In this document: positions 1-64,000 of the stretch, one piece after another
How the letters are laid out: every line of letters begins with the position of its first letter
Position numbering within the stretch: position 1 is the first letter of the stretch
From: Sanguibacter suarezii NBRC 16159
GTDB taxonomy: Bacteria > Actinomycetota > Actinomycetes > Actinomycetales > Cellulomonadaceae
Assembly (NCBI RefSeq): GCF_001552735.1
Contig: NZ_BCRT01000001.1
Coordinates: 124,001-188,000 of the forward strand
Reading direction: 5' to 3'
Length of the DNA: 64,000 bases
Translations under genes and position numbers: made by a program
The notes under the pieces: generated by a model
Told to the model about the DNA's origin: nothing
The model's database searches: none
Seen by the model: only the letters and a program-made list of their open reading frames with translations

Positions 1-170
1 CCACAGGCGGGCTGCCACGCGGTGAGGTGCGCACCTTGGAGGTACACCTCCCCCGTCGCGACGGCGGTGGCCACCCGCACCACCGGCAGGCCGCCCTCAC
101 CGTCGGCCAGCGTCACGGACGGCGGAAGGTCGGTCGTGCGGGGCAGGTGAGGCGCAGGCGTCGAGGTCAT
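1..170 (-). CDS. D-hexose-6-phosphate epimerase (YeaD/aldose 1-epimerase family), N-terminal part
   Basis: Reading leftwards from an ATG at 170, the first 56 codons encode a short proline-rich leader and then GEVYLQGAHLTAWQP, which matches the opening strands of glucose-6-phosphate 1-epimerases. In those proteins this region begins the galactose-mutarotase beta-sandwich. The family interconverts alpha and beta anomers of hexose 6-phosphates in the cytoplasm. The gene runs off the left edge of the window, so the catalytic His and Glu residues cannot be inspected. It lies 64 bp beyond the stop of the metal transporter gene on the same strand. Family assignment rests on the N-terminal motif only. 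Confidence 0.7.
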   Translation of the reverse strand, partial: MTSTPAPHLPRTTDLPPSVTLADGEGGLPVVRVATAVATGEVYLQGAHLTAWQPAC

Positions 171-234
171 CCCCCGACGCTACAGGCGCCCGGGCGGTGC
201 CGGACGGAAGGCGCCACGGTGCCGCAGCCGGGCG

Positions 235-1182
235 TCAGTCCTCGAGCCCGGGAAGGTGCGGCTCGGACAGGGACAGCACCGCCCCCACGATCGCCGGCCG
301 TTCTCGCAGCCGCTGCTCCACGGCCGCCAGCTCGCGGGCCACCTCGTTCTCGGGTGCGTTCCCGACGAGGTCGACAGACCCGATGACGAGGATCTCACCG
401 GCGCCGACCACCTCGAGCACGAGCGACGTGACGCGCTCGACCGCCGGGTCTGCGCGCAGCTCGCGAAGCACCGCGGCCCGAGCCTCGGGGTCAGCGAGCT
501 GGCCCACGAGGAAGCGCCGGTTGCGGTCGATCAGCACGATCGCGACGACACCCAGCAGCACCCCGACGAGGATGGACCCGACGGCGTCCGGCACGCTCGA
601 GCCGGTGAACTCCTGCGCAGCGATGCCCGCGGCCGCGATGACCAGGCCCACGAGCGCGGCGGCGTCCTCGAAGAAGACGGCGCGGGTGGTCGCGTCGCTC
701 GTGTCGAGGATGTGGCCGAGCAGGTCCTTGTTCCGGGCGCGCGCGGCGCGCCGCGCCTGCCGGGAGGCCTGGCGGAAGGAGACACCTTCCAGGACGAAGG
801 CCACCGCCAGCACGACGTAGGCCACGCCGAGGTTCTCCGCCGGGTCAGGGTGCGCCAGCTCCTGGATGCCGTGGGTGATCGAGACCCCGGCACCCACCGC
901 GAACAAGCCGATCGCCGCGAACATCGACCACACGTACACCTCCCGCCCGTACCCGAGAGGGTGCTGGGCGTCGGCGGGCTTGGCGGCGCGGCGATGGGCG
1001 ATGAAGAGGAAGATCTCGTTGCCGGCGTCGGCCCAGGAGTGGGCGGCCTCGGCGAGCATGGACGCGGCGCCGGTCACCACGGCCGCGACCGTCTTGGCGA
1101 GCGCGATGAGCAGGTTCGCCCCGAGGGCGACGATCACGGTGCGTAGGCTCTCGCCCTTCTCCGAGGGCTCGTGGGTCGTCAT
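235..1182 (-). CDS. Cation diffusion facilitator (CDF) family metal transporter
   Basis: A 315-residue inner-membrane protein with about six hydrophobic segments, the usual size for bacterial CDF exporters of Zn, Fe, Co or Mn in exchange for protons. The second segment carries the metal-site pattern HSWAD (His48, Asp52). The fifth carries FFEDAAALVG in place of the usual HxxxD, as in ZnT9-like CDF members, so the second ligand pair is non-canonical and the metal cannot be predicted. The C-terminal 100 residues form the cytoplasmic ferredoxin-like domain. The ATG at 1182 follows GGAGG with 7-nt spacing. No metal-responsive regulator is adjacent. Confidence 0.88.
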   Translation of the reverse strand: MTTHEPSEKGESLRTVIVALGANLLIALAKTVAAVVTGAASMLAEAAHSWADAGNEIFLFIAHRRAAKPADAQHPLGYGREVYVWSMFAAIGLFAVGAGVSITHGIQELAHPDPAENLGVAYVVLAVAFVLEGVSFRQASRQARRAARARNKDLLGHILDTSDATTRAVFFEDAAALVGLVIAAAGIAAQEFTGSSVPDAVGSILVGVLLGVVAIVLIDRNRRFLVGQLADPEARAAVLRELRADPAVERVTSLVLEVVGAGEILVIGSVDLVGNAPENEVARELAAVEQRLRERPAIVGAVLSLSEPHLPGLED

Positions 1183-1272
1183 GACGCTGCCTCCATGAGC
1201 CTGGGTCGACGGCCGCCGGCCTGCCCCTCAGGCTAACTCCCGACGTCGCACTCGTGCCGGGTGAGGCTCAGA

Positions 1273-1851
1273 TCACCGCTGTCCTGACAGGACCCTCGGG
1301 CGCGGGTCGTGCTCGGTGAGGTCAACCTCGAACAGCAGGCTGTCCCGGGGACCGGCTTCGATGTTCGGGTGGACGGCGTGCGCAGGGAGCTCGGCCTTCA
1401 GCTCGAAGCCGGCGCCGCGCAGCGTCGCGGCGGAGCCGGTGTTGTCGACGTCGGTCGAGGCCCAGACCCTCGTGACGGCCGTGTCCTGAGCCAGAGCTCC
1501 CAGGACGAGGCCCAGTGCCTCGCGCATGTACCCGCGCCGCCAGTGCGCGGGCCCGAGGCAGAACCCCAGCTCCACCTCGCCACCCTCCCACCAGCACGAG
1601 AACATCCCGGCGGGCTCACCCTCCAGGTGGATGATCCACGTCTGCTCCTCGGGGTGCTGCGCGTCGTTGGCGCGGATGATCTGCTCGAGCACACCCCGCG
1701 TCTGGTCAGCAGACTCGTGGGGGTGCCAGGTCAGGTAGCGCGCCACCGCCGCGTGCGAGCACACCGCGGCGAAGAGCTGCTCGGCGTCCTCGGGGCGCGG
1801 GAGGCGCAGCTCGATGCGGGTACCGGTCAACGTCTCGGGCAGGCGTGTCAT
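1273..1851 (-). CDS. GNAT family N-acetyltransferase (RimJ/RimL type)
   Basis: A 192-residue protein from the ATG at 1851; an in-frame start at 1869 would add six residues. It opens like RimJ/RimL acetyltransferases (TRIELRLPRPEDAEQLF). The acetyl-CoA-binding region is around LGFCLGPAHWRRGYMREAL, a variant of the Q/RxxGxG/A loop, followed by the typical ASTDVDNTGSAATLRGAGF helix. Members acetylate N-terminal or small-molecule amines; the substrate here is unknown. It lies downstream of nothing obvious and just beyond the purL gene terminator on the same strand. Confidence 0.85.
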   Translation of the reverse strand: MTRLPETLTGTRIELRLPRPEDAEQLFAAVCSHAAVARYLTWHPHESADQTRGVLEQIIRANDAQHPEEQTWIIHLEGEPAGMFSCWWEGGEVELGFCLGPAHWRRGYMREALGLVLGALAQDTAVTRVWASTDVDNTGSAATLRGAGFELKAELPAHAVHPNIEAGPRDSLLFEVDLTEHDPRPRVLSGQR

Positions 1852-1877
1852 CAGCGGTGCTCTCCTCATCGGGAACG

Positions 1878-1923
1878 GACGGCGGGCGGCGCGCAGACTC
1901 TCGTCCGCGCACCGCCCGCCGTC
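1878..1923 (-). terminator. Hairpin after purL
   Basis: A perfect 12-bp GC stem (1878-1889 with 1912-1923, arms GACGGCGGGCGG and its complement) with a 22-nt loop starts 18 bp beyond the purL stop codon. There is no T-run, as is common for actinobacterial terminators. Confidence 0.55.
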
Positions 1924-1940
1924 GTCGGGGTCTGTCCAGG

Positions 1941-4274
1941 TCAGCCGAAGATGGCCGGCAGCGTGGCGGTGTGGACCTCGCGGGCCTCGTCCAGCGGCAG
2001 CGTGAACAGGCCGGTGATCTCGAGCGCCTCGGCGCCGTCAGTGCTCTCGATGGCGTGGCCGGTCTCGCCGAGCTTGAGGTACGGCACGCCGCGGGCGACG
2101 CAGGCGTCGACGAAGCGCACCTCTTCCCCGCGCGGCACCGAGACCAGCGCACGGGCGGTGGACTCCGAGAACAGCGCCTCGAAGGGCGTCACGCCGTCAC
2201 GGGCGACGAGCGCGTCGATCGAGACGCGAGCACCCACACCGAAGCGCAGGCACGCCTCGATGAGGCCCTGCACGAGCCCGCCCTCGGAGAGGTCGTGCGC
2301 GGCGTCGACCAGTTCGTCGCGGGTGGCGTTGATGAGCACCTCGGCGAGGGACCGCTCAGCGGCCAGGTCGAGCTTGGGCGGCAGGCCACCCAGGTGGTTG
2401 TGCACGACGTCGGCCCAGGCCGAGCCGTCCAGCTCGGCGCGCGTGGTGCCGAGCAGGAAGATCGTCTCCCCCGCGGCCCGCCAGCCGGATCCGGTGGCGC
2501 GCGAGACGTCGTCGAGCACGCCCAGGACGCCGACGACGGGGGTCGGGTGGATCGAGGAGTCGATCTGGCCGGGCTCACCGGTGCCGTTGTACAGCGAGAC
2601 GTTTCCGCCAGTCACGGGCACGCCGAGGGTCTGGCACCCGTCGGCCAGGCCTTCGATGGCCTCGACGAGCTGCCACATGGAGTCCGGGTCCTCGGGGGAG
2701 CCGAAGTTCAGGCAGTCCGTGATGGCGAGCGGGCGCGCACCGGTCGTGGCGACGTTGCGGTACGCCTCGGCCAGGGCGAGCTGGGCGCCGGTGCGCGGGT
2801 CGAGCTTGGCGTACCGTCCGTTGGCGTCCGTGGCCAGGGCCACGCCGAGGCCGGTCGACTCGTCCACGCGGATGACGCCGCCGTCGTCGGGCTGGGCGAG
2901 GGCGGTGTTGCCCTGGACGAAGCGGTCGTACTGGTTGGTGACCCACGCCTTGGAGGCGAGGTTCGGGGAGCCGAGCAGGCGCAGCGCGGTCGCGCGCAGC
3001 TCCTCCACCGTCTCCGGGCGCGCCAGCGCGGCGGCCACGACGGTGTCCGCGTTGAGGGCGTCCTGCCACGACGGGCGGGCGTAGGGGCGGTTGTAGACCG
3101 GGCCCTCGTGCGCGACCGTGCGCGGGTCGACGTCGACGATCCGCTGGCCGTGGTGGTCGATGGTCAGGCGGCCGGAGTTGTTGACCTCACCGACGACGGC
3201 CGTCTCGACGTCCCACTTGCCGGTGATCGCGAGGAAGTCGTCGAGCTTGTCCGGGGTGACCACGGCCATCATGCGTTCCTGCGACTCGGACATGAGGATC
3301 TCGCCGGCGTTGAGCGACGGGTCGCGCAGCAGCACGTCGTCGAGCCAGACGTGCATGCCGCCCTCGCCGTTGGAGGCCAGCTCGGAGGTGGCGCAGGAGA
3401 TCCCGGCCGCGCCGAGGTCCTGGATGCCCTCGACGACCTTGGCCGCGTAGAGCTCGAGGCAGCACTCGATGAGCACCTTCTCCATGAAGGGGTCGCCCAC
3501 CTGGACGCTGGGGCGCTTGGCCGGCACGCCGTCCTCGAAGGTCTCCGAGGCGAGGATGGAGGCTCCGCCGATGCCGTCGCCGCCGGTGCGCGCACCGAAG
3601 AGGACCACCTTGTTGCCCACGCCCGAGGCGTTGGCCAGGTGGATGTCCTCGTGGCGCAGCACGCCGACGCACAGCGCGTTGACGAGGGGGTTGCCCTGGT
3701 AGGAGCTGTCGAAGACGAGCTCGCCGCCGATGTTGGGCAGGCCGAGGGAGTTGCCGTAGCCGCCGACGCCGGCCACCACGCCGTGCACCACGCGCGCGGT
3801 GTCGGGGTGGTCGACCGCGCCGAAGCGCAGCTGGTCCATGACGGCGACGGGGCGCGCGCCCATGGAGATGATGTCGCGGACGATCCCGCCGACCCCGGTC
3901 GCCGCACCCTGGTAGGGCTCGACGTAGCTGGGGTGGTTGTGGGACTCGACCTTGAAGGTGACAGCCCAGCCGTCGCCGATGTCGACGACGCCGGCGTTCT
4001 CACCGATGCCGACGAGCAGGTGCTTCTTCATCTCGTCGGTGGTCTTGGCACCGAACTTCGACAGGTGGACCTTGGAGGACTTGTAGGAGCAGTGCTCAGA
4101 CCACATGACCGAGTACATGGCGAGCTCGGCGGCCGTGGGGCGGCGGCCGAGGATGTCGCGGATGCGCTGGTACTCCTCAGGCTTGAGGCCGAGCGCTGCG
4201 AAGGGCTGGCTCTCGTCCGGCGTCGCCGCAGCGTGGTCGACGGTGTCAAGAGTGGGCTTGCTGGGGGCGGTCAT
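1941..4274 (-). CDS. purL: Phosphoribosylformylglycinamidine synthase subunit PurL
   Basis: ATP-dependent conversion of FGAR to FGAM in de novo purine synthesis, using ammonia delivered by PurQ with PurS as bridge. The 777-residue length is that of the small, PurQ/PurS-dependent PurL type. Visible family landmarks include [12 protein letters not shown] near the N terminus, [51 protein letters not shown] and, in the second half, [11 protein letters not shown] and [10 protein letters not shown]. An alternative ATG at 4286 adds four residues; the one at 4274 has GAGG about 7 nt upstream. Its partners purQ and purS are about 38 kb away on the same strand rather than adjacent. Confidence 0.97.
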
Positions 4275-4435
4275 CAGATCCCTCATCGGTATGTGCCCTG
4301 GGGCGGAGCACGGCTGGCCGAGACGAGGCTCAGTTTAGCCGCGGGGCTGAGGGGGCGGACCCACGTCTCACCACCGTCCCCGCAGCACAGGCAATTTCTG
4401 TTGACGGTGGCTCCTGCCTGTGGAAACGTGCACGG

Positions 4436-5155
4436 ATGGTCCCGCCGAAGCCCCCCGTCACCCCGCCCACTCCCCCTGCACAGCCCGCCTCGCAGCCCAC
4501 CTCGCCGTGGCCGTTGACCGACCTGCGGGTCGTCTCCGGCGACCTGGAGCTGCGCTACCTCGACGACCCGCTGCTCTTCCAGCTGGCCGAGCTCGCCGGG
4601 GACGGCATCCACGAGCCCGAGCAGATGCCGTTCAACTTCCCGTGGAGCCGCGGCGAGCCGTCGGAGATCGCCCGGAGCGTGCTCACCTTCCAGTGGGGTG
4701 CGCGGTCGCGGATCACCCCCAAGGAGTGGACCGTCGAGCTGGCCGTCGTCCGCGACGGCGAGGTGCTCGGGGTCCAGGGCATGGTCGGGCGGGACTTCGC
4801 CGTGACCGGCGCGCTGGAGACCGGCTCCTGGCTCGGCCTGCGCCACCAGGGCGCGGGCGTGGGGACGCGGATGCGCCTGATGATCCTGCACCTCGCCTTC
4901 GAGGGGTTGGGGGCCCAGGTGGCGACGACCGCCGCCTGGGAGGACAACGCCGCCTCGAACGCGGTCACCCGCAAGATCGGCTACCAGCCCAACGGCCGCG
5001 ACGTCCTGGCCCGCGAAGACGCCGCGACCGTGTCGCTGCGGTACCTGCTCGATCGCGCGGCGTGGGACTCGCGCCCGGAGGCGCTGCGCCCTGAGGTGAC
5101 GCTGCACGGCGTCGACGGGGTGCGGGGCCTGCTGGGCCTGGACGCTCAGCCGTGA
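4436..5155 (+). CDS. GNAT family N-acetyltransferase
   Basis: A 239-residue protein with a proline-rich N terminus (about 25 residues) and then an acetyltransferase fold. The core has VQGMVGRDFAVTGALETGSWLG, then RHQGAGVGTRMRLMILHLAF, which fits the GNAT acetyl-CoA pyrophosphate-binding loop (Q-x-x-G-x-G/A), followed by AWEDNAASNAVTRKIGYQ, the common motif-B helix. Substrate unknown. It is divergent from purL; the 161-bp gap contains TTGACG at 4402 that could serve as a -35 element. No good ribosome site precedes the ATG, so a later start is possible. Confidence 0.85.
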   Translation: MVPPKPPVTPPTPPAQPASQPTSPWPLTDLRVVSGDLELRYLDDPLLFQLAELAGDGIHEPEQMPFNFPWSRGEPSEIARSVLTFQWGARSRITPKEWTVELAVVRDGEVLGVQGMVGRDFAVTGALETGSWLGLRHQGAGVGTRMRLMILHLAFEGLGAQVATTAAWEDNAASNAVTRKIGYQPNGRDVLAREDAATVSLRYLLDRAAWDSRPEALRPEVTLHGVDGVRGLLGLDAQP

Positions 5156-5177
5156 TCAACCGTCTGCGTCGGTCGCG

Positions 5178-5534
5178 TCAGGCGTCGAGGTCGATATCTC
5201 CTAGACGGTGACCAGCCCTGGGTGAACGCTTCACGCCCTCGGCAGGTGCTGCGGCTGGGGCGTGGGCCTCTTGAGCCCTGCTCTGCTCACGCGCGAGGGC
5301 TGCGGCGGCCGCAGCAACGGCCGCCGCAGCCATCTCGACCATCGCCCGATCAACCTCGATAGTCTCCTCGGGAGCTCGGTCGACGACGTCTTGCGCAAGC
5401 TTCTTCTGCGCAACGGCCAACTGCTTGACCGCCCTGTCATAAGCCTGCTGTGCTGGTGATCCATTCGGGGCAACCGATCCCCTGCCGATAGTTCCCAGCT
5501 TCGTCGTGCTCGCATCGATCCGGATCTCGGCCAC
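5178..5534 (-). CDS. Hypothetical protein, alanine-rich and helical
   Basis: A 118-residue protein of unknown function. I chose the GTG at 5534 because AAGGAGG lies 5 nt upstream; the reading frame itself extends to 5621 without a ribosome site. Residues 1-35 are polar (AEIRIDASTTKLGTIGRGS), residues 35-95 are a predicted helix or coiled coil with a run of alanines (EMAAAAVAAAAAALAREQ), and the tail is basic and proline-rich. There is no signal peptide or membrane segment. The upstream 100 bp is clearly less GC-rich than the surroundings. It lies downstream of the phosphopantetheinyl transferase gene on the same strand but has its own probable promoter. I recognise no family. Confidence 0.55.
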   Translation of the reverse strand: MAEIRIDASTTKLGTIGRGSVAPNGSPAQQAYDRAVKQLAVAQKKLAQDVVDRAPEETIEVDRAMVEMAAAAVAAAAAALAREQSRAQEAHAPAAAPAEGVKRSPRAGHRLGDIDLDA

Positions 5535-5639
5535 CGCCGCCTCCTTGCTAGTACCTTTCTCTTGACGATCGACACCAGACCGACCGACGTGAGCATCTGG
5601 GCTGCACTTCATCCTGCACATCAGATCAGCACGTGTGGC

Positions 5640-6296
5640 TCAGGTGACGACGACCACCGCCGCCTCGTAGCCGGCCCCCACGTCGAGGTCAGACATCCAC
5701 AGCGCCGGGACGGGGCGCCCCTGCCAGGCGAGCAGGCGGGGCGCCTCGTGCGGGGCGCTCATCTGCAAGGTGGTCGGCTCGACGGTGAGCCCTTCACCGC
5801 TCGCCTTGAGCACGGCCTCTTTGCGCACCCACCACCGGGTCAGCGAGCTCACCCGGTCCCCGGTCTCGGTGAGCTGGCGCCGCTCCGCGGAGGTGAGCAG
5901 GATCCGGTCCAGCTCACCGAAGCGGTTGGCGTCGGCGATGACCGAGTGGGACTCCACGTCCACCCCCACCGGCCCGTGCTCGGTGACCGCGCAGACCACG
6001 CGCTCCGCGGCGGAGGCGAGGTTCACGTGCAGCCGGTGGGGGCTGTACACGAGCTCGGGCTTGCCGTAGGCCCCGAGCGGGGTGAAGGTCAGCAGACGAG
6101 GGTCGACGTCGATCTGCCGTCCCACGAGCACCCGGAGCATCGCGTGCGCGGTGACGAAGCGACGGTGCGCTCCGGCGTCGCGCAGCGCTCCTGCGCGGCG
6201 GCGCTCTCCGGCGTCGAGCAGCTGCGTGGCGGCATAGAGTTCAGGTCCGTCGAGGGTCGCACCCCAGCTCACGCAGACATCAGTCTCAGTGAACAT
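5640..6296 (-). CDS. 4'-phosphopantetheinyl transferase superfamily protein
   Basis: Transfers phosphopantetheine from CoA to a serine of acyl- or peptidyl-carrier proteins. The 218-residue length and the motifs GVDVE (111-115, metal ligands) and WWVRKEA (155-161, catalytic Lys/Glu) place it in the Sfp/Gsp-type two-half group rather than the short AcpS type. I start at the ATG at 6296; the frame continues upstream without support. No carrier protein, NRPS or PKS gene is in the window, so its target is unknown. It is divergent from the DUF2599 lipoprotein gene with only 38 bp between them. Confidence 0.87.
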   Translation of the reverse strand: MFTETDVCVSWGATLDGPELYAATQLLDAGERRRAGALRDAGAHRRFVTAHAMLRVLVGRQIDVDPRLLTFTPLGAYGKPELVYSPHRLHVNLASAAERVVCAVTEHGPVGVDVESHSVIADANRFGELDRILLTSAERRQLTETGDRVSSLTRWWVRKEAVLKASGEGLTVEPTTLQMSAPHEAPRLLAWQGRPVPALWMSDLDVGAGYEAAVVVVT

Positions 6297-6334
6297 CTGG
6301 CGGCACCTTCCACGAGGCACGGAGAGGAGAGACG

Positions 6335-7363
6335 GTGAGACGTTCACGCACCCGCCCGACGACGGCCGGTCACGCTCCCGGTGCGGGCGGATCGCAGCCT
6401 GCCCGGGTGGACAGCAGCCGCCGCTCCGGTGCCGCCCGACGCTGGGCCGCGGTGTCGGTCGTCGCTGCGCTGTCTCTCTCAGCATGCTCCACCCGCCCCT
6501 CCCCCGCTGTCCACCCGTCGGGGCTGAGCACCAGCGCGTCCCAGAGCGCACCGCCCAGCCCGACGCCGGGCGCGTCCGCCCCTGCGGGCCCCGCGCTGGC
6601 GATCGACGTCGAGGTCACCGGCACTTCTGAGGCACCCGCGCTCACGGCGGCGGCCACCCCGGCTGGCGGCGCGACGGCGGCCTCCGACGGCGACTCCGGC
6701 CTGGTCCTGACCGCCACGCTGCCCGCCCCGGACCAGGGAACGTCCGGGTCCGGCGACGCCGGGGCGCCGCTGGTTCGGCTGTCCGTCACCGCGGCGCCCG
6801 GGAGCACCGTGACGCTCGCCCCCGACGACACCGGCGCCGTCGTGTCCGCGGCCGGCGACCTCGTCGTCGGCTTCGCCGCGCCGGAGGTGCTCGACTCCGC
6901 CGGGGCCGCGCTCGACGCCACCTGGGAGGCCGCGGACGGTGCGTCCACCGACGCGGGCGCCCCCACCGACGCTTCCGACGCACCCGACGGCGTCGTCGTC
7001 GACCTCGTCCTCGATGCCGGGTCCACCGCCGGGCCCACCGCCGGTCCGCTCACCGGCCCGCTCACCGTGACCGTCCACCTGGGGGCCTCCGTGGTGGCCG
7101 GGACCGAGTGGGGCACCCGCGAGGGCGGGGAGTCCCTCGCGGTGACGCCGTCAGCGTGGGGCCGGGTGTCCGGGCAGACCGGCTACGCCCTCGGCTGGGC
7201 CGACGTGGTGCGCCGCGAACCCACGGCGCAGACCTCCGCCATGGAGAAGCAGTTCCGATGTCACCAGCTGGGCGCCCCGGACAAGGCGACCTGGAACCTC
7301 GAGCCCTGGCGTCCCGACGTCAGCTACCTCGCCTACGTCGCGGCCCGCTGCAACCCCACCTGA
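6335..7363 (+). CDS. Secreted lipoprotein with C-terminal DUF2599 domain
   Basis: Starts at a GTG at 6335 preceded by GGAGAGGAGA. A basic leader (residues 1-35) is followed by a hydrophobic segment and a lipobox LSAC, so the mature protein should be lipid-anchored outside the membrane. The middle (about residues 60-230) is a low-complexity Ala/Thr/Gly/Asp-rich stretch. The last 75 residues match DUF2599: GWADVV, FRCHQLGAPDKATWNLEPWR and a terminal CNP. Two cysteines in this domain probably form a disulfide. Function unknown. Its last 31 bp overlap the 3' end of the convergent MFS gene. Confidence 0.8.
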   Translation: MRRSRTRPTTAGHAPGAGGSQPARVDSSRRSGAARRWAAVSVVAALSLSACSTRPSPAVHPSGLSTSASQSAPPSPTPGASAPAGPALAIDVEVTGTSEAPALTAAATPAGGATAASDGDSGLVLTATLPAPDQGTSGSGDAGAPLVRLSVTAAPGSTVTLAPDDTGAVVSAAGDLVVGFAAPEVLDSAGAALDATWEAADGASTDAGAPTDASDAPDGVVVDLVLDAGSTAGPTAGPLTGPLTVTVHLGASVVAGTEWGTREGGESLAVTPSAWGRVSGQTGYALGWADVVRREPTAQTSAMEKQFRCHQLGAPDKATWNLEPWRPDVSYLAYVAARCNPT

Positions 7364-8643
7364 TCTGCGGCGTCGGGCGACGCGGCGCGCACCGCGGCAC
7401 CGAGGCCGCGCCAGTGCGGGCCGACCAGCGGGGTGAGCGTGGCCACCGCGTAGAGGCAGGCGGCTGCGACCAGGGTGGGGGTGAGCCCGATCGCGGACAC
7501 CGCCGCCCCGCCGAGGAACGCCCCGAGCGGCATCGCCCCGGAGACCCCGGCGCTCATCGCACCGAAGACCCGGGCCCGCATGGCCTCGGGCACCAGCCCG
7601 TAGAGCGCGGTCGAGACCATCGGGTTGATCCCTCCGGCGGCGAGCCCCGAGACGGCCAGGACCACCAGCAGCGGGGCGAAGGGGAGGTCGAGCGCCATCG
7701 CCACATAGGGCGGCACCCCGGCCACCACGAAGAACACCACGAACAGCCCGCGCCCGGAGGCGCGGTGCGCGACCGCCGCGAAGAGCACAGCACCGGTCAG
7801 GGCCCCGCCGGCGAAGCAGGCGATCATGAAGCCGAGCGCCGAGGCGGAGGCGAGCCGGTCGGTGGCGTACACCGGGAACAGCACGGTGAGGCCGGCCGCG
7901 TCGATGGCGTTGGTGGCCATGACGAGCAGCACGATCGCCCGCAGCAGCGCGGTGGACCACAGCCAGCGCAACCCCTCGGCGAAGTCCCGCCAGTACCCGA
8001 CCTCGACCCGGGCGTCTCCTGCGGGAGACTGCTCGGGCTCAGCCCGCGGGACGAGGGCGGCGATCACCAGGGCCGACACCGCGAAGGTCGCCGCGTTGAC
8101 GTACAGCGCCCCCGGGGCTCCGAGCACGCCGATGAGGATGCCGGCGACCGCGGCGCCCACCATCGAGGCGCTGCGCTGCACTGCCGACTGCGCCCCGGCC
8201 GCGCGGGCCAGCGGCGTGCCGGCCCGCGCGGCCACCTCGGGCAGCATCACGGTCTTGGCGATGTCCCCCGGGGTGTCGAGCAGCCCGCTGAGGAAGACCA
8301 GGACGAGGAGCACCCCGAGATGCAGCCTGCCCGTCGCCGCGAGGATCGGCAGGGCGAGCACGGTCACCCCGCTGGCGACGTCGGCGACGATGCTCGACGC
8401 CCGGTAGCCGACCCGGTCGACCAGCGCCCCGCCCAGCGCCCCGCCGATGATGACCGGAGCGGTGGCACACACCCCGGCGATGCCCGTGGCCAGCGCCGAC
8501 CCGGTGTCGGAGAAGACGTAGAGCGGGACGGCGATGGCCGTGACGGCGTTCCCGGCACGGGAGACGAAGGACGCGGTCAGCAGCGCGAGCAGGGGCACGC
8601 GGTCGCGCGTGGCGCCGGCTCGGTCAGGCGCGCGGGAAGGCAT
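7333..8643 (-). CDS. MFS transporter, probable drug or metabolite exporter
   Basis: A 436-residue protein with about 12 membrane segments arranged as two six-helix halves, typical of the major facilitator superfamily exporters related to enterobactin/macrolide efflux proteins (N-terminal FVSRAGNAVTAIAVPLYVFS). Start taken at the ATG at 8643 (MPSRAPDRAG), which overlaps the end of the upstream regulator gene by 20 bp; a start at 8670 is also in frame. The overlap indicates translational coupling with the ArsR-type regulator, which probably controls it. Substrate unknown. Confidence 0.88.
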   Translation of the reverse strand: MPSRAPDRAGATRDRVPLLALLTASFVSRAGNAVTAIAVPLYVFSDTGSALATGIAGVCATAPVIIGGALGGALVDRVGYRASSIVADVASGVTVLALPILAATGRLHLGVLLVLVFLSGLLDTPGDIAKTVMLPEVAARAGTPLARAAGAQSAVQRSASMVGAAVAGILIGVLGAPGALYVNAATFAVSALVIAALVPRAEPEQSPAGDARVEVGYWRDFAEGLRWLWSTALLRAIVLLVMATNAIDAAGLTVLFPVYATDRLASASALGFMIACFAGGALTGAVLFAAVAHRASGRGLFVVFFVVAGVPPYVAMALDLPFAPLLVVLAVSGLAAGGINPMVSTALYGLVPEAMRARVFGAMSAGVSGAMPLGAFLGGAAVSAIGLTPTLVAAACLYAVATLTPLVGPHWRGLGAAVRAASPDAADQVGLQRAAT

Positions 8644-9235
8644 GGACAATCCACCGGACCGGCTTGGCACTGTCGTCCTTCGGGTTGCTCGCGGCCTCCC
8701 ACCTGCGCGAGAGCGCGGCGAGCTCAGCGGTGAGCTCGCTCAGCTGCTCGGCGGTGAGGTAGGCGAAGGAGTCGGAGTGGGTGGACGCGGCGACCCACTC
8801 GCGGTCGAGGGTCGGCTCGGCGTCGAGGGCGGTGAGCAGCTCTCCCAGGTAGGACTGGAGGATCACCTGCTGCAGGGCGCGGGCCGCGCCGTACTGCTCC
8901 GGGTCGGCGAGCAGGGCGGCCGGGTCGAACTCGGTGTGGCTGTGGGCGGCGCGCCACCACCGCTCCCGTCCATCGCGTGCCCGGTCAGGCGCCTCGACGA
9001 CAAAGCCGAACTTCGCGAGGGTCCCGAGGTGGTAGCTCACGGTGCCGGGCGCCTCGTCGACGAGGTCGGCGAGCTGACCGACCGAGTGGGCGCCGTCGCT
9101 GCGCAGGATGCCCAGCAGCTGCAGGCGCAGCGGATGGGCTAGTGCGCGCAGCGAGCGTGGGTCACGCAGCGCCTCGGTGGTGCGGGCGAGGGGCGGCTCG
9201 GCGCCGTGCGTGGAGGCGTCAGTGTGGTCTGACAT
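8624..9235 (-). CDS. ArsR-family winged-helix transcriptional regulator
   Basis: A 203-residue DNA-binding protein. Residues 25-95 form a winged helix of the ArsR type (SLRALAHPLRLQLLGILRSD, then GQLADLVDEAPGTVSYHLGTL as recognition helix). The C-terminal half is helical, like the PadR/ArsR hybrid regulators linked to exporters, and lacks the cysteines expected of metal sensors, so the ligand is probably organic. It is the first gene of a two-gene operon with the MFS exporter and is divergent from the amidohydrolase. A perfect inverted repeat lies just upstream of its start. Confidence 0.88.
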   Translation of the reverse strand: MSDHTDASTHGAEPPLARTTEALRDPRSLRALAHPLRLQLLGILRSDGAHSVGQLADLVDEAPGTVSYHLGTLAKFGFVVEAPDRARDGRERWWRAAHSHTEFDPAALLADPEQYGAARALQQVILQSYLGELLTALDAEPTLDREWVAASTHSDSFAYLTAEQLSELTAELAALSRRWEAASNPKDDSAKPVRWIVHAFPRA

Positions 9236-9251
9236 GCTCCGATGCTACTTC

Positions 9252-9267
9252 CACAAGACTTCTTGTG
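9252..9267. promoter_or_regulatory. Probable ArsR-family operator (perfect inverted repeat)
   Basis: The sequence CACAAGACTTCTTGTG has two perfect 7-bp arms separated by two bases and sits 17 bp upstream of the regulator's ATG, in the 159-bp gap shared with the amidohydrolase gene. Position and symmetry fit an autoregulatory operator that could also affect the divergent gene. No binding data; inferred. Confidence 0.5.
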
Positions 9268-9394
9268 CAATGAGTGTTGCCGATCAGGGTCCGCTGTCAC
9301 CGGCCCCCAGGCCCGAGCACCGTCCCGGTGCGACGATGGGCGGAAGCGCTCGTACCGGTCGCCCGACGCCGCCCGTCCCGACAGGAGCCCACTC

Positions 9395-11068
9395 ATGGTC
9401 GCTGCAGACCTCGTCGTCTACCCCGCCCGGCTCGTGCGGACCATGGACCCCGCCCGGCCCACCGCCCAGGCGATCGCCGTGCGCGGAGACCGCATCCGCG
9501 CCGTCGGCTCCTTGGACGAGCTCGCCTCCTACAGCCCGGCCCGCATCGACCGCCGCTACGAGGACTCGGTGCTGCTGCCCGGCTTCGTCGAGGCGCACTC
9601 CCACGCGTCGGCCGGCGCGATGTGGCGGGCCACCTACGTGGGCTACTTCCCCCGGCCTCAGCCCGACGGCCGCCAGTCGGCGGCATGCCGCACGGTCGAC
9701 GAGATCGTCGCCGAGCTGGCCCGGGCCGAGGCCACGCTGAGAGATCCCGCCGAGCCGCTCATCGCCTGGGGCCTGGACCCCCTGTACTTCACCGGCGCCC
9801 GCCTCGACGCCCAGGTGCTCGACCGCGTCTCGAGGACCCGGCCCATCATCGTCATGCACGCGAGCCTGCACATGGCCACGGTGAATTCGGCCGCCATCGC
9901 GCTGGACCGCATCAATCAGCACACCGGGACCGCCGGGGTGATCACCGACGCCGCCGGACGCCCCACCGGGGAGCTGCAAGAGCTGCGCGCCCTCGCGCTC
10001 ACCTCGCTGTACCGCGCCTTCGGTCAGCGCACCACGATCGACGCCGGTGCCATCCGAAGCTTCGGGGCGCTGGCCCGCAACGTAGGCGCCACGACCGTGA
10101 CCGACCTGGCGAGCGTCGACCCGATGGACGACGCAGCGGTCGCGATGTGGACCTCGGTGGTGGGCGACCCGTCCTTCCCCGCACGGATCCACCAGTTCCT
10201 CTACGCCCCGTACGCCCGCCCCTTCCCCGAGGCCGCAGCGCGCCTGGTCGCCCTGCGCGCGCGACCCGGGACAAAGCTGCGCTACGGCGGAGTCAAGCTC
10301 ATCCTCGACGGGTCCATCCAGGGGTTCACCGCACGCCTGCAGGAGCCGGGCTACCTGGGCGGGCGCGCCAACGGGATCTGGAACATCGACCCGCAGACCT
10401 ATGAGGAGGCGTTCCGGACCTTCCACGAGGCGGGTCTGCAGATCCACGTGCACTGCAACGGCGACGAGGCCAGCGAGCTGTTCATCACCACCCTGGCCCG
10501 CGTCCTGGTAGACGCCCCGCAGCCCGGTCACCGGCACACCGTCACCCACTCCCAGATGACGACGCCGGCGCAGTACCGCCGTCTCGCCGAGCTCGGCGCC
10601 GGCGCCAACATCTTCTCCAACCACCTCTGGTACTGGGGCGACCAGCACGCCGAGCGGACCGTGGGCATCGACCGGGCCTCCCGGATGGACGCCGCCGCCA
10701 CAGCGCTGCGCTGCGGGCTGGAGATCTCCCTCCACAGCGACGCCCCGGTCACCCCGCTCAGCCCGCTGCTCACCGCGATGTACGCGGCCACCCGGCGCAC
10801 GCCGTCAGGCAGGGTGCTCGGGGAGACGGAGCGGATCAGCCTCGACGGGGCGCTGCGCGCAGTGACCCTCGGCGGGGCGTACCTGCTGCGCGCTGACGCG
10901 GAGATCGGTTCCTTGGAGGCGGGCAAGATGGCCGACCTGGCGGTCCTGGACACCGACCCCTACGAGATGGCCACCGACCCGGAGCGGCTCGCCGAGGTCA
11001 CGGTGCGGGGGTCGATGGTCGGCGGCGTCGACTTCCCGGCGGGACAGCCGGTGCCGGGCGGCTGGTGA
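9395..11068 (+). CDS. YtcJ-like amidohydrolase family protein
   Basis: A 557-residue metal-dependent hydrolase of the amidohydrolase superfamily. The ATG at 9395 follows AGGAG by 7 nt; the open frame upstream is not supported. Motifs in order: the metal-binding HSH (His68, His70) in LPGFVEAHSHASAG; LILDGSIQGFTARL; IHVHCNGDEASELF; HTVTHSQMTTPAQY; and the terminal metal Asp in SLHSDAPVTPLSPL. The closing EAGKMADLAVLDTDPYEM is typical of YtcJ proteins. Substrate not predictable from sequence. It is divergent from the ArsR-MFS operon and its 3' end overlaps the convergent EamA gene by 71 bp. Confidence 0.87.
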   Translation: MVAADLVVYPARLVRTMDPARPTAQAIAVRGDRIRAVGSLDELASYSPARIDRRYEDSVLLPGFVEAHSHASAGAMWRATYVGYFPRPQPDGRQSAACRTVDEIVAELARAEATLRDPAEPLIAWGLDPLYFTGARLDAQVLDRVSRTRPIIVMHASLHMATVNSAAIALDRINQHTGTAGVITDAAGRPTGELQELRALALTSLYRAFGQRTTIDAGAIRSFGALARNVGATTVTDLASVDPMDDAAVAMWTSVVGDPSFPARIHQFLYAPYARPFPEAAARLVALRARPGTKLRYGGVKLILDGSIQGFTARLQEPGYLGGRANGIWNIDPQTYEEAFRTFHEAGLQIHVHCNGDEASELFITTLARVLVDAPQPGHRHTVTHSQMTTPAQYRRLAELGAGANIFSNHLWYWGDQHAERTVGIDRASRMDAAATALRCGLEISLHSDAPVTPLSPLLTAMYAATRRTPSGRVLGETERISLDGALRAVTLGGAYLLRADAEIGSLEAGKMADLAVLDTDPYEMATDPERLAEVTVRGSMVGGVDFPAGQPVPGGW

Positions 11069-11885
11069 GAGCGATCGCCACGGACACGCAGACCAGCCCC
11101 ACCACCTCCCAGCCGCTGGGGATCTGGCGCAGCACTACCGCGCCCACCGCCACCGCGGTGGCCGGCCAGATGGCGAGCAGGATGGCGAACTGCGCTGCCG
11201 AGAGCCGCCGCAGCACCACCTGGTCGATCGCGTAGGGCACCACCGAGGACGCCAGCGCGATGGCCACGATCGCCCCGAGGAAGGCCCAGTCGGTCACCAG
11301 CGGCACCGCACCGGCAGCCGTGAACGGGGCGGAGACGATGGCCCCGGCCGCCATCGCGAGCGCCAGCGGCGCGAGCCCGGTGCCCTGGGCGGAGACCTTC
11401 CGCCCGAGCAGGATGTACAGGGCCCAGCACGCCGCCGCGGCCAGGATGAGCACGAGGCCGAGCGCGGCGTCGTCGGACGGGGACGCCAGGGTGACCCCCG
11501 CCAGCAGCACGACGCCGGCCAGCGCCAGGGCGATCGCCGCGCGCTCGCGCACGCCGCGGCCGGTGAGCGCGGCCACCAGGACCGGGCCCACGAACTCGAT
11601 GGCCACCGCGGTGCCCAGCGGCAGGTGCTGCAGCGAGGCGTAGAAGGTGACGTTCATCGCGGCCAGCACGGTGCCGAAGGCGACCGCGGCCAGCAGCCGG
11701 CGCCGGTCCCAGCGCACCCGCCAGGGCCGGGCCCAGGCCAGCAGCACGAGCGCGGCCACGAGGATCCGCGCCCACGCCACCGATGCCGCGGGCGCGACGT
11801 CGAAGAGCCCCACCGCGAAGCCCGCACCGACGTACTGGGTGACCCCCGAGACGATGAACAAGACCGGAGCGGGGATGCGATTCAC
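10998..11885 (-). CDS. EamA/DMT family transporter (RhtA-like)
   Basis: A 295-residue membrane protein with about ten hydrophobic helices in two five-helix EamA repeats. Residues around NVTFYASLQHLPLGTAVAIEFVGP and VVPYAIDQVVLRRLSAAQFA are characteristic of the RhtA-type drug/metabolite transporters that export threonine, homoserine and related amino acids. The start ATG at 11885 directly gives the first helix. It is convergent with the amidohydrolase gene and the two share 71 bp, which is unusual but leaves both reading frames intact. Substrate is inferred from family only. Confidence 0.85.
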   Translation of the reverse strand: MNRIPAPVLFIVSGVTQYVGAGFAVGLFDVAPAASVAWARILVAALVLLAWARPWRVRWDRRRLLAAVAFGTVLAAMNVTFYASLQHLPLGTAVAIEFVGPVLVAALTGRGVRERAAIALALAGVVLLAGVTLASPSDDAALGLVLILAAAACWALYILLGRKVSAQGTGLAPLALAMAAGAIVSAPFTAAGAVPLVTDWAFLGAIVAIALASSVVPYAIDQVVLRRLSAAQFAILLAIWPATAVAVGAVVLRQIPSGWEVVGLVCVSVAIALTSRPAPAVPPGSRRRRPSTPAP

Positions 11886-11964
11886 GGGACAACTCTAGGG
11901 CGGTGGCCCACCCCGGCCGGCAGCGCTGATCCGGGCGCTGCCAGCCGGTCGGGGTGGGGGTCGA

Positions 11965-14052
11965 TCAGCTGCGCTTGGTGAGGCTCTTCTCGTGCACAGG
12001 CGCCCCACCGCGGGCACGCTCCTGGCGGTAGTACTCGCGCGCCTCGTCCTGGCGGACCTTCTCCGCGCCCGTGGCGATGGCCGCCCGGATGTGCTCGGGG
12101 CCGTAGCCGAAGGCGTCGACGAGGGACTGCGCGTGCGGGCGCAGGCGGGCGACGAGCCGGTCGATGTACGAGGTCACGGTCCGGGCCCGCTGCCCGGACA
12201 GGCGGCCGTTGATGAGGTACCAGGCGAGGTTCTTCTCGATGACGCTCAGCCCGTACAGGTCACGGACCCAGGTGAGCACCTGGAGGGTGCCCGGGTCGCT
12301 GATGTCGGTGAGCGCCTTGGTGAACGCCTCCCACTGCAGCAGGTCCGAGTGTGCCCGCGCGGCCTCGATGAGCTCGTGCTGGTGGGAGTTGAACAGCGCG
12401 GCCGCCTTCTCCCGGCTCACCTTCGACGCTGGGCGCAGGGCGTTGGCCAGGTCGGCGACCATCGCCTCGACCCGCTCGGTGAGCAGGTCCCGCTGGGCGT
12501 GCTCCCCGCGCAGGTAGCCCGCCGCCCGGCGGGCGGACCCGGTGTCCAGGATGGTCTGGGTCGCCCGGACCAGCGGCGTCTTGTAGAGCAGCGTGTCTGC
12601 CGCCCGCTCCACCACGAACCGCGCCATCCCGACGCCCTCGATCGCCTTGAAGTCGGTCGCGTAGTCGGCCAGCAGCCGCTTGCCCACCAGCTGCAGCAGC
12701 ACGGTGTTGTCACCCTCGAAGGTCGCGTAGACGTCGAGGTCGGCGCGCAGCGAGACGAGCCGGTTCTCAGTGAGGAAGCCCGCACCACCGCAGGCCTCAC
12801 GGGCGGTCTGCAGCGTCTCCAGCGCCCGCCACGTGGAGGCGGGCTTGAGGGCCGCGGCCATCGTTTCCAGGTCTTCGCGGGAGTCGGGGGTGTCCATGTC
12901 TCCGGAGAAGACCGCGTGGAAGAGGTCGAGCAGCCGGTCGTGGGCGAAGTGTCCGGCGTAGGTCTCGGCGAGGAGGGGCAGCAGCCGGCGCTGGTGCTCG
13001 GCGTAGTCGAGCAGCACGGTCTCCTCCGTGGCCGAGGCCCCGGTGAACTGTCGGCGTTCGTTGCCGTAGCGCACTGCGGTGGCCAGGGCGATCTTGCTCG
13101 CCACGCCTGCCGCGCCGTCGAGGGACACACGCCCCTGGACGAGGGAGCCGAGCATGGTGAAGAAGCGTCGTCCGGGGCTCTCGATCGGGGAGGAGTAGGC
13201 GCCCTCGGCGTCCACCTGGCCGTAGCGGGCGAGCAGGTCCTCGCGCGGGACGCGCACGTGGTCGAAGTGCAGCCGGCCGTTGTCGATGCCGTTGAGCCCG
13301 CCCTTGAGACCGTCGTCCTCGCCGCCGATGCCCGGGCGGAACTCCCCGGCGGAGCCGTCAGGCAGGGTCTCGCGGATGGTGACGTAGAAGGCGTGCACGC
13401 CGTGGTTGACGCCGCCGGTGATGAGCTGGGCGAAGACGACAGCGGCGGTGCCGTGCTCGGCCGCGTTGCCCAGATAGTCCTTCCACGCCGCGCGGAAGGG
13501 GGTGTGGATGACGAACTCGCCGGCGTCCAGGTCGTAGGTGGCGGTCGTGGCGATGCTCGCCACGTCGGAGCCGTGCCCGGTCTCGGTCATCGCGAAGGCA
13601 CCCGGGACGTCCACGCTCATCGCTCCGGGCAGCAGCCGGTCGTGCTGCTCGGGGGTGCCCAGGTGCAGGATCGCCGCTCCGAAGAGTCCCCACTGCACGC
13701 CCGCCTTGATCTGCAGGGACGGGTCCGCGACCAGCAGCTCTTCGAATCCGGCGATGTTCCCGCCGGCGTCGTTCTTGCCGCCCAGGCGCTCGGGGAAGGC
13801 GCGCAGCACCTGCCCCTCCTTCACCAGGAGCTTGAGCTGCTCGAGCACCCGTGCGCGGCTCTCGGCCATGCTCTGGCCCTCGACCTTGGCGAAGCGCGGG
13901 TCGCCGGAGATGGAGCGGGCCACCTTCCGCAGCTCGGACCACCGGCCCAGCAGATGATCGGTGAGGTAGTCGACGTCGACGTGCGGGGTCGCGTCGGGGG
14001 ACGGGTCTCCGGTCGGCGCGGTGGAGGTGAGCGGGTCCGAGACGGTGGTCAT
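11965..14052 (-). CDS. Acyl-CoA dehydrogenase / acyl-CoA oxidase-like protein
   Basis: A 695-residue flavoprotein that introduces the alpha-beta double bond into acyl-CoA. The length and the signatures FAMTETGHGSDVASIATTAT (flavin/substrate region), REACGGAGFLTENR and ATFEGDNTVLLQL resemble peroxisomal acyl-CoA oxidases; in those, the Glu of FEGxN is the catalytic base. Whether electrons go to ETF or oxygen cannot be told. AAGGGAG precedes the ATG at 14052. It follows the TetR gene by 43 bp on the same strand and is probably cotranscribed with it, so it should fall under TetR control. Other beta-oxidation genes lie 7.8 kb away. Confidence 0.88.
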   Translation of the reverse strand: MTTVSDPLTSTAPTGDPSPDATPHVDVDYLTDHLLGRWSELRKVARSISGDPRFAKVEGQSMAESRARVLEQLKLLVKEGQVLRAFPERLGGKNDAGGNIAGFEELLVADPSLQIKAGVQWGLFGAAILHLGTPEQHDRLLPGAMSVDVPGAFAMTETGHGSDVASIATTATYDLDAGEFVIHTPFRAAWKDYLGNAAEHGTAAVVFAQLITGGVNHGVHAFYVTIRETLPDGSAGEFRPGIGGEDDGLKGGLNGIDNGRLHFDHVRVPREDLLARYGQVDAEGAYSSPIESPGRRFFTMLGSLVQGRVSLDGAAGVASKIALATAVRYGNERRQFTGASATEETVLLDYAEHQRRLLPLLAETYAGHFAHDRLLDLFHAVFSGDMDTPDSREDLETMAAALKPASTWRALETLQTAREACGGAGFLTENRLVSLRADLDVYATFEGDNTVLLQLVGKRLLADYATDFKAIEGVGMARFVVERAADTLLYKTPLVRATQTILDTGSARRAAGYLRGEHAQRDLLTERVEAMVADLANALRPASKVSREKAAALFNSHQHELIEAARAHSDLLQWEAFTKALTDISDPGTLQVLTWVRDLYGLSVIEKNLAWYLINGRLSGQRARTVTSYIDRLVARLRPHAQSLVDAFGYGPEHIRAAIATGAEKVRQDEAREYYRQERARGGAPVHEKSLTKRS

Positions 14053-14095
14053 TCTGAACTCCCTTGTACAGATGAGGACGACGGTCGGTGGCGGG

Positions 14096-14845
14096 TCAGG
14101 TCAGGTCGGTGCGGCGGCTCTCCTTGGCCAGGACGCCGACGGGGCCGCCCCAGAGCCAGGCGGTCACGCGTTCGGTGAGCTCTTCGCGGGTGGGCGCGTC
14201 CGCCGCGTCGCGGTTCTCCAGCCACCACTCCCCCGACCCGCGGACGAAGCCGACCGCCCCGGCGCCCCATGCGGCGGCGTCAGCGGCGGAGGTGTTCATC
14301 TCCTGGGCGAAGGGCACGGCGACGAGCTCGATCATCGAGTCGAGGAAGGGCAGGCCGGGGGCTGTGCGCGTGACGAAGTAGTAGACGTTGGGAGAGTGCT
14401 CGATCATCTCGAGGTAGACCGCGACCATCGAGCGCAGCGAGTCGCGCGGCGTGGTGGCCGTCAGCGCCGCCTCACGCAGAGCCTCGGCCATCTGCCCCAC
14501 GACCGCCTCGCCCATGGCGAGCTGCAGGCCGGGCTTGTCGGTGAAGTACCGGTAGACGATGGACTTCGAGGTCTTGGCGTACGCGGCGATCTCGTCCATG
14601 GAGATCTCCGGGCCACCGCGGTGCACGGCCTTGCGGGCGGCGTGCACGAGGGCGATGCGGCGGGCCGCCCGGTGGGAGTCCCAGCGGGTAGAGCGGCCGT
14701 CGGGGACCTGTTCCGGTGCCGCCTCAGGGGCCTCAGCAGGATCGTCCGCGCTCGCGGGGGCCGGGTCCACGACGGGGCGCGCGGAGGTGGCGAGTGACGG
14801 AGATGCGGTCGGCTTCAGTGCCGGACCAGACGATGCTGGGCTCAC
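14096..14845 (-). CDS. TetR-family transcriptional regulator (fatty-acid regulon candidate)
   Basis: A 249-residue regulator starting at a GTG at 14845. The first 45 residues are low-complexity Pro/Ala/Glu. The TetR helix-turn-helix follows (about 60-110), with ISMDEIAAYAKTSKSIVYRYF as recognition region. The remainder is the ligand-binding helical domain. Its start codon lies directly against a 27-bp sequence that recurs upstream of the thiolase-FabG-MaoC operon, implying autoregulation and control of fatty-acid genes. It is cotranscribed with the acyl-CoA dehydrogenase gene. A putative -10 hexamer TACCCT lies 7 nt before the GTG, so the message may be leaderless. Confidence 0.88.
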   Translation of the reverse strand: MSPASSGPALKPTASPSLATSARPVVDPAPASADDPAEAPEAAPEQVPDGRSTRWDSHRAARRIALVHAARKAVHRGGPEISMDEIAAYAKTSKSIVYRYFTDKPGLQLAMGEAVVGQMAEALREAALTATTPRDSLRSMVAVYLEMIEHSPNVYYFVTRTAPGLPFLDSMIELVAVPFAQEMNTSAADAAAWGAGAVGFVRGSGEWWLENRDAADAPTREELTERVTAWLWGGPVGVLAKESRRTDLT

Positions 14846-14868
14846 GAAACTCAGGGTATCAGGTACCG
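14842..14868. promoter_or_regulatory. Operator-like site 1 of the TetR regulon
   Basis: TCACGAAACTC, three variable bases, then GTATCAGGTACCG. It matches the site at 21739-21765 at 24 of 27 positions, differing only in the three middle bases. It overlaps the TetR gene's start codon and putative -10 element (TACCCT on the minus strand), so binding there would repress the gene. Part of it, GGTA-5-TACC, is symmetric. Confidence 0.55.
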
Positions 14869-14940
14869 CCCGTCCCGGACATGGTGGTGGCCGTGAGGAC
14901 CCGTGCGGGCGCGGATCCGGAGCGCGCGCCCCCGGACACG

Positions 14941-14975
14941 CCTCAGGCGTGACGGGTTCTCCGTCACGCCTGGGG
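14941..14975 (-). terminator. Terminator of the ABC importer operon
   Basis: A 15-bp GC-rich stem with one G-T pair and a 5-nt loop (core CAGGCGTGACGG and its complement, 14944-14955 with 14961-14972) lies 75 bp beyond the stop of the last importer gene. The rest of the 204-bp gap to the TetR gene holds only site 1. Confidence 0.6.
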
Positions 14976-15049
14976 TCCGGTCCTGGTCGTCCCGGTGGTT
15001 CTCTCCAGAACCCGTGGTCCTGCTGGTCGCAGCCGCGACTGCGGTCAGC

Positions 15050-15919
15050 TCACATCCCGCGGGTGCCGAAGCGGTCGCGGTCGGTGGCCTGGGCGCCGAG
15101 GTTCATCTCGGCGAGCACCTCTTCACGCAGCCGGCCCTGGTTCTCGGGGTTGGGCGCGGCGGAGAGCAGCAGCTTGGTGTACTCGTGCTGCGGGTTCCTG
15201 ATGACCTCGTCGGAGGGGCCGCGCTCGACGACCTTGCCCTTGAACATCACCATGATCTCGTCGGAGAAGTGACGCGCGGTCGCGAGGTCGTGGGTGATGT
15301 AGAGGACCCCGAGGTTGTCCTCGCGCTGCAGACGAGCGAGCAGGTTGAGGACGCTGAGGCGGATCGACACGTCGAGCATGGAGACCGGCTCGTCGGCGAT
15401 GAGGAAGCGCGCACCCGGCGCGAGAGCGCGCGCGATGGCCACGCGCTGACGCTGACCACCGGAGAGCTCGTGCGGGCGACGCAGCGCGACCGACGCCGTC
15501 GGCACCAGGTTCACGCGCTCGAGCAGGTGAGCCACCTGCTCGTCGACCTCCGCCGTCGTCTTCGCCTTGTCGTGGAGACGCAGCGGGCGCTCCAGGTGGT
15601 GGCGGATCGTGTGGAAGGGGTTGAGCGAGGCGAAGGGGTCCTGGAACACCATCTGCACGTTGTGCCGGTAGCTGTCCAGGGCCCGTCCGCGGGTCGCGCT
15701 CGCCTTGCCGTCCAGCAGGATCTCACCCGAGGTGGGGACCTCGAGCTTGGCGATCATGCGGGCGACGGTCGACTTGCCCGAGCCGCTCTCCCCGACCAGG
15801 GCGATGGTCTTGCCCGGCTCGAGGGTGAAGGAGACGTCGTCGACGGCACGGAACTTCCTGCCGCGTCCGCCGGCGAGGCGGAAGTCCTTGACCACGTGCT
15901 TGACTTCAAGGTTCTTCAT
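15050..15919 (-). CDS. Oligopeptide/oligosaccharide ABC importer, ATP-binding protein (OppF/DppF type)
   Basis: A 289-residue nucleotide-binding subunit. Walker A is VGESGSGKST, the signature is LSGGQRQRVAIARALAP and Walker B is FLIADEPVSMLD. The C-terminal extension typical of OppF-type subunits (VVERGPSDEVIRNPQHEYTK) is present. The ATG at 15919 starts one base after the stop of the preceding ATPase gene, so the two are translationally coupled. It is the last gene of a five-gene importer operon (binding protein, two permeases, two ATPases) and pairs with the OppD-type subunit to drive uptake. Confidence 0.92.
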   Translation of the reverse strand: MKNLEVKHVVKDFRLAGGRGRKFRAVDDVSFTLEPGKTIALVGESGSGKSTVARMIAKLEVPTSGEILLDGKASATRGRALDSYRHNVQMVFQDPFASLNPFHTIRHHLERPLRLHDKAKTTAEVDEQVAHLLERVNLVPTASVALRRPHELSGGQRQRVAIARALAPGARFLIADEPVSMLDVSIRLSVLNLLARLQREDNLGVLYITHDLATARHFSDEIMVMFKGKVVERGPSDEVIRNPQHEYTKLLLSAAPNPENQGRLREEVLAEMNLGAQATDRDRFGTRGM

Positions 15920-15920
15920 G

Positions 15921-16822
<902 letters not shown>

Positions 16823-16826
<4 letters not shown>

Positions 16827-17872
16827 GCGTCCACCTTCACGGTCGTGCTGGCGGCACCGGTGTGGTCACCCTTGCGGACGGTCTTGCGTGCCTTGCGGAC
16901 GCTCTTGACCGCAGCCGGAGCGGCGCGCAGCTTGGGGTTGATGATCTCGTCGATGCTGAAGTTGATGAGCGAGAGCCCACCACCGAGCAGCGCGATCATC
17001 ACGCCCGGAGGAACGAACCACCACCAGGCGTCACGGGTCAGCGCCATGCCGACCTGGGCGTCGTTGAGGATGGTCCCCCAGGTGATGGAGCCGGTCGCGC
17101 CGAGGCCCAGGTAGGACAGACCTGCCTCGCCGAGGATCGCGAAGATCATGGCGAAGAGGAACTGCGCGGCGAACAGCGGCAGCAGGTTCGGCATGATCTC
17201 GACGAAGACGATCCGGGAGGTCTTCTCCCCCGAGACCCGGGCGGCGGCGACGTAGTCACGGGTGCGCAACGAGCGAGCCTGCAGGCGGAGCACCACTGCC
17301 GAGCCCGCCCAGGCGGTGATCCCCAGCACGAAGGCCACGAACCACAGCGTGCGTCCGTCCATGTAACCGGAGATCACGATGATCAGGGGCAGACCCGGGA
17401 TGACGAGCATGATGTTCGTGATGAGCGAGAGGACCTCGTCGGTCCATCCGCCCAGGTAGCCGCCGACCACACCGAAGAGCACCGAGAGGGTCACCGCGAT
17501 GGCAGCGACGATCACGCCGATGATCAGCGAGCCACGCGCACCGTGGGCGAGCTGAGCGAGCATGTCGTAACCCAGTCCGGTGGTCCCCAGCCAGTGCTCG
17601 GAGGACGGGGGAAGGAGGGCGTCATTCCCCGAGAACCGCGGGTTCTGGGTCAGCATCGGGCCGAAGATCGCGAACAGCACGATCGCCACGACGAAGCTCA
17701 GCCCGAGGGCGAACTTCGGGGAGCGCCGGGTGAACCGGACCGCTCGCACGAGCTTGCTGCCACGGTCAGGGACCGGACGGACGATGGTCTCGTCGATTGC
17801 TACTGCGTCTGCCGTGCCGGCGCCGGTCGCTTGTACAGCGATCAGCGATTCACGGATGTCCTCGTCAGCCAT
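16823..17872 (-). CDS. ABC importer permease (DppC/OppC type)
   Basis: A 349-residue membrane protein from the ATG at 17872, which overlaps the DppB-type gene by 8 bp. It has an N-terminal cytoplasmic segment, a first helix around LGLSFVVAIVLFAIFGPML, a periplasmic loop and five further helices. The EAA loop that contacts the ATPases is VAAARVSGEKTSRIVFVEIM. An unusually long basic C-terminal tail (about 30 residues, RKARKTVRKG) follows the last helix. It forms a heterodimeric channel with the DppB-type permease. Confidence 0.9.
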
Positions 17873-18860
17873 TCTGCCGCGCCCTCGGGTCGATGAATCC
17901 ATAGAAGATGTCCATGAGGAAGTTCGCGGCGAGCACCGTCAAGGTGATCACGAGGAAGATTCCTTGCATGAGCGCGTAGTCCTTGCCCTGGACCGCGCGG
18001 ATGAGCAGCATCCCGATGCCTGGGTAGGAGAACACCTGCTCCATGACGATCGAGCCGGAGACGACGAAGGCGAGCGAGATCGCGAACCCGGCGATGGACG
18101 GCAGTCCGGCGTTGCGGGCGGCGTAGGCGGTGAAGATGCGCCGCGGGCGCAGGCCCTTGGCCTCGGCGGTGGTGATGTAGTCCTCCGAGAGGGTGGTGAC
18201 CATCATGTTGCGCATGCCCAGCAGCCAGCCACCGACCGAGCTGAGCACGATGGTCAGCGCCGGCAGGAAGCCGTAGTAGATGACGCTGGAGACGAACTCC
18301 CAGCTCATCTCCGGCCCGGCGAAGGTGAAGACGTCGTAGGCGCCGAAGATGGGCAGCCACTTGAGCTTCACCGAGAAGATGTACAGCAGGAGCAACGCGA
18401 GCCAGAAGTACGGGATCGACTGGATGAGCGTGGTCCCCGGGACGAGGTTGTCCGCCCAGGTACCGCGCTTCCAGCCGGTCCAGGCGCCGAGCCCGACGCC
18501 GAGGATGAAGGAGATGACCGTCGCCAGGCCGACCAGACCGATGGTCCACGGCAGAGCCTTCGCGATGAGATCCACGACAGGCTCCGGGTACGTCGTGATC
18601 GACACACCCAGGTCACCGGTGAAGATCTTGCCGAGGTAGTTCACGTACTGGTCCCACAGGGACCCTTCGGTGGCACCTCCAAGGAGGAGATTGACGCTCC
18701 TGACGAGCTGGTCGGTGATCTCCACACCGCTGCGTGCGAGCTTTGCCAGCATGATCTCCCCGGGATCCCCGGGTGTCAGGCGTGGCAGCACGAAGTTGAG
18801 TGTTATCGCTGCCCAGACCGTGATCAGGTAGAAACTGATCCGTCGAACGTAGTACTTCAC
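17865..18860 (-). CDS. ABC importer permease (DppB/OppB type)
   Basis: A 331-residue permease with six membrane helices. The N-terminal RRISFYLITVWAAITLNFVL and the periplasmic loop (LPRLTPGDPGEIMLAKLA) are family hallmarks, and the EAA loop YITTAEAKGLRPRRIFTAYA is well conserved. The ATG lies 45 bp beyond the stop of the binding-protein gene, with AAAGGA nearby. Together with its neighbours it makes a complete family-5 (peptide/nickel/oligosaccharide) importer. Confidence 0.92.
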   Translation of the reverse strand: MKYYVRRISFYLITVWAAITLNFVLPRLTPGDPGEIMLAKLARSGVEITDQLVRSVNLLLGGATEGSLWDQYVNYLGKIFTGDLGVSITTYPEPVVDLIAKALPWTIGLVGLATVISFILGVGLGAWTGWKRGTWADNLVPGTTLIQSIPYFWLALLLLYIFSVKLKWLPIFGAYDVFTFAGPEMSWEFVSSVIYYGFLPALTIVLSSVGGWLLGMRNMMVTTLSEDYITTAEAKGLRPRRIFTAYAARNAGLPSIAGFAISLAFVVSGSIVMEQVFSYPGIGMLLIRAVQGKDYALMQGIFLVITLTVLAANFLMDIFYGFIDPRARQNG

Positions 18861-18905
18861 TGTTCAACATGTCCTTTCATCGTCAATCTCCTCCTCGGAG
18901 TCACG

Positions 18906-20600
18906 TCAGTTGGCCGGCTTGAGGTCGGCCAGCACGATGCCGGCTCCCACGGAGGCCCATGACGGCGGGAAGGCGTACATGTTGTCTTCGGTCGGCCACC
19001 CGGTGTAGTCCTTCGTGTTCATGAAGGTCTGCGTCGCGTTGACGACGATCGGGATGTACGGCATGTCGCGGAGGATGTTCTCCTGGACGACGGTGTACGC
19101 GGCCTTCTTGGCGTCCTCGTCCAAGGTGCCTGATGCGGCGAGGACCGCAGCGTCGACGTCCGGGTTGGAGTACCGGGAGAAGTTCCAGTCACCGGACGCG
19201 ATGGCGGTGCCGACCGGGGTGGTCGCCTCCGTCGTGAGCCAGTCGCGGTACAGCGAGTACGGGTCCGCCGTAGCCGTTCCGATGAGGCCGCCCATGATCA
19301 GCTGGTAGGTGCCCGCGGACCGTCCCTCAGCGAACTCGTCCCACGTGACCTGCATCGGGGTGATCTTGATGCCGGCGGCAGCTGCCTGCTCGGAGATGAG
19401 CTTGGCCGCGTCGTTGTAGTCCGTCCAGCCGTCGACCGAGGAGAGCGTGAGCTCGACCTTCTGACCGCCCTTGGCGTAGATGCCATCGGATCCCTTGGCG
19501 TAGCCGGCGGCCTCGAGGATGGCGCCCGCAGCTGCGGCGTCGGCCGTCTGGGGGCTCTCCTTCTCCATACCGGGGGCGATCCACTTGTCGTCTCGGCCCA
19601 GCAGCGCGTACGTCGGGGAGATGGTCTTGGCCTGGCCGGCCCACGCCTTCTCGTTGAGCGTGGTGCGGTCGATGGCGAGGTTGATCGCCTGGCGCACAGC
19701 AACGTCCGTCTGGGGGCCCTCACAGCCGAGCTCGGCGTTGGAGCAGGTGTAGAGCACGGTCGGGTCGACCGGGGTGTTGATCATCGCCAAGGTGCCACCG
19801 CCGGTGACCTTGCTCGGGTCGGGCGAGAACATGCCGGCCCAGTCGAGCTGGCCGGTGGTGAGCAGGTCGCTCGACGTCTGGTTGGAGTTCAGGGCGAGGT
19901 AGCGGACCTTCTTGACTGCCGGCTTGCCCTCCTGCCAGTAGTTCGGGTTGGCGACGAGCACGTACGCGGCATCTGAGACTGACTCGACCGTGTAGGGGCC
20001 GGTGCCGACCGGGTTCTCGTTGGTCGCGACAGCCGCGTCGGGGACGTCCTTCCAGATGTGCTCGGGAACGATGAGCATCTGCAGCAGGCCGTCCTCGTTG
20101 GTGAACGAGGGGGTGTTGAACGTGAGCGTGACGGTCGTGTCGTCGGTCGCCTCAGCAGTCTCGAGGTACGACGGCTTGGCGATCTCGTAGTTGTACGTGA
20201 ACGCGACATCCTTGGCGGTGAAGGGCTCCCCGTCGTTCCACTTCACGCCCTCGCGCACCTTGATGGTCATCGAGGTGCCGTCCTCGTTCCATTCGAAGGA
20301 CTCACCCAGCAGCGGCGTGGGCGCCGCGTCGGCGACCTTGTTGAAGTAGAACAACGGCTCCAGGATGGGCCCCTGGGTGGCGTGCAGGAGCGCGTTCGGC
20401 ATGAACGGGTTGAAGTTCGCCACGATCGGGGTCTGGCTCCCCGCCCAGACGTTGAGCACGCGGCCGCTGTCGCCGCCCGATCCACCGCCGGTGTTGGCTT
20501 CGCCCTTGTCGTCGCCGGAGCAGCCCGAAGCGATGAGGGCAATGGAAGAGGCAACTGCGACTGCTGGGAGCATTCGCCTGAGGCCCACAGTTCGGATCAT
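18906..20600 (-). CDS. ABC importer substrate-binding lipoprotein (SBP family 5)
   Basis: A 564-residue extracellular binding protein. The ATG at 20600 has AAAGGA 7 nt upstream. Residues 1-26 form a lipoprotein signal with lipobox IASGC (Cys27). The body is the large two-lobed family-5 fold, with the family motif KVREGVKWNDGEPFTAKDVAFTYNY split over two strands. Members bind peptides, nickel, opines or, in many actinobacteria, oligosaccharides; with no hydrolase or peptidase gene adjacent, the ligand cannot be named. It is the first gene of the importer operon. Confidence 0.92.
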   Translation of the reverse strand: MIRTVGLRRMLPAVAVASSIALIASGCSGDDKGEANTGGGSGGDSGRVLNVWAGSQTPIVANFNPFMPNALLHATQGPILEPLFYFNKVADAAPTPLLGESFEWNEDGTSMTIKVREGVKWNDGEPFTAKDVAFTYNYEIAKPSYLETAEATDDTTVTLTFNTPSFTNEDGLLQMLIVPEHIWKDVPDAAVATNENPVGTGPYTVESVSDAAYVLVANPNYWQEGKPAVKKVRYLALNSNQTSSDLLTTGQLDWAGMFSPDPSKVTGGGTLAMINTPVDPTVLYTCSNAELGCEGPQTDVAVRQAINLAIDRTTLNEKAWAGQAKTISPTYALLGRDDKWIAPGMEKESPQTADAAAAGAILEAAGYAKGSDGIYAKGGQKVELTLSSVDGWTDYNDAAKLISEQAAAAGIKITPMQVTWDEFAEGRSAGTYQLIMGGLIGTATADPYSLYRDWLTTEATTPVGTAIASGDWNFSRYSNPDVDAAVLAASGTLDEDAKKAAYTVVQENILRDMPYIPIVVNATQTFMNTKDYTGWPTEDNMYAFPPSWASVGAGIVLADLKPAN

Positions 20601-20689
20601 CGTTGGTCCTTTCGTCGAGCGACGCCGCGACGCCGCTTGAGCCACTAGTCATTGTGGCTTTAGTACGGCAACCTAACGAACGAAGTGCT

Positions 20690-20704
20690 GAATCCAAATG
20701 ATTC
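20690..20704. promoter_or_regulatory. Possible operator in the importer promoter region
   Basis: The 166-bp gap upstream of the binding-protein gene is AT-richer than the surroundings and holds GAATCCAAATGATTC, two 5-bp arms with a 5-bp spacer. A minus-strand TTGGAT and TTAGGT downstream of it could be -35 and -10 elements. No regulator gene is adjacent. Weak evidence. Confidence 0.25.
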
Positions 20705-20766
20705 TCGTCGTCCGTTACCGAATTGGTATCTGAATGTTGTCCTCTCCAGCGACCCCGAGCTACCCC

Positions 20767-21528
20767 TCATCCGCGGAATCCTGCGGATGAGAGCGCGTCC
20801 GCGGTCACCTGGGCGATCTTGGCGTCCGTGACCTCGTACCCACCCTCGGAGCCGGCCCCCACACCCCCGGGATCGACGACGAAGCCCTTCGCCGACACGT
20901 GGATCGCGTCCACTCCGGCGTCCACGAGCACGGCGACGTCCTCGGGGCGCACGCCACCGCCGGCCATGATCTCCACCCGCCCGGCGGCGTGGGCCACCAT
21001 CGCGCGCAGGCGCTTGACGCCGTCGATGCTGCGCCGCGCCCCACCCGAGGTGAGCACGCGCCGCACTCCCAGCCCGGCCAGGACGTCAAGAGCGGTCAGC
21101 GGGTCGTCGAGGGTGTCGATCGCTCGGTGGAAGGTCACGTCGCGGCCGTCGGCGGCGTCCACGAGGGCGGCGACGGCTGCGGCGTCGACGGCGTGGTCAG
21201 GCGTCAGCGCACCCACCACCACGCCGCTCGCCCCGGCGGCCACCGCCACCTGGACGTCACGCACCTGGACGGCCAGCTCGCCGTCGTCGTAGACGAAGCC
21301 ACCGGCGCGCGGACGGATCAGCGGGTGCACTCCGATCCCGCGAGCACTCTTCTGACCGGTCGCAGCGGCGGCGGCGACGACGGCCTCGAGGAGGCCGATG
21401 CTCGGGGTGAGCCCACCTGTCGATCCCAGCGCCACGCACAGCTCGACGCGCGCAGCGCCGATGCGGGCTGCCACCTGGAGTCCGGCGACGTCTTGGACGG
21501 CGAGTTCCAAGAGCGCAGGACTGACCAT
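20767..21528 (-). CDS. cutC: CutC family protein (copper homeostasis / TIM barrel)
   Basis: A 253-residue TIM-barrel protein of the CutC family. Recognisable segments are LLELAVQDVAGLQVA, ARVELCVALGSTGGLTPS, VHPLIRPRAGGFVY, VTFHRAIDT and RRVLTSGGARRSIDG. The family was first linked to copper tolerance, though a direct copper function is disputed. GAGGAG precedes the ATG at 21528. It stands alone on the minus strand between the importer operon and the divergent thiolase operon; no copper gene is nearby. Confidence 0.9.
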   Translation of the reverse strand: MVSPALLELAVQDVAGLQVAARIGAARVELCVALGSTGGLTPSIGLLEAVVAAAAATGQKSARGIGVHPLIRPRAGGFVYDDGELAVQVRDVQVAVAAGASGVVVGALTPDHAVDAAAVAALVDAADGRDVTFHRAIDTLDDPLTALDVLAGLGVRRVLTSGGARRSIDGVKRLRAMVAHAAGRVEIMAGGGVRPEDVAVLVDAGVDAIHVSAKGFVVDPGGVGAGSEGGYEVTDAKIAQVTADALSSAGFRG

Positions 21529-21738
21529 GAGCTCTCCTCAGGATGGAGCGCGGACCAGGACGGGACGCGACAGAAGGGGTAGAGGGACGATATAGCAGGG
21601 GGACGCGCACAGGCGCCGACACGCCCCAGGCGTGCGACGGCGCACTGCCCGGTGACCGGTCGCGCCGTCGCTACCCGTCATCGGCGCGTGAAGGTCGCGC
21701 ACCGGAAAGCCTAGGCCCTGTCGAGCGACATCGGTTCA

Positions 21739-21765
21739 TCACGAAACTCTGAGTATCAGGTACCG
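21739..21765. promoter_or_regulatory. Operator-like site 2 of the TetR regulon
   Basis: The 361-bp divergent gap between cutC and the thiolase operon holds the second copy of the site at 14842-14868 (TCACGAAACTC, three variable bases, GTATCAGGTACCG; 24/27 identical). It begins about 150 bp upstream of the thiolase GTG and about 210 bp upstream of cutC. It suggests that the TetR protein near 14.5 kb controls the thiolase operon. Apart from this site and the ribosome site GGAG at 21881, I see only a 23-codon mini-ORF on the minus strand (21671-21742). Confidence 0.5.
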
Positions 21766-21889
21766 TGGGTGCCAGGACGCAGCCGACGCCCGCTGCTCGC
21801 GCACCGCGCGAGGTCGCCGCACGCTGTCCACCGAACCGAAGAAGCCGCAGACCCGCAGGATCACCCGAGCAACGACGCGAGGAGACACC

Positions 21890-23323
21890 GTGCCGCGCAG
21901 CCCGCAGACACCGACCACCACCCCCCGACCCCCGGCCTCCCCCACCCCCGACGGTCGCGAGGCGGTGATCGTGGGAGGGAACCGCATCCCCTTCGCCCGC
22001 GCCGGCGGCGCCTACGCGGACGCCAGCAACCAGGACATGCTCACCGCCGCCCTCGACGGGCTCGTCGCCCGGTTCGGCCTGCAAGACGCTCGGATCGGGG
22101 AGGTGGTGGCCGGGTCGGTGCTCAAGCACTCCCGCGACTTCAACCTCGTCCGCGAGTCAGTGCTCGGCTCGGCACTGTCCCCCCAGACCCCCGCCTACGA
22201 CCTGCAGCAGGCCTGTGCGACGGGCCTGGAGGCGGTCATCGGGGTGAGCAACAAGATCCGTCTCGGTCAGATCGACTCGGCCATCGCCGGCGGTGCGGAC
22301 ACCATCTCCGACGCGCCGATCGCCGTGAGCGAGGGCCTGCGCCACGCCCTGCTCAAGGCCTCCCACGCCAAGAGCCTGGGCGCCCGGATGAAGGCCTTCG
22401 CCTCCCTGCGACCGGCCGACCTCGCTCCGGCCACCCCGCGCACCGACGAGCCGCGGACCGGGCTGTCCATGGGTGAGCACCAGGCAATCACCACCGCGAC
22501 CTGGGGCATCAGCCGCGAGGACCAGGACGCCCTCGCCGCCGCGAGCCACCAGCACCTGGCAGCCGCCTACGACGCCGGGTTCTTCGACGACCTCGTCACC
22601 CCGTACCTGGGACTCGTGCGAGACGCGAACCTGCGCCCGGACAGCTCGGTCGAGAAGCTCGCCAAGCTGCCCCCGGTCTTCGGCACCTCCTTGACGGTCC
22701 CGGCCACCATGACGGCCGGCAACTCGACCCCGCTCACCGACGGCGCCTCCGTCGTGCTGGTCGCCTCCCGCGACTGGGCGCAGGCCCACGACCTGCCGGT
22801 GCTGGCGCGCGTGGTCGACGGCGAGACCGCAGCCGTGGACTTCGTGCACGGTCACGAGGGGCTGCTCATGGCCCCGGTCCACGCCGTCCCCCGGCTGCTC
22901 GCCCGCAACAGCCTGACCCTGGACGACTTCGACTTCTTCGAGATCCACGAGGCCTTCGCCGCGACCGTGCTGAGCACCCTCGCCGCGTGGGAGGACGCCG
23001 AGTACTGCCGCACCGAGCTCGGCCTGGACGGTCCGCTGGGCACGGTGGACCGGTCCCGGCTCAACGTCGTCGGATCCTCCCTGGCGGCCGGTCACCCCTT
23101 CGCCGCCACCGGCGGCCGGATCGTGGCCACTGCCGCCAAGCTCGTGGCCACCCGCGCCGCCGAGACCGGCCAGGTGGCCCGCGCCCTCATCTCCATCTGC
23201 GCGGCCGGCGGTCTGGGGGTCGCGGCGATCATCGAGTCTGCAGCCGACCCGTCGGGCCAGCCAGGCTCGGGCGCCAGCGCCGACGAGGCAGCGCCCGCCA
23301 CCGGATCGGACGGTGCCTGGTGA
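21890..23323 (+). CDS. Acetyl-CoA C-acyltransferase (thiolase, FadA2/FadI type)
   Basis: A 477-residue thiolase starting at a GTG at 21890 with GGAG 5 nt upstream. Catalytic landmarks are present: the nucleophilic Cys in DLQQACATGLEAV, the His in EIHEAFAATVL and NVVGSSLAAGHPFAATGGR, and the Cys near the end in LISICAAGGLGVAAI. It releases acetyl-CoA in the last step of beta-oxidation. Its stop overlaps the GTG of the reductase (GTGA). The gene order thiolase, long FabG, MaoC-type hydratase mirrors the mycobacterial fadA2-fabG4-htdX cluster. Confidence 0.93.
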   Translation: MPRSPQTPTTTPRPPASPTPDGREAVIVGGNRIPFARAGGAYADASNQDMLTAALDGLVARFGLQDARIGEVVAGSVLKHSRDFNLVRESVLGSALSPQTPAYDLQQACATGLEAVIGVSNKIRLGQIDSAIAGGADTISDAPIAVSEGLRHALLKASHAKSLGARMKAFASLRPADLAPATPRTDEPRTGLSMGEHQAITTATWGISREDQDALAAASHQHLAAAYDAGFFDDLVTPYLGLVRDANLRPDSSVEKLAKLPPVFGTSLTVPATMTAGNSTPLTDGASVVLVASRDWAQAHDLPVLARVVDGETAAVDFVHGHEGLLMAPVHAVPRLLARNSLTLDDFDFFEIHEAFAATVLSTLAAWEDAEYCRTELGLDGPLGTVDRSRLNVVGSSLAAGHPFAATGGRIVATAAKLVATRAAETGQVARALISICAAGGLGVAAIIESAADPSGQPGSGASADEAAPATGSDGAW

Positions 23324-24681
23324 GCGACACCTACGTCTCCCTCGTCAACGGCGGGCTCGGCCGTTCCGTCGCCACCAAGCTCGGCCTGCCCCGCCCCGGC
23401 GTCCTGCGCCGTCACACCCCGGACGCACCGCTGGCCCCGGGACCGGTCCTCGTGCTCGGCACCCCCGCGAGCACGGAGGCCGACGCCGTCGCCCAGCTGC
23501 TGCTCTCCGCCGACGGCGGCAGCGACCTCGACGTACGCCGCGCCGCTGCTGGGGACGCCACTCGGTGGGGCGCCGTCGTGGTGGTCCTCAGCGACGTGGT
23601 GCACCCGAGCGACCTCGCCGCGCCCATGCTCGAGCTGTCCGGTGTGCTGCGCTCGCTGGCACCCGGGGGGCGCGTGGTCACCATCTCCCGCGCCGCCGCG
23701 GCGTCGGACTCCCCCGCTGTGGCCGCCGCCCGCCAGGGCGTCGACGGCATCCTGCGCTCCCTCGCGAAGGAGCTGCGGGCAGGGTCGACCGCCAACGGCA
23801 TCGTCCTGTCCGACGGCGCAGACCTCGGCGCACCGTCGGTGCTGGCAGCGCTGCGGTTCTTCCTCTCCCCGCGGTCGGCCTTCGTGGACGGTCAGCTGCT
23901 CACCGTCTCCTCCACCGCCGGCACCGCGCCGGCCAGCTGGGACCGTCCGCTCGACGGCCGCGTCGCGGTCGTGACCGGGGCGGCGCGCGGGATCGGTGCC
24001 GCGATCGCGCGGACTCTGGCCCGCGACGGCGCACGCGTCGTCGTCGTGGACGTGCCGGCCGCCGGGGAGTCGCTGGCCGCCGTCGCCAACGAGATCCGCG
24101 GGACCGCGCTCCAGCTCGACATCACCGCCGCCGACGCCGGAGCCACGATCATCGACCACGCCGTCTCCCGCCACGGCGGGCTGGACGTCGTGGTGCACAA
24201 CGCCGGGATCACCCGCGACAAGCTGCTCGCGAACATGACGCCCGCACTGTGGGAGTCGGTGCTCGCGGTCAACATCTCCGCGCAGCTGGCCATCAACGAG
24301 GCGCTGCTCGCCTCCCCGGCCTTCACCCACGCGCCGCGGATCGTCTCCCTCGCCTCGACCTCCGGGATCGCCGGCAACCGCGGGCAGACGAACTACGCCG
24401 CGTCCAAGGGCGGGGTGATCGGCATGGTCCGGGCCACCGGCCCGCTGCTCGCCGACGTCGACGGCACGGCCAACGCCGTCGCCCCCGGCTTCATCGAGAC
24501 CGAGATGACCTCCCGCATCCCCTTCGCCACGCGCGAGGTGGCGCGCCGGCTCAACTCCCTGCAGCAGGCCGGGCTGCCCGTCGACGTCGCCGAGGCGGTC
24601 GCCTTCCTCGCCAGCCCGGCGGCCGGCGGGATCAACGGCACGGTGCTGCGGGTCTGCGGCCAGAACCTCGTGGGCGCCTGA
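23320..24681 (+). CDS. Long-form 3-oxoacyl reductase (FabG4/HMwFabG type SDR)
   Basis: A 453-residue protein, about twice the usual FabG, like mycobacterial FabG4. The N-terminal 200 residues are a degenerate Rossmann-like domain without an intact nucleotide-binding glycine motif. The C-terminal half is a full SDR: TGAARGIGAAIARTLARDG (NAD(P) loop), NAG in VVHNAGITRDKLLANM, catalytic Ser in SLASTSGIAG and YAASKGG with the Tyr/Lys pair. It should reduce 3-oxoacyl-CoA, or in reverse oxidise 3-hydroxyacyl-CoA. The GTG start overlaps the thiolase stop by four bases. Confidence 0.92.
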   Translation: MSDTYVSLVNGGLGRSVATKLGLPRPGVLRRHTPDAPLAPGPVLVLGTPASTEADAVAQLLLSADGGSDLDVRRAAAGDATRWGAVVVVLSDVVHPSDLAAPMLELSGVLRSLAPGGRVVTISRAAAASDSPAVAAARQGVDGILRSLAKELRAGSTANGIVLSDGADLGAPSVLAALRFFLSPRSAFVDGQLLTVSSTAGTAPASWDRPLDGRVAVVTGAARGIGAAIARTLARDGARVVVVDVPAAGESLAAVANEIRGTALQLDITAADAGATIIDHAVSRHGGLDVVVHNAGITRDKLLANMTPALWESVLAVNISAQLAINEALLASPAFTHAPRIVSLASTSGIAGNRGQTNYAASKGGVIGMVRATGPLLADVDGTANAVAPGFIETEMTSRIPFATREVARRLNSLQQAGLPVDVAEAVAFLASPAAGGINGTVLRVCGQNLVGA

Positions 24682-25643
24682 TGGACGTGGATCTGCCGGG
24701 CCGGCCCTCGACGGTCAAGACGCTGCCCGGCGTGCCGGGGCTCGGCGGGCTCTACGCCCGGGCCGTGCTGCCCGGCTGGCCGCGGCTGCCCGGGCGCGGC
24801 GGCGAGGAGCCCGACGACGCGTCGCTGCCTGAGGTGACCTACCGCGCGGCCGACGTCGTCGCCGACCCCGAGCACCTGGTCCGCTACCAGCGACTTCTCG
24901 GCGAGCCGGTCGACGACGTGCTGCCTGCCGGGTTCGTGCACGTGCTGGCCTTCCCGGTCGCCATGGCGCTCATGGTGCGGCCGGACTTCCCGCTGCCGCT
25001 GGCCGGCATGGTGCACCTGGCCAACACGGTCACCGTCGCGCGGACGATCCGGTCCGACGAGCGGCTCGAGGTGCACGCGTGGGCGCGCGGTCTCGTGCCG
25101 CACCCGCGCGGCACGCAGGTCGAGCTCGTGACGGAGGTGACGGCGCGGTACGGCGCCGGGGACGCGATGGAGGTCGTGTGGCGTGGGGTCTCGACGTACC
25201 TCGCGAAGGGCGTGACGCGCAGCGGGGTGGGCGCGGGGGGCTCGGCGGCGGCACCTGCGAGCGCCCCGTTCACCCCTCCCATGCCCACGGCGCGCTGGGC
25301 CCTCGACGCCGGGACCGGCCGCCGCTACGCGGCCGTCTCGGGCGACCGCAACCCGATCCACCTGTCCGCGCTGACCGCCAAGGCCTTCGGCTTCCCGCGG
25401 GCCATCGCGCACGGGATGTACACCGCGGCGCGCGCCCTGGCCGAGAGCGGCGTGGGGCGCGCCGGGGCTGGACGCAGCGGCGCCGTGGAGTGGACCGTCG
25501 AGTTCGCCAAACCGGTGCTGCTGCCCAGCTCGGTCGCGGTGTCGATCACCGGGGACGAGGCCTCGGGCTTCGAGTACGTGGGATGGGATGCGCGCAGGGG
25601 CAAGGAGCATTTCCGCGGGCACGTCACGCCCGGGGCGTCCTGA
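24681..25643 (+). CDS. MaoC-like (R)-specific enoyl-CoA hydratase/dehydratase (HtdX type)
   Basis: A 320-residue double hot-dog protein. The C-terminal repeat carries the hydratase-2 signature AVSGDRNPIHLSALTAKAFG followed by RAIAHGMYTAARAL, with catalytic Asp and His. The N-terminal half is a second, catalytically silent hot-dog. Its ATG overlaps the reductase stop (TGATG at 24679-24683), the third coupled gene of the operon. With the reductase and thiolase it would process (R)-hydroxyacyl or enoyl-CoA. The longer open frame upstream is an artefact of the high GC content. Confidence 0.9.
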   Translation: MDVDLPGRPSTVKTLPGVPGLGGLYARAVLPGWPRLPGRGGEEPDDASLPEVTYRAADVVADPEHLVRYQRLLGEPVDDVLPAGFVHVLAFPVAMALMVRPDFPLPLAGMVHLANTVTVARTIRSDERLEVHAWARGLVPHPRGTQVELVTEVTARYGAGDAMEVVWRGVSTYLAKGVTRSGVGAGGSAAAPASAPFTPPMPTARWALDAGTGRRYAAVSGDRNPIHLSALTAKAFGFPRAIAHGMYTAARALAESGVGRAGAGRSGAVEWTVEFAKPVLLPSSVAVSITGDEASGFEYVGWDARRGKEHFRGHVTPGAS

Positions 25644-25647
25644 CCGT

Positions 25648-26820
25648 TCAGCGCTGGGGCGCGGGCGTCTCGTCGCGGACGGTCGCGCTCCGGGCGGTCG
25701 CGCTCCTCACGGGGTCAGCGGCGTCCTCGACTGCGCGCGCCGCCGCGACCGCGGCCGCACGGCCTGACCGGGTGGCACCGATGGTCGAGGCACCTGCGCC
25801 GTAGCCGGCGAGGAAGACGCGGGGATCACGCGGGACGTGGACGCCGTCGGTCGCGATGGCGCCCGCGTGCTCGCGCAGACGCAGCGGCGAGAGGTGGTCG
25901 ACCGCGGGCCGGAAGCCGGTGGCCCACAAGATCGCGTCTGCGGCGACCTCCGTCTCGCCCGGCTCGCCGTCAGGACCGGTGGTCGGGAAGACGACTCCGG
26001 TCTCGGTGATCCGGGTGAACATGCCTCGCGAGACGAGCACGCCGTCGTCGATGCCCTGCTGGTAGGCGGGTGTGAGGTCCAGACCCGTGGCCTCGACGAC
26101 GCTCAGGGTCGGCAGCCCGGCTCGCGTGCGCTCCTTGACCCGGCGCTCGACGTCGATCCCCCACTCCCGGTCGAAGCTCCGCTCGCCGAACACCGGCGGG
26201 CGGCGGGTGGCCCAGGTGGTCGTGGCGACCTCCGCGAGCGGCAGCAGGAACTGGACCGCCGAGGCTCCCCCACCGACCACCACGACGTGCTGACCACGGA
26301 ATTCCTCGACCGACCAGAAGTCGTGGGTGTGCAGCTGCCGGCCGCGGAACAGCTCCCGGCCGGGGTAGTACGGCCAGTGCGGGCGGGTCCAGGTGCCGGT
26401 CGCGTTGATGATCGTCCGGGTGGCCCACACCTCGTCGTCCCCCACGACCACGAGGGGCGGGCGGTCGGCGATGCCCGTGCCGGTGTACTCCTCGGGGCGG
26501 GCGTCGCGGACCTCGCGGACGGTCACCGGACGGCGGACCTGCAGGTCGAAGGTCTCCTCATAGGTGCCGTAGTAGCGACTCACGACCGAGGACGCCGGCT
26601 CGGTCGGGTCCGGGGTGCCCAGTGCGAGGCCGGGGAGGTCATGGATGCCGTGGGCAGTGCCGAGGGTGAGCGACGGCCAGCGGTGGCGCCACGCTCCCCC
26701 AGGGCCGTCGTTGGAGTCCAGCACGACGAAGTCGACGCCGGGCACGAGCCCGCGCCGCCGCAGGTGGTACGCCGCAGCCAGCCCCGCCTGCCCCGCTCCG
26801 ATGACCACGACGTCGAGCAC
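25648..26820 (-). CDS. Flavin-containing monooxygenase-like / FAD-NAD(P)-binding oxidoreductase
   Basis: About 390 residues. The N-terminal FAD loop is VVVIGAGQAGLAAAYHL and a second nucleotide loop is VVVVGGGASAVQFLLPLAE. Between them is GRQLHTHDFWSVEEF, resembling the linker motif of FMO/Baeyer-Villiger-type enzymes. The C terminus has ILWATGFRPAVDHL, the conserved ATG motif. I start at the GTG at 26820, preceded by GGGGGAG at only 3 nt; a GTG at 26832 is equally possible. The gene is convergent with the MaoC-type gene, with four bases between stops. Substrate unknown. Confidence 0.8.
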   Translation of the reverse strand: MLDVVVIGAGQAGLAAAYHLRRRGLVPGVDFVVLDSNDGPGGAWRHRWPSLTLGTAHGIHDLPGLALGTPDPTEPASSVVSRYYGTYEETFDLQVRRPVTVREVRDARPEEYTGTGIADRPPLVVVGDDEVWATRTIINATGTWTRPHWPYYPGRELFRGRQLHTHDFWSVEEFRGQHVVVVGGGASAVQFLLPLAEVATTTWATRRPPVFGERSFDREWGIDVERRVKERTRAGLPTLSVVEATGLDLTPAYQQGIDDGVLVSRGMFTRITETGVVFPTTGPDGEPGETEVAADAILWATGFRPAVDHLSPLRLREHAGAIATDGVHVPRDPRVFLAGYGAGASTIGATRSGRAAAVAAARAVEDAADPVRSATARSATVRDETPAPQR

Positions 26821-26864
26821 GATCTCCCCCACATCTCTTGAAAGTTCAACCACTCTGCCAAACC

Positions 26865-27201
26865 GCCCCCGCCTCCCCGCTATTCCCATCCCCCTTCCTC
26901 TCTGCCCCGCCCCCTGCCCTTCTGCCCGCCACAGCCACCCCCACCCGCGCGACACCACCTACGGTCACCCGCGGCCAGGGTGGCGCGATCGACCGACCGC
27001 TATGGGACGTGCTCTTGACTACGCAGCGTGCGTTCGTAGGCACGTCACGTCGTCAAGAGCACGCCCCGTAGGTGAATCAGCGGGGCGATGTGTGGGGCTG
27101 ACGTTGAGCGGGGGGGTGGACGGGCTGGTCGACGGGGCCGGCTTGGTCATGAAGAGGGCAGGGCAGGGGGCAGCCCTCGGCAGGGCAGGCGGGCAGGGGT
27201 G
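26865..27201. repeat. Intergenic element A: C-rich tract, nested palindrome, G-rich tract
   Basis: The 381 bp between the oxidoreductase and GNAT genes contain no gene. Positions 26865-26948 are almost pure pyrimidine on the plus strand. At 27000-27019 and 27052-27071 lies a 20-bp inverted repeat with two mismatches (core CGTGCTCTTGAC). Its 32-nt loop contains a second small palindrome CTACG/CGTAG and a partial repeat of the outer arm. From 27072 to 27201 the plus strand is G-rich. The same three-part plan occurs at 46264-46500 and 56600-56825. Confidence 0.6.
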
Positions 27202-27780
27202 TCAGTGCTTGGCGGGGAGGCGGGCGAGGAGGCCTGCGCGGACGGCGGGCCACTCGCGGGCGAGGATCGAGAAGTAGACCGTGTCGCCGCGCGAGCCGTC
27301 GGGGGCGACCCGGTGCTCGCGGAGCACTCCCTCGCGCACCGCGCCGAGGCGCTCGATCGCGGCGACGGACCGGGCGTTGCGGGAGTCGGCGCGCAGGGCG
27401 AGGCGGTTGATCCCCGCCTCCTCGAAGGCGTGGCGCATGAGCAGGAGCTTGCAGGCCGGGTTGGTGACCCCGCCCCAGAACTCCCGGCCGTAGAAGGTCG
27501 ACCCGAGCTCGACCCGCTCTTGGGCGGGCACCCACTCGTACAGCGAGGTGGACCCGCGGACCTCGCCGTCCTCCGCGCCGAGCACGGCGAAGGCCGCGCG
27601 CCCCGGCGTCGCGATCGCGGCGGCGACGTAGGCGCCCATGGCGTCGGCGGTGTCTGGCACCGCGACCGTCATGCCGGCCCACAGCTCGGCGTCGACGAGG
27701 GCGGCCAGGTCTGCTGCGTGCTGGGGAGCGAGCGGGACGAGCCGGACGCCGTAGCCGTCGAGGGTGATCGCGTGGTCCAT
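27202..27780 (-). CDS. GNAT family N-acetyltransferase (RimJ/RimL type), paralogue 1
   Basis: A 192-residue acetyltransferase starting at the ATG at 27780 (MDHAITLDGYGVRLVPL). The fold's core GSTFYGREFWGGVTNPACKL is the RimL-like acetyl-CoA region, followed by RLALRADSRNARSVAAIERLGA. It is closely related to the upstream gene (paralogue 2): both share the DGxGxRLxPL opening, STxFYxR, NPxCKxLLxxHAF and ADSRNxRSxAAIxRLGA, so they arose by tandem duplication. Substrate unknown. Confidence 0.87.
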   Translation of the reverse strand: MDHAITLDGYGVRLVPLAPQHAADLAALVDAELWAGMTVAVPDTADAMGAYVAAAIATPGRAAFAVLGAEDGEVRGSTSLYEWVPAQERVELGSTFYGREFWGGVTNPACKLLLMRHAFEEAGINRLALRADSRNARSVAAIERLGAVREGVLREHRVAPDGSRGDTVYFSILAREWPAVRAGLLARLPAKH

Positions 27781-27823
27781 GGGCACATCGTGCCAGAGCA
27801 CGTCATGGCCCGGTCGACCGATG

Positions 27824-28486
27824 TCAGCCGCCCTGGCCTGCGGCTCGCCCACCCTCCTCCGCCACGACGATCCGGCGCAGGGGGTCGATCCGGTCGAGCA
27901 GACCGGCGCGCACCCGGGGCCACTCCGGTTCGAGGATCGAGAAGGACAGGCTGTCGGCCCGTGAGCCGTCCGGGGCCAGCCGGAAGCCGCGCAGGGTCCC
28001 CTCGTACGTCGCACCGAGCCGGGTGATCGCCGCGATGGACCGGGTGTTGCGGGAGTCGGCTCGCAGCGATACCCGGAACAGACCCCATGTGCTGAAGGCG
28101 TGCTCGAGGAGGAGGAACTTGCACACCGGGTTGATCACCCGCCCCCAGACCTGCCGGTCGTAGAAGGTGCGGCCGATCTCCGCCCGGCCCTGGTCGTGGG
28201 ACAGGGCGCAAAAGGCGGTGCTGCCTCGGACCTCTCCGCTGACCTGGTCGATCACGGCGAAGGCGAGGCAGTCAGGGGTAGCGAGGGTGTCTTCGACGTA
28301 GTTGACCATGCCCACCTCACCTCGCGGGGTGGGCGTCGACATGCCCGACCACATCGCCTCGTCGACGGCAGCAGCGAGCGCCCCGACGTGCGCCAAGGCC
28401 AACGGTTCGAGGCGGAACCCGTGGCCGTCCAGGACGAGGTTGTGCTCCACAGCGTCAGAGAACCACAGGCCTGGAAACGCGGACAA
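27824..28486 (-). CDS. GNAT family N-acetyltransferase (RimJ/RimL type), paralogue 2
   Basis: A 220-residue acetyltransferase, 43 bp upstream of its paralogue on the same strand. By alignment with the paralogue the true start may be a GTG at 28450 (VEHNLVLDGHG); neither start has a clear ribosome site. Core motifs are IGRTFYDRQVWGRVINPVCK and SLRADSRNTRSIAAITRLGA. The C terminus has about 15 extra residues rich in Gly/Ala/Arg. It probably heads a two-gene operon and is divergent from the pentapeptide-repeat gene. Confidence 0.85.
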   Translation of the reverse strand: MSAFPGLWFSDAVEHNLVLDGHGFRLEPLALAHVGALAAAVDEAMWSGMSTPTPRGEVGMVNYVEDTLATPDCLAFAVIDQVSGEVRGSTAFCALSHDQGRAEIGRTFYDRQVWGRVINPVCKFLLLEHAFSTWGLFRVSLRADSRNTRSIAAITRLGATYEGTLRGFRLAPDGSRADSLSFSILEPEWPRVRAGLLDRIDPLRRIVVAEEGGRAAGQGG

Positions 28487-28567
28487 GGCCTCGTCCGGCC
28501 TCTGTGGAGAACAGTTGGTGACCGCTCGATGAACACGCCTGTCAGCCGGTCGTGAGAGAGTCGTCCC

Positions 28568-29188
28568 ATGGCTCCCCCCACCCCCTACTCCCCCGATTCC
28601 GACCGCCTCGAGGCCGAGGCCTACATCGAGCGGGTGGCCTTCGGCAGCGACGACCTCAGCGGCGTCGACGCCTCCGGGTCACGCCTCATCGAGTGCACCT
28701 TCGAGGGCACCCAGCTCTCTGGGGCGGACCTGCAGTCGGCCCGGATCATGGAGACCACCTTCACCACCGTCAACGCTGACACCCTCGACGCCTCCGACGG
28801 CGACTGGCAGGACGTGAGCGTCACCGCCAGCCGCCTGGGTGGCGTCCAGGCCTTCGGGTCGAGCTGGTCACGCGTGTCCATCACCGGCACCAAGATCGAC
28901 TACCTCAACCTGCGCGACACCCGCATCACGGGGCTCACCTTCACCGACTGCGTGATCGGCGAGCTCGACCTCGCCGGGGTCCGCGCCACGACCGTGATCT
29001 TCACGAACACCCGGGTCGACCACCTCACGCTGAGCCGTGCCCAGCTCAAGAACGTCGACCTGCGCGGAGCGCACCTGGGTCAGCTGACCGGGTTGGCCGG
29101 CCTCAAGGGTGCGCGGATCGGCACCGACCAGCTCGACGCCTTCGCTCCCCTCTTCGCCGCGCACCTGGGCCTCACGGTCCAGGACTGA
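28568..29188 (+). CDS. Pentapeptide-repeat protein
   Basis: A 206-residue protein with about 25 degenerate A(D/N)LXX-type pentapeptides spanning residues 20-190 (for example SGADLQSARI, DYLNLRDTRI, LKNVDLRGAHL). Such repeats fold into a right-handed four-sided beta-helix. Some family members mimic DNA and protect gyrase; most have no known role. There is no signal peptide or membrane segment, so it is probably cytoplasmic. It is divergent from the GNAT pair and convergent with the ABC exporter genes, ending 7 bp from them. Confidence 0.85.
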   Translation: MAPPTPYSPDSDRLEAEAYIERVAFGSDDLSGVDASGSRLIECTFEGTQLSGADLQSARIMETTFTTVNADTLDASDGDWQDVSVTASRLGGVQAFGSSWSRVSITGTKIDYLNLRDTRITGLTFTDCVIGELDLAGVRATTVIFTNTRVDHLTLSRAQLKNVDLRGAHLGQLTGLAGLKGARIGTDQLDAFAPLFAAHLGLTVQD

Positions 29189-29195
29189 CGCCCGC

Positions 29196-31037
29196 CTAGG
29201 AGTACGCCCCCGCCTGCAGCGCGAAGAGCTCGGCGTACAGGTCCGCGCGAGCCATGAGCGCCGTGTGCGTCCCCGCCTCACGGACGGAGCCGCCGTCGAG
29301 CACGATGATCTGGTCCGCGTCACGCACGGTGGAGAACCGGTGCGAGACGAAGACCGTGATCGCGCCAGCAACCCGCCCTGTCTCCTCCGCCGAGGCCACG
29401 AAGCGCTCGAAGAGCGCGTTCTCAGCAAAGGCGTCCAGGGCCGCGGCGGGCTCGTCGAGGATGAGCAGCAACGGGTCGGTCCGCATGAGGGTGCGCGCCA
29501 GCCCGAGCGTCTGCCACTGCCCGCCCGAGAGGTCCACGCCGTTGCCGTACTCGTGGCCCAGCAGCTGGTCGAGCCCGTCGGCGAGACGGTCGACGACCGT
29601 GCCCGCGCGTGCCCGTCCGAGGGCCGCCCACAGCGCTTCGTCGTCGTCGATCTTGCTGACCAGCCCCGTGCCGACGTTCTCGCGGAGCATCAGCTCGAAG
29701 CGCGCGAAGTCCTGGAAGAGGGTGGCTACCCGCTCGCGCCAGACGGAGTCGGGCAGGGTGGCGAGGTCCACGCCGTCCACCAAGATCCTGCCCGACGTCG
29801 GCTGGTACAGCCCGCAGAGCAGCTTCACCAAGGTGGACTTCCCGGCGCCGTTCTCGCCCACCAGGGCGAGCGTGCTGCCCGCCGGGACGGTGAAGCTCAC
29901 GTCGTGGAGGACGGGGATCGTCTTTCCGGGGTAGCAGAACGAGACGTTCTCCAGGGTCACGCCGGAGGTCATCCGCTCGGGGACCTCCCCGGGCGGGGAC
30001 GGCTCAGCCGAGGCGCTCTGCGACTCGCCCGACGTCGCCGCCGCCGTCGCGGCCGCGGCCGCTGCCGGGTCGTCCGCCACCATGGCCCGCAGCTCGGCGA
30101 TGTGCTCACCGGTCCGGCCCACCGACTGCAAGATGCTGAGCACCGCGAGCCCGCCGGCAACCTGTGAGCTGACCTGCACCGCGAGCGTCATGACCAGCAC
30201 CACCTGGCCGATGTTCGCCCCGCCGGCAGCAGCCTGGCGGACCACGAGGAAGACGGCGAGAGCGTAGGCGAGGGCGAACCACACCTGGCCGATCGCCCGC
30301 AGCACCGCCGCGCGCCGGTGCGCCGTCCACAGCTGGGCCGTGGTCGCGTTCCATGCCGCCCGCTGGCGCTCGGCGAGGGGACGCTGCGCCCCGAAGAGCC
30401 GCACCTCCTTGGCCGACTGGCCCGTGGTCCCCACCTGCACGAGGTGCCGCGAGAGCTGGATGTCCAGGGCCGCCTCGTCGCGGGTGGTGTCCATGATCTT
30501 CTGCGCCCGCTGCGCGAGCAGCACGGGAGGCACCGCCGCCAGGGGCAGCAGCACCAACCAGGGCTCCACCATGGCCAGGATCACCGTGGTGACGATCACC
30601 TGGAGCACCATGCCGCACAGCTGAAGGGTCACCTCCAGGGCCAGGCGCACCCGCTGCAAACCCTCGGTGGCCACCGTGAGCAGCTTGGCGAACTCGGGCC
30701 GGTCGAACTGGTCGATGCGGCCGCTCGAGTGCGCGATCTCCGCGATCTCGTCGGTGAGCTGCATCTGCTGCATGTCGCCCAGCTCGAAGTAGGACAGGTG
30801 CGCGAAGTGCCCCATCATGAGCTCGAAGATGAGCAGGAAGGCCAGACCGATGGCCAGGCCCACCGCACGCGAGGTGTCCTGGTCCAGCACCGCGTTGGTG
30901 AACGCACCGAGCCCCGCCCCCACCAGCGGCGCGGACAGGTAGCCCACGAGCATCAGGCCGGAGGCCACGAACAGGCGACGCCGGTCGGTGCGGTAACCCA
31001 GGGACAGGATGAAGCCGATGGCTCTCAGGAAGGTCAT
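29196..31037 (-). CDS. ABC exporter half-transporter, subunit B (membrane plus ATPase domains)
   Basis: A 613-residue half-transporter: six membrane helices (residues 10-320) and a C-terminal ATPase domain with Walker A VGENGAGKST, signature LSGGQWQTLGLARTLM and Walker B LLLILDEPAAALD. The QWQ signature is common in NisT/SpaT-type peptide exporters. An Ala/Thr-rich linker of about 40 residues precedes the ATPase. The ATG at 31037 overlaps the upstream stop by four bases, so the two half-transporters very likely form a heterodimer. The open frame upstream of the ATG overlaps the partner gene and is not coding. Confidence 0.88.
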   Translation of the reverse strand: MTFLRAIGFILSLGYRTDRRRLFVASGLMLVGYLSAPLVGAGLGAFTNAVLDQDTSRAVGLAIGLAFLLIFELMMGHFAHLSYFELGDMQQMQLTDEIAEIAHSSGRIDQFDRPEFAKLLTVATEGLQRVRLALEVTLQLCGMVLQVIVTTVILAMVEPWLVLLPLAAVPPVLLAQRAQKIMDTTRDEAALDIQLSRHLVQVGTTGQSAKEVRLFGAQRPLAERQRAAWNATTAQLWTAHRRAAVLRAIGQVWFALAYALAVFLVVRQAAAGGANIGQVVLVMTLAVQVSSQVAGGLAVLSILQSVGRTGEHIAELRAMVADDPAAAAAATAAATSGESQSASAEPSPPGEVPERMTSGVTLENVSFCYPGKTIPVLHDVSFTVPAGSTLALVGENGAGKSTLVKLLCGLYQPTSGRILVDGVDLATLPDSVWRERVATLFQDFARFELMLRENVGTGLVSKIDDDEALWAALGRARAGTVVDRLADGLDQLLGHEYGNGVDLSGGQWQTLGLARTLMRTDPLLLILDEPAAALDAFAENALFERFVASAEETGRVAGAITVFVSHRFSTVRDADQIIVLDGGSVREAGTHTALMARADLYAELFALQAGAYS

Positions 31038-33013
31038 GCGGAGATCTCCTGCTCGGGGTTCGTCGACCCGGTCACGGCTGAGGTGTCCGTGGTCGGTGTG
31101 CGGAAACGGCTGGACTGCAGCTCGAAGAGCTCGGCGTAGCGCCCGCCCAGCTCGATGAGCTGGTCGTGGGTGCCGCGCTCGATCACCCGACCGTGCTCGA
31201 TCACCACGATCTGGTCTGCTCGTCGCACGGTGGAGAACCGGTGCGAGATGACCACGCTGGTCAGGCCGTCCATCGTGGCCAGGAAGCGGTCGAAGAACTC
31301 GGCCTCGGCGCGGACGTCGAGCTGCGCCGTCGGCTCGTCCAGGACCAGCACCGACGCGCCGCCCTGCACTGCGAGGAGCGCTCGTGCGAGGGCGATGCGC
31401 TGCCACTGGCCGCCGGAGAGGTCCCGCCCGCCGGGGTAGCGGGCGGACAGCGGGGTGTCGAGCCCGTCGGGGAGCTGGTCGAGCACCACGTCGGCGCCGG
31501 CCCGCTCGGCGGCCGAGCGCACCGCCGCGCGGTCGTCCATGAGGTGCGGGGCTCCGAAGCCGATGTTCTCCCCGGCCGTGAGCTCGTACCGCACGTAGTC
31601 CTGGAAGATCAGGGCGAGCTGGCGCTGCCACTCGGAGGCGTCCACCTCCCGCAGGTCCACGCCGCCCACGGTGATCCGCCCGCGGGTGGGGTCGTAGAGC
31701 CGGGCCAGCAGCTTGACCAGGGTGGTCTTGCCCGCGCCGTTGAGCCCGACGATGGCCGTCGACCCGCCCGGCGCCAGCTCCAGGTCGAGGTCGCGGAGCA
31801 CCCACGGCCCGCCGTCGGCGTACCGGAAGCTCACCCTCTCGAAGCGCACCACACCACGCAGCGAGGCCGCGTCCTGCCCGACGCCGCCCTCCCCGTTCTC
31901 GCTCTCCGCGCGCCCGGTGCTCGCCACGCCCGGCGCCGCCGCACCGGAAACTGCCTCGCCGGGACCCGCCGTCTGCGCGACGGAGACCAGCTCCTCGAAG
32001 CGCTCGAGCGCCTCGAAGGAGTGCAGGCCGTACTGGGTCTGCACGTCGCACTCGGGGAAGTAGACGCCGAAGCGCATCGGGATGAGCACCGCCTGGAGGG
32101 CCACCCCGAGCTGGAAGAGATTGAGGTTCCCGGCCGTGCCGGCCACCGCGATGATCACGAGCACCACCGCACCACCGACCAGGCCGACCATGGAGTACCC
32201 GACGAAGGGCCACAGCTGGAGCTTGCGGCTGCCGCGCCACTGGGGCTCGAAGTTGGCCATCGTGTCGTGGCGCAGCCGGGCGCGCAGCCAGGGCAGCAGC
32301 CCCAGCAGGCGGATCTCCTTGGCTGCCTTGGCTCCGGTGGCCACCTCACGCAGGTAGGACATCTTGCGCCGCGACCCCGACAGGGAGTCCCACAGCACCG
32401 CGAAGCGGCCGAGCGTCCCTCGGATCGCGAAGCGCACGACGAGCGCCGTCGCTGCGATGACCGCGGCAGCGACCGGGCTGACCACCACCGCGACCAGCAC
32501 GACGGCGCCGACGAGCTGGATGTACCGGGAGGTGAGGGGGATGAGCGCACCGGCAGCCTCACCGGGGGTGCGGGCCAGCCGGGAGTAGGCCGCGCGGGCA
32601 TCGGCGAGGATGTCGAGAGCCTCGGGCTCTTCGAGGACCGAGAGCGGCGCGTCGGCCAAGGCCGCGCCCATGAGCCGGTCGATGCAGTGCTGGTCGACCC
32701 GGCGACCGATCACCTCGACGATGCCTTCCTGGAAGGGCACCGCCAGCTGCTGGACCACGAGCAGCGCGAAGGCGACGAGCAGGGTGGTGAGCAGCTCGTC
32801 CCAGGTCGCGGCCGCAGCGGCGTCGGGCAGGAGGTAGAGCACCCGCCCCATGAGCACGATGACCGCGAGCGGGGCGAGCGCGAGCAGCACGCCCATCGCC
32901 AGGCCGCCGATGACGATCCCGGCTCCGGCGGTAGGGAGCAGCCGGATCAGCGCGATCCACCGTGCCGATCGTCGATGGACTGTCCTACGGATCGCCTGTC
33001 CGGCACTTCCCAT
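31034..33013 (-). CDS. ABC exporter half-transporter, subunit A (membrane plus ATPase domains)
   Basis: A 659-residue half-transporter. The membrane domain occupies residues 20-340; a 40-residue low-complexity linker follows; the ATPase domain has Walker A VGLNGAGKTT, signature LSGGQWQRIALARALL and Walker B SVLVLDEPTAQLD. All catalytic residues, including the Walker B Glu, appear intact, as in subunit B. The first gene of the pair. The 163 bp upstream hold GAAAG-7-CTTTC (33086-33102), a possible operator. Exported substrate unknown; no precursor peptide gene is apparent nearby. Confidence 0.88.
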   Translation of the reverse strand: MGSAGQAIRRTVHRRSARWIALIRLLPTAGAGIVIGGLAMGVLLALAPLAVIVLMGRVLYLLPDAAAAATWDELLTTLLVAFALLVVQQLAVPFQEGIVEVIGRRVDQHCIDRLMGAALADAPLSVLEEPEALDILADARAAYSRLARTPGEAAGALIPLTSRYIQLVGAVVLVAVVVSPVAAAVIAATALVVRFAIRGTLGRFAVLWDSLSGSRRKMSYLREVATGAKAAKEIRLLGLLPWLRARLRHDTMANFEPQWRGSRKLQLWPFVGYSMVGLVGGAVVLVIIAVAGTAGNLNLFQLGVALQAVLIPMRFGVYFPECDVQTQYGLHSFEALERFEELVSVAQTAGPGEAVSGAAAPGVASTGRAESENGEGGVGQDAASLRGVVRFERVSFRYADGGPWVLRDLDLELAPGGSTAIVGLNGAGKTTLVKLLARLYDPTRGRITVGGVDLREVDASEWQRQLALIFQDYVRYELTAGENIGFGAPHLMDDRAAVRSAAERAGADVVLDQLPDGLDTPLSARYPGGRDLSGGQWQRIALARALLAVQGGASVLVLDEPTAQLDVRAEAEFFDRFLATMDGLTSVVISHRFSTVRRADQIVVIEHGRVIERGTHDQLIELGGRYAELFELQSSRFRTPTTDTSAVTGSTNPEQEISA

Positions 33014-33176
33014 GTCTGACCGCCAGCTTGCACATCGTCGTCATTGACTCAAACGGCTGAAACGTAGCACAGGGCAGATTGGCCAGAAAGGTAACCACTT
33101 TCCGCCAAAACACTCGCGCCCGCAGCGGGCTGAGCAGCGGCGATGGGTGGGAGCGTTCCCGCTCCCTGCGGTGGAC

Positions 33177-34577
33177 CTACTGCTGGTCGAGCAGCGGACC
33201 GCACCCGGCGGACTCGGCGATGAACCCCGCAGCGGCGGTCGCGATGAGCCCGGACAGACCGCTGCCCTCCGGCAGCGGGCGCGGGTCGGGCGAGACCGTC
33301 CAGCAGGCGTCGACGACCTCGTAGGTGGCGCCCGGGCCGTCGGTGACGAAGGTGCTCAGCGCACCGAGCAGCCGCTCGACCTCCTCGAGGGTGGTGCCGA
33401 CGCCCACGCTCGCTCGGATCGCCCCGGCGGCGTAGCCCAGGCGAGAGAGCAGCGGGTGGGCGCAGAAGCGGCCGTCACGCACACCGATCCCGTACTCGGC
33501 GGACAGGTACGCGGCCACCAGACCCGGGTCGTGGTCGACGACGGAGAAGGTCACCACGCCGACCGGGTCGACGGCGTCCGCCCAGGCCCGCACCACCTGC
33601 ACACCGGGGATGGCCTCCAGCCCGGAGACCAGGCGCTCGCGCAGGAAGGCCTCGTGGGCCTCGAGGGTCCCGGCGGGCAGAGCCGCGAGCGCGTCGCAGG
33701 CCGCGGCGAGGGCGACCGCGCCGATGACGTTCGGGGAGCCGGCCTCGTGGCGGGCCGGCGCCGTGGTCCACACCACGGAGTCGACGTCGACCTGGCGCAC
33801 GGCGCCGCCGCCGGCCAGGTACGGGGTGCCGGCGTCGAGCCAGTCCCGGCGGCCCACCAGCGCGCCCGAGCCGAAGGGGGCGTAGGTCTTGTGCCCGGAG
33901 TAGGAGATGTAGTCCACACCGGTCTCGGCGAGGGAGAAGCGACGGTGCGGGACGAGCTGGGCGCCGTCCAGCGCCACGCGCGCACCGGCCTCGTGGGCGA
34001 GCGCGACGACGTCGGCCACCGGGAGGTACTCCCCGGTGACATTGGAGGCCCCGGTGAGGGCGAGCAGCGCATAGGGCGCCCGGGCGAGCTCGGTGCGCAG
34101 GGCCGCCAGGGTCGCGGCGACGGAGTCCTCGCCATGCAGGACCGTCGCGCCGCCGGCGCTGCGCTGCCAGGGCAGCAGGTTGGCGTGGTGCTCGACGTCC
34201 AGGACGAGCACGCGGCCCGGCTCTCCGTCGGGGCCGGCGGGCACGCAGCCGGCGAGCAGGTTGAGGGAGTCGGTGGTGTTGCGCGTGATGACGGTGACGT
34301 CGTCGGTGCGGGCACCCACGAAGGCGCCGATGGTCTGGCGGCTCGCCTCGTAGAGGGCGGTGGACACCTGGGAGAGGTATCCGGCGCCGCGGTGCACGCT
34401 CGCGTACAGCGGCAGCGTCGTGGTGACCCGCTCGGCCACGGCGACCAGCGCCGGGGCGCTCGCCGCACAGTCGAGGTTGGCGTAGGCGATGGTGGTGCCG
34501 TCGACCAGCGGGACGAGGGTGTCAGAGCCGACGACGGGAAGGCAGGACCGGGCTTCGGTCGGGGTCAGGACAGGCAT
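33177..34577 (-). CDS. Cysteine desulfurase/selenocysteine lyase-like PLP enzyme under a SAM-IV riboswitch
   Basis: A 466-residue class V aminotransferase-fold enzyme. The PLP lysine is Lys230 in SYSGHKTYAPFGSGALVG; His131 in VLDVEHHANLLPW and Asp204 in ALDGAQLVPH are the usual cofactor contacts. A cysteine aligned with the SufS active-site Cys is present (Cys372 in VRDGRFCAHPLL), followed by IRASVGVGTTLEEVERL, so sulfur or selenium abstraction is plausible. No suf or isc genes are nearby. A SAM-IV riboswitch lies 90 nt upstream, and GGAGG precedes the ATG, linking the enzyme to methionine/sulfur supply rather than Fe-S assembly. Confidence 0.87.
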   Translation of the reverse strand: MPVLTPTEARSCLPVVGSDTLVPLVDGTTIAYANLDCAASAPALVAVAERVTTTLPLYASVHRGAGYLSQVSTALYEASRQTIGAFVGARTDDVTVITRNTTDSLNLLAGCVPAGPDGEPGRVLVLDVEHHANLLPWQRSAGGATVLHGEDSVAATLAALRTELARAPYALLALTGASNVTGEYLPVADVVALAHEAGARVALDGAQLVPHRRFSLAETGVDYISYSGHKTYAPFGSGALVGRRDWLDAGTPYLAGGGAVRQVDVDSVVWTTAPARHEAGSPNVIGAVALAAACDALAALPAGTLEAHEAFLRERLVSGLEAIPGVQVVRAWADAVDPVGVVTFSVVDHDPGLVAAYLSAEYGIGVRDGRFCAHPLLSRLGYAAGAIRASVGVGTTLEEVERLLGALSTFVTDGPGATYEVVDACWTVSPDPRPLPEGSGLSGLIATAAAGFIAESAGCGPLLDQQ

Positions 34578-34667
34578 GAGGATCCTCCGTGCAGTTGAGG
34601 GGATCTCGTGCCGTCAGCGATGTACCGCACCGACCCCGCGCTTGCCGGAATGCCTTCTCGGCTCCGG

Positions 34668-34751
34668 CCAGGTCTTCACCCGGGGCACCCCACCGCGGAG
34701 GAGGGTTGCCGGCCAGCAAACCGGGGTTTTGCGCTGGCACTCATGACCTGG
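34668..34751 (-). promoter_or_regulatory. SAM-IV riboswitch aptamer
   Basis: On the minus strand, P1 is CCAGGTC/GACCTGG (34745-34751 with 34668-34674). Between lie the near-invariant segments ATGAGTGCCAGCG, TTTGCTGGCCGGCAACCCT and GGTGGGGTGCCCCGGGTGA, which reproduce the SAM-IV consensus almost base for base. The leader continues about 90 nt to the desulfurase-like gene. A hairpin GCCGGA/TCCGGC (34644-34668) immediately follows and touches P1 by one base, so it could act as the expression switch. SAM binding should lower expression. Confidence 0.9.
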
Positions 34752-34862
34752 GTCCAGCATTCGTGAGGAACTCAGGGGTGTCAATCTGCAGGCACGCGGC
34801 GTCTCGCATCATGGACCGACCGTCTCAGATACGGCTCGCGGGGTGATGCTCAGTAGGACACA

Positions 34863-34969
34863 CCATCCAGAGCGGCTGAGTGATCTGGCACGACGACGCC
34901 GCAGCAACCCCCTTGCCCAGCCCTGACGGGGCTGACGCAGGGCGAGGGTGCTACCGCCGGAACCGATGG
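34863..34969 (+). promoter_or_regulatory. SAM-I-type (S-box) riboswitch aptamer
   Basis: P1 is CCATC (34863-34867) with GATGG (34965-34969). P2 is GCGGC/GCCGC (34872-34876 with 34898-34902) enclosing TGAGTGATCTGGC; then GCAACC, a P3 stem TTGCCC/GGGCGA with inner AGCCC/GGGCT, and GGTGCTACC, all in the S-box order. It ends 10 nt before GGAGG of the rhodanese gene, so control is probably at translation initiation. SAM-I versus the SAM-I/IV variant cannot be settled by eye. Confidence 0.82.
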
Positions 34970-34989
34970 ACGACAGACGGAGGCATGAC

Positions 34990-35418
34990 ATGACCTATGC
35001 AGGCGACCTCACCCCCCAGCAGGCCTGGGACCTGCTCGAGAGCAACCCGGACGCGATCCTCGTGGACGTGCGCACCGAAGGCGAGTGGCGCCAGGTCGGC
35101 GTGCCGGACACCTCGTCCCTCGAGGGCGACCGCGCGGCGTTCATCGAGTGGACCACGCCCTTCGGCCCGAACGAGAACTTCCTCACCGAGCTGGCCGAGA
35201 CCGGCCTCACCCCCGGCGACGAGCGGCCCGTCATCTTCCTGTGCCGCTCCGGCAACCGCTCCATCGGCGCGGCCATCGACGCGACCGCAGCCGGGTTCGG
35301 CCCGGCCTACAACGTCCTGGAAGGCTTCGAGGGAGACACCGACGCCGCCGGGCAGCGCACCGTGAACGGCTGGCGCCTGCGCGGCCTGCCGGCCACCACC
35401 TACACCGCCGGGGAGTGA
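34990..35418 (+). CDS. Rhodanese-like sulfurtransferase
   Basis: A 142-residue single-domain rhodanese. The catalytic loop is CRSGNRS (residues 85-91), with Cys85 as the persulfide carrier, preceded by the conserved VDVRTEGEW. The start ATG at 34990 has GGAGG 6 nt upstream; an upstream in-frame ATG at 34948 lies inside the riboswitch and is rejected. It is the first gene of the riboswitch-controlled operon and is followed 5 bp later by metZ, suggesting it supplies or channels sulfur for homocysteine synthesis. Confidence 0.9.
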   Translation: MTYAGDLTPQQAWDLLESNPDAILVDVRTEGEWRQVGVPDTSSLEGDRAAFIEWTTPFGPNENFLTELAETGLTPGDERPVIFLCRSGNRSIGAAIDATAAGFGPAYNVLEGFEGDTDAAGQRTVNGWRLRGLPATTYTAGE

Positions 35419-35423
35419 CGACG

Positions 35424-36704
35424 ATGGCCACCCCCGACGCCGCGACCAGCACCGACTGTCCCGCCGACGCTGCTGCCACCACCGCAGGGACCGCGACTGC
35501 CACGAGCGAGCGCACGCTGCGCCCGCAGACCCTCTCGGTCCGCGGCGGCCAGCTCCGGTCCAACTTCCAGGAGACCTCCGAGCCGATCTACCTCACCCAG
35601 GGGTACGTCTACTCCAGCGCCGGGGAGGCGGAGTCTGCCTTCAAGGGTGAGACCGACCGCTTCATCTACTCCCGCTACGGCAACCCCACGGTGCACATGT
35701 TCGAGGAGCGCCTGCGCCTGCTCGACGGCGCGGAGGCCTGCTACGCCACGGCGACCGGCATGTCCGCGGTCTTCACCTCCCTCGCCGCCCTCGTGAGGTC
35801 GGGCAGCAGGATCGTCTCGGCCCGCGCACTGTTCGGCTCCACGGTCGTGATCTTCGAGGAGATCTTCGCCGACTGGGGCGTCACGGTCGACTACGTCGAC
35901 GGCCACGAGCTCGACCAGTGGCAGGCCGCCCTGGCCACCCCGGCCGACGTCGTCTTCTTCGAGACCCCGTCCAACCCCATGCAGGACATCGTCGACGTCC
36001 GCGCCGTCGCGGACCTGGCGCACGCGGCAGGGGCCGTCGTCGTGCTCGACAACGTCTTCGCCACCCCGATCCTGCAGCAGCCCTTCGCGCTGGGCGCGGA
36101 CGTCGTGGTCTACTCCGCGACCAAGCACATCGACGGCCAGGGCCGCGTGCTCGGCGGGGCGATCCTCGGCTCGACGGAGTACATCGAGGGCCCGGTGCAG
36201 AAGTTCATCCGCAACACCGGGCCGTCGCTGAGCCCCTTCAACGCCTGGGTGCTGCTCAAGGGCCTGGAGACGTTGCCGCTGCGGGTCCACGCCCAGACCG
36301 CGGCAGCGCTCAGGGTCGCCGAGCACCTGGAGACGCTGCCCGGGATCTCCCGGGTGCGCTACCCCTTCCTGCCCTCCCACCCGCAGTACGAGCTCGCCCG
36401 GTCCCAGCAGACCGGGGGCGGAACGGTGGTCACCTTCGACCTCGCCGTCCCGGAGGGCACCGACCCGGAGACCGCCAAGAAGCGCACCTTCGCCTTCCTC
36501 GACGCCCTCCAGGTCATCGACATCTCCAACAACCTCGGCGACGCGAAGTCGCTCATCACGCACCCGGCCACCACGACGCACCGCAAGCTCGGCCCCGAGG
36601 GCCGCGCCGCCGTGGGCATCGCGGAGACCACGGTGCGGCTGAGCATCGGCCTCGAGGACCCGCTCGACCTCATCGAGGACGTGGAGATCGCGCTGCGCGC
36701 CTGA
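35424..36704 (+). CDS. metZ: O-succinylhomoserine sulfhydrylase
   Basis: A 426-residue PLP enzyme of the Cys/Met metabolism family that makes homocysteine from O-succinylhomoserine and sulfide in the cytoplasm. Landmarks: IYSRYGNPTV, the PLP lysine Lys234 in YSATKHIDGQGRVLGGA and ATTTHRKLGPEGR near the C terminus; the last resembles MetZ rather than cystathionine gamma-synthase. The N-terminal 30 residues are a low-complexity extension. The gene is 5 bp behind the rhodanese gene and shares its SAM riboswitch. Its stop codon abuts the stop of the convergent nanE without a gap. Confidence 0.92.
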   Translation: MATPDAATSTDCPADAAATTAGTATATSERTLRPQTLSVRGGQLRSNFQETSEPIYLTQGYVYSSAGEAESAFKGETDRFIYSRYGNPTVHMFEERLRLLDGAEACYATATGMSAVFTSLAALVRSGSRIVSARALFGSTVVIFEEIFADWGVTVDYVDGHELDQWQAALATPADVVFFETPSNPMQDIVDVRAVADLAHAAGAVVVLDNVFATPILQQPFALGADVVVYSATKHIDGQGRVLGGAILGSTEYIEGPVQKFIRNTGPSLSPFNAWVLLKGLETLPLRVHAQTAAALRVAEHLETLPGISRVRYPFLPSHPQYELARSQQTGGGTVVTFDLAVPEGTDPETAKKRTFAFLDALQVIDISNNLGDAKSLITHPATTTHRKLGPEGRAAVGIAETTVRLSIGLEDPLDLIEDVEIALRA

Positions 36705-37406
36705 CTACTGGGCAGCCGCCGCGAACCGCGCGGTGATCTGACCCGGCCGGGTGATCGCCCCACCGACGACGACCGCCCAGGCTCCACGGCGCAGCGCCTC
36801 GGCGACCTCCTCGGGTGAGCCGATCCGCCCCTCGGCCACCACCGGGATCTCCAGTGCACTGGCCAGCTGTTCGACGAGGTCGAGGTCGGGCCCGCTCGGC
36901 ACCGGGCCGCCGGTGTACCCCGACAGGGTGGTGCTGACGACATCGGCGCCCGCGTCGGCCGCGGCGACACCCTCGGCGAGGGTGGCGACGTCGGCCATGA
37001 CGAGCCGGCCGTAGGTGCCGTGCACGAGCTCGACCACGTCGGCGAGCGTGCTGGCGTCGGGGCGCTCGCGCCCGGTGCCGTCGACCGCGACGATGTCAGC
37101 CCCTGCCTCGGCGACGGCGCGCACGGCGGCCAGGGTCGGGGTGATGTAGACCGGCGTCCCCCCGATCTTCCACAGTCCGATGATCGGCGCGTCGGTCCGT
37201 GCGCGGACGGCCGCGACGTCGTCGGGCCCTTCCAGGCGGACGGCGCTCGCGCCGCCGCCCAGCACGGTCATGGCCATCGCGGCCATGTGCTCCGGTCCGC
37301 GCAGCGGCTCCCCCTCGGCCGCCTGGCAGGAGACGATGAGGCGGCCGCGGACGGCGTCGAGCGCGTCCGGACTCACGGCAGTCGGGCTCGCGGCGTCCGG
37401 ACTCAT
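36705..37406 (-). CDS. nanE: N-acylglucosamine-6-phosphate 2-epimerase
   Basis: A 233-residue TIM-barrel enzyme converting ManNAc-6-phosphate to GlcNAc-6-phosphate. Family landmarks: LIVSCQAAEGEPLRGPEHMA, IIGLWKIGGTPVYITPT (catalytic Lys), GADIVAVDGTGRERPD, TLSGYTGG and VAEGRIGSPEEVAEALRRGA. The ATG at 37406 overlaps the stop of the DUF4127 gene (ATGA). It is the last gene of a GntR-ROK-DUF4127-nanE operon. No sialic acid lyase (nanA) or transporter is in the window, so the pathway's entry point may be ManNAc or an unrelated amino sugar. Confidence 0.92.
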   Translation of the reverse strand: MSPDAASPTAVSPDALDAVRGRLIVSCQAAEGEPLRGPEHMAAMAMTVLGGGASAVRLEGPDDVAAVRARTDAPIIGLWKIGGTPVYITPTLAAVRAVAEAGADIVAVDGTGRERPDASTLADVVELVHGTYGRLVMADVATLAEGVAAADAGADVVSTTLSGYTGGPVPSGPDLDLVEQLASALEIPVVAEGRIGSPEEVAEALRRGAWAVVVGGAITRPGQITARFAAAAQ

Positions 37407-38938
37407 AGCCCCGCGCCGTCCGTCACGTCCACGATGGACAGGTCGATCTCGAAGGTCCGGGCCCACGGGAAGCTCAGGCTCCCAGGGACCACCTGCAGGC
37501 CCTGCAGCCCGGGGCTGGCCGCCAGGATCTCGCGCAGCTCGTCCTCCCAGGCGGCGGCGGACGGGTGGGCGCCGCTGACGTCGTCGTGACGGGCCGGGTC
37601 AGAGCCGAGCGTGAGACGAGCCTTGTGGCGCACCACGGACATCCATCCGTAGTCCTCGACCACCCGGCGGGCGATCGCGAGGCGGTGCGCCTGGGCGTCG
37701 AAGCTGCCGGCGGCCCGGCCCAGGTGAGCCACGACGAGCTGAGCGGCCACCGTGCCCAGGGTGTTGCCGGCGGTGTTCCAGGCGGCGTAGCCGTCCAGGT
37801 CGGCCCAGCTCATGGCCGGGGCGAGCGCGCCGACCAGGGCAGGGTCGGCGCCGTTGGGCTGGGCGACGTCGGCGAGGGCCACCCGGTGCCCGGCGGCGAG
37901 CAGCTCGGTGACGACCGCGGTGGTGCGCGCCGCACCGTCCCAGTCCCAGGTGTCCTTGGGCGCGCCAGCCCAGCTCGCGTGGTCGACGGCGCAGCCCGCG
38001 CTGGCACCGCAGACCGGGCAGAAGGGCGGGTGGACGACGAGGACGATGTCGGCCTCAGCCACGTCCTCCACGACGGTGGCGCCGGCGGCCTCGAGCTGGC
38101 GGACCACGGTGAGGCGGACCGGGCCGGTCTCGTAGGGTGCCGGGCGGTCGAGGCCGTCCGCGTCGGCGCAGGCGAGGGCGACCCGCGGGCCGCTCAGTCC
38201 CAGGTGCTGACCGATCGCCCGGGCCACGAGCACGGCACCGGTCTCGTCCGCGCCGGGGTGGACGATCACGCGGTCGGTGGTCCCCGCGATCTGGGACCAC
38301 CGGGCGAGGTCGGTCTGGGCGCGGGCAGACAGGGACTTCAAGGCCGCGTCGTCCACGCCGACGACGAGGGTGTCGAGGGTGCCGCGCTGGGCCATGCTCA
38401 GCGCAGCCAGCGCCAGGGTGTGCTGCCGCAGACGGCGCCCGGTCCAGTCCGTGACGACGTCGTCGGGCACGGCCGGAGCGACCGTGTCGCGGGCCGCGGT
38501 GAGCTCGTCCTCGGTCGAGGCGAGCTGGGCGGAGAGCGCGTGCAGGTTCGGGCCGTGCTGGCTCCAGTACTCCGGCTCTTCCATCGCGTCCAGGCTGTTG
38601 GGGGTGCGGGGCACGACGATGGCGGCGTGCACCGGACCGCCCGGCTCGGTCAGCGGACGCCACAGGGCGAGCACGTCCTCGACCGGCTCGTGACCGATCC
38701 GTGAGCCGATCAGACCACCGAAGCCGAGGGCGTCCAGGCTCACCACGGCCGCGTCGGTGCGAGCCCGGGAGGTGCGGAACCACTCCGAGACGGCCTCGGG
38801 GTCAGGCGCCGTGCGGCAGTGCGGGCGCAGCTCCACGGGTGGCGTGGCGACGCTGACGCCGGCGATCGCGGCGACCTCCTGGGGGATGGCCCGGGTGGCC
38901 GGGCGGTCGTCGAGCGGGAGCAGGGTGAGCGTGATCAT
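37403..38938 (-). CDS. DUF4127 family protein in an amino-sugar operon
   Basis: A 511-residue cytoplasmic protein of uncharacterised family DUF4127. The N-terminal LLPLDDRPATRAIPQEVA, SLDALGFGGLIGSR and the central HPGADETGAVLVAR are the family's recurring motifs. An unusual cluster CPVC (307-310) with Cys316 and His320 could bind a metal; I do not know whether it is conserved. No membrane segment or signal is present. Start and stop overlap the flanking genes by four bases each, so it is translated in step with the kinase and nanE. Conserved Asp/His/Glu residues suggest a hydrolase or lyase, but this is inference. Confidence 0.8.
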   Translation of the reverse strand: MITLTLLPLDDRPATRAIPQEVAAIAGVSVATPPVELRPHCRTAPDPEAVSEWFRTSRARTDAAVVSLDALGFGGLIGSRIGHEPVEDVLALWRPLTEPGGPVHAAIVVPRTPNSLDAMEEPEYWSQHGPNLHALSAQLASTEDELTAARDTVAPAVPDDVVTDWTGRRLRQHTLALAALSMAQRGTLDTLVVGVDDAALKSLSARAQTDLARWSQIAGTTDRVIVHPGADETGAVLVARAIGQHLGLSGPRVALACADADGLDRPAPYETGPVRLTVVRQLEAAGATVVEDVAEADIVLVVHPPFCPVCGASAGCAVDHASWAGAPKDTWDWDGAARTTAVVTELLAAGHRVALADVAQPNGADPALVGALAPAMSWADLDGYAAWNTAGNTLGTVAAQLVVAHLGRAAGSFDAQAHRLAIARRVVEDYGWMSVVRHKARLTLGSDPARHDDVSGAHPSAAAWEDELREILAASPGLQGLQVVPGSLSFPWARTFEIDLSIVDVTDGAGL

Positions 38939-39936
38939 GAGAGTCCTCGCGAGCTGGGTGTGGGGGCGGAGGGGGCGGTGTCGTTCTGGTGGTGCTCTGG
39001 GTCTGCGGGTCCGGGCGGGCGGGCGCCGAGCAGCGTCGCTCCGAGCGCCACCGCCAGTCCGGGGAGCTGGGCATGGCGGATCTCGACGCCTCCGAGGGAG
39101 GCGAGCGCGGTCTCGGCGAAGGCCGCGCGGGCCTGGGCCAGCAGCAGCTGGCTCACCTGGAGCGCGCCCCCTCCCACGACGATGACCTGCGGGTCTACGG
39201 CGTTGGCGAGGGAGGCCAACGCCGTGCCGAGCCCGCGCCCCGCCAGCCGCACCGCGTCGACGGCGCGCTCGTCCCCGGCGCGCAGCGCGGCGGCCACGTC
39301 GACGAGGGTGGCGGCCTGTCCGCCGGCGAGGCGGTAAGTCTCGACCATCGCGGTTCCTGAGGCGATCGCCTCCACGTGACCGCGGCGCCCGCACGGGCAC
39401 CGCCGGTCGCCGGCCTGCGGCACGGCCATGTGGCCCACGTGCCCGGCAAGGTGGTGCGCTCCCACGAGCGGGGTCCCGTCCACGACGACGGCGCCACCGA
39501 CGCCGGTGCCCACCGTCACCGCGACGTAGCTGGTCAGCCCGGCGGCTGCGCCGTACCGGCCTTCCCCGAGGGCGAAGGCGACGACGTCGTTGACCACCGC
39601 CACCTGTGCGCCGTCGAGCAGCGCGGAGAGCTCGGCGGCGAGCGGGGTCCCTGCCCAGCCGGGCAGCGCGTCGGTCGCGGCGAGGATGGTGCCGGTGCGG
39701 TGGTCGACGACGCCCGCGGTGCCGACGCCGACGCGACGCAGCGGCCCGGTCATGCCGCCCGCGAGGGCGACCTCACGCAGGAGCTCGGCCGCGGTCGTGA
39801 CGATCGACTGCGCCCCGCTGCGTGCGGGGGTGGGCCTCTCGCGCTGGGCGAGGACGGTCCCGGACGGATCGGCGAGGACGGCGAGCATCTTCGTGCCACC
39901 GATGTCCAGGCCGAGGCGCGGGCCGGGGGCGGTCAT
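38935..39936 (-). CDS. ROK family sugar kinase (candidate N-acylmannosamine kinase)
   Basis: A 333-residue kinase with the ATP phosphate loop DIGGTK (11-16), the catalytic Asp117 in VVND, and the ROK zinc region GHM (His169) and CPCGRRGHVE (Cys180, Cys182, His187). The usual third zinc Cys is His187 here. It phosphorylates a sugar in the cytoplasm; next to nanE, ManNAc is the most likely substrate. Alternative start codons (ATG 39945) exist; 39936 gives the ATGA overlap with the GntR gene. The C-terminal 25 residues are a low-complexity tail. Confidence 0.88.
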   Translation of the reverse strand: MTAPGPRLGLDIGGTKMLAVLADPSGTVLAQRERPTPARSGAQSIVTTAAELLREVALAGGMTGPLRRVGVGTAGVVDHRTGTILAATDALPGWAGTPLAAELSALLDGAQVAVVNDVVAFALGEGRYGAAAGLTSYVAVTVGTGVGGAVVVDGTPLVGAHHLAGHVGHMAVPQAGDRRCPCGRRGHVEAIASGTAMVETYRLAGGQAATLVDVAAALRAGDERAVDAVRLAGRGLGTALASLANAVDPQVIVVGGGALQVSQLLLAQARAAFAETALASLGGVEIRHAQLPGLAVALGATLLGARPPGPADPEHHQNDTAPSAPTPSSRGLS

Positions 39937-40664
39937 GAGCGACATCCGCGGTGCACCGCGAAGGTGAAGTCGTAGCGGTCGGCGCGATACAGGCTGTGAG
40001 CACGTTCGAGCGGACGGGCGTCGCCCGAGTAGGTGACGCGCGAGACGCTGAAGGCCGCGGAGTGCGGCGCGACGTCGAGCAGCGCCGCCTGCTCGACGTC
40101 GACGAGCGTGGCCCGGATGGTCTGGGACGCCACCTGCGGCTCCAGGCCGAGGTCGCTCAAGGTCTCGTAGAGGGAGGTGACCGCGCCGGCGGCGAAGTCT
40201 GCGGGGACGAGGTCGGCGGCCAGCCACACCTCCTCGATGCACAGCGGGATGCCGTCCGCGGTGCGCACACGCTCGAGGTGGACCACCTCCTCCCCCGGGG
40301 ACAACCCGAGATCGGCGGCGACCTCGGGGGTGGCGGGCAGCCAGCTGACCTGCTGGGTCAGCGCCCCGGGGGTCATGCCGCGCTCACGCACGTCCTCGCT
40401 GAAGGAGGTCAGGGACAGCGTCTTGGAGATCATGGCCGGGTCGGCGACGTAGGTGCCCGACCCCCGGCGGCGGTAGACGAGTCCCTCCTCCACGAGCAGC
40501 GCCAGCGCGCGGCGCACGGTCATCCGTGAGACGCCGTAGGTGGTCATGAGCGTCCGCTCGGAGGGCAGCGAGTCGTGCGGGGCGAGACCGGCGGCGATGT
40601 CCTCGGCGATGCTCGCGCGCAGCCTCTCGTACTTGAGGTCCGGACAGACGTCGGTGGTGTCCAC
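39933..40664 (-). CDS. GntR/HutC-type transcriptional regulator with UTRA domain
   Basis: A 243-residue repressor. Residues 8-75 are the GntR winged helix (YERLRASIAEDIAAG, then LPSERTLMTTYGVSRMTVRR). Residues 85-240 form the UTRA ligand domain (GEEVVHLERVRTADGIPLC). The GTG at 40664 has AGAGG about 7 nt upstream. It heads the operon ROK-DUF4127-nanE. An upstream 16-bp site resembles the DasR/NagR (dre) operator, so the effector is probably an amino-sugar phosphate, possibly GlcN-6-P or GlcNAc-6-P. Confidence 0.88.
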   Translation of the reverse strand: MDTTDVCPDLKYERLRASIAEDIAAGLAPHDSLPSERTLMTTYGVSRMTVRRALALLVEEGLVYRRRGSGTYVADPAMISKTLSLTSFSEDVRERGMTPGALTQQVSWLPATPEVAADLGLSPGEEVVHLERVRTADGIPLCIEEVWLAADLVPADFAAGAVTSLYETLSDLGLEPQVASQTIRATLVDVEQAALLDVAPHSAAFSVSRVTYSGDARPLERAHSLYRADRYDFTFAVHRGCRS

Positions 40665-40765
40665 GGCGGGACCTCTCTGCTGGCGTGGGTGGTGCACGGC
40701 GGCGTCGTGCACGGCGGCGGAGCGGTCCCAGAGCGGTTGCGCGGGCCCTTCCGCGCTCAACCGTC

Positions 40766-40781
40766 ATTGGTCCGTACCACT
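40766..40781. promoter_or_regulatory. DasR-like (dre) operator upstream of the GntR operon
   Basis: ATTGGTCCGTACCACT matches the DasR consensus ACTGGTCTAGACCACT at 13 of 16 positions and is centred on TGGT-4-ACCA. It lies 102 bp upstream of the GntR gene's GTG and 114 bp from the divergent DUF1345 gene, so it may affect both. Predicted by eye. Confidence 0.5.
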
Positions 40782-40894
40782 TGCCAGCACTGTACTCAGG
40801 TCCGTCACTCGCCACAAGGGTGAGAAACGCTGCGGTCCAGCGACGCCCTGGAGCCCCAGGGGCAGCCCCGGCGCGGCGGTGGTTAACTGACGAC

Positions 40895-41587
40895 GTGACG
40901 CCCGAGGAGCAGTCCCCCACCCCGCGACCGTCCGTGGACCGCCAGGCGACCGATGGGTCCTCCGCCGGTCTCCCGATGGCCGCGGTGCGGCTCGGCGTCG
41001 GGCTGGCTGCGGGTATCCCGGCGGCCGTGGCCATGGCCGTGGCCGGGTACCCGCGCTTCGCGCCGCTGCTCGGATGGGACGTCGTCGCCCTGATCTTCGT
41101 GAGCTGGACCTGGCTGAGCGTGCTGCGGATGGACGCGACCGAGACCGCGACGCACGCCACGCGTGAGGAGCCCACGCGCGCCGCCTCGCACCTGATCGTG
41201 CTGGCGGCTGCTGTGGTGAGCCTGGTGGGCGTGGGGTTCCTGCTGCTCGCCTCCAGCGGGAGCCATCGTTTCCAGATCCTCACCGCCGCCATCGCCCTGG
41301 CCAGCGTGGTGCTGTCGTGGCTCGCGGTGCACACGCTCTTCGGGCTCAACTACGCCCGGCAGTACTACACCGGGCCCGACGGCGGGATCCGGTTCAACCA
41401 ACCGGAACCGCCGCGGTACGTGGACTTCCTCTACGTGGCGTTCACCGTGGGGATGAGCTTCGCCATCTCGGACACGAACGTGGAGTCCCCAGAGATCCGC
41501 AAGACGGTGCTGGGCCACGCGCTGCTGGCCTACGTCTTCGGTTCGGTGATCCTGGCCTCGGTGATCAACCTCATCGCCGGGATCTGA
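40895..41587 (+). CDS. DUF1345 family membrane protein
   Basis: A 230-residue inner-membrane protein with about six hydrophobic helices. The segment FGLNYARQYYTGPDGGIRF, then YVDFLYVAFTVGMSFAISDT and KTVLGHALLAYVFGSVILA are the conserved stretches of DUF1345. Its function is unknown. I start at a GTG at 40895, giving a 30-residue polar N terminus; the ribosome site is weak and a later start is possible. It is divergent from the GntR operon and shares its 230-bp regulatory gap. Confidence 0.8.
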   Translation: MTPEEQSPTPRPSVDRQATDGSSAGLPMAAVRLGVGLAAGIPAAVAMAVAGYPRFAPLLGWDVVALIFVSWTWLSVLRMDATETATHATREEPTRAASHLIVLAAAVVSLVGVGFLLLASSGSHRFQILTAAIALASVVLSWLAVHTLFGLNYARQYYTGPDGGIRFNQPEPPRYVDFLYVAFTVGMSFAISDTNVESPEIRKTVLGHALLAYVFGSVILASVINLIAGI

Positions 41588-41648
41588 CCTCAGCGCCGTC
41601 CTCGCGTCCGGTCCGCGAAGGACCTCCCGGACGACGTCCAAGAACGAC

Positions 41649-41682
41649 GGAGCCCCGGTCGACACGAGTCGACCGGGGCTCT
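41649..41682. terminator. Bidirectional terminator between DUF1345 and purQ
   Basis: A perfect 14-bp stem plus a G-T pair with a 4-nt loop ACGA (arms AGCCCCGGTCGAC at 41651-41663 and its complement at 41668-41680). It lies between two convergent genes, so it should serve both. Confidence 0.75.
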
Positions 41683-41728
41683 GCTGCGCGGCCCGTCAGG
41701 GCACCGGCGCGTGAGTCAGGCGGGTGCG

Positions 41729-42454
41729 TCAGGCGGTGACGAGGGTCCCGAGCACGGAGGTGAAGAAGGCTAGGCCGTCGGTGCCGGCGCGCGGACCGGC
41801 CGCAGCGTCGGTGCCGAACCCGGCCTCGACTGCGTGCTCGGGGTGCGGCATGAGACCCACGACGTTCCCGGCCGCGTTGGAGATTCCCGCGATGCCCCGG
41901 CGTGAACCGTTGGGGTTGGTGCCGGCGTAGCGGAACACGACGCGGCCCTCACCCTCGAGCTCGTCGAGGGTGCGCTCGTCGGCGACGAACTGGCCGTCCT
42001 GGTTCTTCAACGGGATGCTGATCGTCTGGCCGGCCGTGAAGTCGCGGGTCCACGCGGTGTCCACGTTCTCCACGATGAGGTCCTGCTCCTTGCACAGGAA
42101 CGCCAGGTGCTCGTTCTTGATCATGGATCCGGGCAGCAGGTGCGCCTCGGTGAGGATCTGGAAGCCGTTGCAGATGCCGAGCACGGGCAACCCGCCCTTG
42201 GCCGCGTCGACGAGGGCGTCCATGACGGGGGCGAAGCGGGAGATGGCCCCGGCGCGCAGGTAGTCCCCGTAGGAGAAGCCACCGGGCAGCACGACCGCGT
42301 CGACGTCCTTGAGGTCTGCGTCGGCGTGCCACAGCGAGACGGCCTGGCCGCCGGCGAGGCGCACCGCGCGGGCCGCGTCGCGGTCGTCGAGGGTGCCGGG
42401 GAAGGTGATGACACCGATCCGGGCGCCGGTCAGCGCCTGCTGGGACTCGCTCAT
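41729..42454 (-). CDS. purQ: Phosphoribosylformylglycinamidine synthase subunit PurQ (glutaminase)
   Basis: A 241-residue class I glutamine amidotransferase that delivers ammonia to PurL. The catalytic triad is visible: Cys in LGICNGFQ and His/Glu in MPHPEHAVE. The opening [20 protein letters not shown] and [15 protein letters not shown] are typical. Its ATG overlaps the purS stop (ATGA at 42451-42454), so purS-purQ are one operon. PurL is encoded separately near 2-4 kb. Confidence 0.97.
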
Positions 42455-42723
42455 GCCGAGGCGACCGTGTCGAGGGAGGCGGCGTCCACGACGCTCACGA
42501 CGTCCTCGATGATCGGGTTGGACAGGACGCGCTCTGCGGCCTCGCGGGCTGCGGCGAGCACCTCGGGGGTGACGTCACCGTCCACCTCGAGCTCGAAGCG
42601 CTTGCCCTGACGCACGCTGGTGAAGCCGGTGAAGCCGAGGCGCGGCAGCGCACCGGCGACAGCCTTCCCCTGCGGGTCGAGGATCTCAGGCTTGGGCATG
42701 ACGTCGACGACTACGCGTCCCAC
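42451..42723 (-). CDS. purS: Phosphoribosylformylglycinamidine synthase subunit PurS
   Basis: A 90-residue ferredoxin-like subunit that bridges PurQ and PurL. Visible landmarks are [36 protein letters not shown] and a C-terminal ANPIIEDV-type segment. The GTG at 42723 has AGGAG 5 nt upstream. It begins the purSQ operon; the 183-bp gap upstream should contain the promoter but shows no obvious regulatory palindrome. Confidence 0.93.
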
Positions 42724-42906
42724 GGGGGCTCCTAGTGCTTGGTTCTGATCACGTGACGGGCGAGCACCGGCCAGCGCCCGCTGCGGTCGCGGCGAGTCGC
42801 ATGGCACTGTGAGGCGCTGCGGCTTAGTTTATCGCCACATCGTGCACGCCAGCGGACCCGTCCCGCCCCTGAGACGTCGACCGTGGTCGGCCTCCTCGCA
42901 GAGCCC

Positions 42907-43911
42907 TCAGCCCTCGGCCTTGCCGCGGCGCCAGTACCCCATGAAGGCGACCGAGCGGCGGTCGATGCCGAGGTCCCGGACGAGGTGACGGCGCAGGTCC
43001 TTGACCACGCCGGCCTCCCCCGCGATCCAGGCGTAGCAGCCGCGGAGCGCGCAGCCAGGGCTGGCCGCCAGCGGCGCCGTCCCGCCTGCGGCCGGCACCT
43101 CCCAGAGGATCCCGGCGTCGATGTCGATGTCTTCCAGCTCGGCGCTCGACGCGGCGGCAGCCTCGGCGGCCGACTGCGCGCAGCCGCGCATGTGGTCACG
43201 GACCGCGCGGTCCAGCAGCACGCCGTGGTCGGAGGCCACCACGTTCGCGCCGTGGCGGGGCAGCCAGGTGAGACGCACGCCGTCGGGCAGGGCGACGGGC
43301 AGGGCGTCGCCCTCGTGGGGGACCTCGATGAAGGCGTGCGCGCGGGTGCCGGGGGCCAGGGACTCCAGGATCGAGGTGATCGCCGGCGCGGCGGTCTCGT
43401 CCCCGGCGAGCACGAGCGAGGTCGCCCCAGCCGGGGGCGCCCACTCGATGCCCGACGGCGGTCCCTCGTAGCGGGCGTTCGGGCCGATGAGCACGCACTC
43501 GGCGCCCACCTGAGCAGCGGCGACCCAGCGCGAGGCCGGGCCGTCGTTCTCGCCGTCGCCGTCGCCGTGCAGGACGAAGTCGATGTCCACCTCACCCAGA
43601 CCGGCGTCGGGGCGCACGGCCCGCACGGTGTAGGTGCGCAGCGGGCAGCGCTCGTCGTCGGGCAGCTCGCGCCAGGCCTGGTACCAGGAGTCGCCGTCGA
43701 AGTCCGCGGCGACGGGGGCCCGGCCAGCAGCGGTGGGCAGGACCACCTTGATCCGCTGATCCAGCCCGTCCGTCCCGAAGGCGTGCAGGTCAGGCCCGGT
43801 GAAGGTGATCCGGACGAAGGAGGGTGACAGGCGGCGCACCCGGGCGACGGTCACCGAGAACACACGGTAGGCCGGCTGGGTGCGTTCCTGAGTCTGCGCG
43901 CGGGAGGACAT
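42907..43911 (-). CDS. Siderophore-interacting protein (FAD-dependent ferric-siderophore reductase family)
   Basis: A 334-residue cytoplasmic protein of the SIP/ViuB family, which reduces ferric siderophores to release iron. N-terminal FAD-binding domain: VRITFTGPDLHAFG and CPLRTYTVRAVRPD (the RxYT flavin motif). NAD(P)H domain: LIGPNARYEG, LVLAGDETAAPAI and CYAWIAGEAGVVKDLRRHL. An iron-response element lies 12 bp upstream of the ATG at 43911. It sits alone among purine genes with no siderophore transporter or synthetase beside it. Confidence 0.92.
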   Translation of the reverse strand: MSSRAQTQERTQPAYRVFSVTVARVRRLSPSFVRITFTGPDLHAFGTDGLDQRIKVVLPTAAGRAPVAADFDGDSWYQAWRELPDDERCPLRTYTVRAVRPDAGLGEVDIDFVLHGDGDGENDGPASRWVAAAQVGAECVLIGPNARYEGPPSGIEWAPPAGATSLVLAGDETAAPAITSILESLAPGTRAHAFIEVPHEGDALPVALPDGVRLTWLPRHGANVVASDHGVLLDRAVRDHMRGCAQSAAEAAAASSAELEDIDIDAGILWEVPAAGGTAPLAASPGCALRGCYAWIAGEAGVVKDLRRHLVRDLGIDRRSVAFMGYWRRGKAEG

Positions 43912-43922
43912 GCTTCGAGTAT

Positions 43923-43958
43923 GGCATGCCTAACCTTCCCTGGGTATGGGTCCCCTAA
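43923..43958 (-). promoter_or_regulatory. Composite DtxR/IdeR-like iron box upstream of the siderophore-interacting protein gene
   Basis: On the minus strand TTAGGGGACCC is followed, with the first bases of the two parts 23 nt apart, by GGTTAGGCATGCC (43923-43935). The latter matches the 5' half of the DtxR/IdeR consensus well. The identical arrangement recurs at 60250-60285 before the HtaA gene. The site overlaps the likely promoter, as expected for repression by iron-loaded DtxR. Confidence 0.6.
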
Positions 43959-44012
43959 CACTGGGTCGAAACTCGCCACCGCGCACGAGGAATGTCCGGT
44001 GCGATCAGCGGG

Positions 44013-44954
44013 TCAGAACAGCGACTCGCCCGTCAGGCGGTAGTAGGCGTCCAGGTATCGCGCGCGGGTAGCCTGCACGACGGCGTCGGACAGCAGGGGC
44101 GGGGCGCCTGCGCGGTCCCAGCCCGCCTCCGGCGAGACCAGCCAGTCGCGGATCGGCTGCTTGTCGAAGCTCGGCTGCGCCTGGCCCGGCTCCCACGCAC
44201 CGAGATCCCAGAACCGCGAGGAGTCGGGGGTGAGCACCTCGTCGCCCAGCACGATCTCCCCGGTCACCGGGTCGGTGCCGAACTCGAACTTCGTGTCCGC
44301 CAGGATCACTCCCCGGTCGAGGGCGATCGCCTCGGCGCGGGCGTAGACAGCCAGCGTGAGCTCACGCAGCCGAGTCGCGGCGGCCTCGCCGATCTTGGCG
44401 GCCACCACCTCGAAGCTGACGTTCTCGTCGTGCTCGCCGACCTCGGCCTTGGTCGCCGGCGTGAAGATCGGCTCGGGCAGGCGTGACCCGTCGACGAGCC
44501 CTGGCGACAGCGGCACACCACAGACCGACTGGCTCTCGCGGTACTCCACCAGGCCCGAGCCGGTGAGGTAGCCGCGCACCACGCACTCCACGGGGAACAT
44601 CTCGAGCCGGCGGCAGATCATCGCCCGGCCGGCGAGCGCGTCCGGGACCAGCCCGTCGCCGACCATCGTCGAGATCTCGGTGCTCACCACGTGGTTGTCG
44701 ACGATGTCGGAGAACTGGTCGAACCACCACAGGCTCAGCTGGGTGAGGATCGTGCCCTTGTCCGGGATGCCGGGCGAGAGCACGTGGTCGAAGGCGCTGA
44801 CCCGGTCCGAGGCCACCACGAGGACGACGTCGCCGAGCGGGTGCACCCCGCCGTAGGCGGCCAGGTCCGGCTCGTAGAGGTCACGGACCTTGCCGGAGTA
44901 CACGTGGCGCCATCCCTCGTACGCCTGGGCGTCTGCCTGGAAGCCGGCGCTCAT
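44013..44954 (-). CDS. purC: Phosphoribosylaminoimidazole-succinocarboxamide synthase
   Basis: A 313-residue SAICAR synthetase, joining aspartate to CAIR with ATP. The longer form seen in actinobacteria and yeast. Landmarks: [47 protein letters not shown] and [20 protein letters not shown]. Its ATG overlaps the purD stop by four bases, so purD-purC are cotranscribed. The stop lies 102 bp from the iron-regulated gene. Confidence 0.97.
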
Positions 44955-46255
44955 CGCAGCGTCCCAGCGGTCTGGCCGGCGGCAGCGGCCGCGGCGATGT
45001 CGGTGCGGTGGTGCGAGCCCGGCAGCACGATCTGGTCCACCCCGGCGTATGCCCGACGTCGGGCCTCGGCCAGGTCCTCCCCCACGGCCACGACCGAGAG
45101 CACCCGACCGCCCGCGCTGACCAGGTGGCCGTCGTCGTCGACCTTGGTGCCGGCGTGCAGCACGTGCACGCCCTCGAGCCGCTCGGCCTCGGTGACGCCA
45201 GTGATCGGGTCCCCGGACCGCACTGCGGAGGGGTAGCCGTTGGCGGCGACCACGACGGTCACCGCGGCGGAGTCGGCCCAGCGCAGGCGGGGCAGCTCGG
45301 CCAGGGTGCCGGTGGCCGCTGCCAGCAGCAGGACCGACAGCGGGGTCTGCAGACGGGACAGCACCACCTGCGTCTCAGGGTCACCGAAGCGGGCGTTGAA
45401 CTCGATCACCCGGGTGCCGCGGCTGGTCAGCGCGAGGCCGACGTAGAGCACCCCGACGAAGGGGATGCCACGGGCCTTCATCTCGTCGATGGTCGGCTGC
45501 GCGACCCGGGCCACGACCTCGTCGACCAGTCCGGGCGGTGCCCACGGCAGCGGGCTGTAGGCGCCCATCCCACCGGTGTTGGGGCCGGCGTCGGCGTCGA
45601 AGGCGCGCTTGAAGTCCTGGGCCGGGGCGAGCGGGACGACGGTGTCGCCGTCGCTGATGCAGAACAGCGACACCTCGGGGCCGTCGAGGAACTCCTCGAT
45701 GACCACGCGGGGGTCGCCGCCACGGTCGGGGTTGGCGAAGCAGGCCTGAGCGTGCTCGAGGGCCTCGACGCGGTCGCTCGTCACGACGACGCCCTTGCCC
45801 GCGGCCAGGCCGTCGTCCTTGACCACGTAGGGCGGGCCGAAGGCGTCGATCGCCTCGGCGACCTGGTCGACGGTCGAGCAGACGTGGGCCATCGCGGTGG
45901 GGACCTCGGCGGCGGCCATGACGTCCTTTGCGAAGGCCTTGGACCCTTCCAGGCGGGCCGCGTCGGCGCTCGGGCCGAAGACCGCGATCCCGGCGGCCTT
46001 GACGGCGTCGGCCACCCCGGCCACCAGCGGGGCCTCGGGGCCCACGACGACGAGCTCGGCGCCCAGCTGCTGCGCCAGCGCGGTCACCGCAGCGCCGTCG
46101 AGCGCGTCCACCGCGTGCACGGTGGCCAGCTCGGCGATGCCCGGGTTCCCGGGCGCCGCGTGCAGCTCGTGCGCGCCCACGGCGGGCGTCTCCTGAGCGA
46201 GGGAATGAATGATGGCGTGCTCGCGGGCACCGGAACCGACGACAAGAATCTTCAC
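44951..46255 (-). CDS. purD: Phosphoribosylamine-glycine ligase
   Basis: A 434-residue ATP-grasp enzyme (GAR synthetase). It starts at a GTG at 46255 giving [20 protein letters not shown]. Other landmarks: [63 protein letters not shown] and [13 protein letters not shown]. The open frame upstream runs into the C-rich repeat and is not coding. It is the first gene of purD-purC. Its upstream gap holds element B. Confidence 0.97.
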
Positions 46256-46263
46256 GCCGCCGA

Positions 46264-46500
46264 GTCTAACGGCGAAGCCCCACCCCACCCCCGACCGTCC
46301 ACCCCCGCCTTCCCCACCCCCCACCCCCGATCCCGCCCCGATCCCCGAACTCGTGAATCACCCCACGAACTCGTGAGCCAGGGCCGCTCTCCGGTGGGAG
46401 AACGGCCCTGGCTCACGAGTTCGCGGACCCGCTCACGAGATCGTGAGGGGAGGGTGCGCGGGGGTGGTGCGGGTGGCGCTGGGTGGCGCGAGGGGTGCGG
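46264..46500. repeat. Intergenic element B: C-rich tract, nested palindrome, G-rich tract
   Basis: Between purD and purA. Positions 46275-46345 are a C-rich tract. At 46366-46386 and 46403-46423 lies a perfect 21-bp inverted repeat (CGAACTCGTGAGCC is part of the left arm) whose stem can extend by five pairs to a GGTG loop. Further copies of CTCGTGA flank it at 46349-46355 and 46431-46447, so the palindrome is nested. A G-rich tract follows (46447-46500). The plan matches elements A and C. Confidence 0.65.
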
Positions 46501-46501
46501 G

Positions 46502-47833
<1,332 letters not shown>

Positions 47834-47909
47834 TCAACATCGCGCTGGTGCACCGGACAGCCGGGCGGCAGTGACCCGATTTCCCCGATGAGTTTACCGT
47901 CGATCGTGA

Positions 47910-48362
47910 CTAACGCAGCCGCGCCACGGCGTCGGCCGAGACACCGGAGTCGGCCAGGAAGGTCTGGCAGCGGGCGGCCTCGTCCTCTTCGCCGATGATC
48001 TCGGCGGCCTCGGCGAGCGCGAGCAGCGCCCGCAGGAAGCCCTGGTTGGCCTCGTGGTCGACGGGGATCGGGCCCTGGCCGCGCCAGCCGGCCCGGCGCA
48101 GGGAGTCCAGGCCGCGGTGGTAGCCGGTCCGGGCGAAGGCGTAGGCGGTGACCTCGTCACCGCGGTCCAGGGCCTCCTCGGCGAGCAGCGCCCACACGTA
48201 CGACGACGACGGGTAGTCCCGTGCGACGTCGGCCACGGAGCGTCCGGCCGCGATCTCGGCGCGGGCTGCCAGGTCGGGGTGGTCGGCGCCGAGGAGGGTC
48301 GGGGCGATGCCGCCGAGCAGGTTGGTGTGGGCGGGACCGGAGGGGTGCGGGGCGTGGCTCAT
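47910..48362 (-). CDS. DUF3151 domain-containing protein
   Basis: A 150-residue, actinobacteria-specific soluble protein of unknown function. Recognised by NLLGGIAPTLLGADHPDLAA, YPSSSYVWALLAEEALDRG, ARTGYHRGLDSLRRAGWRGQ and VPVDHEANQGFLRALLALAE-type segments (here GPIPVDHEANQGFLRALLAL), which form TPR-like helices. Start taken at the ATG at 48362; one three codons earlier is possible. It lies directly upstream of purA, an arrangement shared with other actinobacteria, and is divergent from the first STAS gene. Confidence 0.85.
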   Translation of the reverse strand: MSHAPHPSGPAHTNLLGGIAPTLLGADHPDLAARAEIAAGRSVADVARDYPSSSYVWALLAEEALDRGDEVTAYAFARTGYHRGLDSLRRAGWRGQGPIPVDHEANQGFLRALLALAEAAEIIGEEDEAARCQTFLADSGVSADAVARLR

Positions 48363-48457
48363 AGCTGCCATTGTGCCCCCTGCACCATGGAGAGATCACT
48401 CACAGAGTCAACCTATGAAAGGTGCAGGGCCCCACAGGCGTGACTAGAGTCGTAGGC

Positions 48458-48814
48458 ATGATCCAGATAGCAACGTCGCCCGCCACCACCACTCTGGTGA
48501 TAGCAGGGGATCTGGACCTTGCTGAACGCGACCAGTTCCCTGAGATCGCCGCGCGGGTCGTCGGACTCCGCCGCCAGCTCCTCGTGATCGACATGTGCCG
48601 GGTCACCTTCATGGACTCCACCGGCGCGGCCTTCCTCATCTCGCTGGCCGACTCCGGCCGCAAGCGCGGCGGCGCGACGGTGCTGCGCGGCTGTGACGAC
48701 CGCGACATGTTCGTGCTCGAGGTCTGCGGTGCGCTCGAGCTGTTCCGCATCGACGCCGACCACAGCTGTGCTCCCGCGACCCCGGCGTCGGGCACCCCGA
48801 TCTCACCTGCGTGA
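48458..48814 (+). CDS. STAS-domain anti-sigma factor antagonist 1
   Basis: A 118-residue STAS protein, RsbV/SpoIIAA-like. The phosphorylatable Ser54 lies in VTFMDSTGAAFL, as in anti-sigma factor antagonists that are phosphorylated by a HATPase kinase and dephosphorylated by a SpoIIE-type phosphatase. I start at the ATG at 48458. It is convergent with the SpoIIE-type gene, which could act on it, and about 2.4 kb from a second STAS gene. No sigma factor gene is in the window. Confidence 0.87.
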   Translation: MIQIATSPATTTLVIAGDLDLAERDQFPEIAARVVGLRRQLLVIDMCRVTFMDSTGAAFLISLADSGRKRGGATVLRGCDDRDMFVLEVCGALELFRIDADHSCAPATPASGTPISPA

Positions 48815-48830
48815 GGACGGAGCGCGCCCT

Positions 48831-51098
48831 CTAGCGCGCTGAGGGGCGGATCTTCGCCCACACGAGCTTGCCCGAGCCGCTCGGGCGCCAGCCCCAGTCG
48901 GCGAGCCGCTCGACGATCTGCATGCCGTAGCCGCCCAGCCGGTTGGCGTGCCCGTCGGTGGTGACCGGCGGTGCCGGGTTGGAGTCCTCGACCTCGATGC
49001 GCAGGCCGTCCCCGGTGTCGAAGAGCCGCAGCGAGATGTGCCCCCAGCCGTGCAGGACGCCGTTGGCCACGATCTCGGAGACCACGAGCTCAGCGTTCGC
49101 GACGTCGTCGAGCTCCCAGGCCTGACAGGTGCGCAGCACCGCGTGGCGGGCGCGCCCGATCGAGGCCGGCTCGCTCGGCAGCAGCCAGCGCCGCGACCGC
49201 GGGCTCATCGCTGGCGGCGCGCCGTCGGCCACCGGGTCCGGCACCCGCACGACGACGACGGCCACGTCGTCCTCGGGGGCGTCGGCGAGGCGGGCGAGGA
49301 GCTCTTCCCCGATCCCGGCCGCGTCGGTCGCGGCGCTGCGCTCGGCCGCGTCGACCAGCGCTGCCAGCCCTGCGCGCAGCGCACGGTTGCGTCGTTCGAT
49401 GAGTCCGTCGGTGTAGAAGATCAGCGCGTCGCCAGGCTCCAGGGTCTCCGCCGCGGTCCCGCGGGCGCGGGACCCGAAGCCGATCAGCGCGCCGCCGGCG
49501 CCGCTGAGCTGGGAGACCTTGCCTCCTCGGAGCAGGAGCGGGGGCAGGTGACCGGCGCGGGAGTACTCCAGCCGCCACCGTCCGGCCGGCTCGGTGGGAG
49601 TCGCCGTCTCCGCCTTGATCTGGCGCAGAGTGGCGTAGACCAGGCTCGCTGAGCGCGGCACCCGCATCCCCACCATGAGCTGGTCGACGCGTTCGAGCAC
49701 CAGCTCGGGCGTCGTCAGCTCGAAGGCGTAGGACCGCACGACCGACCGGAGCTGACCCATCGTGGCCGCAGCCTCGATGTCGTGCCCGACGACGTCCCCG
49801 ATGACCAGCCCGGCGACCTCGTCGTCGATGTGCAGGACGTCGTACCAGTCACCGCCGACCTGGGCATGGTCGGAGGTCGGGGCGTAGTACGTCCACACGT
49901 CCAGGCCCGCGATGTCCGCCTGCTCAGGGAGCATCGCCCGCTGCAGCGTCTCGGCGAGCTGGTGCTCACGGGCGTACAGGCGCACGTTGTCGATCGCCAT
50001 GCCCACGCGGCGCGCGACGACGTGCAGCAGCGTCATGGTGGTCGCGTCGACGTCGCTGAGCGCCGCGACCGAAGAGTCCGTGGGGGTGGTGACCAGCAGG
50101 CCCAGCACGCGACGGCGGCCTGGGACCGCGTGGACGACGACCATCGGCCAGTCGTCGCGGTCTGCCGCGGCCTCGCCGCCGGTCTCGGTGGCGTCGGGGA
50201 TGCCCAGCCGCTCGCGCATCTCGTGGGCCAGGACCCGAGCGGCGGTGCCCATCGGGTAGTCGGTGCGCAGCGGGAAGGTGATCGGGCCGGCGACCTGCCC
50301 GTCGAGGAGGTCTTGCAGCGGGTCGATCGCCGGAGCGATCGACAGGGTGTGCTCGACGCTGACGCCGGGCGTGCGGGAGTCGCCGAGCGCGTCCACGCTC
50401 ACCCCCGCCTCCCGGGCCGGCCGGTTCGAGCCGCCCTGGGTGGTCACTGAGACGTTGATCCCCTCGGAGAAGACCAGCCCGTTGTCGTTGAGGAAGAACC
50501 CCGCCCACCCCACGACGCCGTGCTGCAGGTGCTGGGCGACCTCACGCAGCACATAGGGATAGTCCAGGTCGGTGAGCAGGTCGGAGACGAGGGAGACCAG
50601 GTCGAGGGTGGTCCGGGCGGCACGCTCAACCGCGATGGACCGCGCCTGTTCCTCGCGCTCGAGGACCTCCTGGGACACGTCGGTGATCATCGCCACCCAG
50701 TGCCGCACGGTGTTGTCTCTGTCACGCACCTGCGCCACGGAGTACTCGAACCACGCCATGCCGCCGTCGGCGCGCGCGCTGAGCATCCGCCAGGTCTGGG
50801 GCAGGTCGTCCTCGTCGCCGACGAGGTCGGCGCGCAGCGCCGCGAAGTCGAAACCTGCGCTCCCAGGCGCCTCCAAGATGGTCAGCGCCAGCCCGACGAC
50901 GTCGCGCGCGGGGTACCCGGTGGCGCGGGAGAACGCCTCGTTGGCCCAGACGATGGTGGGGACGTCGGGGGCAGGGTCGAGGATGAGCGTGGCGATACCA
51001 GCAGCCTGGAGGGCGCGGTCACGGACGACCGGCAGATCGGTCGGTTCGTCGCCTGCGTCCGGTCCCGAGACCGGTAGATGTGCTTGAGCGCTCCGCAT
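48831..51098 (-). CDS. PAS-GAF-SpoIIE phosphatase with C-terminal HATPase (partner-switching regulator)
   Basis: A 755-residue soluble regulator. Domains in order: PAS (about 30-150, WANEAFSRATGYP), GAF (about 160-380), PP2C/SpoIIE phosphatase (about 390-600) and an RsbW-like HATPase (about 650-750). Phosphatase metal residues appear intact: GGDWYDV, IGDVVGHD, FYTDGLIE and DDVAVVVVRV. The kinase-like domain keeps its N box (SEIVANGVLHG), VEDSNP and GGYGMQIVE. The ATG at 51098 has GGAG at 6 nt; an ATG at 51110 has the ribosome site touching it. It lies between two STAS genes, its likely substrates. Confidence 0.9.
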   Translation of the reverse strand: MRSAQAHLPVSGPDAGDEPTDLPVVRDRALQAAGIATLILDPAPDVPTIVWANEAFSRATGYPARDVVGLALTILEAPGSAGFDFAALRADLVGDEDDLPQTWRMLSARADGGMAWFEYSVAQVRDRDNTVRHWVAMITDVSQEVLEREEQARSIAVERAARTTLDLVSLVSDLLTDLDYPYVLREVAQHLQHGVVGWAGFFLNDNGLVFSEGINVSVTTQGGSNRPAREAGVSVDALGDSRTPGVSVEHTLSIAPAIDPLQDLLDGQVAGPITFPLRTDYPMGTAARVLAHEMRERLGIPDATETGGEAAADRDDWPMVVVHAVPGRRRVLGLLVTTPTDSSVAALSDVDATTMTLLHVVARRVGMAIDNVRLYAREHQLAETLQRAMLPEQADIAGLDVWTYYAPTSDHAQVGGDWYDVLHIDDEVAGLVIGDVVGHDIEAAATMGQLRSVVRSYAFELTTPELVLERVDQLMVGMRVPRSASLVYATLRQIKAETATPTEPAGRWRLEYSRAGHLPPLLLRGGKVSQLSGAGGALIGFGSRARGTAAETLEPGDALIFYTDGLIERRNRALRAGLAALVDAAERSAATDAAGIGEELLARLADAPEDDVAVVVVRVPDPVADGAPPAMSPRSRRWLLPSEPASIGRARHAVLRTCQAWELDDVANAELVVSEIVANGVLHGWGHISLRLFDTGDGLRIEVEDSNPAPPVTTDGHANRLGGYGMQIVERLADWGWRPSGSGKLVWAKIRPSAR

Positions 51099-51126
51099 CG
51101 AGAACTCCATCCTCCCTTCCTTCTCC

Positions 51127-51167
51127 GTGCGCTAGCCAATTGTCCATCACTGTGCGCTAGCCAATTG
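51127..51167. repeat. Direct repeat in the divergent promoter of the SpoIIE and STAS 2 genes
   Basis: GTGCGCTAGCCAATTG occurs twice exactly, at 51127-51142 and 51152-51167, 25 bp apart in a 112-bp divergent gap. The spacing (about 2.4 helical turns) and position between two related genes suggest a double binding site for a regulator, or duplicated promoter elements. Confidence 0.55.
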
Positions 51168-51210
51168 CTCGCCGACCGGACACAATGGTCATCTGCCGAA
51201 GGGAGCATTC

Positions 51211-51678
51211 GTGGGCGACGCTAACACCCCTGCCGCTGGTCAGCCTCTCCAGTCCGTACGCCCGCCGTCACTCTCAGTGTCAGGCGGTGAGTCCAAGCCT
51301 GCCACCACCGGGGCTATCGAGCCCGGAAGTGTGCACGTCATCGTGGGTACCACGCACGCGCGAGTCGTGCTGTCCGGAGAGATCGACGCGGACCTCGCGG
51401 CTGATCTCGCAGAGGCGACACGAGACGTGCAGGACTCGAAGCTCGCGGTCGAGATCGATGCGCACCACGTGACGTTCATGGACTCCACCGGTGTGGCGTT
51501 CCTCGCACGCCTGTCCGCGGTCACCCAGGAACCGGTCCGGATCTTCAACACACCCCCGACCGTACGCTTCCTGCTCGAGGTGACGAGCATCGGGAGCATG
51601 CTCGAGATCGTCGAGGACACCCCCGGCGCGACCGGCGCGCCACCGCACATGCTCGGTCACCTGCGGCTCACCGACTGA
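51211..51678 (+). CDS. STAS-domain anti-sigma factor antagonist 2
   Basis: A 155-residue STAS protein starting at a GTG with GGGAG 5 nt upstream. Residues 1-40 are a disordered Ser/Pro-rich leader. The STAS core carries VVLSGEIDADLAADLAEAT and the phospho-acceptor Ser92 in VTFMDSTGVAFL. Its acceptor motif is nearly the same as in STAS 1, and both flank the SpoIIE-type phosphatase/kinase. It is divergent from that gene and ends 50 bp before a terminator. Confidence 0.87.
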   Translation: MGDANTPAAGQPLQSVRPPSLSVSGGESKPATTGAIEPGSVHVIVGTTHARVVLSGEIDADLAADLAEATRDVQDSKLAVEIDAHHVTFMDSTGVAFLARLSAVTQEPVRIFNTPPTVRFLLEVTSIGSMLEIVEDTPGATGAPPHMLGHLRLTD

Positions 51679-51728
51679 CGGTTCCGCAGGCGGCACGACT
51701 GGACTCCTGACCCCATGCACGACCAGAC

Positions 51729-51767
51729 GCACGAAGGCCCCGGTGGAATCCACCGGGGCCTTCGTGC
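51729..51767. terminator. Bidirectional terminator between STAS 2 and fba
   Basis: A 19-bp perfect inverted repeat (left arm begins GCACGAAGGCCCCGG) with a single central base, 51729-51747 with 51749-51767, lies between convergent genes. Confidence 0.75.
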
Positions 51768-51794
51768 ACTCAGAGATGATCAGATGAGATCAGC

Positions 51795-52817
<1,023 letters not shown>

Positions 52818-52920
52818 CAAAAACTCCTGTGAGAGAGGGGGCAGAACGCTTTCCCACCAAGTTTGTCATGAAACCGCGGCGAAGGTCCTAGGCCGTTCGG
52901 CCCGTGGTCAGCGCGAGCGG

Positions 52921-53637
52921 TCAGATCTGGCCGTGCTGGACCACCCAGGCGTGCATCGCGATCGCCGCGGCAGCCCCGGCGTTGATGGACCGCGTGGAGC
53001 CGAACTGGGTGATGTGGAGGATGTCCGTGCTGGCCAGCCGAGCCTCCTCGGTGAGCCCGGTGCTCTCCTGACCGAAGAGCAGCGCGCACTCGCGCGGGAA
53101 GACGTAGCCCTCGATCGGGATCGAGCCGGGGACGTTGTCGATCCCGATGACCGGCACCCCGGCCTCGCGCGCCCACTCGAGGAAGGCCGCGACGTCGGGG
53201 TGGTGGCGGATGTGCTGGTAGCGGTCGGTGACCATGGCTCCCCGGCGATTCCACCGGCGTCGTCCGACGATGTGGATCTCGGCGGCGGCGAAGGCGTTCG
53301 CGGTGCGCACCACGGACCCGATGTTGAGGTCGTGCCCCCAGTTCTCGATCGCCACGTGCAGCGGGTGGCGGCGGGTGTCGAGCTCGGCGACGATCGCCTC
53401 CATCGTCAGGTAGCGGAACTCGTCGACGACGTTGCGCCGGTCCCCCGCCGCCAGCAGCTCGACGTCGTAGCGCGGGTCGAGCTCGCCCGTCTCGGTGCGC
53501 GGCCAGGCCGCCTCACCGCCGGGCCACGGTCCGACGCCCACCTCGAGCTGCGGCTCGGTCTCCTCGGGACGGACCGGCTCGCCACCCCCTGCCTCGGTCG
53601 CCTCGGTCGTCCTCTGGTCTGCGAGCGGCTGCGCCAT
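52921..53637 (-). CDS. TrmH-family (SpoU) RNA ribose methyltransferase
   Basis: A 238-residue SPOUT methyltransferase. The knot motifs are NIGSVVRTANAFAAAEIHIVG, CALLFGQESTGLTEE and SINAGAAAAIAMHAWVV, the usual SAM-binding regions. The N-terminal 70 residues are an acidic/Pro-rich extension. It probably 2'-O-methylates a tRNA or rRNA; the substrate is not predictable. Its ATG overlaps the purT stop (TAATG), so the two genes are cotranscribed and translationally coupled, an odd pairing with no evident functional link. Confidence 0.88.
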   Translation of the reverse strand: MAQPLADQRTTEATEAGGGEPVRPEETEPQLEVGVGPWPGGEAAWPRTETGELDPRYDVELLAAGDRRNVVDEFRYLTMEAIVAELDTRRHPLHVAIENWGHDLNIGSVVRTANAFAAAEIHIVGRRRWNRRGAMVTDRYQHIRHHPDVAAFLEWAREAGVPVIGIDNVPGSIPIEGYVFPRECALLFGQESTGLTEEARLASTDILHITQFGSTRSINAGAAAAIAMHAWVVQHGQI

Positions 53638-54893
53638 TAGACCAGCTCGATCCGCAGCGCGGCCGCCGCCGCCCGGGCCCGTGCGCGGGCCTCGTCCACG
53701 TCCGCTCCGCGAGCGAGGGCCACCGCGACCCGCCGGCGACCGGAGACCGACGGCTTGCCGAAGATCCGCACCTGCGCCGTCGGCACCGACAGCGCCTGCT
53801 CGACGCCGGTGACCACGGGCACCCCGTCGCCTTCGGCCAGCACCGCGCACGACGCCGCGGCCTGCTGCCCGGGACCACCGATCCGGGTGACGTCCCCGGC
53901 AGGCAGCCCCAGGATCGCGCGGGCGTGCAGGGCGAACTCGCTGAGGTCCTGGGAGACGAGGGTGACCAGGCCGGTGTCGTGCGGCCGCGGGGAGACCTCG
54001 GAGAACAGCACGTCCTCCCCCACCACGAACAGCTCGACGCCGAACACGCCGTAGCCGCCCAGGTCACCGGTGACCGCCGCCGCCATCTCCTGCGCGCGCT
54101 GCAGCACGACGTCGGGCACGTGCTGGCCCTGCCAGGACTCGCGGTAGTCGCCGTCCACCTGCGTGTGGCCGATGGGGTCGAGGAAGGTGGTGCCGCCGGC
54201 GTGGCGCACGGTGAGCAGGGTGAGCTCGTAGTCGAAGTCGACGAAGCCCTCCACGATGACCCGCACCCCGGGAGCGTCCGGGCCCGTGGAGACGACCCGG
54301 CCGCCGGTCTGGGCGTAGTCCCAGGCGGCGTCGACGTCGTCGGCCGTGCGGATCACCGACTGCCCCTTCCCCGAGGAGCTCATGACCGGCTTGACCACGC
54401 AGGGCAGGCCGACGGCTGCCGTCGCCGCGCGCAGGTCCGCCAGGGTGTCGACGAAGCGGTAGGGCGAGGTGGGCAGGGCGAGGGTCTCGGCGGCCAGGCG
54501 GCGGATGCCCTCCCGGTCCATGGTCAGCGCCGTCGCACGCGCGGTCGGGATGACGGTCACCCGGCCGGCGGCCTCCACCTCGGCGAGCACCTGGGTGGCG
54601 ATCGCCTCGATCTCCGGCACGACGACGTCGGGGGCAACCTCGGCGAGGAGGGTGCGCAGCGCATCGGCGTCGAGCATGTCCACCACGCGCGAGTCGTGGG
54701 CGACCTGCATGGCCGGGGCGCCGGCGTAGCGGTCGGCGGCGATGACCTCCACGCCCAGACGCTGCAGCTCGATGGCGACCTCTTTGCCGAGCTCACCGGC
54801 ACCGAGCAGCAGGACACGGGGAGCGCCGGGGCTGCCGGGGGCAGCGAAGGCGGGCGGGCGCACGAAAGGAGCGGGAGGGGTGTGGCTGGTCAT
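53637..54893 (-). CDS. purT: Formate-dependent phosphoribosylglycinamide formyltransferase
   Basis: A 418-residue ATP-grasp enzyme that makes FGAR from GAR, formate and ATP, replacing the folate-dependent PurN route. Landmarks: [66 protein letters not shown] and [18 protein letters not shown] start at the ATG at 54893, ahead of a 25-residue Pro-rich leader. It is coupled to the TrmH-family gene downstream. A purN gene is not in this window. Confidence 0.96.
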
Positions 54894-55002
54894 GGCTCTA
54901 TTGTGGCGCGCCGGCAAGCGGTATGTGGGCATCGTGTGTCAGGTGCACGGCACCGCGTGGACACACCGGGAGGCGCTGCGGCGACCCCGTAGGCTGGGGC
55001 AC

Positions 55003-55731
55003 GTGATCACCGACGCACTCATCTCCGCAAGCGACCAGGTCATGGCCTTGGGTCCCAGCTGGCTCAATGCCGACTCCTTGATCGAGTCCTTCGGCGCATA
55101 CGCGCTGATCGGGATCGTCCTGGTGGTGTTCATCGAGACGGGGCTGCTGTTCCCGTTCCTGCCCGGGGACTCGTTGCTGTTCACCGCGGGGATGCTCGTC
55201 GCGCAAGAACAGCTCGACTTCCCGCTGTGGCTGCTGTGCGTGCTGCTGTTCGTGGCAGCCTTCGCCGGTGACCAGGTGGCGTACTTCATCGGTCACAAGG
55301 CGGGTCCGAGGATCTTCAACAAGCCGGACTCGCGGTTCTTCAAGCAGTCCTACATCGACCAGACGAACGCGTTCTTCGACAAGTACGGCGGCCGGGCGAT
55401 CATCCTGGCGCGCTTCGCGCCCTTCGTGCGGACCTACGCCCCGGTCGCGGCCGGCGTCGGGAAGATGCCCTACCGCCACTTCGTCTCGTACAACGTCATC
55501 GGTGCGCTGCTGTGGGGCGTGGGGATCACGGTGCTCGGGTACTTCCTCGGTCAGATCACCTTCGTGCACGACAACATCGAGGCCATCCTCGTCCTCATCG
55601 TGTTCGTCTCCGTGCTGCCGATCATCATCGAGGTGAGCCGCGGCTGGCTCGCCAAGCGCAAGGCCGCCCCGGCTGGCGACGCGACACAGACCGCCGCGCA
55701 GTCCCCGACCGACCCGAAGGAGATCCGCTGA
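55003..55731 (+). CDS. DedA family membrane protein
   Basis: A 242-residue inner-membrane protein of the DedA/VTT family, thought to translocate lipid carriers such as undecaprenyl phosphate or phospholipids. Landmarks: VFIETGLLFPFLPGDSLLFT, GDQVAYFIGHKAGPRIFN, ARFAPFVRTYAPVAAG and LLWGVGITVLGYFLG. Starts at a GTG at 55003 (VITDALISASD). The stop overlaps the ATG of the HAD gene (TGATG at 55729-55733), so the two form an operon. The C-terminal 25 residues are a Lys/Pro-rich tail. Confidence 0.9.
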   Translation: MITDALISASDQVMALGPSWLNADSLIESFGAYALIGIVLVVFIETGLLFPFLPGDSLLFTAGMLVAQEQLDFPLWLLCVLLFVAAFAGDQVAYFIGHKAGPRIFNKPDSRFFKQSYIDQTNAFFDKYGGRAIILARFAPFVRTYAPVAAGVGKMPYRHFVSYNVIGALLWGVGITVLGYFLGQITFVHDNIEAILVLIVFVSVLPIIIEVSRGWLAKRKAAPAGDATQTAAQSPTDPKEIR

Positions 55732-56504
55732 TGACCCGGACCATCGAGTCGTGGCTCACCGACATGGACGGGGTGCTCGTCCACGAGGGCCACGCGATCC
55801 CGGGTGCTGCGGAGTTCATCAGGACGCTGCGGGACTCCGAGCGGCCGTTCCTCATCCTCACGAACAACTCCATCTTCACCGCGCGTGACCTGCGGGCCCG
55901 TCTCTACACCTCCGGGATCGACGTGCCCGAGGCGTCCATCTGGACGTCCGCGCTGGCCACCGCGCAGTTCCTGTCCGACCAGGTCCCCGGCGGCAGCGCC
56001 TACGTGATCGGCGAGGCCGGGCTGACCACCGCGCTCTACGAAGCGGGCTACACCCTCACCGAGTCCGACCCGGACTACGTGGTGCTCGGCGAGACGCGCA
56101 CGTACTCCTTCGAGGCGATCACCAAGGCGGTCCGCCTCATCCTCGGTGGCGCCCGGTTCATCTGCACCAACCCCGACGCGACCGGGCCGTCCGCCGAGGG
56201 CCCGCTGCCCGCCGCCGGCGCGGTGGCCGCGATGATCACCCGCGCGACCGGGCGCGAGCCGTACTTCGTGGGCAAGCCGAACCCGATGATGTTCCGCTCA
56301 GCCCTCAACCGCATCGACGCCCACTCCGAGTCCACCGCGATGATCGGCGACCGGATGGACACCGACGTGGTGGCCGGCATCGAGGCAGGTCTGCACACCT
56401 TCCTCGTGCTCACCGGCTCGACCAAGCTCAAGGACGTGGACAAGTACCCCTTCCGCCCGAGCACGGTGGTGGACTCGATCGCGAACCTCATCGAACGCAT
56501 CTGA
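55731..56504 (+). CDS. HAD-superfamily phosphatase (NagD type)
   Basis: A 257-residue HAD-IIA hydrolase. The nucleophile motif is LTDMDGVLVHEG, with the first Asp as nucleophile and the second as acid/base. Other motifs: LILTNNS, GKPNPMMFRSAL (catalytic Lys) and MIGDRMDTDVVAGIEAG. NagD-type enzymes dephosphorylate nucleotides or sugar phosphates in the cytoplasm. Coupled to the DedA gene by TGATG and followed by a strong terminator. Confidence 0.9.
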   Translation: MTRTIESWLTDMDGVLVHEGHAIPGAAEFIRTLRDSERPFLILTNNSIFTARDLRARLYTSGIDVPEASIWTSALATAQFLSDQVPGGSAYVIGEAGLTTALYEAGYTLTESDPDYVVLGETRTYSFEAITKAVRLILGGARFICTNPDATGPSAEGPLPAAGAVAAMITRATGREPYFVGKPNPMMFRSALNRIDAHSESTAMIGDRMDTDVVAGIEAGLHTFLVLTGSTKLKDVDKYPFRPSTVVDSIANLIERI

Positions 56505-56520
56505 GCGAGACGGTCTGACA

Positions 56521-56559
56521 GCAGGGCCGGGCCGGGGTGATTCCCCGACCCGGCCCTGC
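56521..56559 (+). terminator. Terminator after the DedA-HAD operon
   Basis: A 17-bp GC stem with one mismatch and a TGATT loop (GCAGGGCCGGGCCGGGG at 56521-56537 with 56543-56559) begins 17 bp after the HAD stop. Confidence 0.75.
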
Positions 56560-56599
56560 GGCGTTCCCGGGAGGGGGGCTCGGGTGGCCTCGGCGTCCC

Positions 56600-56825
56600 A
56601 TCCACCTGCACCTCTCCCCCGCTCCGCTCGTCCCTCCCCGCCCTGCCCGTCGTCCCCGCCCTGCCCCGCCCTGCCCCGCCGTCGAGGTCGTCTATCAGGT
56701 GCGAGGTCGTCTATCTGAACAGACGACCTCGCACCTGATAGACGACCTCACCACTGACGCTGGCGGGCGGGAGCGCGGCGCGTCGCGGCGCGGTGGGGCG
56801 GCTGGCGGAGGGCTGGCGGGACGAC
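56600..56825. repeat. Intergenic element C: C-rich tract, nested palindrome, G-rich tract
   Basis: Lies between the convergent DedA-HAD operon and the HtaA gene; the 378-bp gap holds no gene. Positions 56620-56682 are C-rich. A perfect 29-bp inverted repeat (56684-56712 with 56721-56749, 8-nt loop ATCTGAAC) follows. Within each arm GAGGTCGTCT occurs twice, and GAGGTCGTCTATC is repeated directly at 56684-56696 and 56703-56715, so the stem is nested. A G-rich tract runs from about 56760 to 56825. Same plan as elements A and B. Confidence 0.7.
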
Positions 56826-56862
56826 GAAGCGCCCCTGTCCGGGGATCGGACAGGGGCGCTTC
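56826..56862 (-). terminator. Terminator of the HtaA-domain protein gene
   Basis: A perfect 15-bp inverted repeat (GAAGCGCCCCTGTCC at 56826-56840 with 56848-56862) and a 7-nt loop, 20 bp beyond the stop at 56883. Confidence 0.75.
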
Positions 56863-56882
56863 GGTGTGGAGCAGGTGGCAGG

Positions 56883-59800
56883 TCAGCCGATCCGGACCGG
56901 GGTCCGGCGGCGGCGCGCGACCATCACGAGGCTCAGACCGAAGGTCATGGCAGCCAGCGCGAGGAGCACCGCGTCGCCCAGACCGTCAGCGCCGGTGGAT
57001 GCCAGGGCCCCCGAGGTCGAGTCGCACTCCACAGTTCCGCCGAGCGGGAAGGAGAACGTGACCGAGTCGAGCGCCTCGCCGGCGACGTAGGAGCCAGCGA
57101 AGGCCTTGGCCCCGGCGGCAGTCAAGGACGCCGACGCGTTGGTCCACGTCACGGTGCTGCCCGAGGTCGACTTCGTACCGGCCAGGCTGAGCGAGGCGAC
57201 GGTCACCCCGGACTGGCTCGACTTGGTGCCCGCCATGTCCGTGCTGGACACGTCGGCGATGAGCGACCCGGTCGATGCGCTGGTCACCTGGACCCGCACG
57301 TTCGAGAGCGTGAGGTCGAGGATCCCGCCGTGACCGGAGAAGTTCACCGAGCCGCCGAAGGCGACGCGGCCCTGGTTGGCCTCGGTGTTGAACTTGCCCG
57401 TTCCGCCGGTCCACCGGAAGGTCGATCCGGTGTCGGTCACGCCGTTGGCGGAGACGGTGCCGTTGGCGATGGGGCCCGTGATGTAGGTGCGGAAGGCGCT
57501 CTTGACTCCCCAGCTCAGGCTGGCGCCGGAGACCGCGTTGGCCACGCACTGCTTGGCCGCGGCGGCCGGAGCCTCCACGGTGATGGTGATCTGCGACTTC
57601 ACACCGTTGGGGGCCTCGAAGGACAGCGTGTGCACACCGGCCGCGAGGTTCGCGGGGAGCTTCACGGTCGCGGTGACCGTGCCGTTGGCGTCGGCGGTGA
57701 GACCGGTCGCCAGGACGTGACGCACGGAGTAGACCGCGAGCTCGATGCCCGTGGTGTTGGCTCCGAAGCCGGTCCCGGTGACGGTGACCTCACCACCGGG
57801 AAGGACGGTCGCCACGCTAGCGGTGGCGTTGGGGTAGGTCCCGGGCGCCAGCGGGGCGAGGGCTGCGGGCGGCGTCTCGGCCGGCGTCTCGCCGGGTGCC
57901 TTGTCCGCTCCCACGGTGAAGGAGACCGGGTCGAGGGCCGTGCCCGCCGGGTAGAACCCGGAGAACGCCTCGGAGCCGGCTGCCGTGAGGGTCGCCGCAG
58001 CGTTGGACCAGGTGGTCGCGCCGTTGACGGTGGTCGGGGCGGCGAGGTTCAGGGTGGCGAACTCGACGCCGGCCTTGTCGACCGAACCGCCGGTGAGGCC
58101 CTTGCCGACCACGTCGACGATGAGCACACCGGAGCCGGGCCCAGTGACCTTGATCTTCGGGTTGCTCAGCTTGAGATCGAGCGCTCCGTGGTGGCCGGTG
58201 AAGCGGACCGCCCCTGCGTAGCCGACCATCCCGGTCGAGCCGTTGAAGTCCTTGGTCGCCTGGCTGAAGGTGAAGGAGGAACCCGAGACAGCGGCACCAT
58301 CCGAGACCGAGACGGTACCTGCGGCACCACTGCCGGTGATGTAGTTGGTGAAGGAAGCCTTGACGCCCCAGACAAGCTGTCCCGCAGCACTCGCGGGCGG
58401 CGTGACGGTCCCACCGTCCACGGCGGCCTTGGCCGTCACGGTCACCCCGGTCGCCGTTGCAGACGCGGTGTAGAGCGCGGCGTCGGCAGGCACGAAGCGC
58501 GCCGTGAAGGCGTGCTCACCTGCAGGCAGAGCGCCGGTCTTCAGGTTGGCGACACCCTGGGTCAGCGGTGCGGAGCCGACGAGAGCGTCACCCGAGTAGA
58601 ACTCCACAGTCCCAGCAGCTTCTGCCGGCGTGACCGTCGCGATGAGCGACGACGTGCTGCCCGCAGTCACGGTCGTCGGAGCGGCCGAGATGGCCGTCTG
58701 CGTCCCGGTCGCAGGCGACGTCGGAGGAACGACGACCTCGTTGAGGAAGTTGACAGGGACAGCAAGCTCCTGAGCGGGGTTCTTGACCCCTCCTCCGGCG
58801 AAGGTGTACACGCCGTACGAGCCGCCCGCGAGGGGCGCGAGCTCGGTGAGCTTGAGCGTCGCGGTGAAGGTTCCCGTTGCGGACAGCGCTACCCAGTCCT
58901 TCTTGACCCCGGCCTTGTAGGCGTCCGGCACCTGGTCGACTGTTGCTTCGGTGAGCGCCCACGCCTGCGGACCGCCCTTGCGCGTCGCAGGCGCAGCACC
59001 CGTGGATGGATACCACGCCTCAGCGAAGCTGCCGAAGACGACATAGGTGCCCTGTGGGAGGGTCGACGGGATGGGCGCGCCGCGTCCACCGACATTCGCT
59101 GCGGGGTCGAAGCCGGAACCCTTGATCACGATCGTGTCGCCGATGGATACCTGGGTGGCGCCGAGCGGGGTCACACCGTCAGCGGCGAACACAGTGATCT
59201 GCGGGGTCCAGACCGGTGTCACAGGTGCGGCGGTGACAGTGTGGCTGATGGCCGTCGAGGTGGACGCCAGGACGGTGGTCGCGTCACCGGGCACAAACTC
59301 CGCTGTGATCGAGTGCGCCCCTTCCGTCAACGTCGACACGGTGAAGGTGCTTGTGCCCGCGACGGCGGGGCTGGTGCCGAGCACGGTCGATCCGCTGGAG
59401 TAGTGCACCGTCCCTGCAGAAGCCGGGGCGACGGTGGCCGTGAAGGTGACCGGCTCGCCGACCGTGCTCGACGCGCGGGAGGAAGCAACCGTCGTCTCCG
59501 TTGCCGTCTTCTTGTTCAGGGTGATGGACAGGTCGTCGAGACGATCTCCTGCGGCGCGCGACGAGAAGCTCGACGGAGCGACAAGCTTGGGGAACGTGGT
59601 GACGCCGTCCGCCAGAAGCGTCGCGGCGACGCCCGTCCAGGTGATGGTGGTGGCAGTCTCGTTCTTGGTCGCCACCGACAGATCGAGGGAGACGAGATCC
59701 CGGACCGAGGCGGCTGCCTCGGGCCCGGCCCCGTGCGACTTGCTGGAGGATGTTGCGGAGAGCGTGCCGCGTGCGCCATCGATGGAGATTGTCGGTGACG

Positions 59801-60164
59801 AGAGGGAGACATAGTTCCCCGAGGGCCCGGCGACGTAGCCGATGCGCGCAGTGCCGCTGAACTGGAGCAGGCCTGCGGTGCCGTCCCAGGTGCTCGTCGA
59901 AGCCGCTGGGAAGACCGCCACGTCGTCGACGAAAGATGCGCCCTCAGACGCAGCGCGAGTCGCCGGGGATGCAGGCAGTGCGTCTCGATAGTCCTGGGCC
60001 ACTCCCCACGTGAGCGAACCACCGGCGATAGTGGAACCGCTCGTCGGTGAGTCAGCTGCCCGCGCCGGTGCGAGCACGCCGATCACGGACAACCCGGCCA
60101 GCAACGCTGCAGCCGTGAGCGTGGCGAGCAAGCGCCGCGTGCGCTCCTCGAGGAAGGTGAACAC
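56883..60164 (-). CDS. Cell-wall-anchored protein with three HtaA (haem-binding) domains
   Basis: A 1093-residue exported protein starting at a GTG at 60164 with AGGAG 8 nt upstream. Signal peptide 1-36; HtaA domain 1 about 45-215; Ig-like domain 225-310; a unique region 320-475; Ig-like domain 485-580; HtaA domain 2 about 597-765; IPT-like domain 775-870; HtaA domain 3 about 880-1045. It ends with LASTG (1054-1058), a hydrophobic helix and RRRR, the LAxTG signal used by class E sortases. Domains 2 and 3 keep Tyr608/His658-659 and Tyr894/His945, spaced 51 like the haem ligands described for corynebacterial HtaA; domain 1 lacks the His. It probably captures haem. Confidence 0.88.
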   Translation of the reverse strand: MFTFLEERTRRLLATLTAAALLAGLSVIGVLAPARAADSPTSGSTIAGGSLTWGVAQDYRDALPASPATRAASEGASFVDDVAVFPAASTSTWDGTAGLLQFSGTARIGYVAGPSGNYVSLSSPTISIDGARGTLSATSSSKSHGAGPEAAASVRDLVSLDLSVATKNETATTITWTGVAATLLADGVTTFPKLVAPSSFSSRAAGDRLDDLSITLNKKTATETTVASSRASSTVGEPVTFTATVAPASAGTVHYSSGSTVLGTSPAVAGTSTFTVSTLTEGAHSITAEFVPGDATTVLASTSTAISHTVTAAPVTPVWTPQITVFAADGVTPLGATQVSIGDTIVIKGSGFDPAANVGGRGAPIPSTLPQGTYVVFGSFAEAWYPSTGAAPATRKGGPQAWALTEATVDQVPDAYKAGVKKDWVALSATGTFTATLKLTELAPLAGGSYGVYTFAGGGVKNPAQELAVPVNFLNEVVVPPTSPATGTQTAISAAPTTVTAGSTSSLIATVTPAEAAGTVEFYSGDALVGSAPLTQGVANLKTGALPAGEHAFTARFVPADAALYTASATATGVTVTAKAAVDGGTVTPPASAAGQLVWGVKASFTNYITGSGAAGTVSVSDGAAVSGSSFTFSQATKDFNGSTGMVGYAGAVRFTGHHGALDLKLSNPKIKVTGPGSGVLIVDVVGKGLTGGSVDKAGVEFATLNLAAPTTVNGATTWSNAAATLTAAGSEAFSGFYPAGTALDPVSFTVGADKAPGETPAETPPAALAPLAPGTYPNATASVATVLPGGEVTVTGTGFGANTTGIELAVYSVRHVLATGLTADANGTVTATVKLPANLAAGVHTLSFEAPNGVKSQITITVEAPAAAAKQCVANAVSGASLSWGVKSAFRTYITGPIANGTVSANGVTDTGSTFRWTGGTGKFNTEANQGRVAFGGSVNFSGHGGILDLTLSNVRVQVTSASTGSLIADVSSTDMAGTKSSQSGVTVASLSLAGTKSTSGSTVTWTNASASLTAAGAKAFAGSYVAGEALDSVTFSFPLGGTVECDSTSGALASTGADGLGDAVLLALAAMTFGLSLVMVARRRRTPVRIG

Positions 60165-60249
60165 CGTGAGGGCTCCTGAAGGTCAGCGCTGGTCGGCGCG
60201 GCTGTGGGGCGAGTCGACCGACGCGCCATGAGTGATCCGCACTTTATGA

Positions 60250-60285
60250 GGTATGCCTTACCAAAGCAAGATAAGGGTCCCCTAA
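60250..60285 (-). promoter_or_regulatory. Composite DtxR/IdeR-like iron box upstream of the HtaA-domain gene
   Basis: On the minus strand TTAGGGGACCC (60275-60285) is followed by GGTAAGGCATACC (60250-60262), with the same 23-nt offset seen at 43923-43958. The second part matches the DtxR/IdeR consensus at 14 of 19 positions when flanks are included and is itself near-palindromic. It is 86 bp upstream of the GTG. The rest of the 269-bp gap holds nothing else recognisable. Confidence 0.65.
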
Positions 60286-60433
60286 GTCTCGCCCCTCGGT
60301 ACGTCACGAGTGTCGAGAACTCCCCATATGCGCCGCATCCTCACGGAACCTGGGGACTTGGTGTGGTGCAGATCACTCCCACCGTCGGAGGTCGCGAGGG
60401 CCTCAGCTTGCCGCAGAGCCGGGCGTGCGGCGT

Positions 60434-60712
60434 CTAGGCGCCGAGGGTGGCGATGGCCACCGCGATGGCGCAGACCGTGGCGCACACGGTGCCCAGAGCC
60501 ATCGAGTACGACACCGGCGCCTGCAGGGCGTGCTGCAGGCTTGAGCGCGGTTCCGGCAACCTGGGGTCACCCTCCGGGGCGGCCTGCACGGAACGGGCAG
60601 AGTCGAAGAAGTTCGCTGCGAGGCTGTAGTGCGACGTACCGGTGGCCTGCCCAGGCATCCCGAAGGACGCGGGCGCCGAGCGTCGCGACGACGGGTCGGC
60701 TGTGATGGTCAT
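60434..60712 (-). CDS. Hypothetical small membrane-anchored protein
   Basis: A 92-residue protein from the ATG at 60712 (AGGG 8 nt upstream); an upstream GTG at 60721 is possible. The N-terminal 65 residues are polar and the last 22 form one hydrophobic helix (MALGTVCATVCAIAVAIAT), so it is probably tail-anchored with the bulk in the cytoplasm. Third-codon-position GC is very high, supporting coding. I recognise no family. It lies 133 bp downstream of lemA on the same strand. Confidence 0.5.
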   Translation of the reverse strand: MTITADPSSRRSAPASFGMPGQATGTSHYSLAANFFDSARSVQAAPEGDPRLPEPRSSLQHALQAPVSYSMALGTVCATVCAIAVAIATLGA

Positions 60713-60845
60713 GAACCGCACCCTAGGATCGGCCCGCCCTCAAGGCGATGGGGAGAACTCCCCATCGGAAGAACTCCCCATCGACACGGCCATCCCACCC
60801 GCTCCTGAGCCGGACGGGCAGCGCGTCGACGCTCGCGCCAAGAGC

Positions 60846-61430
60846 TCAGACGCGCCCTTGACCGAAGTTGACAGCCGGTGCGGCGCGCACCCCGGCGTCC
60901 GTGACTTCGAAGTACTCCGCCCGCACAAAGTGGAACATCCCCGCGATGACGTTGGACGGGAAGCTCTCCACCTTCGTGTTGAGCTCGCGGACGTTGGCGT
61001 TGTAGAAGCGCCGCCCTGCAGCGATGCGGTCCTCGGTGTTGGTGAGCTCCTGCTGCAGCGCGAGGAAGTTCTCCGACGCCCGCAGCTGCGGGTACGCCTC
61101 CGCGACCGCGAACAGCCGGCCGAGGGCCTGCGTCAGGTCGTTCTCCTGCGCTGCCTGCTCACCGGGCGTGGCTCCGGGCTGGGCAGCCGCTGCTCGCGCC
61201 GTCGTGACGGCCTCGAACACGCCACGCTCGTGCGCGGCGTATCCCTTGACGGTCTCGATGAGGTTGGGGATGAGGTCGTGGCGGCGGTGCAGCTCGACGT
61301 CGATCTGGCGCCAGGCCTCTTGCACGAGGTTCCGCAGCCGGACGAAGCCGTTGTACGTGCTCACCGCCCAGATGAGCACACCGAGCAGGACAACGACGAT
61401 GACGAGAGCGACGACGGCTGCGGGGCTCAT
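60846..61430 (-). CDS. LemA family protein
   Basis: A 194-residue protein with an N-terminal membrane helix (VVALVIVVVLLGVLIWAV) and a helical-bundle domain. Landmarks: YNGFVRLRNLVQEAWRQIDV, RRHDLIPNLIETVKGYA and FNANVRELNTKVESFPSNV-like text (here YNANVRELNTKVESFPSNVI). The family's function is unclear. GGAG precedes the ATG at 61430 by 7 nt. It follows a related-looking membrane protein gene by 91 bp, and the pair is a common neighbourhood for LemA. Confidence 0.92.
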   Translation of the reverse strand: MSPAAVVALVIVVVLLGVLIWAVSTYNGFVRLRNLVQEAWRQIDVELHRRHDLIPNLIETVKGYAAHERGVFEAVTTARAAAAQPGATPGEQAAQENDLTQALGRLFAVAEAYPQLRASENFLALQQELTNTEDRIAAGRRFYNANVRELNTKVESFPSNVIAGMFHFVRAEYFEVTDAGVRAAPAVNFGQGRV

Positions 61431-61521
61431 CTGCTGTCTCCTTCGGGGTTCACGGGCGGGCGTCTCAGAAGACTACCGGGATCGCGTCCCAGGTCACCGG
61501 GGTTGGCCCGGCCCGGCGCGC

Positions 61522-62211
61522 CTACGCGGTCGGGCGCGCGCGGTCCTGCCACACGTAGGCGGGGACGGCGTCGATCAGCTCGTTGAGCCCGGCCACCCGC
61601 GACTCGATGACATCGAGCCGCGGGACGCCGTTGGTCCACGTCAGCACGGCGTCGCCGGCGAAGCGGAGCGGGCGGCCAGTCATGTCCGGGCGCAGCAGCT
61701 GCTCCATGGCGCGCGGGTGCAGGACGTCGTGCGCGAAGCGCAGGTCCGGGGAGGTGACCCGCCACAGCGAGTTGAACTGCGCGGACTCCATGCGGATGTC
61801 CTGCCCGCCGAAGGCCGTGGCGATCTTGGTCCCCAGGCTCTCGGGCGTGAGGGCCAGCTCCGGCAGCGCCATCGGCAGGAACACCGCCACGACGTGATGC
61901 TCGTGATCCTGGGACCGTCGCGTCTCCCCGGACCCGCTCGTGGTGGTGTAGGTGTACCGGAAGGACAGCGCCCGCCGCCCGCCCATCTCCCCGCTGAGGA
62001 TCTCAGAGGTCCGCCGCGAGCTCCCGGCGTTGAACGGCGGCCCGGCCCAGCGTCGGGCGAGGGACCGGTCGGCGTCGAGCACCTGCCACCCGTGCGCCGT
62101 CGCCCAGCCGGCGATGGCCTCGCGCCGCCGTCGCCAGGAGACGACCGCGGCGGTGACCATCAAGGCCACCACGAGGACTGCGACGACCCCGATGCCCACG
62201 GTGCCGCCCAC
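61522..62211 (-). CDS. Membrane-anchored protein of unknown function next to lemA (DUF3137-like)
   Basis: A 229-residue protein with an N-terminal hydrophobic helix (GIGVVAVLVVALMVTAAVVSW) and a soluble domain of about 190 residues. The region SGEMGGRRALSFRYTYTTTS and ESAQFNSLWRVTSPDLRFAH resembles proteins often encoded beside lemA (DUF3137-like), but I am not certain of the family. Probably cytoplasmic-facing and membrane-anchored. Upstream of lemA and 26 bp downstream of pyrE, on the same strand. Confidence 0.65.
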   Translation of the reverse strand: MGGTVGIGVVAVLVVALMVTAAVVSWRRRREAIAGWATAHGWQVLDADRSLARRWAGPPFNAGSSRRTSEILSGEMGGRRALSFRYTYTTTSGSGETRRSQDHEHHVVAVFLPMALPELALTPESLGTKIATAFGGQDIRMESAQFNSLWRVTSPDLRFAHDVLHPRAMEQLLRPDMTGRPLRFAGDAVLTWTNGVPRLDVIESRVAGLNELIDAVPAYVWQDRARPTA

Positions 62212-62237
62212 CAGTCAGCCTCGGTCCCGGCCGGGGG

Positions 62238-62831
62238 TCAGGCCAGGCCGAGGTCGGCCAGGCCGAAGAGGGAGAGGTACGGGACCCCGAGCGCCTCGAT
62301 CTTCTCCTGCGCGCCGGTGGCCCGGTCCACGATCGTGGCGACCCCGACGACCTCCGCGCCGGCCGCGCGAGCGGCCTCGATGGCCGCGATCGGCGACCCG
62401 CCGGTGGTCGTGGTGTCTTCCACGACGACGACGCGGCGCCCGGCGATGTCGGGGCCTTCGATCTGGCGCTGCATGCCGTGCGCCTTGGCTGCCTTGCGCA
62501 CGACGAAGGCGTCCAGGTCCTGCCCGCGCGAGGCTGCGGCGTGCAGCAGCGCGGTGGCGATCGGGTCGGCGCCGAGCGTGAGCCCGCCGACGGCGTCGAC
62601 CTCGGCGGTGCCGAGCCCGGCCTCCTCGAGGGCGTCGAGCAGCACGTGCCCGATGAGCGGCGCGGCGCGGTGGTGCAGCGTCACGCGGCGCAGGTCGACG
62701 TAGTAGTCAGCTTCTTTGCCCGAGGACAGCGTCACCTTCCCGTGCACGACGGCGAGCTCGGTGATGAGGTCACGGAGCTGCTCGCGCGGGGTCGGGGACA
62801 GGACGGCGTCGGTGGTGGAGTTCGTGGTCAC
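62238..62831 (-). CDS. pyrE: Orotate phosphoribosyltransferase
   Basis: A 197-residue phosphoribosyltransferase making OMP from orotate and PRPP in pyrimidine synthesis. The PRPP-binding loop is VVVVEDTTTTGGSPIAAIEA; VHGKVTLSSGKEADYYVDLR and FVVRKAAKAHG (catalytic Lys) are also present. Length is typical. It lies 9 bp beyond the SDR gene on the same strand and is separated from other pyr genes, as in many actinobacteria. Confidence 0.95.
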   Translation of the reverse strand: MTTNSTTDAVLSPTPREQLRDLITELAVVHGKVTLSSGKEADYYVDLRRVTLHHRAAPLIGHVLLDALEEAGLGTAEVDAVGGLTLGADPIATALLHAAASRGQDLDAFVVRKAAKAHGMQRQIEGPDIAGRRVVVVEDTTTTGGSPIAAIEAARAAGAEVVGVATIVDRATGAQEKIEALGVPYLSLFGLADLGLA

Positions 62832-62840
62832 GGTCCAAGG

Positions 62841-63620
62841 CTAGCGGGAGCGCGGCGCCCCGCTCACGCTGCCCGACCCCTGGATCGCGCGCACCGCCGA
62901 GCGCGGCAGCACCCGCAGCAGACCGGAGGCCGCCCGGTAGCGCAGGCTGGGCGTGGAGATCACGACACCGCGACGCACGTCCGCGAGCGCCGCGCTGGCC
63001 ACGTCGGCCGCGTTGAGCCAGACCACACCGGGGAGGTTGGAGTAGTCCAGGCCCGCCCGCTCGTGGAACTCGGTGCGCACCAGCCCCGGGCACAGCGCCG
63101 TGGCCGTGACGCCGCTGCCGCGCAGCTCGACCGCGAGGCCTTCGGTGAAGGCCCGCACCCAGGCCTTGTTCGCGGAGTACGTGCCCGACGCCGTGAGCGC
63201 GGCGATCGAGGACACGTTGAGGATGGCGCCCCGTTCCCGGACGACCATCTGCTCGGCGGCTGCGTGGGAGAGGACCATGACCGCGCGCACCATGACGTCG
63301 AGGGAGGCCTCCTGCTTGGCCAGGTCGCCCCCGAGGAACGGCTCGTCGACGGCGTAGCCCGCGTTGTTGACCAGCAGGCTGACCGGGTTGTCCAGGGTGC
63401 GCAGACGCTCGGCGACACGCTCGGTCTGTGCGCGGTCGGCGAGGTCGGCCGGGAGCACCTCGACGGCGATGCCGGCTGCCGCGCGCAGGTGGTTGGCCAG
63501 GCGCTCCAGCCGCTCGGTGTCACGCGCGACGAGGACGAGGTCGTGCTGGGCCGCCGCGAGCTGCCAGGCGAACTCGAGTCCGAGGCCGGCGCTCGCGCCG
63601 GTGATGAGTGCAGTAGCCAT
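62841..63620 (-). CDS. Short-chain dehydrogenase/reductase family protein
   Basis: A 259-residue SDR. The cofactor loop is ALITGASAGLGLEFAWQLA; LLVNNAGYAVDEPFLGGD carries the NNAG motif; the active-site Ser is in LNVSSIAAL and the Tyr/Lys pair in TYSANKAWVRAFTEGLA. Like DltE-type SDRs it has a C-terminal extension (LRVLPRSAVRAIQG). NADP specificity and substrate cannot be read from the sequence. First gene of a likely SDR-pyrE unit, divergent from the exonuclease III gene. Confidence 0.9.
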   Translation of the reverse strand: MATALITGASAGLGLEFAWQLAAAQHDLVLVARDTERLERLANHLRAAAGIAVEVLPADLADRAQTERVAERLRTLDNPVSLLVNNAGYAVDEPFLGGDLAKQEASLDVMVRAVMVLSHAAAEQMVVRERGAILNVSSIAALTASGTYSANKAWVRAFTEGLAVELRGSGVTATALCPGLVRTEFHERAGLDYSNLPGVVWLNAADVASAALADVRRGVVISTPSLRYRAASGLLRVLPRSAVRAIQGSGSVSGAPRSR

Positions 63621-63702
63621 GTCGCCAGCCTACCGAGGGCTGCGTCCAGCTCCTGCCGCTCACCTGCCCCGCTCGGGAAGGTCCGGCGCTAGCCTGGTAC
63701 TC

Positions 63703-64000
63703 ATGCGCCTCGCCACCTGGAACATCAACTCGATCCGTGCCCGCGTCGACCGTGCGGTCGCCTTCCTCGACCGCAGCGGCACCGACGTGCTGGCCCTGCA
63801 GGAGACCAAGTGCAAGGACTCCCAGTTCCCCTTCGAGGCCTTCGAGGCCGCGGGGTACCAGGTGGCGCACTTCGGCCTGTCCCAGTGGAACGGCGTCGCG
63901 ATCATCAGCCGCGTCGGCCTGGACGACGTCGAGCTCGGCTTCCCGGGGCAGCCGCACTTCGGTGAGGAGCCCGCCCTGGAGGCCCGCGCGATCGGCGCGA
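63703..64000 (+). CDS. xth: Exodeoxyribonuclease III, N-terminal part
   Basis: The ATG at 63703 begins MRLATWNINSIRARVDRAV, the classic exonuclease III opening (Asn7), followed by TDVLALQETKCKDSQFP with the metal-binding Glu, and AIISRVGLDDVELGFPGQP. The enzyme is an AP endonuclease and 3'-5' exonuclease acting in base-excision repair. The gene runs off the right end after about 99 codons. GCTAG and a short 82-bp gap separate it from the SDR gene. Confidence 0.93.
   Translation, partial: MRLATWNINSIRARVDRAVAFLDRSGTDVLALQETKCKDSQFPFEAFEAAGYQVAHFGLSQWNGVAIISRVGLDDVELGFPGQPHFGEEPALEARAIGA

Follow-up and report, generated by a model that had tools for sequence, protein, structure and literature searches.

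The intergenic region between two divergent sulfur operons of Sanguibacter suarezii carries two SAM riboswitches of different classes, a SAM-IV leader on the minus strand and a SAM-I (S-box) leader on the plus strand. This divergent pair is confirmed here within the window, that is, the whole 64-kb stretch of DNA that was analysed. In the reading that we prefer, with a probability of about 0.7, it is a conserved divergent module. Two outward promoters would transcribe a SufS-like desulfurase gene behind a SAM-IV riboswitch, and rhodanese and metZ behind an S-box without helix P4, and plentiful SAM would lower translation on both sides. The two aptamers and the genes next to them are as follows.

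33177..34577, minus strand: SufS-like class V aminotransferase / cysteine desulfurase, 466 aa, start ATG at 34577 (PF00266, 265.4 bits)
34633..34748, minus strand: SAM-IV aptamer (RF00634, 109.4 bits)
34860..34972, plus strand: SAM-I aptamer without P4 (RF00162, 48.0 bits; pair counts from 39 aligned copies, 38 of them distinct)
34990..35418, plus strand: rhodanese-domain protein, 142 aa (PF00581, 36.1 bits), with the loop CRSGNR read from the translation
35424..36704, plus strand: metZ, O-succinylhomoserine sulfhydrylase (NF005870, 730.9 bits, cut-off 618)

A cmscan of the 64-kb window returned only these two RNA matches, both in the one intergenic region. The SAM-IV match exceeded its gathering cut-off of 38 by a wide margin (E 2.9e-19) and was full length, with model positions 1-116 aligned to 34748-34633. 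The SAM-I match, also full length, lay closer to its cut-off of 44.4 (E 6.5e-08). Both were reproduced when cmscan was restricted to 34578-34989. These scores bear out the initial annotation, which had proposed SAM riboswitches of two different classes on opposite strands; its spacing of 111 bp is also the figure given by cmscan, and its S-box coordinates (34863-34969, plus strand) run exactly from P1 to P1 of the match. The SAM-IV aptamer that it had placed at 34668-34751 (minus strand) was present, but had been drawn too short at the 3′ end, since the match reaches 34633. The third model that it had named, RF01725 (SAM-I/IV), had no match at E 0.001 anywhere in the genome, which rules out an aptamer of that kind. 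Both the low E-values and the many family genomes that share the divergent pair make a chance finding unlikely. From aptamer identity, both RNAs presumably bind SAM; their action is presumably in the OFF direction. The genome as a whole contained two SAM-I and three SAM-IV matches; the second and third SAM-IV leaders (G000:C1:87428-87538, L004, and G000:C13:57896-58012, L005) precede reading frames of 230 and 175 aa, respectively.

The flanking genes were, as previously supposed, divergent sulfur genes, with the desulfurase on the minus side and rhodanese-metZ on the plus side. The desulfurase scored 274.5 bits against the SufS model TIGR01979, under the cut-off of 475.1. Its translation contains SGHK and FCAHP, which we take to be the PLP-lysine and catalytic-cysteine sites. 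A pathway taking sulfur from cysteine to homocysteine would connect the two operons. Convergent with metZ lies a gene for a NanE-type N-acetylmannosamine-6-phosphate 2-epimerase (36705-37466, minus strand).

The arrangement was widespread in Cellulomonadaceae. The family sample comprised 121 genomes, among them that of the window itself; 109 had RF00162 and 110 had RF00634. Pairs were sought among the best 150 matches of each Rfam model, so that the pair counts are lower bounds. Both classes lay within 3 kb of each other in at least 41 genomes, always divergently, and in 33 of these the gap was 86-144 bp. A model built from 41 family S-boxes (R1) was then searched in the 69 genomes that had SAM-IV yet no pair, the 11 genomes without SAM-IV being left out. 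It matched in 65 of the 69 and, together with the 150 listed SAM-IV matches, yielded a divergent pair within 6 kb in at least 48 more genomes. In total, at least 89 of the 121 genomes, representing at least 21 of 25 genera by hand tally, had head-to-head pairs within 6 kb. The two aptamers lay no more than 200 bp apart in 63 of them and 200-400 bp apart in 2, with a longer gap in the remaining 24. No other orientation was found among the close pairs listed, and 32 genomes had no pair among the matches listed. The gene neighbours were the same in all 41 pairs checked, with the SufS-like desulfurase on the minus side and rhodanese followed by metZ on the plus side; in one of them metZ was absent because the contig ends before it, and in some a small additional reading frame precedes the rhodanese gene.

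Of 80 named rhodanese loci scanned with the Rfam models, 12 had the divergent pair and 10 only a minus-strand SAM-IV (one of them truncated at the end of the locus). Eight had a plus-strand SAM-IV immediately before rhodanese-metZ, and 50 had neither arrangement. The eight belong to Nocardia, Aldersonia and Antrihabitans; the same operon is thus found under a different SAM class in another group of actinobacteria. The R1 model matched an S-box in 22 of the 80 loci, several of which were also in its training set, and these were the 12 divergent pairs plus the 10 loci with SAM-IV alone. The Rfam cut-off thus missed 10 of the 22 copies found by the tailored model, which suggests that it overlooks many copies of the P4-less variant. 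In a further family, locus L192 has SAM-IV before a desulfurase that, judged by eye, is similar to the window's, and also a P4-less SAM-I that is divergent from it and precedes a different gene.

The elements of the plus-strand leader were placed as follows.

34863-34867/34965-34969, plus strand: S-box P1
34872-34902, plus strand: S-box P2
34903-34952, plus strand: S-box P3
34885-34888/34957-34960, plus strand: S-box pseudoknot (L2-J3/4)
34979..34983, plus strand: Shine-Dalgarno sequence GGAGG, its first base 10 nt beyond the last base of P1

S-boxes from 39 of the 41 pairs were aligned after dropping two near-duplicates, giving 38 distinct rows. Paired cells made up 98.6% of 910 in the helices, against 95.8% in shuffles, and by element the paired share in the distinct rows was 99.5% in P1, 100% in P2, 99.6% in P3 and 92.7% in the pseudoknot, whose outermost pair was broken in 10 of 36 rows. 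P2b showed a U-A/A-U exchange in 17 of 38 rows. Four pairs had changed on both sides (1.7 in shuffles). There was no excess of further pair types over shuffles, as 309 of 500 shuffles reached the observed number.

Helix P4 was absent from all 41 family pairs, in which the stretch from P3 to P1 is just 11-13 nt long. We therefore classed these S-boxes as a P4-less variant and not as canonical members of SAM-I. The 29 loci read at class level comprised six P4-less copies from outside the family, with a stretch of 11-12 nt, and 23 from other actinobacteria with a longer one; in the latter, the distance from P3 to the first GATG was 18-52 nt, three short ones (L195, L206 and L207) appearing truncated by a GATG inside P4. 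Rfam confirmed RF00162 in all four that were scanned of the 23 longer loci and in five of the six P4-less ones. At class level R1 had matches in 137 of 246 genomes, which is not a count of P4-less copies, since S-boxes that have P4 score about 29-57 bits with this model too.

That the S-box score lies near the cut-off could be taken to mean that only one of the two RNAs is a true SAM sensor, the second having come to recognise a different ligand, all the more as the ligand is deduced from family membership only. We regard this as very improbable: the missing P4 plausibly explains the low score, 49 columns are invariant across the 39 aligned copies, and metZ is a methionine gene.

In 36 of the 41 pairs, GAUGGAGG joins the 3′ strand of P1 to the Shine-Dalgarno sequence, and the start codon follows mostly 4-7 nt on. 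The P1-fused GGAGG has been lost in the window's own genome (G000) and in G056, G070, G082 and G095, where other GGAG-type sequences start 5-11 nt past P1; all of these except G095 belong to the window's genus, which is represented by six genomes in the sample. Folding of 40 of the 41 leaders (G062 omitted) gave no clear sign that blocking P1 opens the Shine-Dalgarno sequence. Openness of the window's Shine-Dalgarno sequence was 0.38 with P1 and 0.30 with the 5′ strand of P1 blocked. Mean openness was 0.29 with P1 and 0.35 without it in the 35 P1-fused leaders, and 0.29 and 0.33, respectively, in the five shifted ones. It could be argued that the window's S-box is decaying: it would have kept its fold but lost control of rhodanese-metZ, its Shine-Dalgarno sequence having left P1, and the SAM-IV side alone would be regulated. 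The loss of the fused GGAGG from most sampled members of the genus, and from G095, would agree with this, as would the failure of the window's moved Shine-Dalgarno sequence to open when P1 is blocked. Decay nevertheless seems unlikely, since P1, the pseudoknot strands and the core are retained in all five genomes (with one P1 pair fewer in G095 and a failing second pseudoknot pair in G082) and the window's S-box is still above the Rfam cut-off.

On the minus strand, the SAM-IV match extends over the stem that lies 3′ of P1, in which non-standard pairs are marked, and over the CAAGCGCGG tail. The PK-2 strand of the window's copy is presumably CGCGG (34640-34636). Two further structures were predicted downstream of it.

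34600..34637, minus strand: predicted alternative helix of GGGGUC (34637-34632) with GAUCCC (34605-34600), sharing 2 nt with the PK-2 strand, from the comparison of tail-linker duplexes with swaps
34578..34607, minus strand: predicted hairpin covering the Shine-Dalgarno sequence GGAGG (34588-34584), arms 34607-34599 and 34588-34578, from the minimum-energy fold with PK-2 locked

A start could be assigned in 36 of 41 SAM-IV leaders (all except G012, G015, G017, G039 and G070), and dropping five repeats left 31 distinct leaders, which are related and do not amount to 31 independent cases. Across these 31, a G-rich strand at and after PK-2 pairs with a UCCCC-like segment. The mean energy of this tail-linker duplex was -10.94 kcal/mol in matched leaders against -9.13 for between-genus swaps; it was stronger than its own swapped mean in 28 of the 31, the window's included, and none of 2000 random reassignments was equally strong. 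To our knowledge, a covarying tail-linker helix has not been described before in SAM-IV.

Pairing between the linker and the Shine-Dalgarno sequence was less well supported, the matched duplex having a modest advantage over swaps (p 0.004) that was seen in 21 of 31 leaders. In the window, the best such duplex used other linker bases and, at -11.2, was weaker than its swapped mean of -14.2, which counts against that part of the model. In the window's minimum-energy fold, the UCCCC-like segment does cover the Shine-Dalgarno sequence (34607-34578). With PK-2 locked, Shine-Dalgarno sequences were mostly covered over the 31 leaders (mean open 0.23); freeing PK-2 opened nine by more than 0.1, closed one and left 21 little changed. 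The window's own was among the unmoved, with an openness of 0.17 in either state.

Three further elements, lying between the aptamers, were proposed for the shared control region.

34756..34784, minus strand: candidate promoter of the SAM-IV leader, TTGACA (34784-34779), 17 nt, AATGCT (34761-34756), at a position conserved in close pairs
34801..34809, plus strand: GTCTCGCAT element (GTCTCRNAT), candidate operator between the two promoters, at a position conserved in close pairs
34845..34850, plus strand: weak -10-like GATGCT of the SAM-I leader, identified by eye

Of the 33 close pairs, 26 had TTGACA at a distance of 30-32 bp from the SAM-IV aptamer (shuffled mean 0.4). TANNNT lay 10-12 bp ahead of the S-box in 25 (shuffled mean 4.9), none of which was among the six close pairs of the window's genus. 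A stricter consensus scan of the window's region reported no promoter. With these spacings, both transcript starts would fall at the aptamers. GTCTCR was found in 29 of the 33 close pairs (shuffled mean 1.9), mostly between the promoters, and its first copy lay 50-55 bp from SAM-IV in 24 of them; the GTCTCRNAT element is perhaps an operator.

The mechanism that we propose for the divergent module follows from these elements. Each of the two outward promoters would start a transcript where its aptamer begins, or close by, the minus transcript forming the SAM-IV riboswitch for the desulfurase and the plus transcript the P4-less S-box riboswitch for rhodanese and metZ. At high SAM, the two aptamers would fold and translation of both operons would be lowered. 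On the SAM-IV side, folding of PK-2 would make the G-rich strand unavailable to its alternative partner, the UCCCC-like segment, which would then be free to help mask the Shine-Dalgarno sequence. In most relatives, P1 of the S-box extends into the Shine-Dalgarno sequence. As that of the window starts 10 nt past P1, either P1 would act there solely by crowding the site where the ribosome lands, or control would be weaker.

No terminator-like site was found in 34500-35060, where Rho-dependent ends would not be visible in sequence. An intrinsic terminator was thereby ruled out, and both leaders probably act on translation. Translational control of the metZ side, expected from the start, is the likely mode in relatives with their P1-fused Shine-Dalgarno sequence, but the window's own lies outside P1. 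The initial annotation had noted neither this position nor the missing P4, nor that the pair recurs in the family. Attenuation had been thought possible on the other side; here the lack of a terminator-like site, the predicted Shine-Dalgarno hairpin and the covarying alternative helix all spoke against it. More generally, transcription attenuation in one or both leaders, intrinsic or Rho-dependent, is quite improbable. It is a common mode of SAM riboswitches elsewhere, as described in PMC9943018, and Rho-dependent ends would have escaped us; the scan gave no candidate, however, and on the plus side the 9 nt from P1 to the Shine-Dalgarno sequence are too short for a terminator. An antisense role, considered because of the same source, was ruled out as the two transcripts would diverge.

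Parts of this system have precedents. In Streptomyces lividans, according to PMC8079986, SAM-IV precedes a cysteine desulfurase (SLIV_26975) and the genome also has an S-box, so that both classes occur in one genome. The window's SAM-IV resembles that case in the desulfurase downstream, and RF00634 in its full-length match including the stem and tail 3′ of P1; it differs in standing head to head with SAM-I and in its covarying tail-linker helix. A ribosome-binding site within P1 of SAM-I, as in the window's relatives, is a mode of translational control known from Barrick and Breaker (PMC2258182). The S-box shares with RF00162 the core, the L2-J3/4 pseudoknot and helices P1 to P3, including the internal loop in P2, and the family copies depart from it in lacking P4 (11-13 nt, against 18-52 nt to the first GATG elsewhere). 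SAM-I/IV is named as a SAM class alongside SAM-I and SAM-IV in PMC6890682, and according to PMC2864571 its variants have no internal loop in P2; the window's S-box has that loop, and the genome has no RF01725 match. Two SAM classes at one place are described in tandem in PMC11508383, whereas those of the window are on opposite strands before two operons. Among the papers listed in our literature searches, there was none on a divergent SAM-I/SAM-IV pair and none on S-boxes without P4, and the words “divergent” and “opposite strand” are absent from the main text of a 2025 survey of contiguous riboswitches (PMC12452182). We accordingly rate the divergent SAM-IV/SAM-I arrangement and the P4-less S-box as new, and both riboswitch kinds and SAM-IV before a desulfurase as already known.

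Outside the window, the genome has a metF-type S-box leader (L001, G000:C4:193908-194012, minus strand), with relatives in L019, L021, L029, L030, L215-L223, L225, L226, L231, L233 and L234. In a chosen, not random, set of 29 metF-type leaders (MetF assigned by eye for some), 19 had GGAAGCCUCC in loop L3. A complement to this motif occurred within the first nine codons in all 19, in differing registers (GGCUUCC, GGAGGCUUC, GAGGC), and was significant against shuffles (p <0.05) in 17 of the 19 and in none of the 10 without the motif. The 41 rhodanese leaders showed no such lock (0 of 41 at p <0.05, with the mean duplex weaker than shuffled). In L219-L221, L225-L227 and L232 (metF-type, by eye), a frame of about 4-19 codons overlaps the next start as ATGA or GTGA, a possible case of translational coupling.

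SAM-IV is not known to have a P4 between P3 and P1. A broader and more speculative interpretation, which we hold only tentatively, is that the P4-less S-box is a subclass between SAM-I, with which it would share P2 and the pseudoknot, and SAM-IV, with which it would share the lack of P4. Many metF-type copies would have gained pairing between L3 and the first codons, a start-codon lock similar to PK-2; placed head to head with SAM-IV, the S-box would give one cell two sensors with separate set points and one shared control region.

The absence of P4 throughout these copies suggests that this helix of the S-box is dispensable in nature. The divergent pair offers a natural paired comparison of two SAM riboswitch architectures, presumably with the same ligand, in one cell and at one control region. 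As it is kept in most sampled genomes of the family, it can be used to ask why bacteria keep several riboswitch classes for one ligand.
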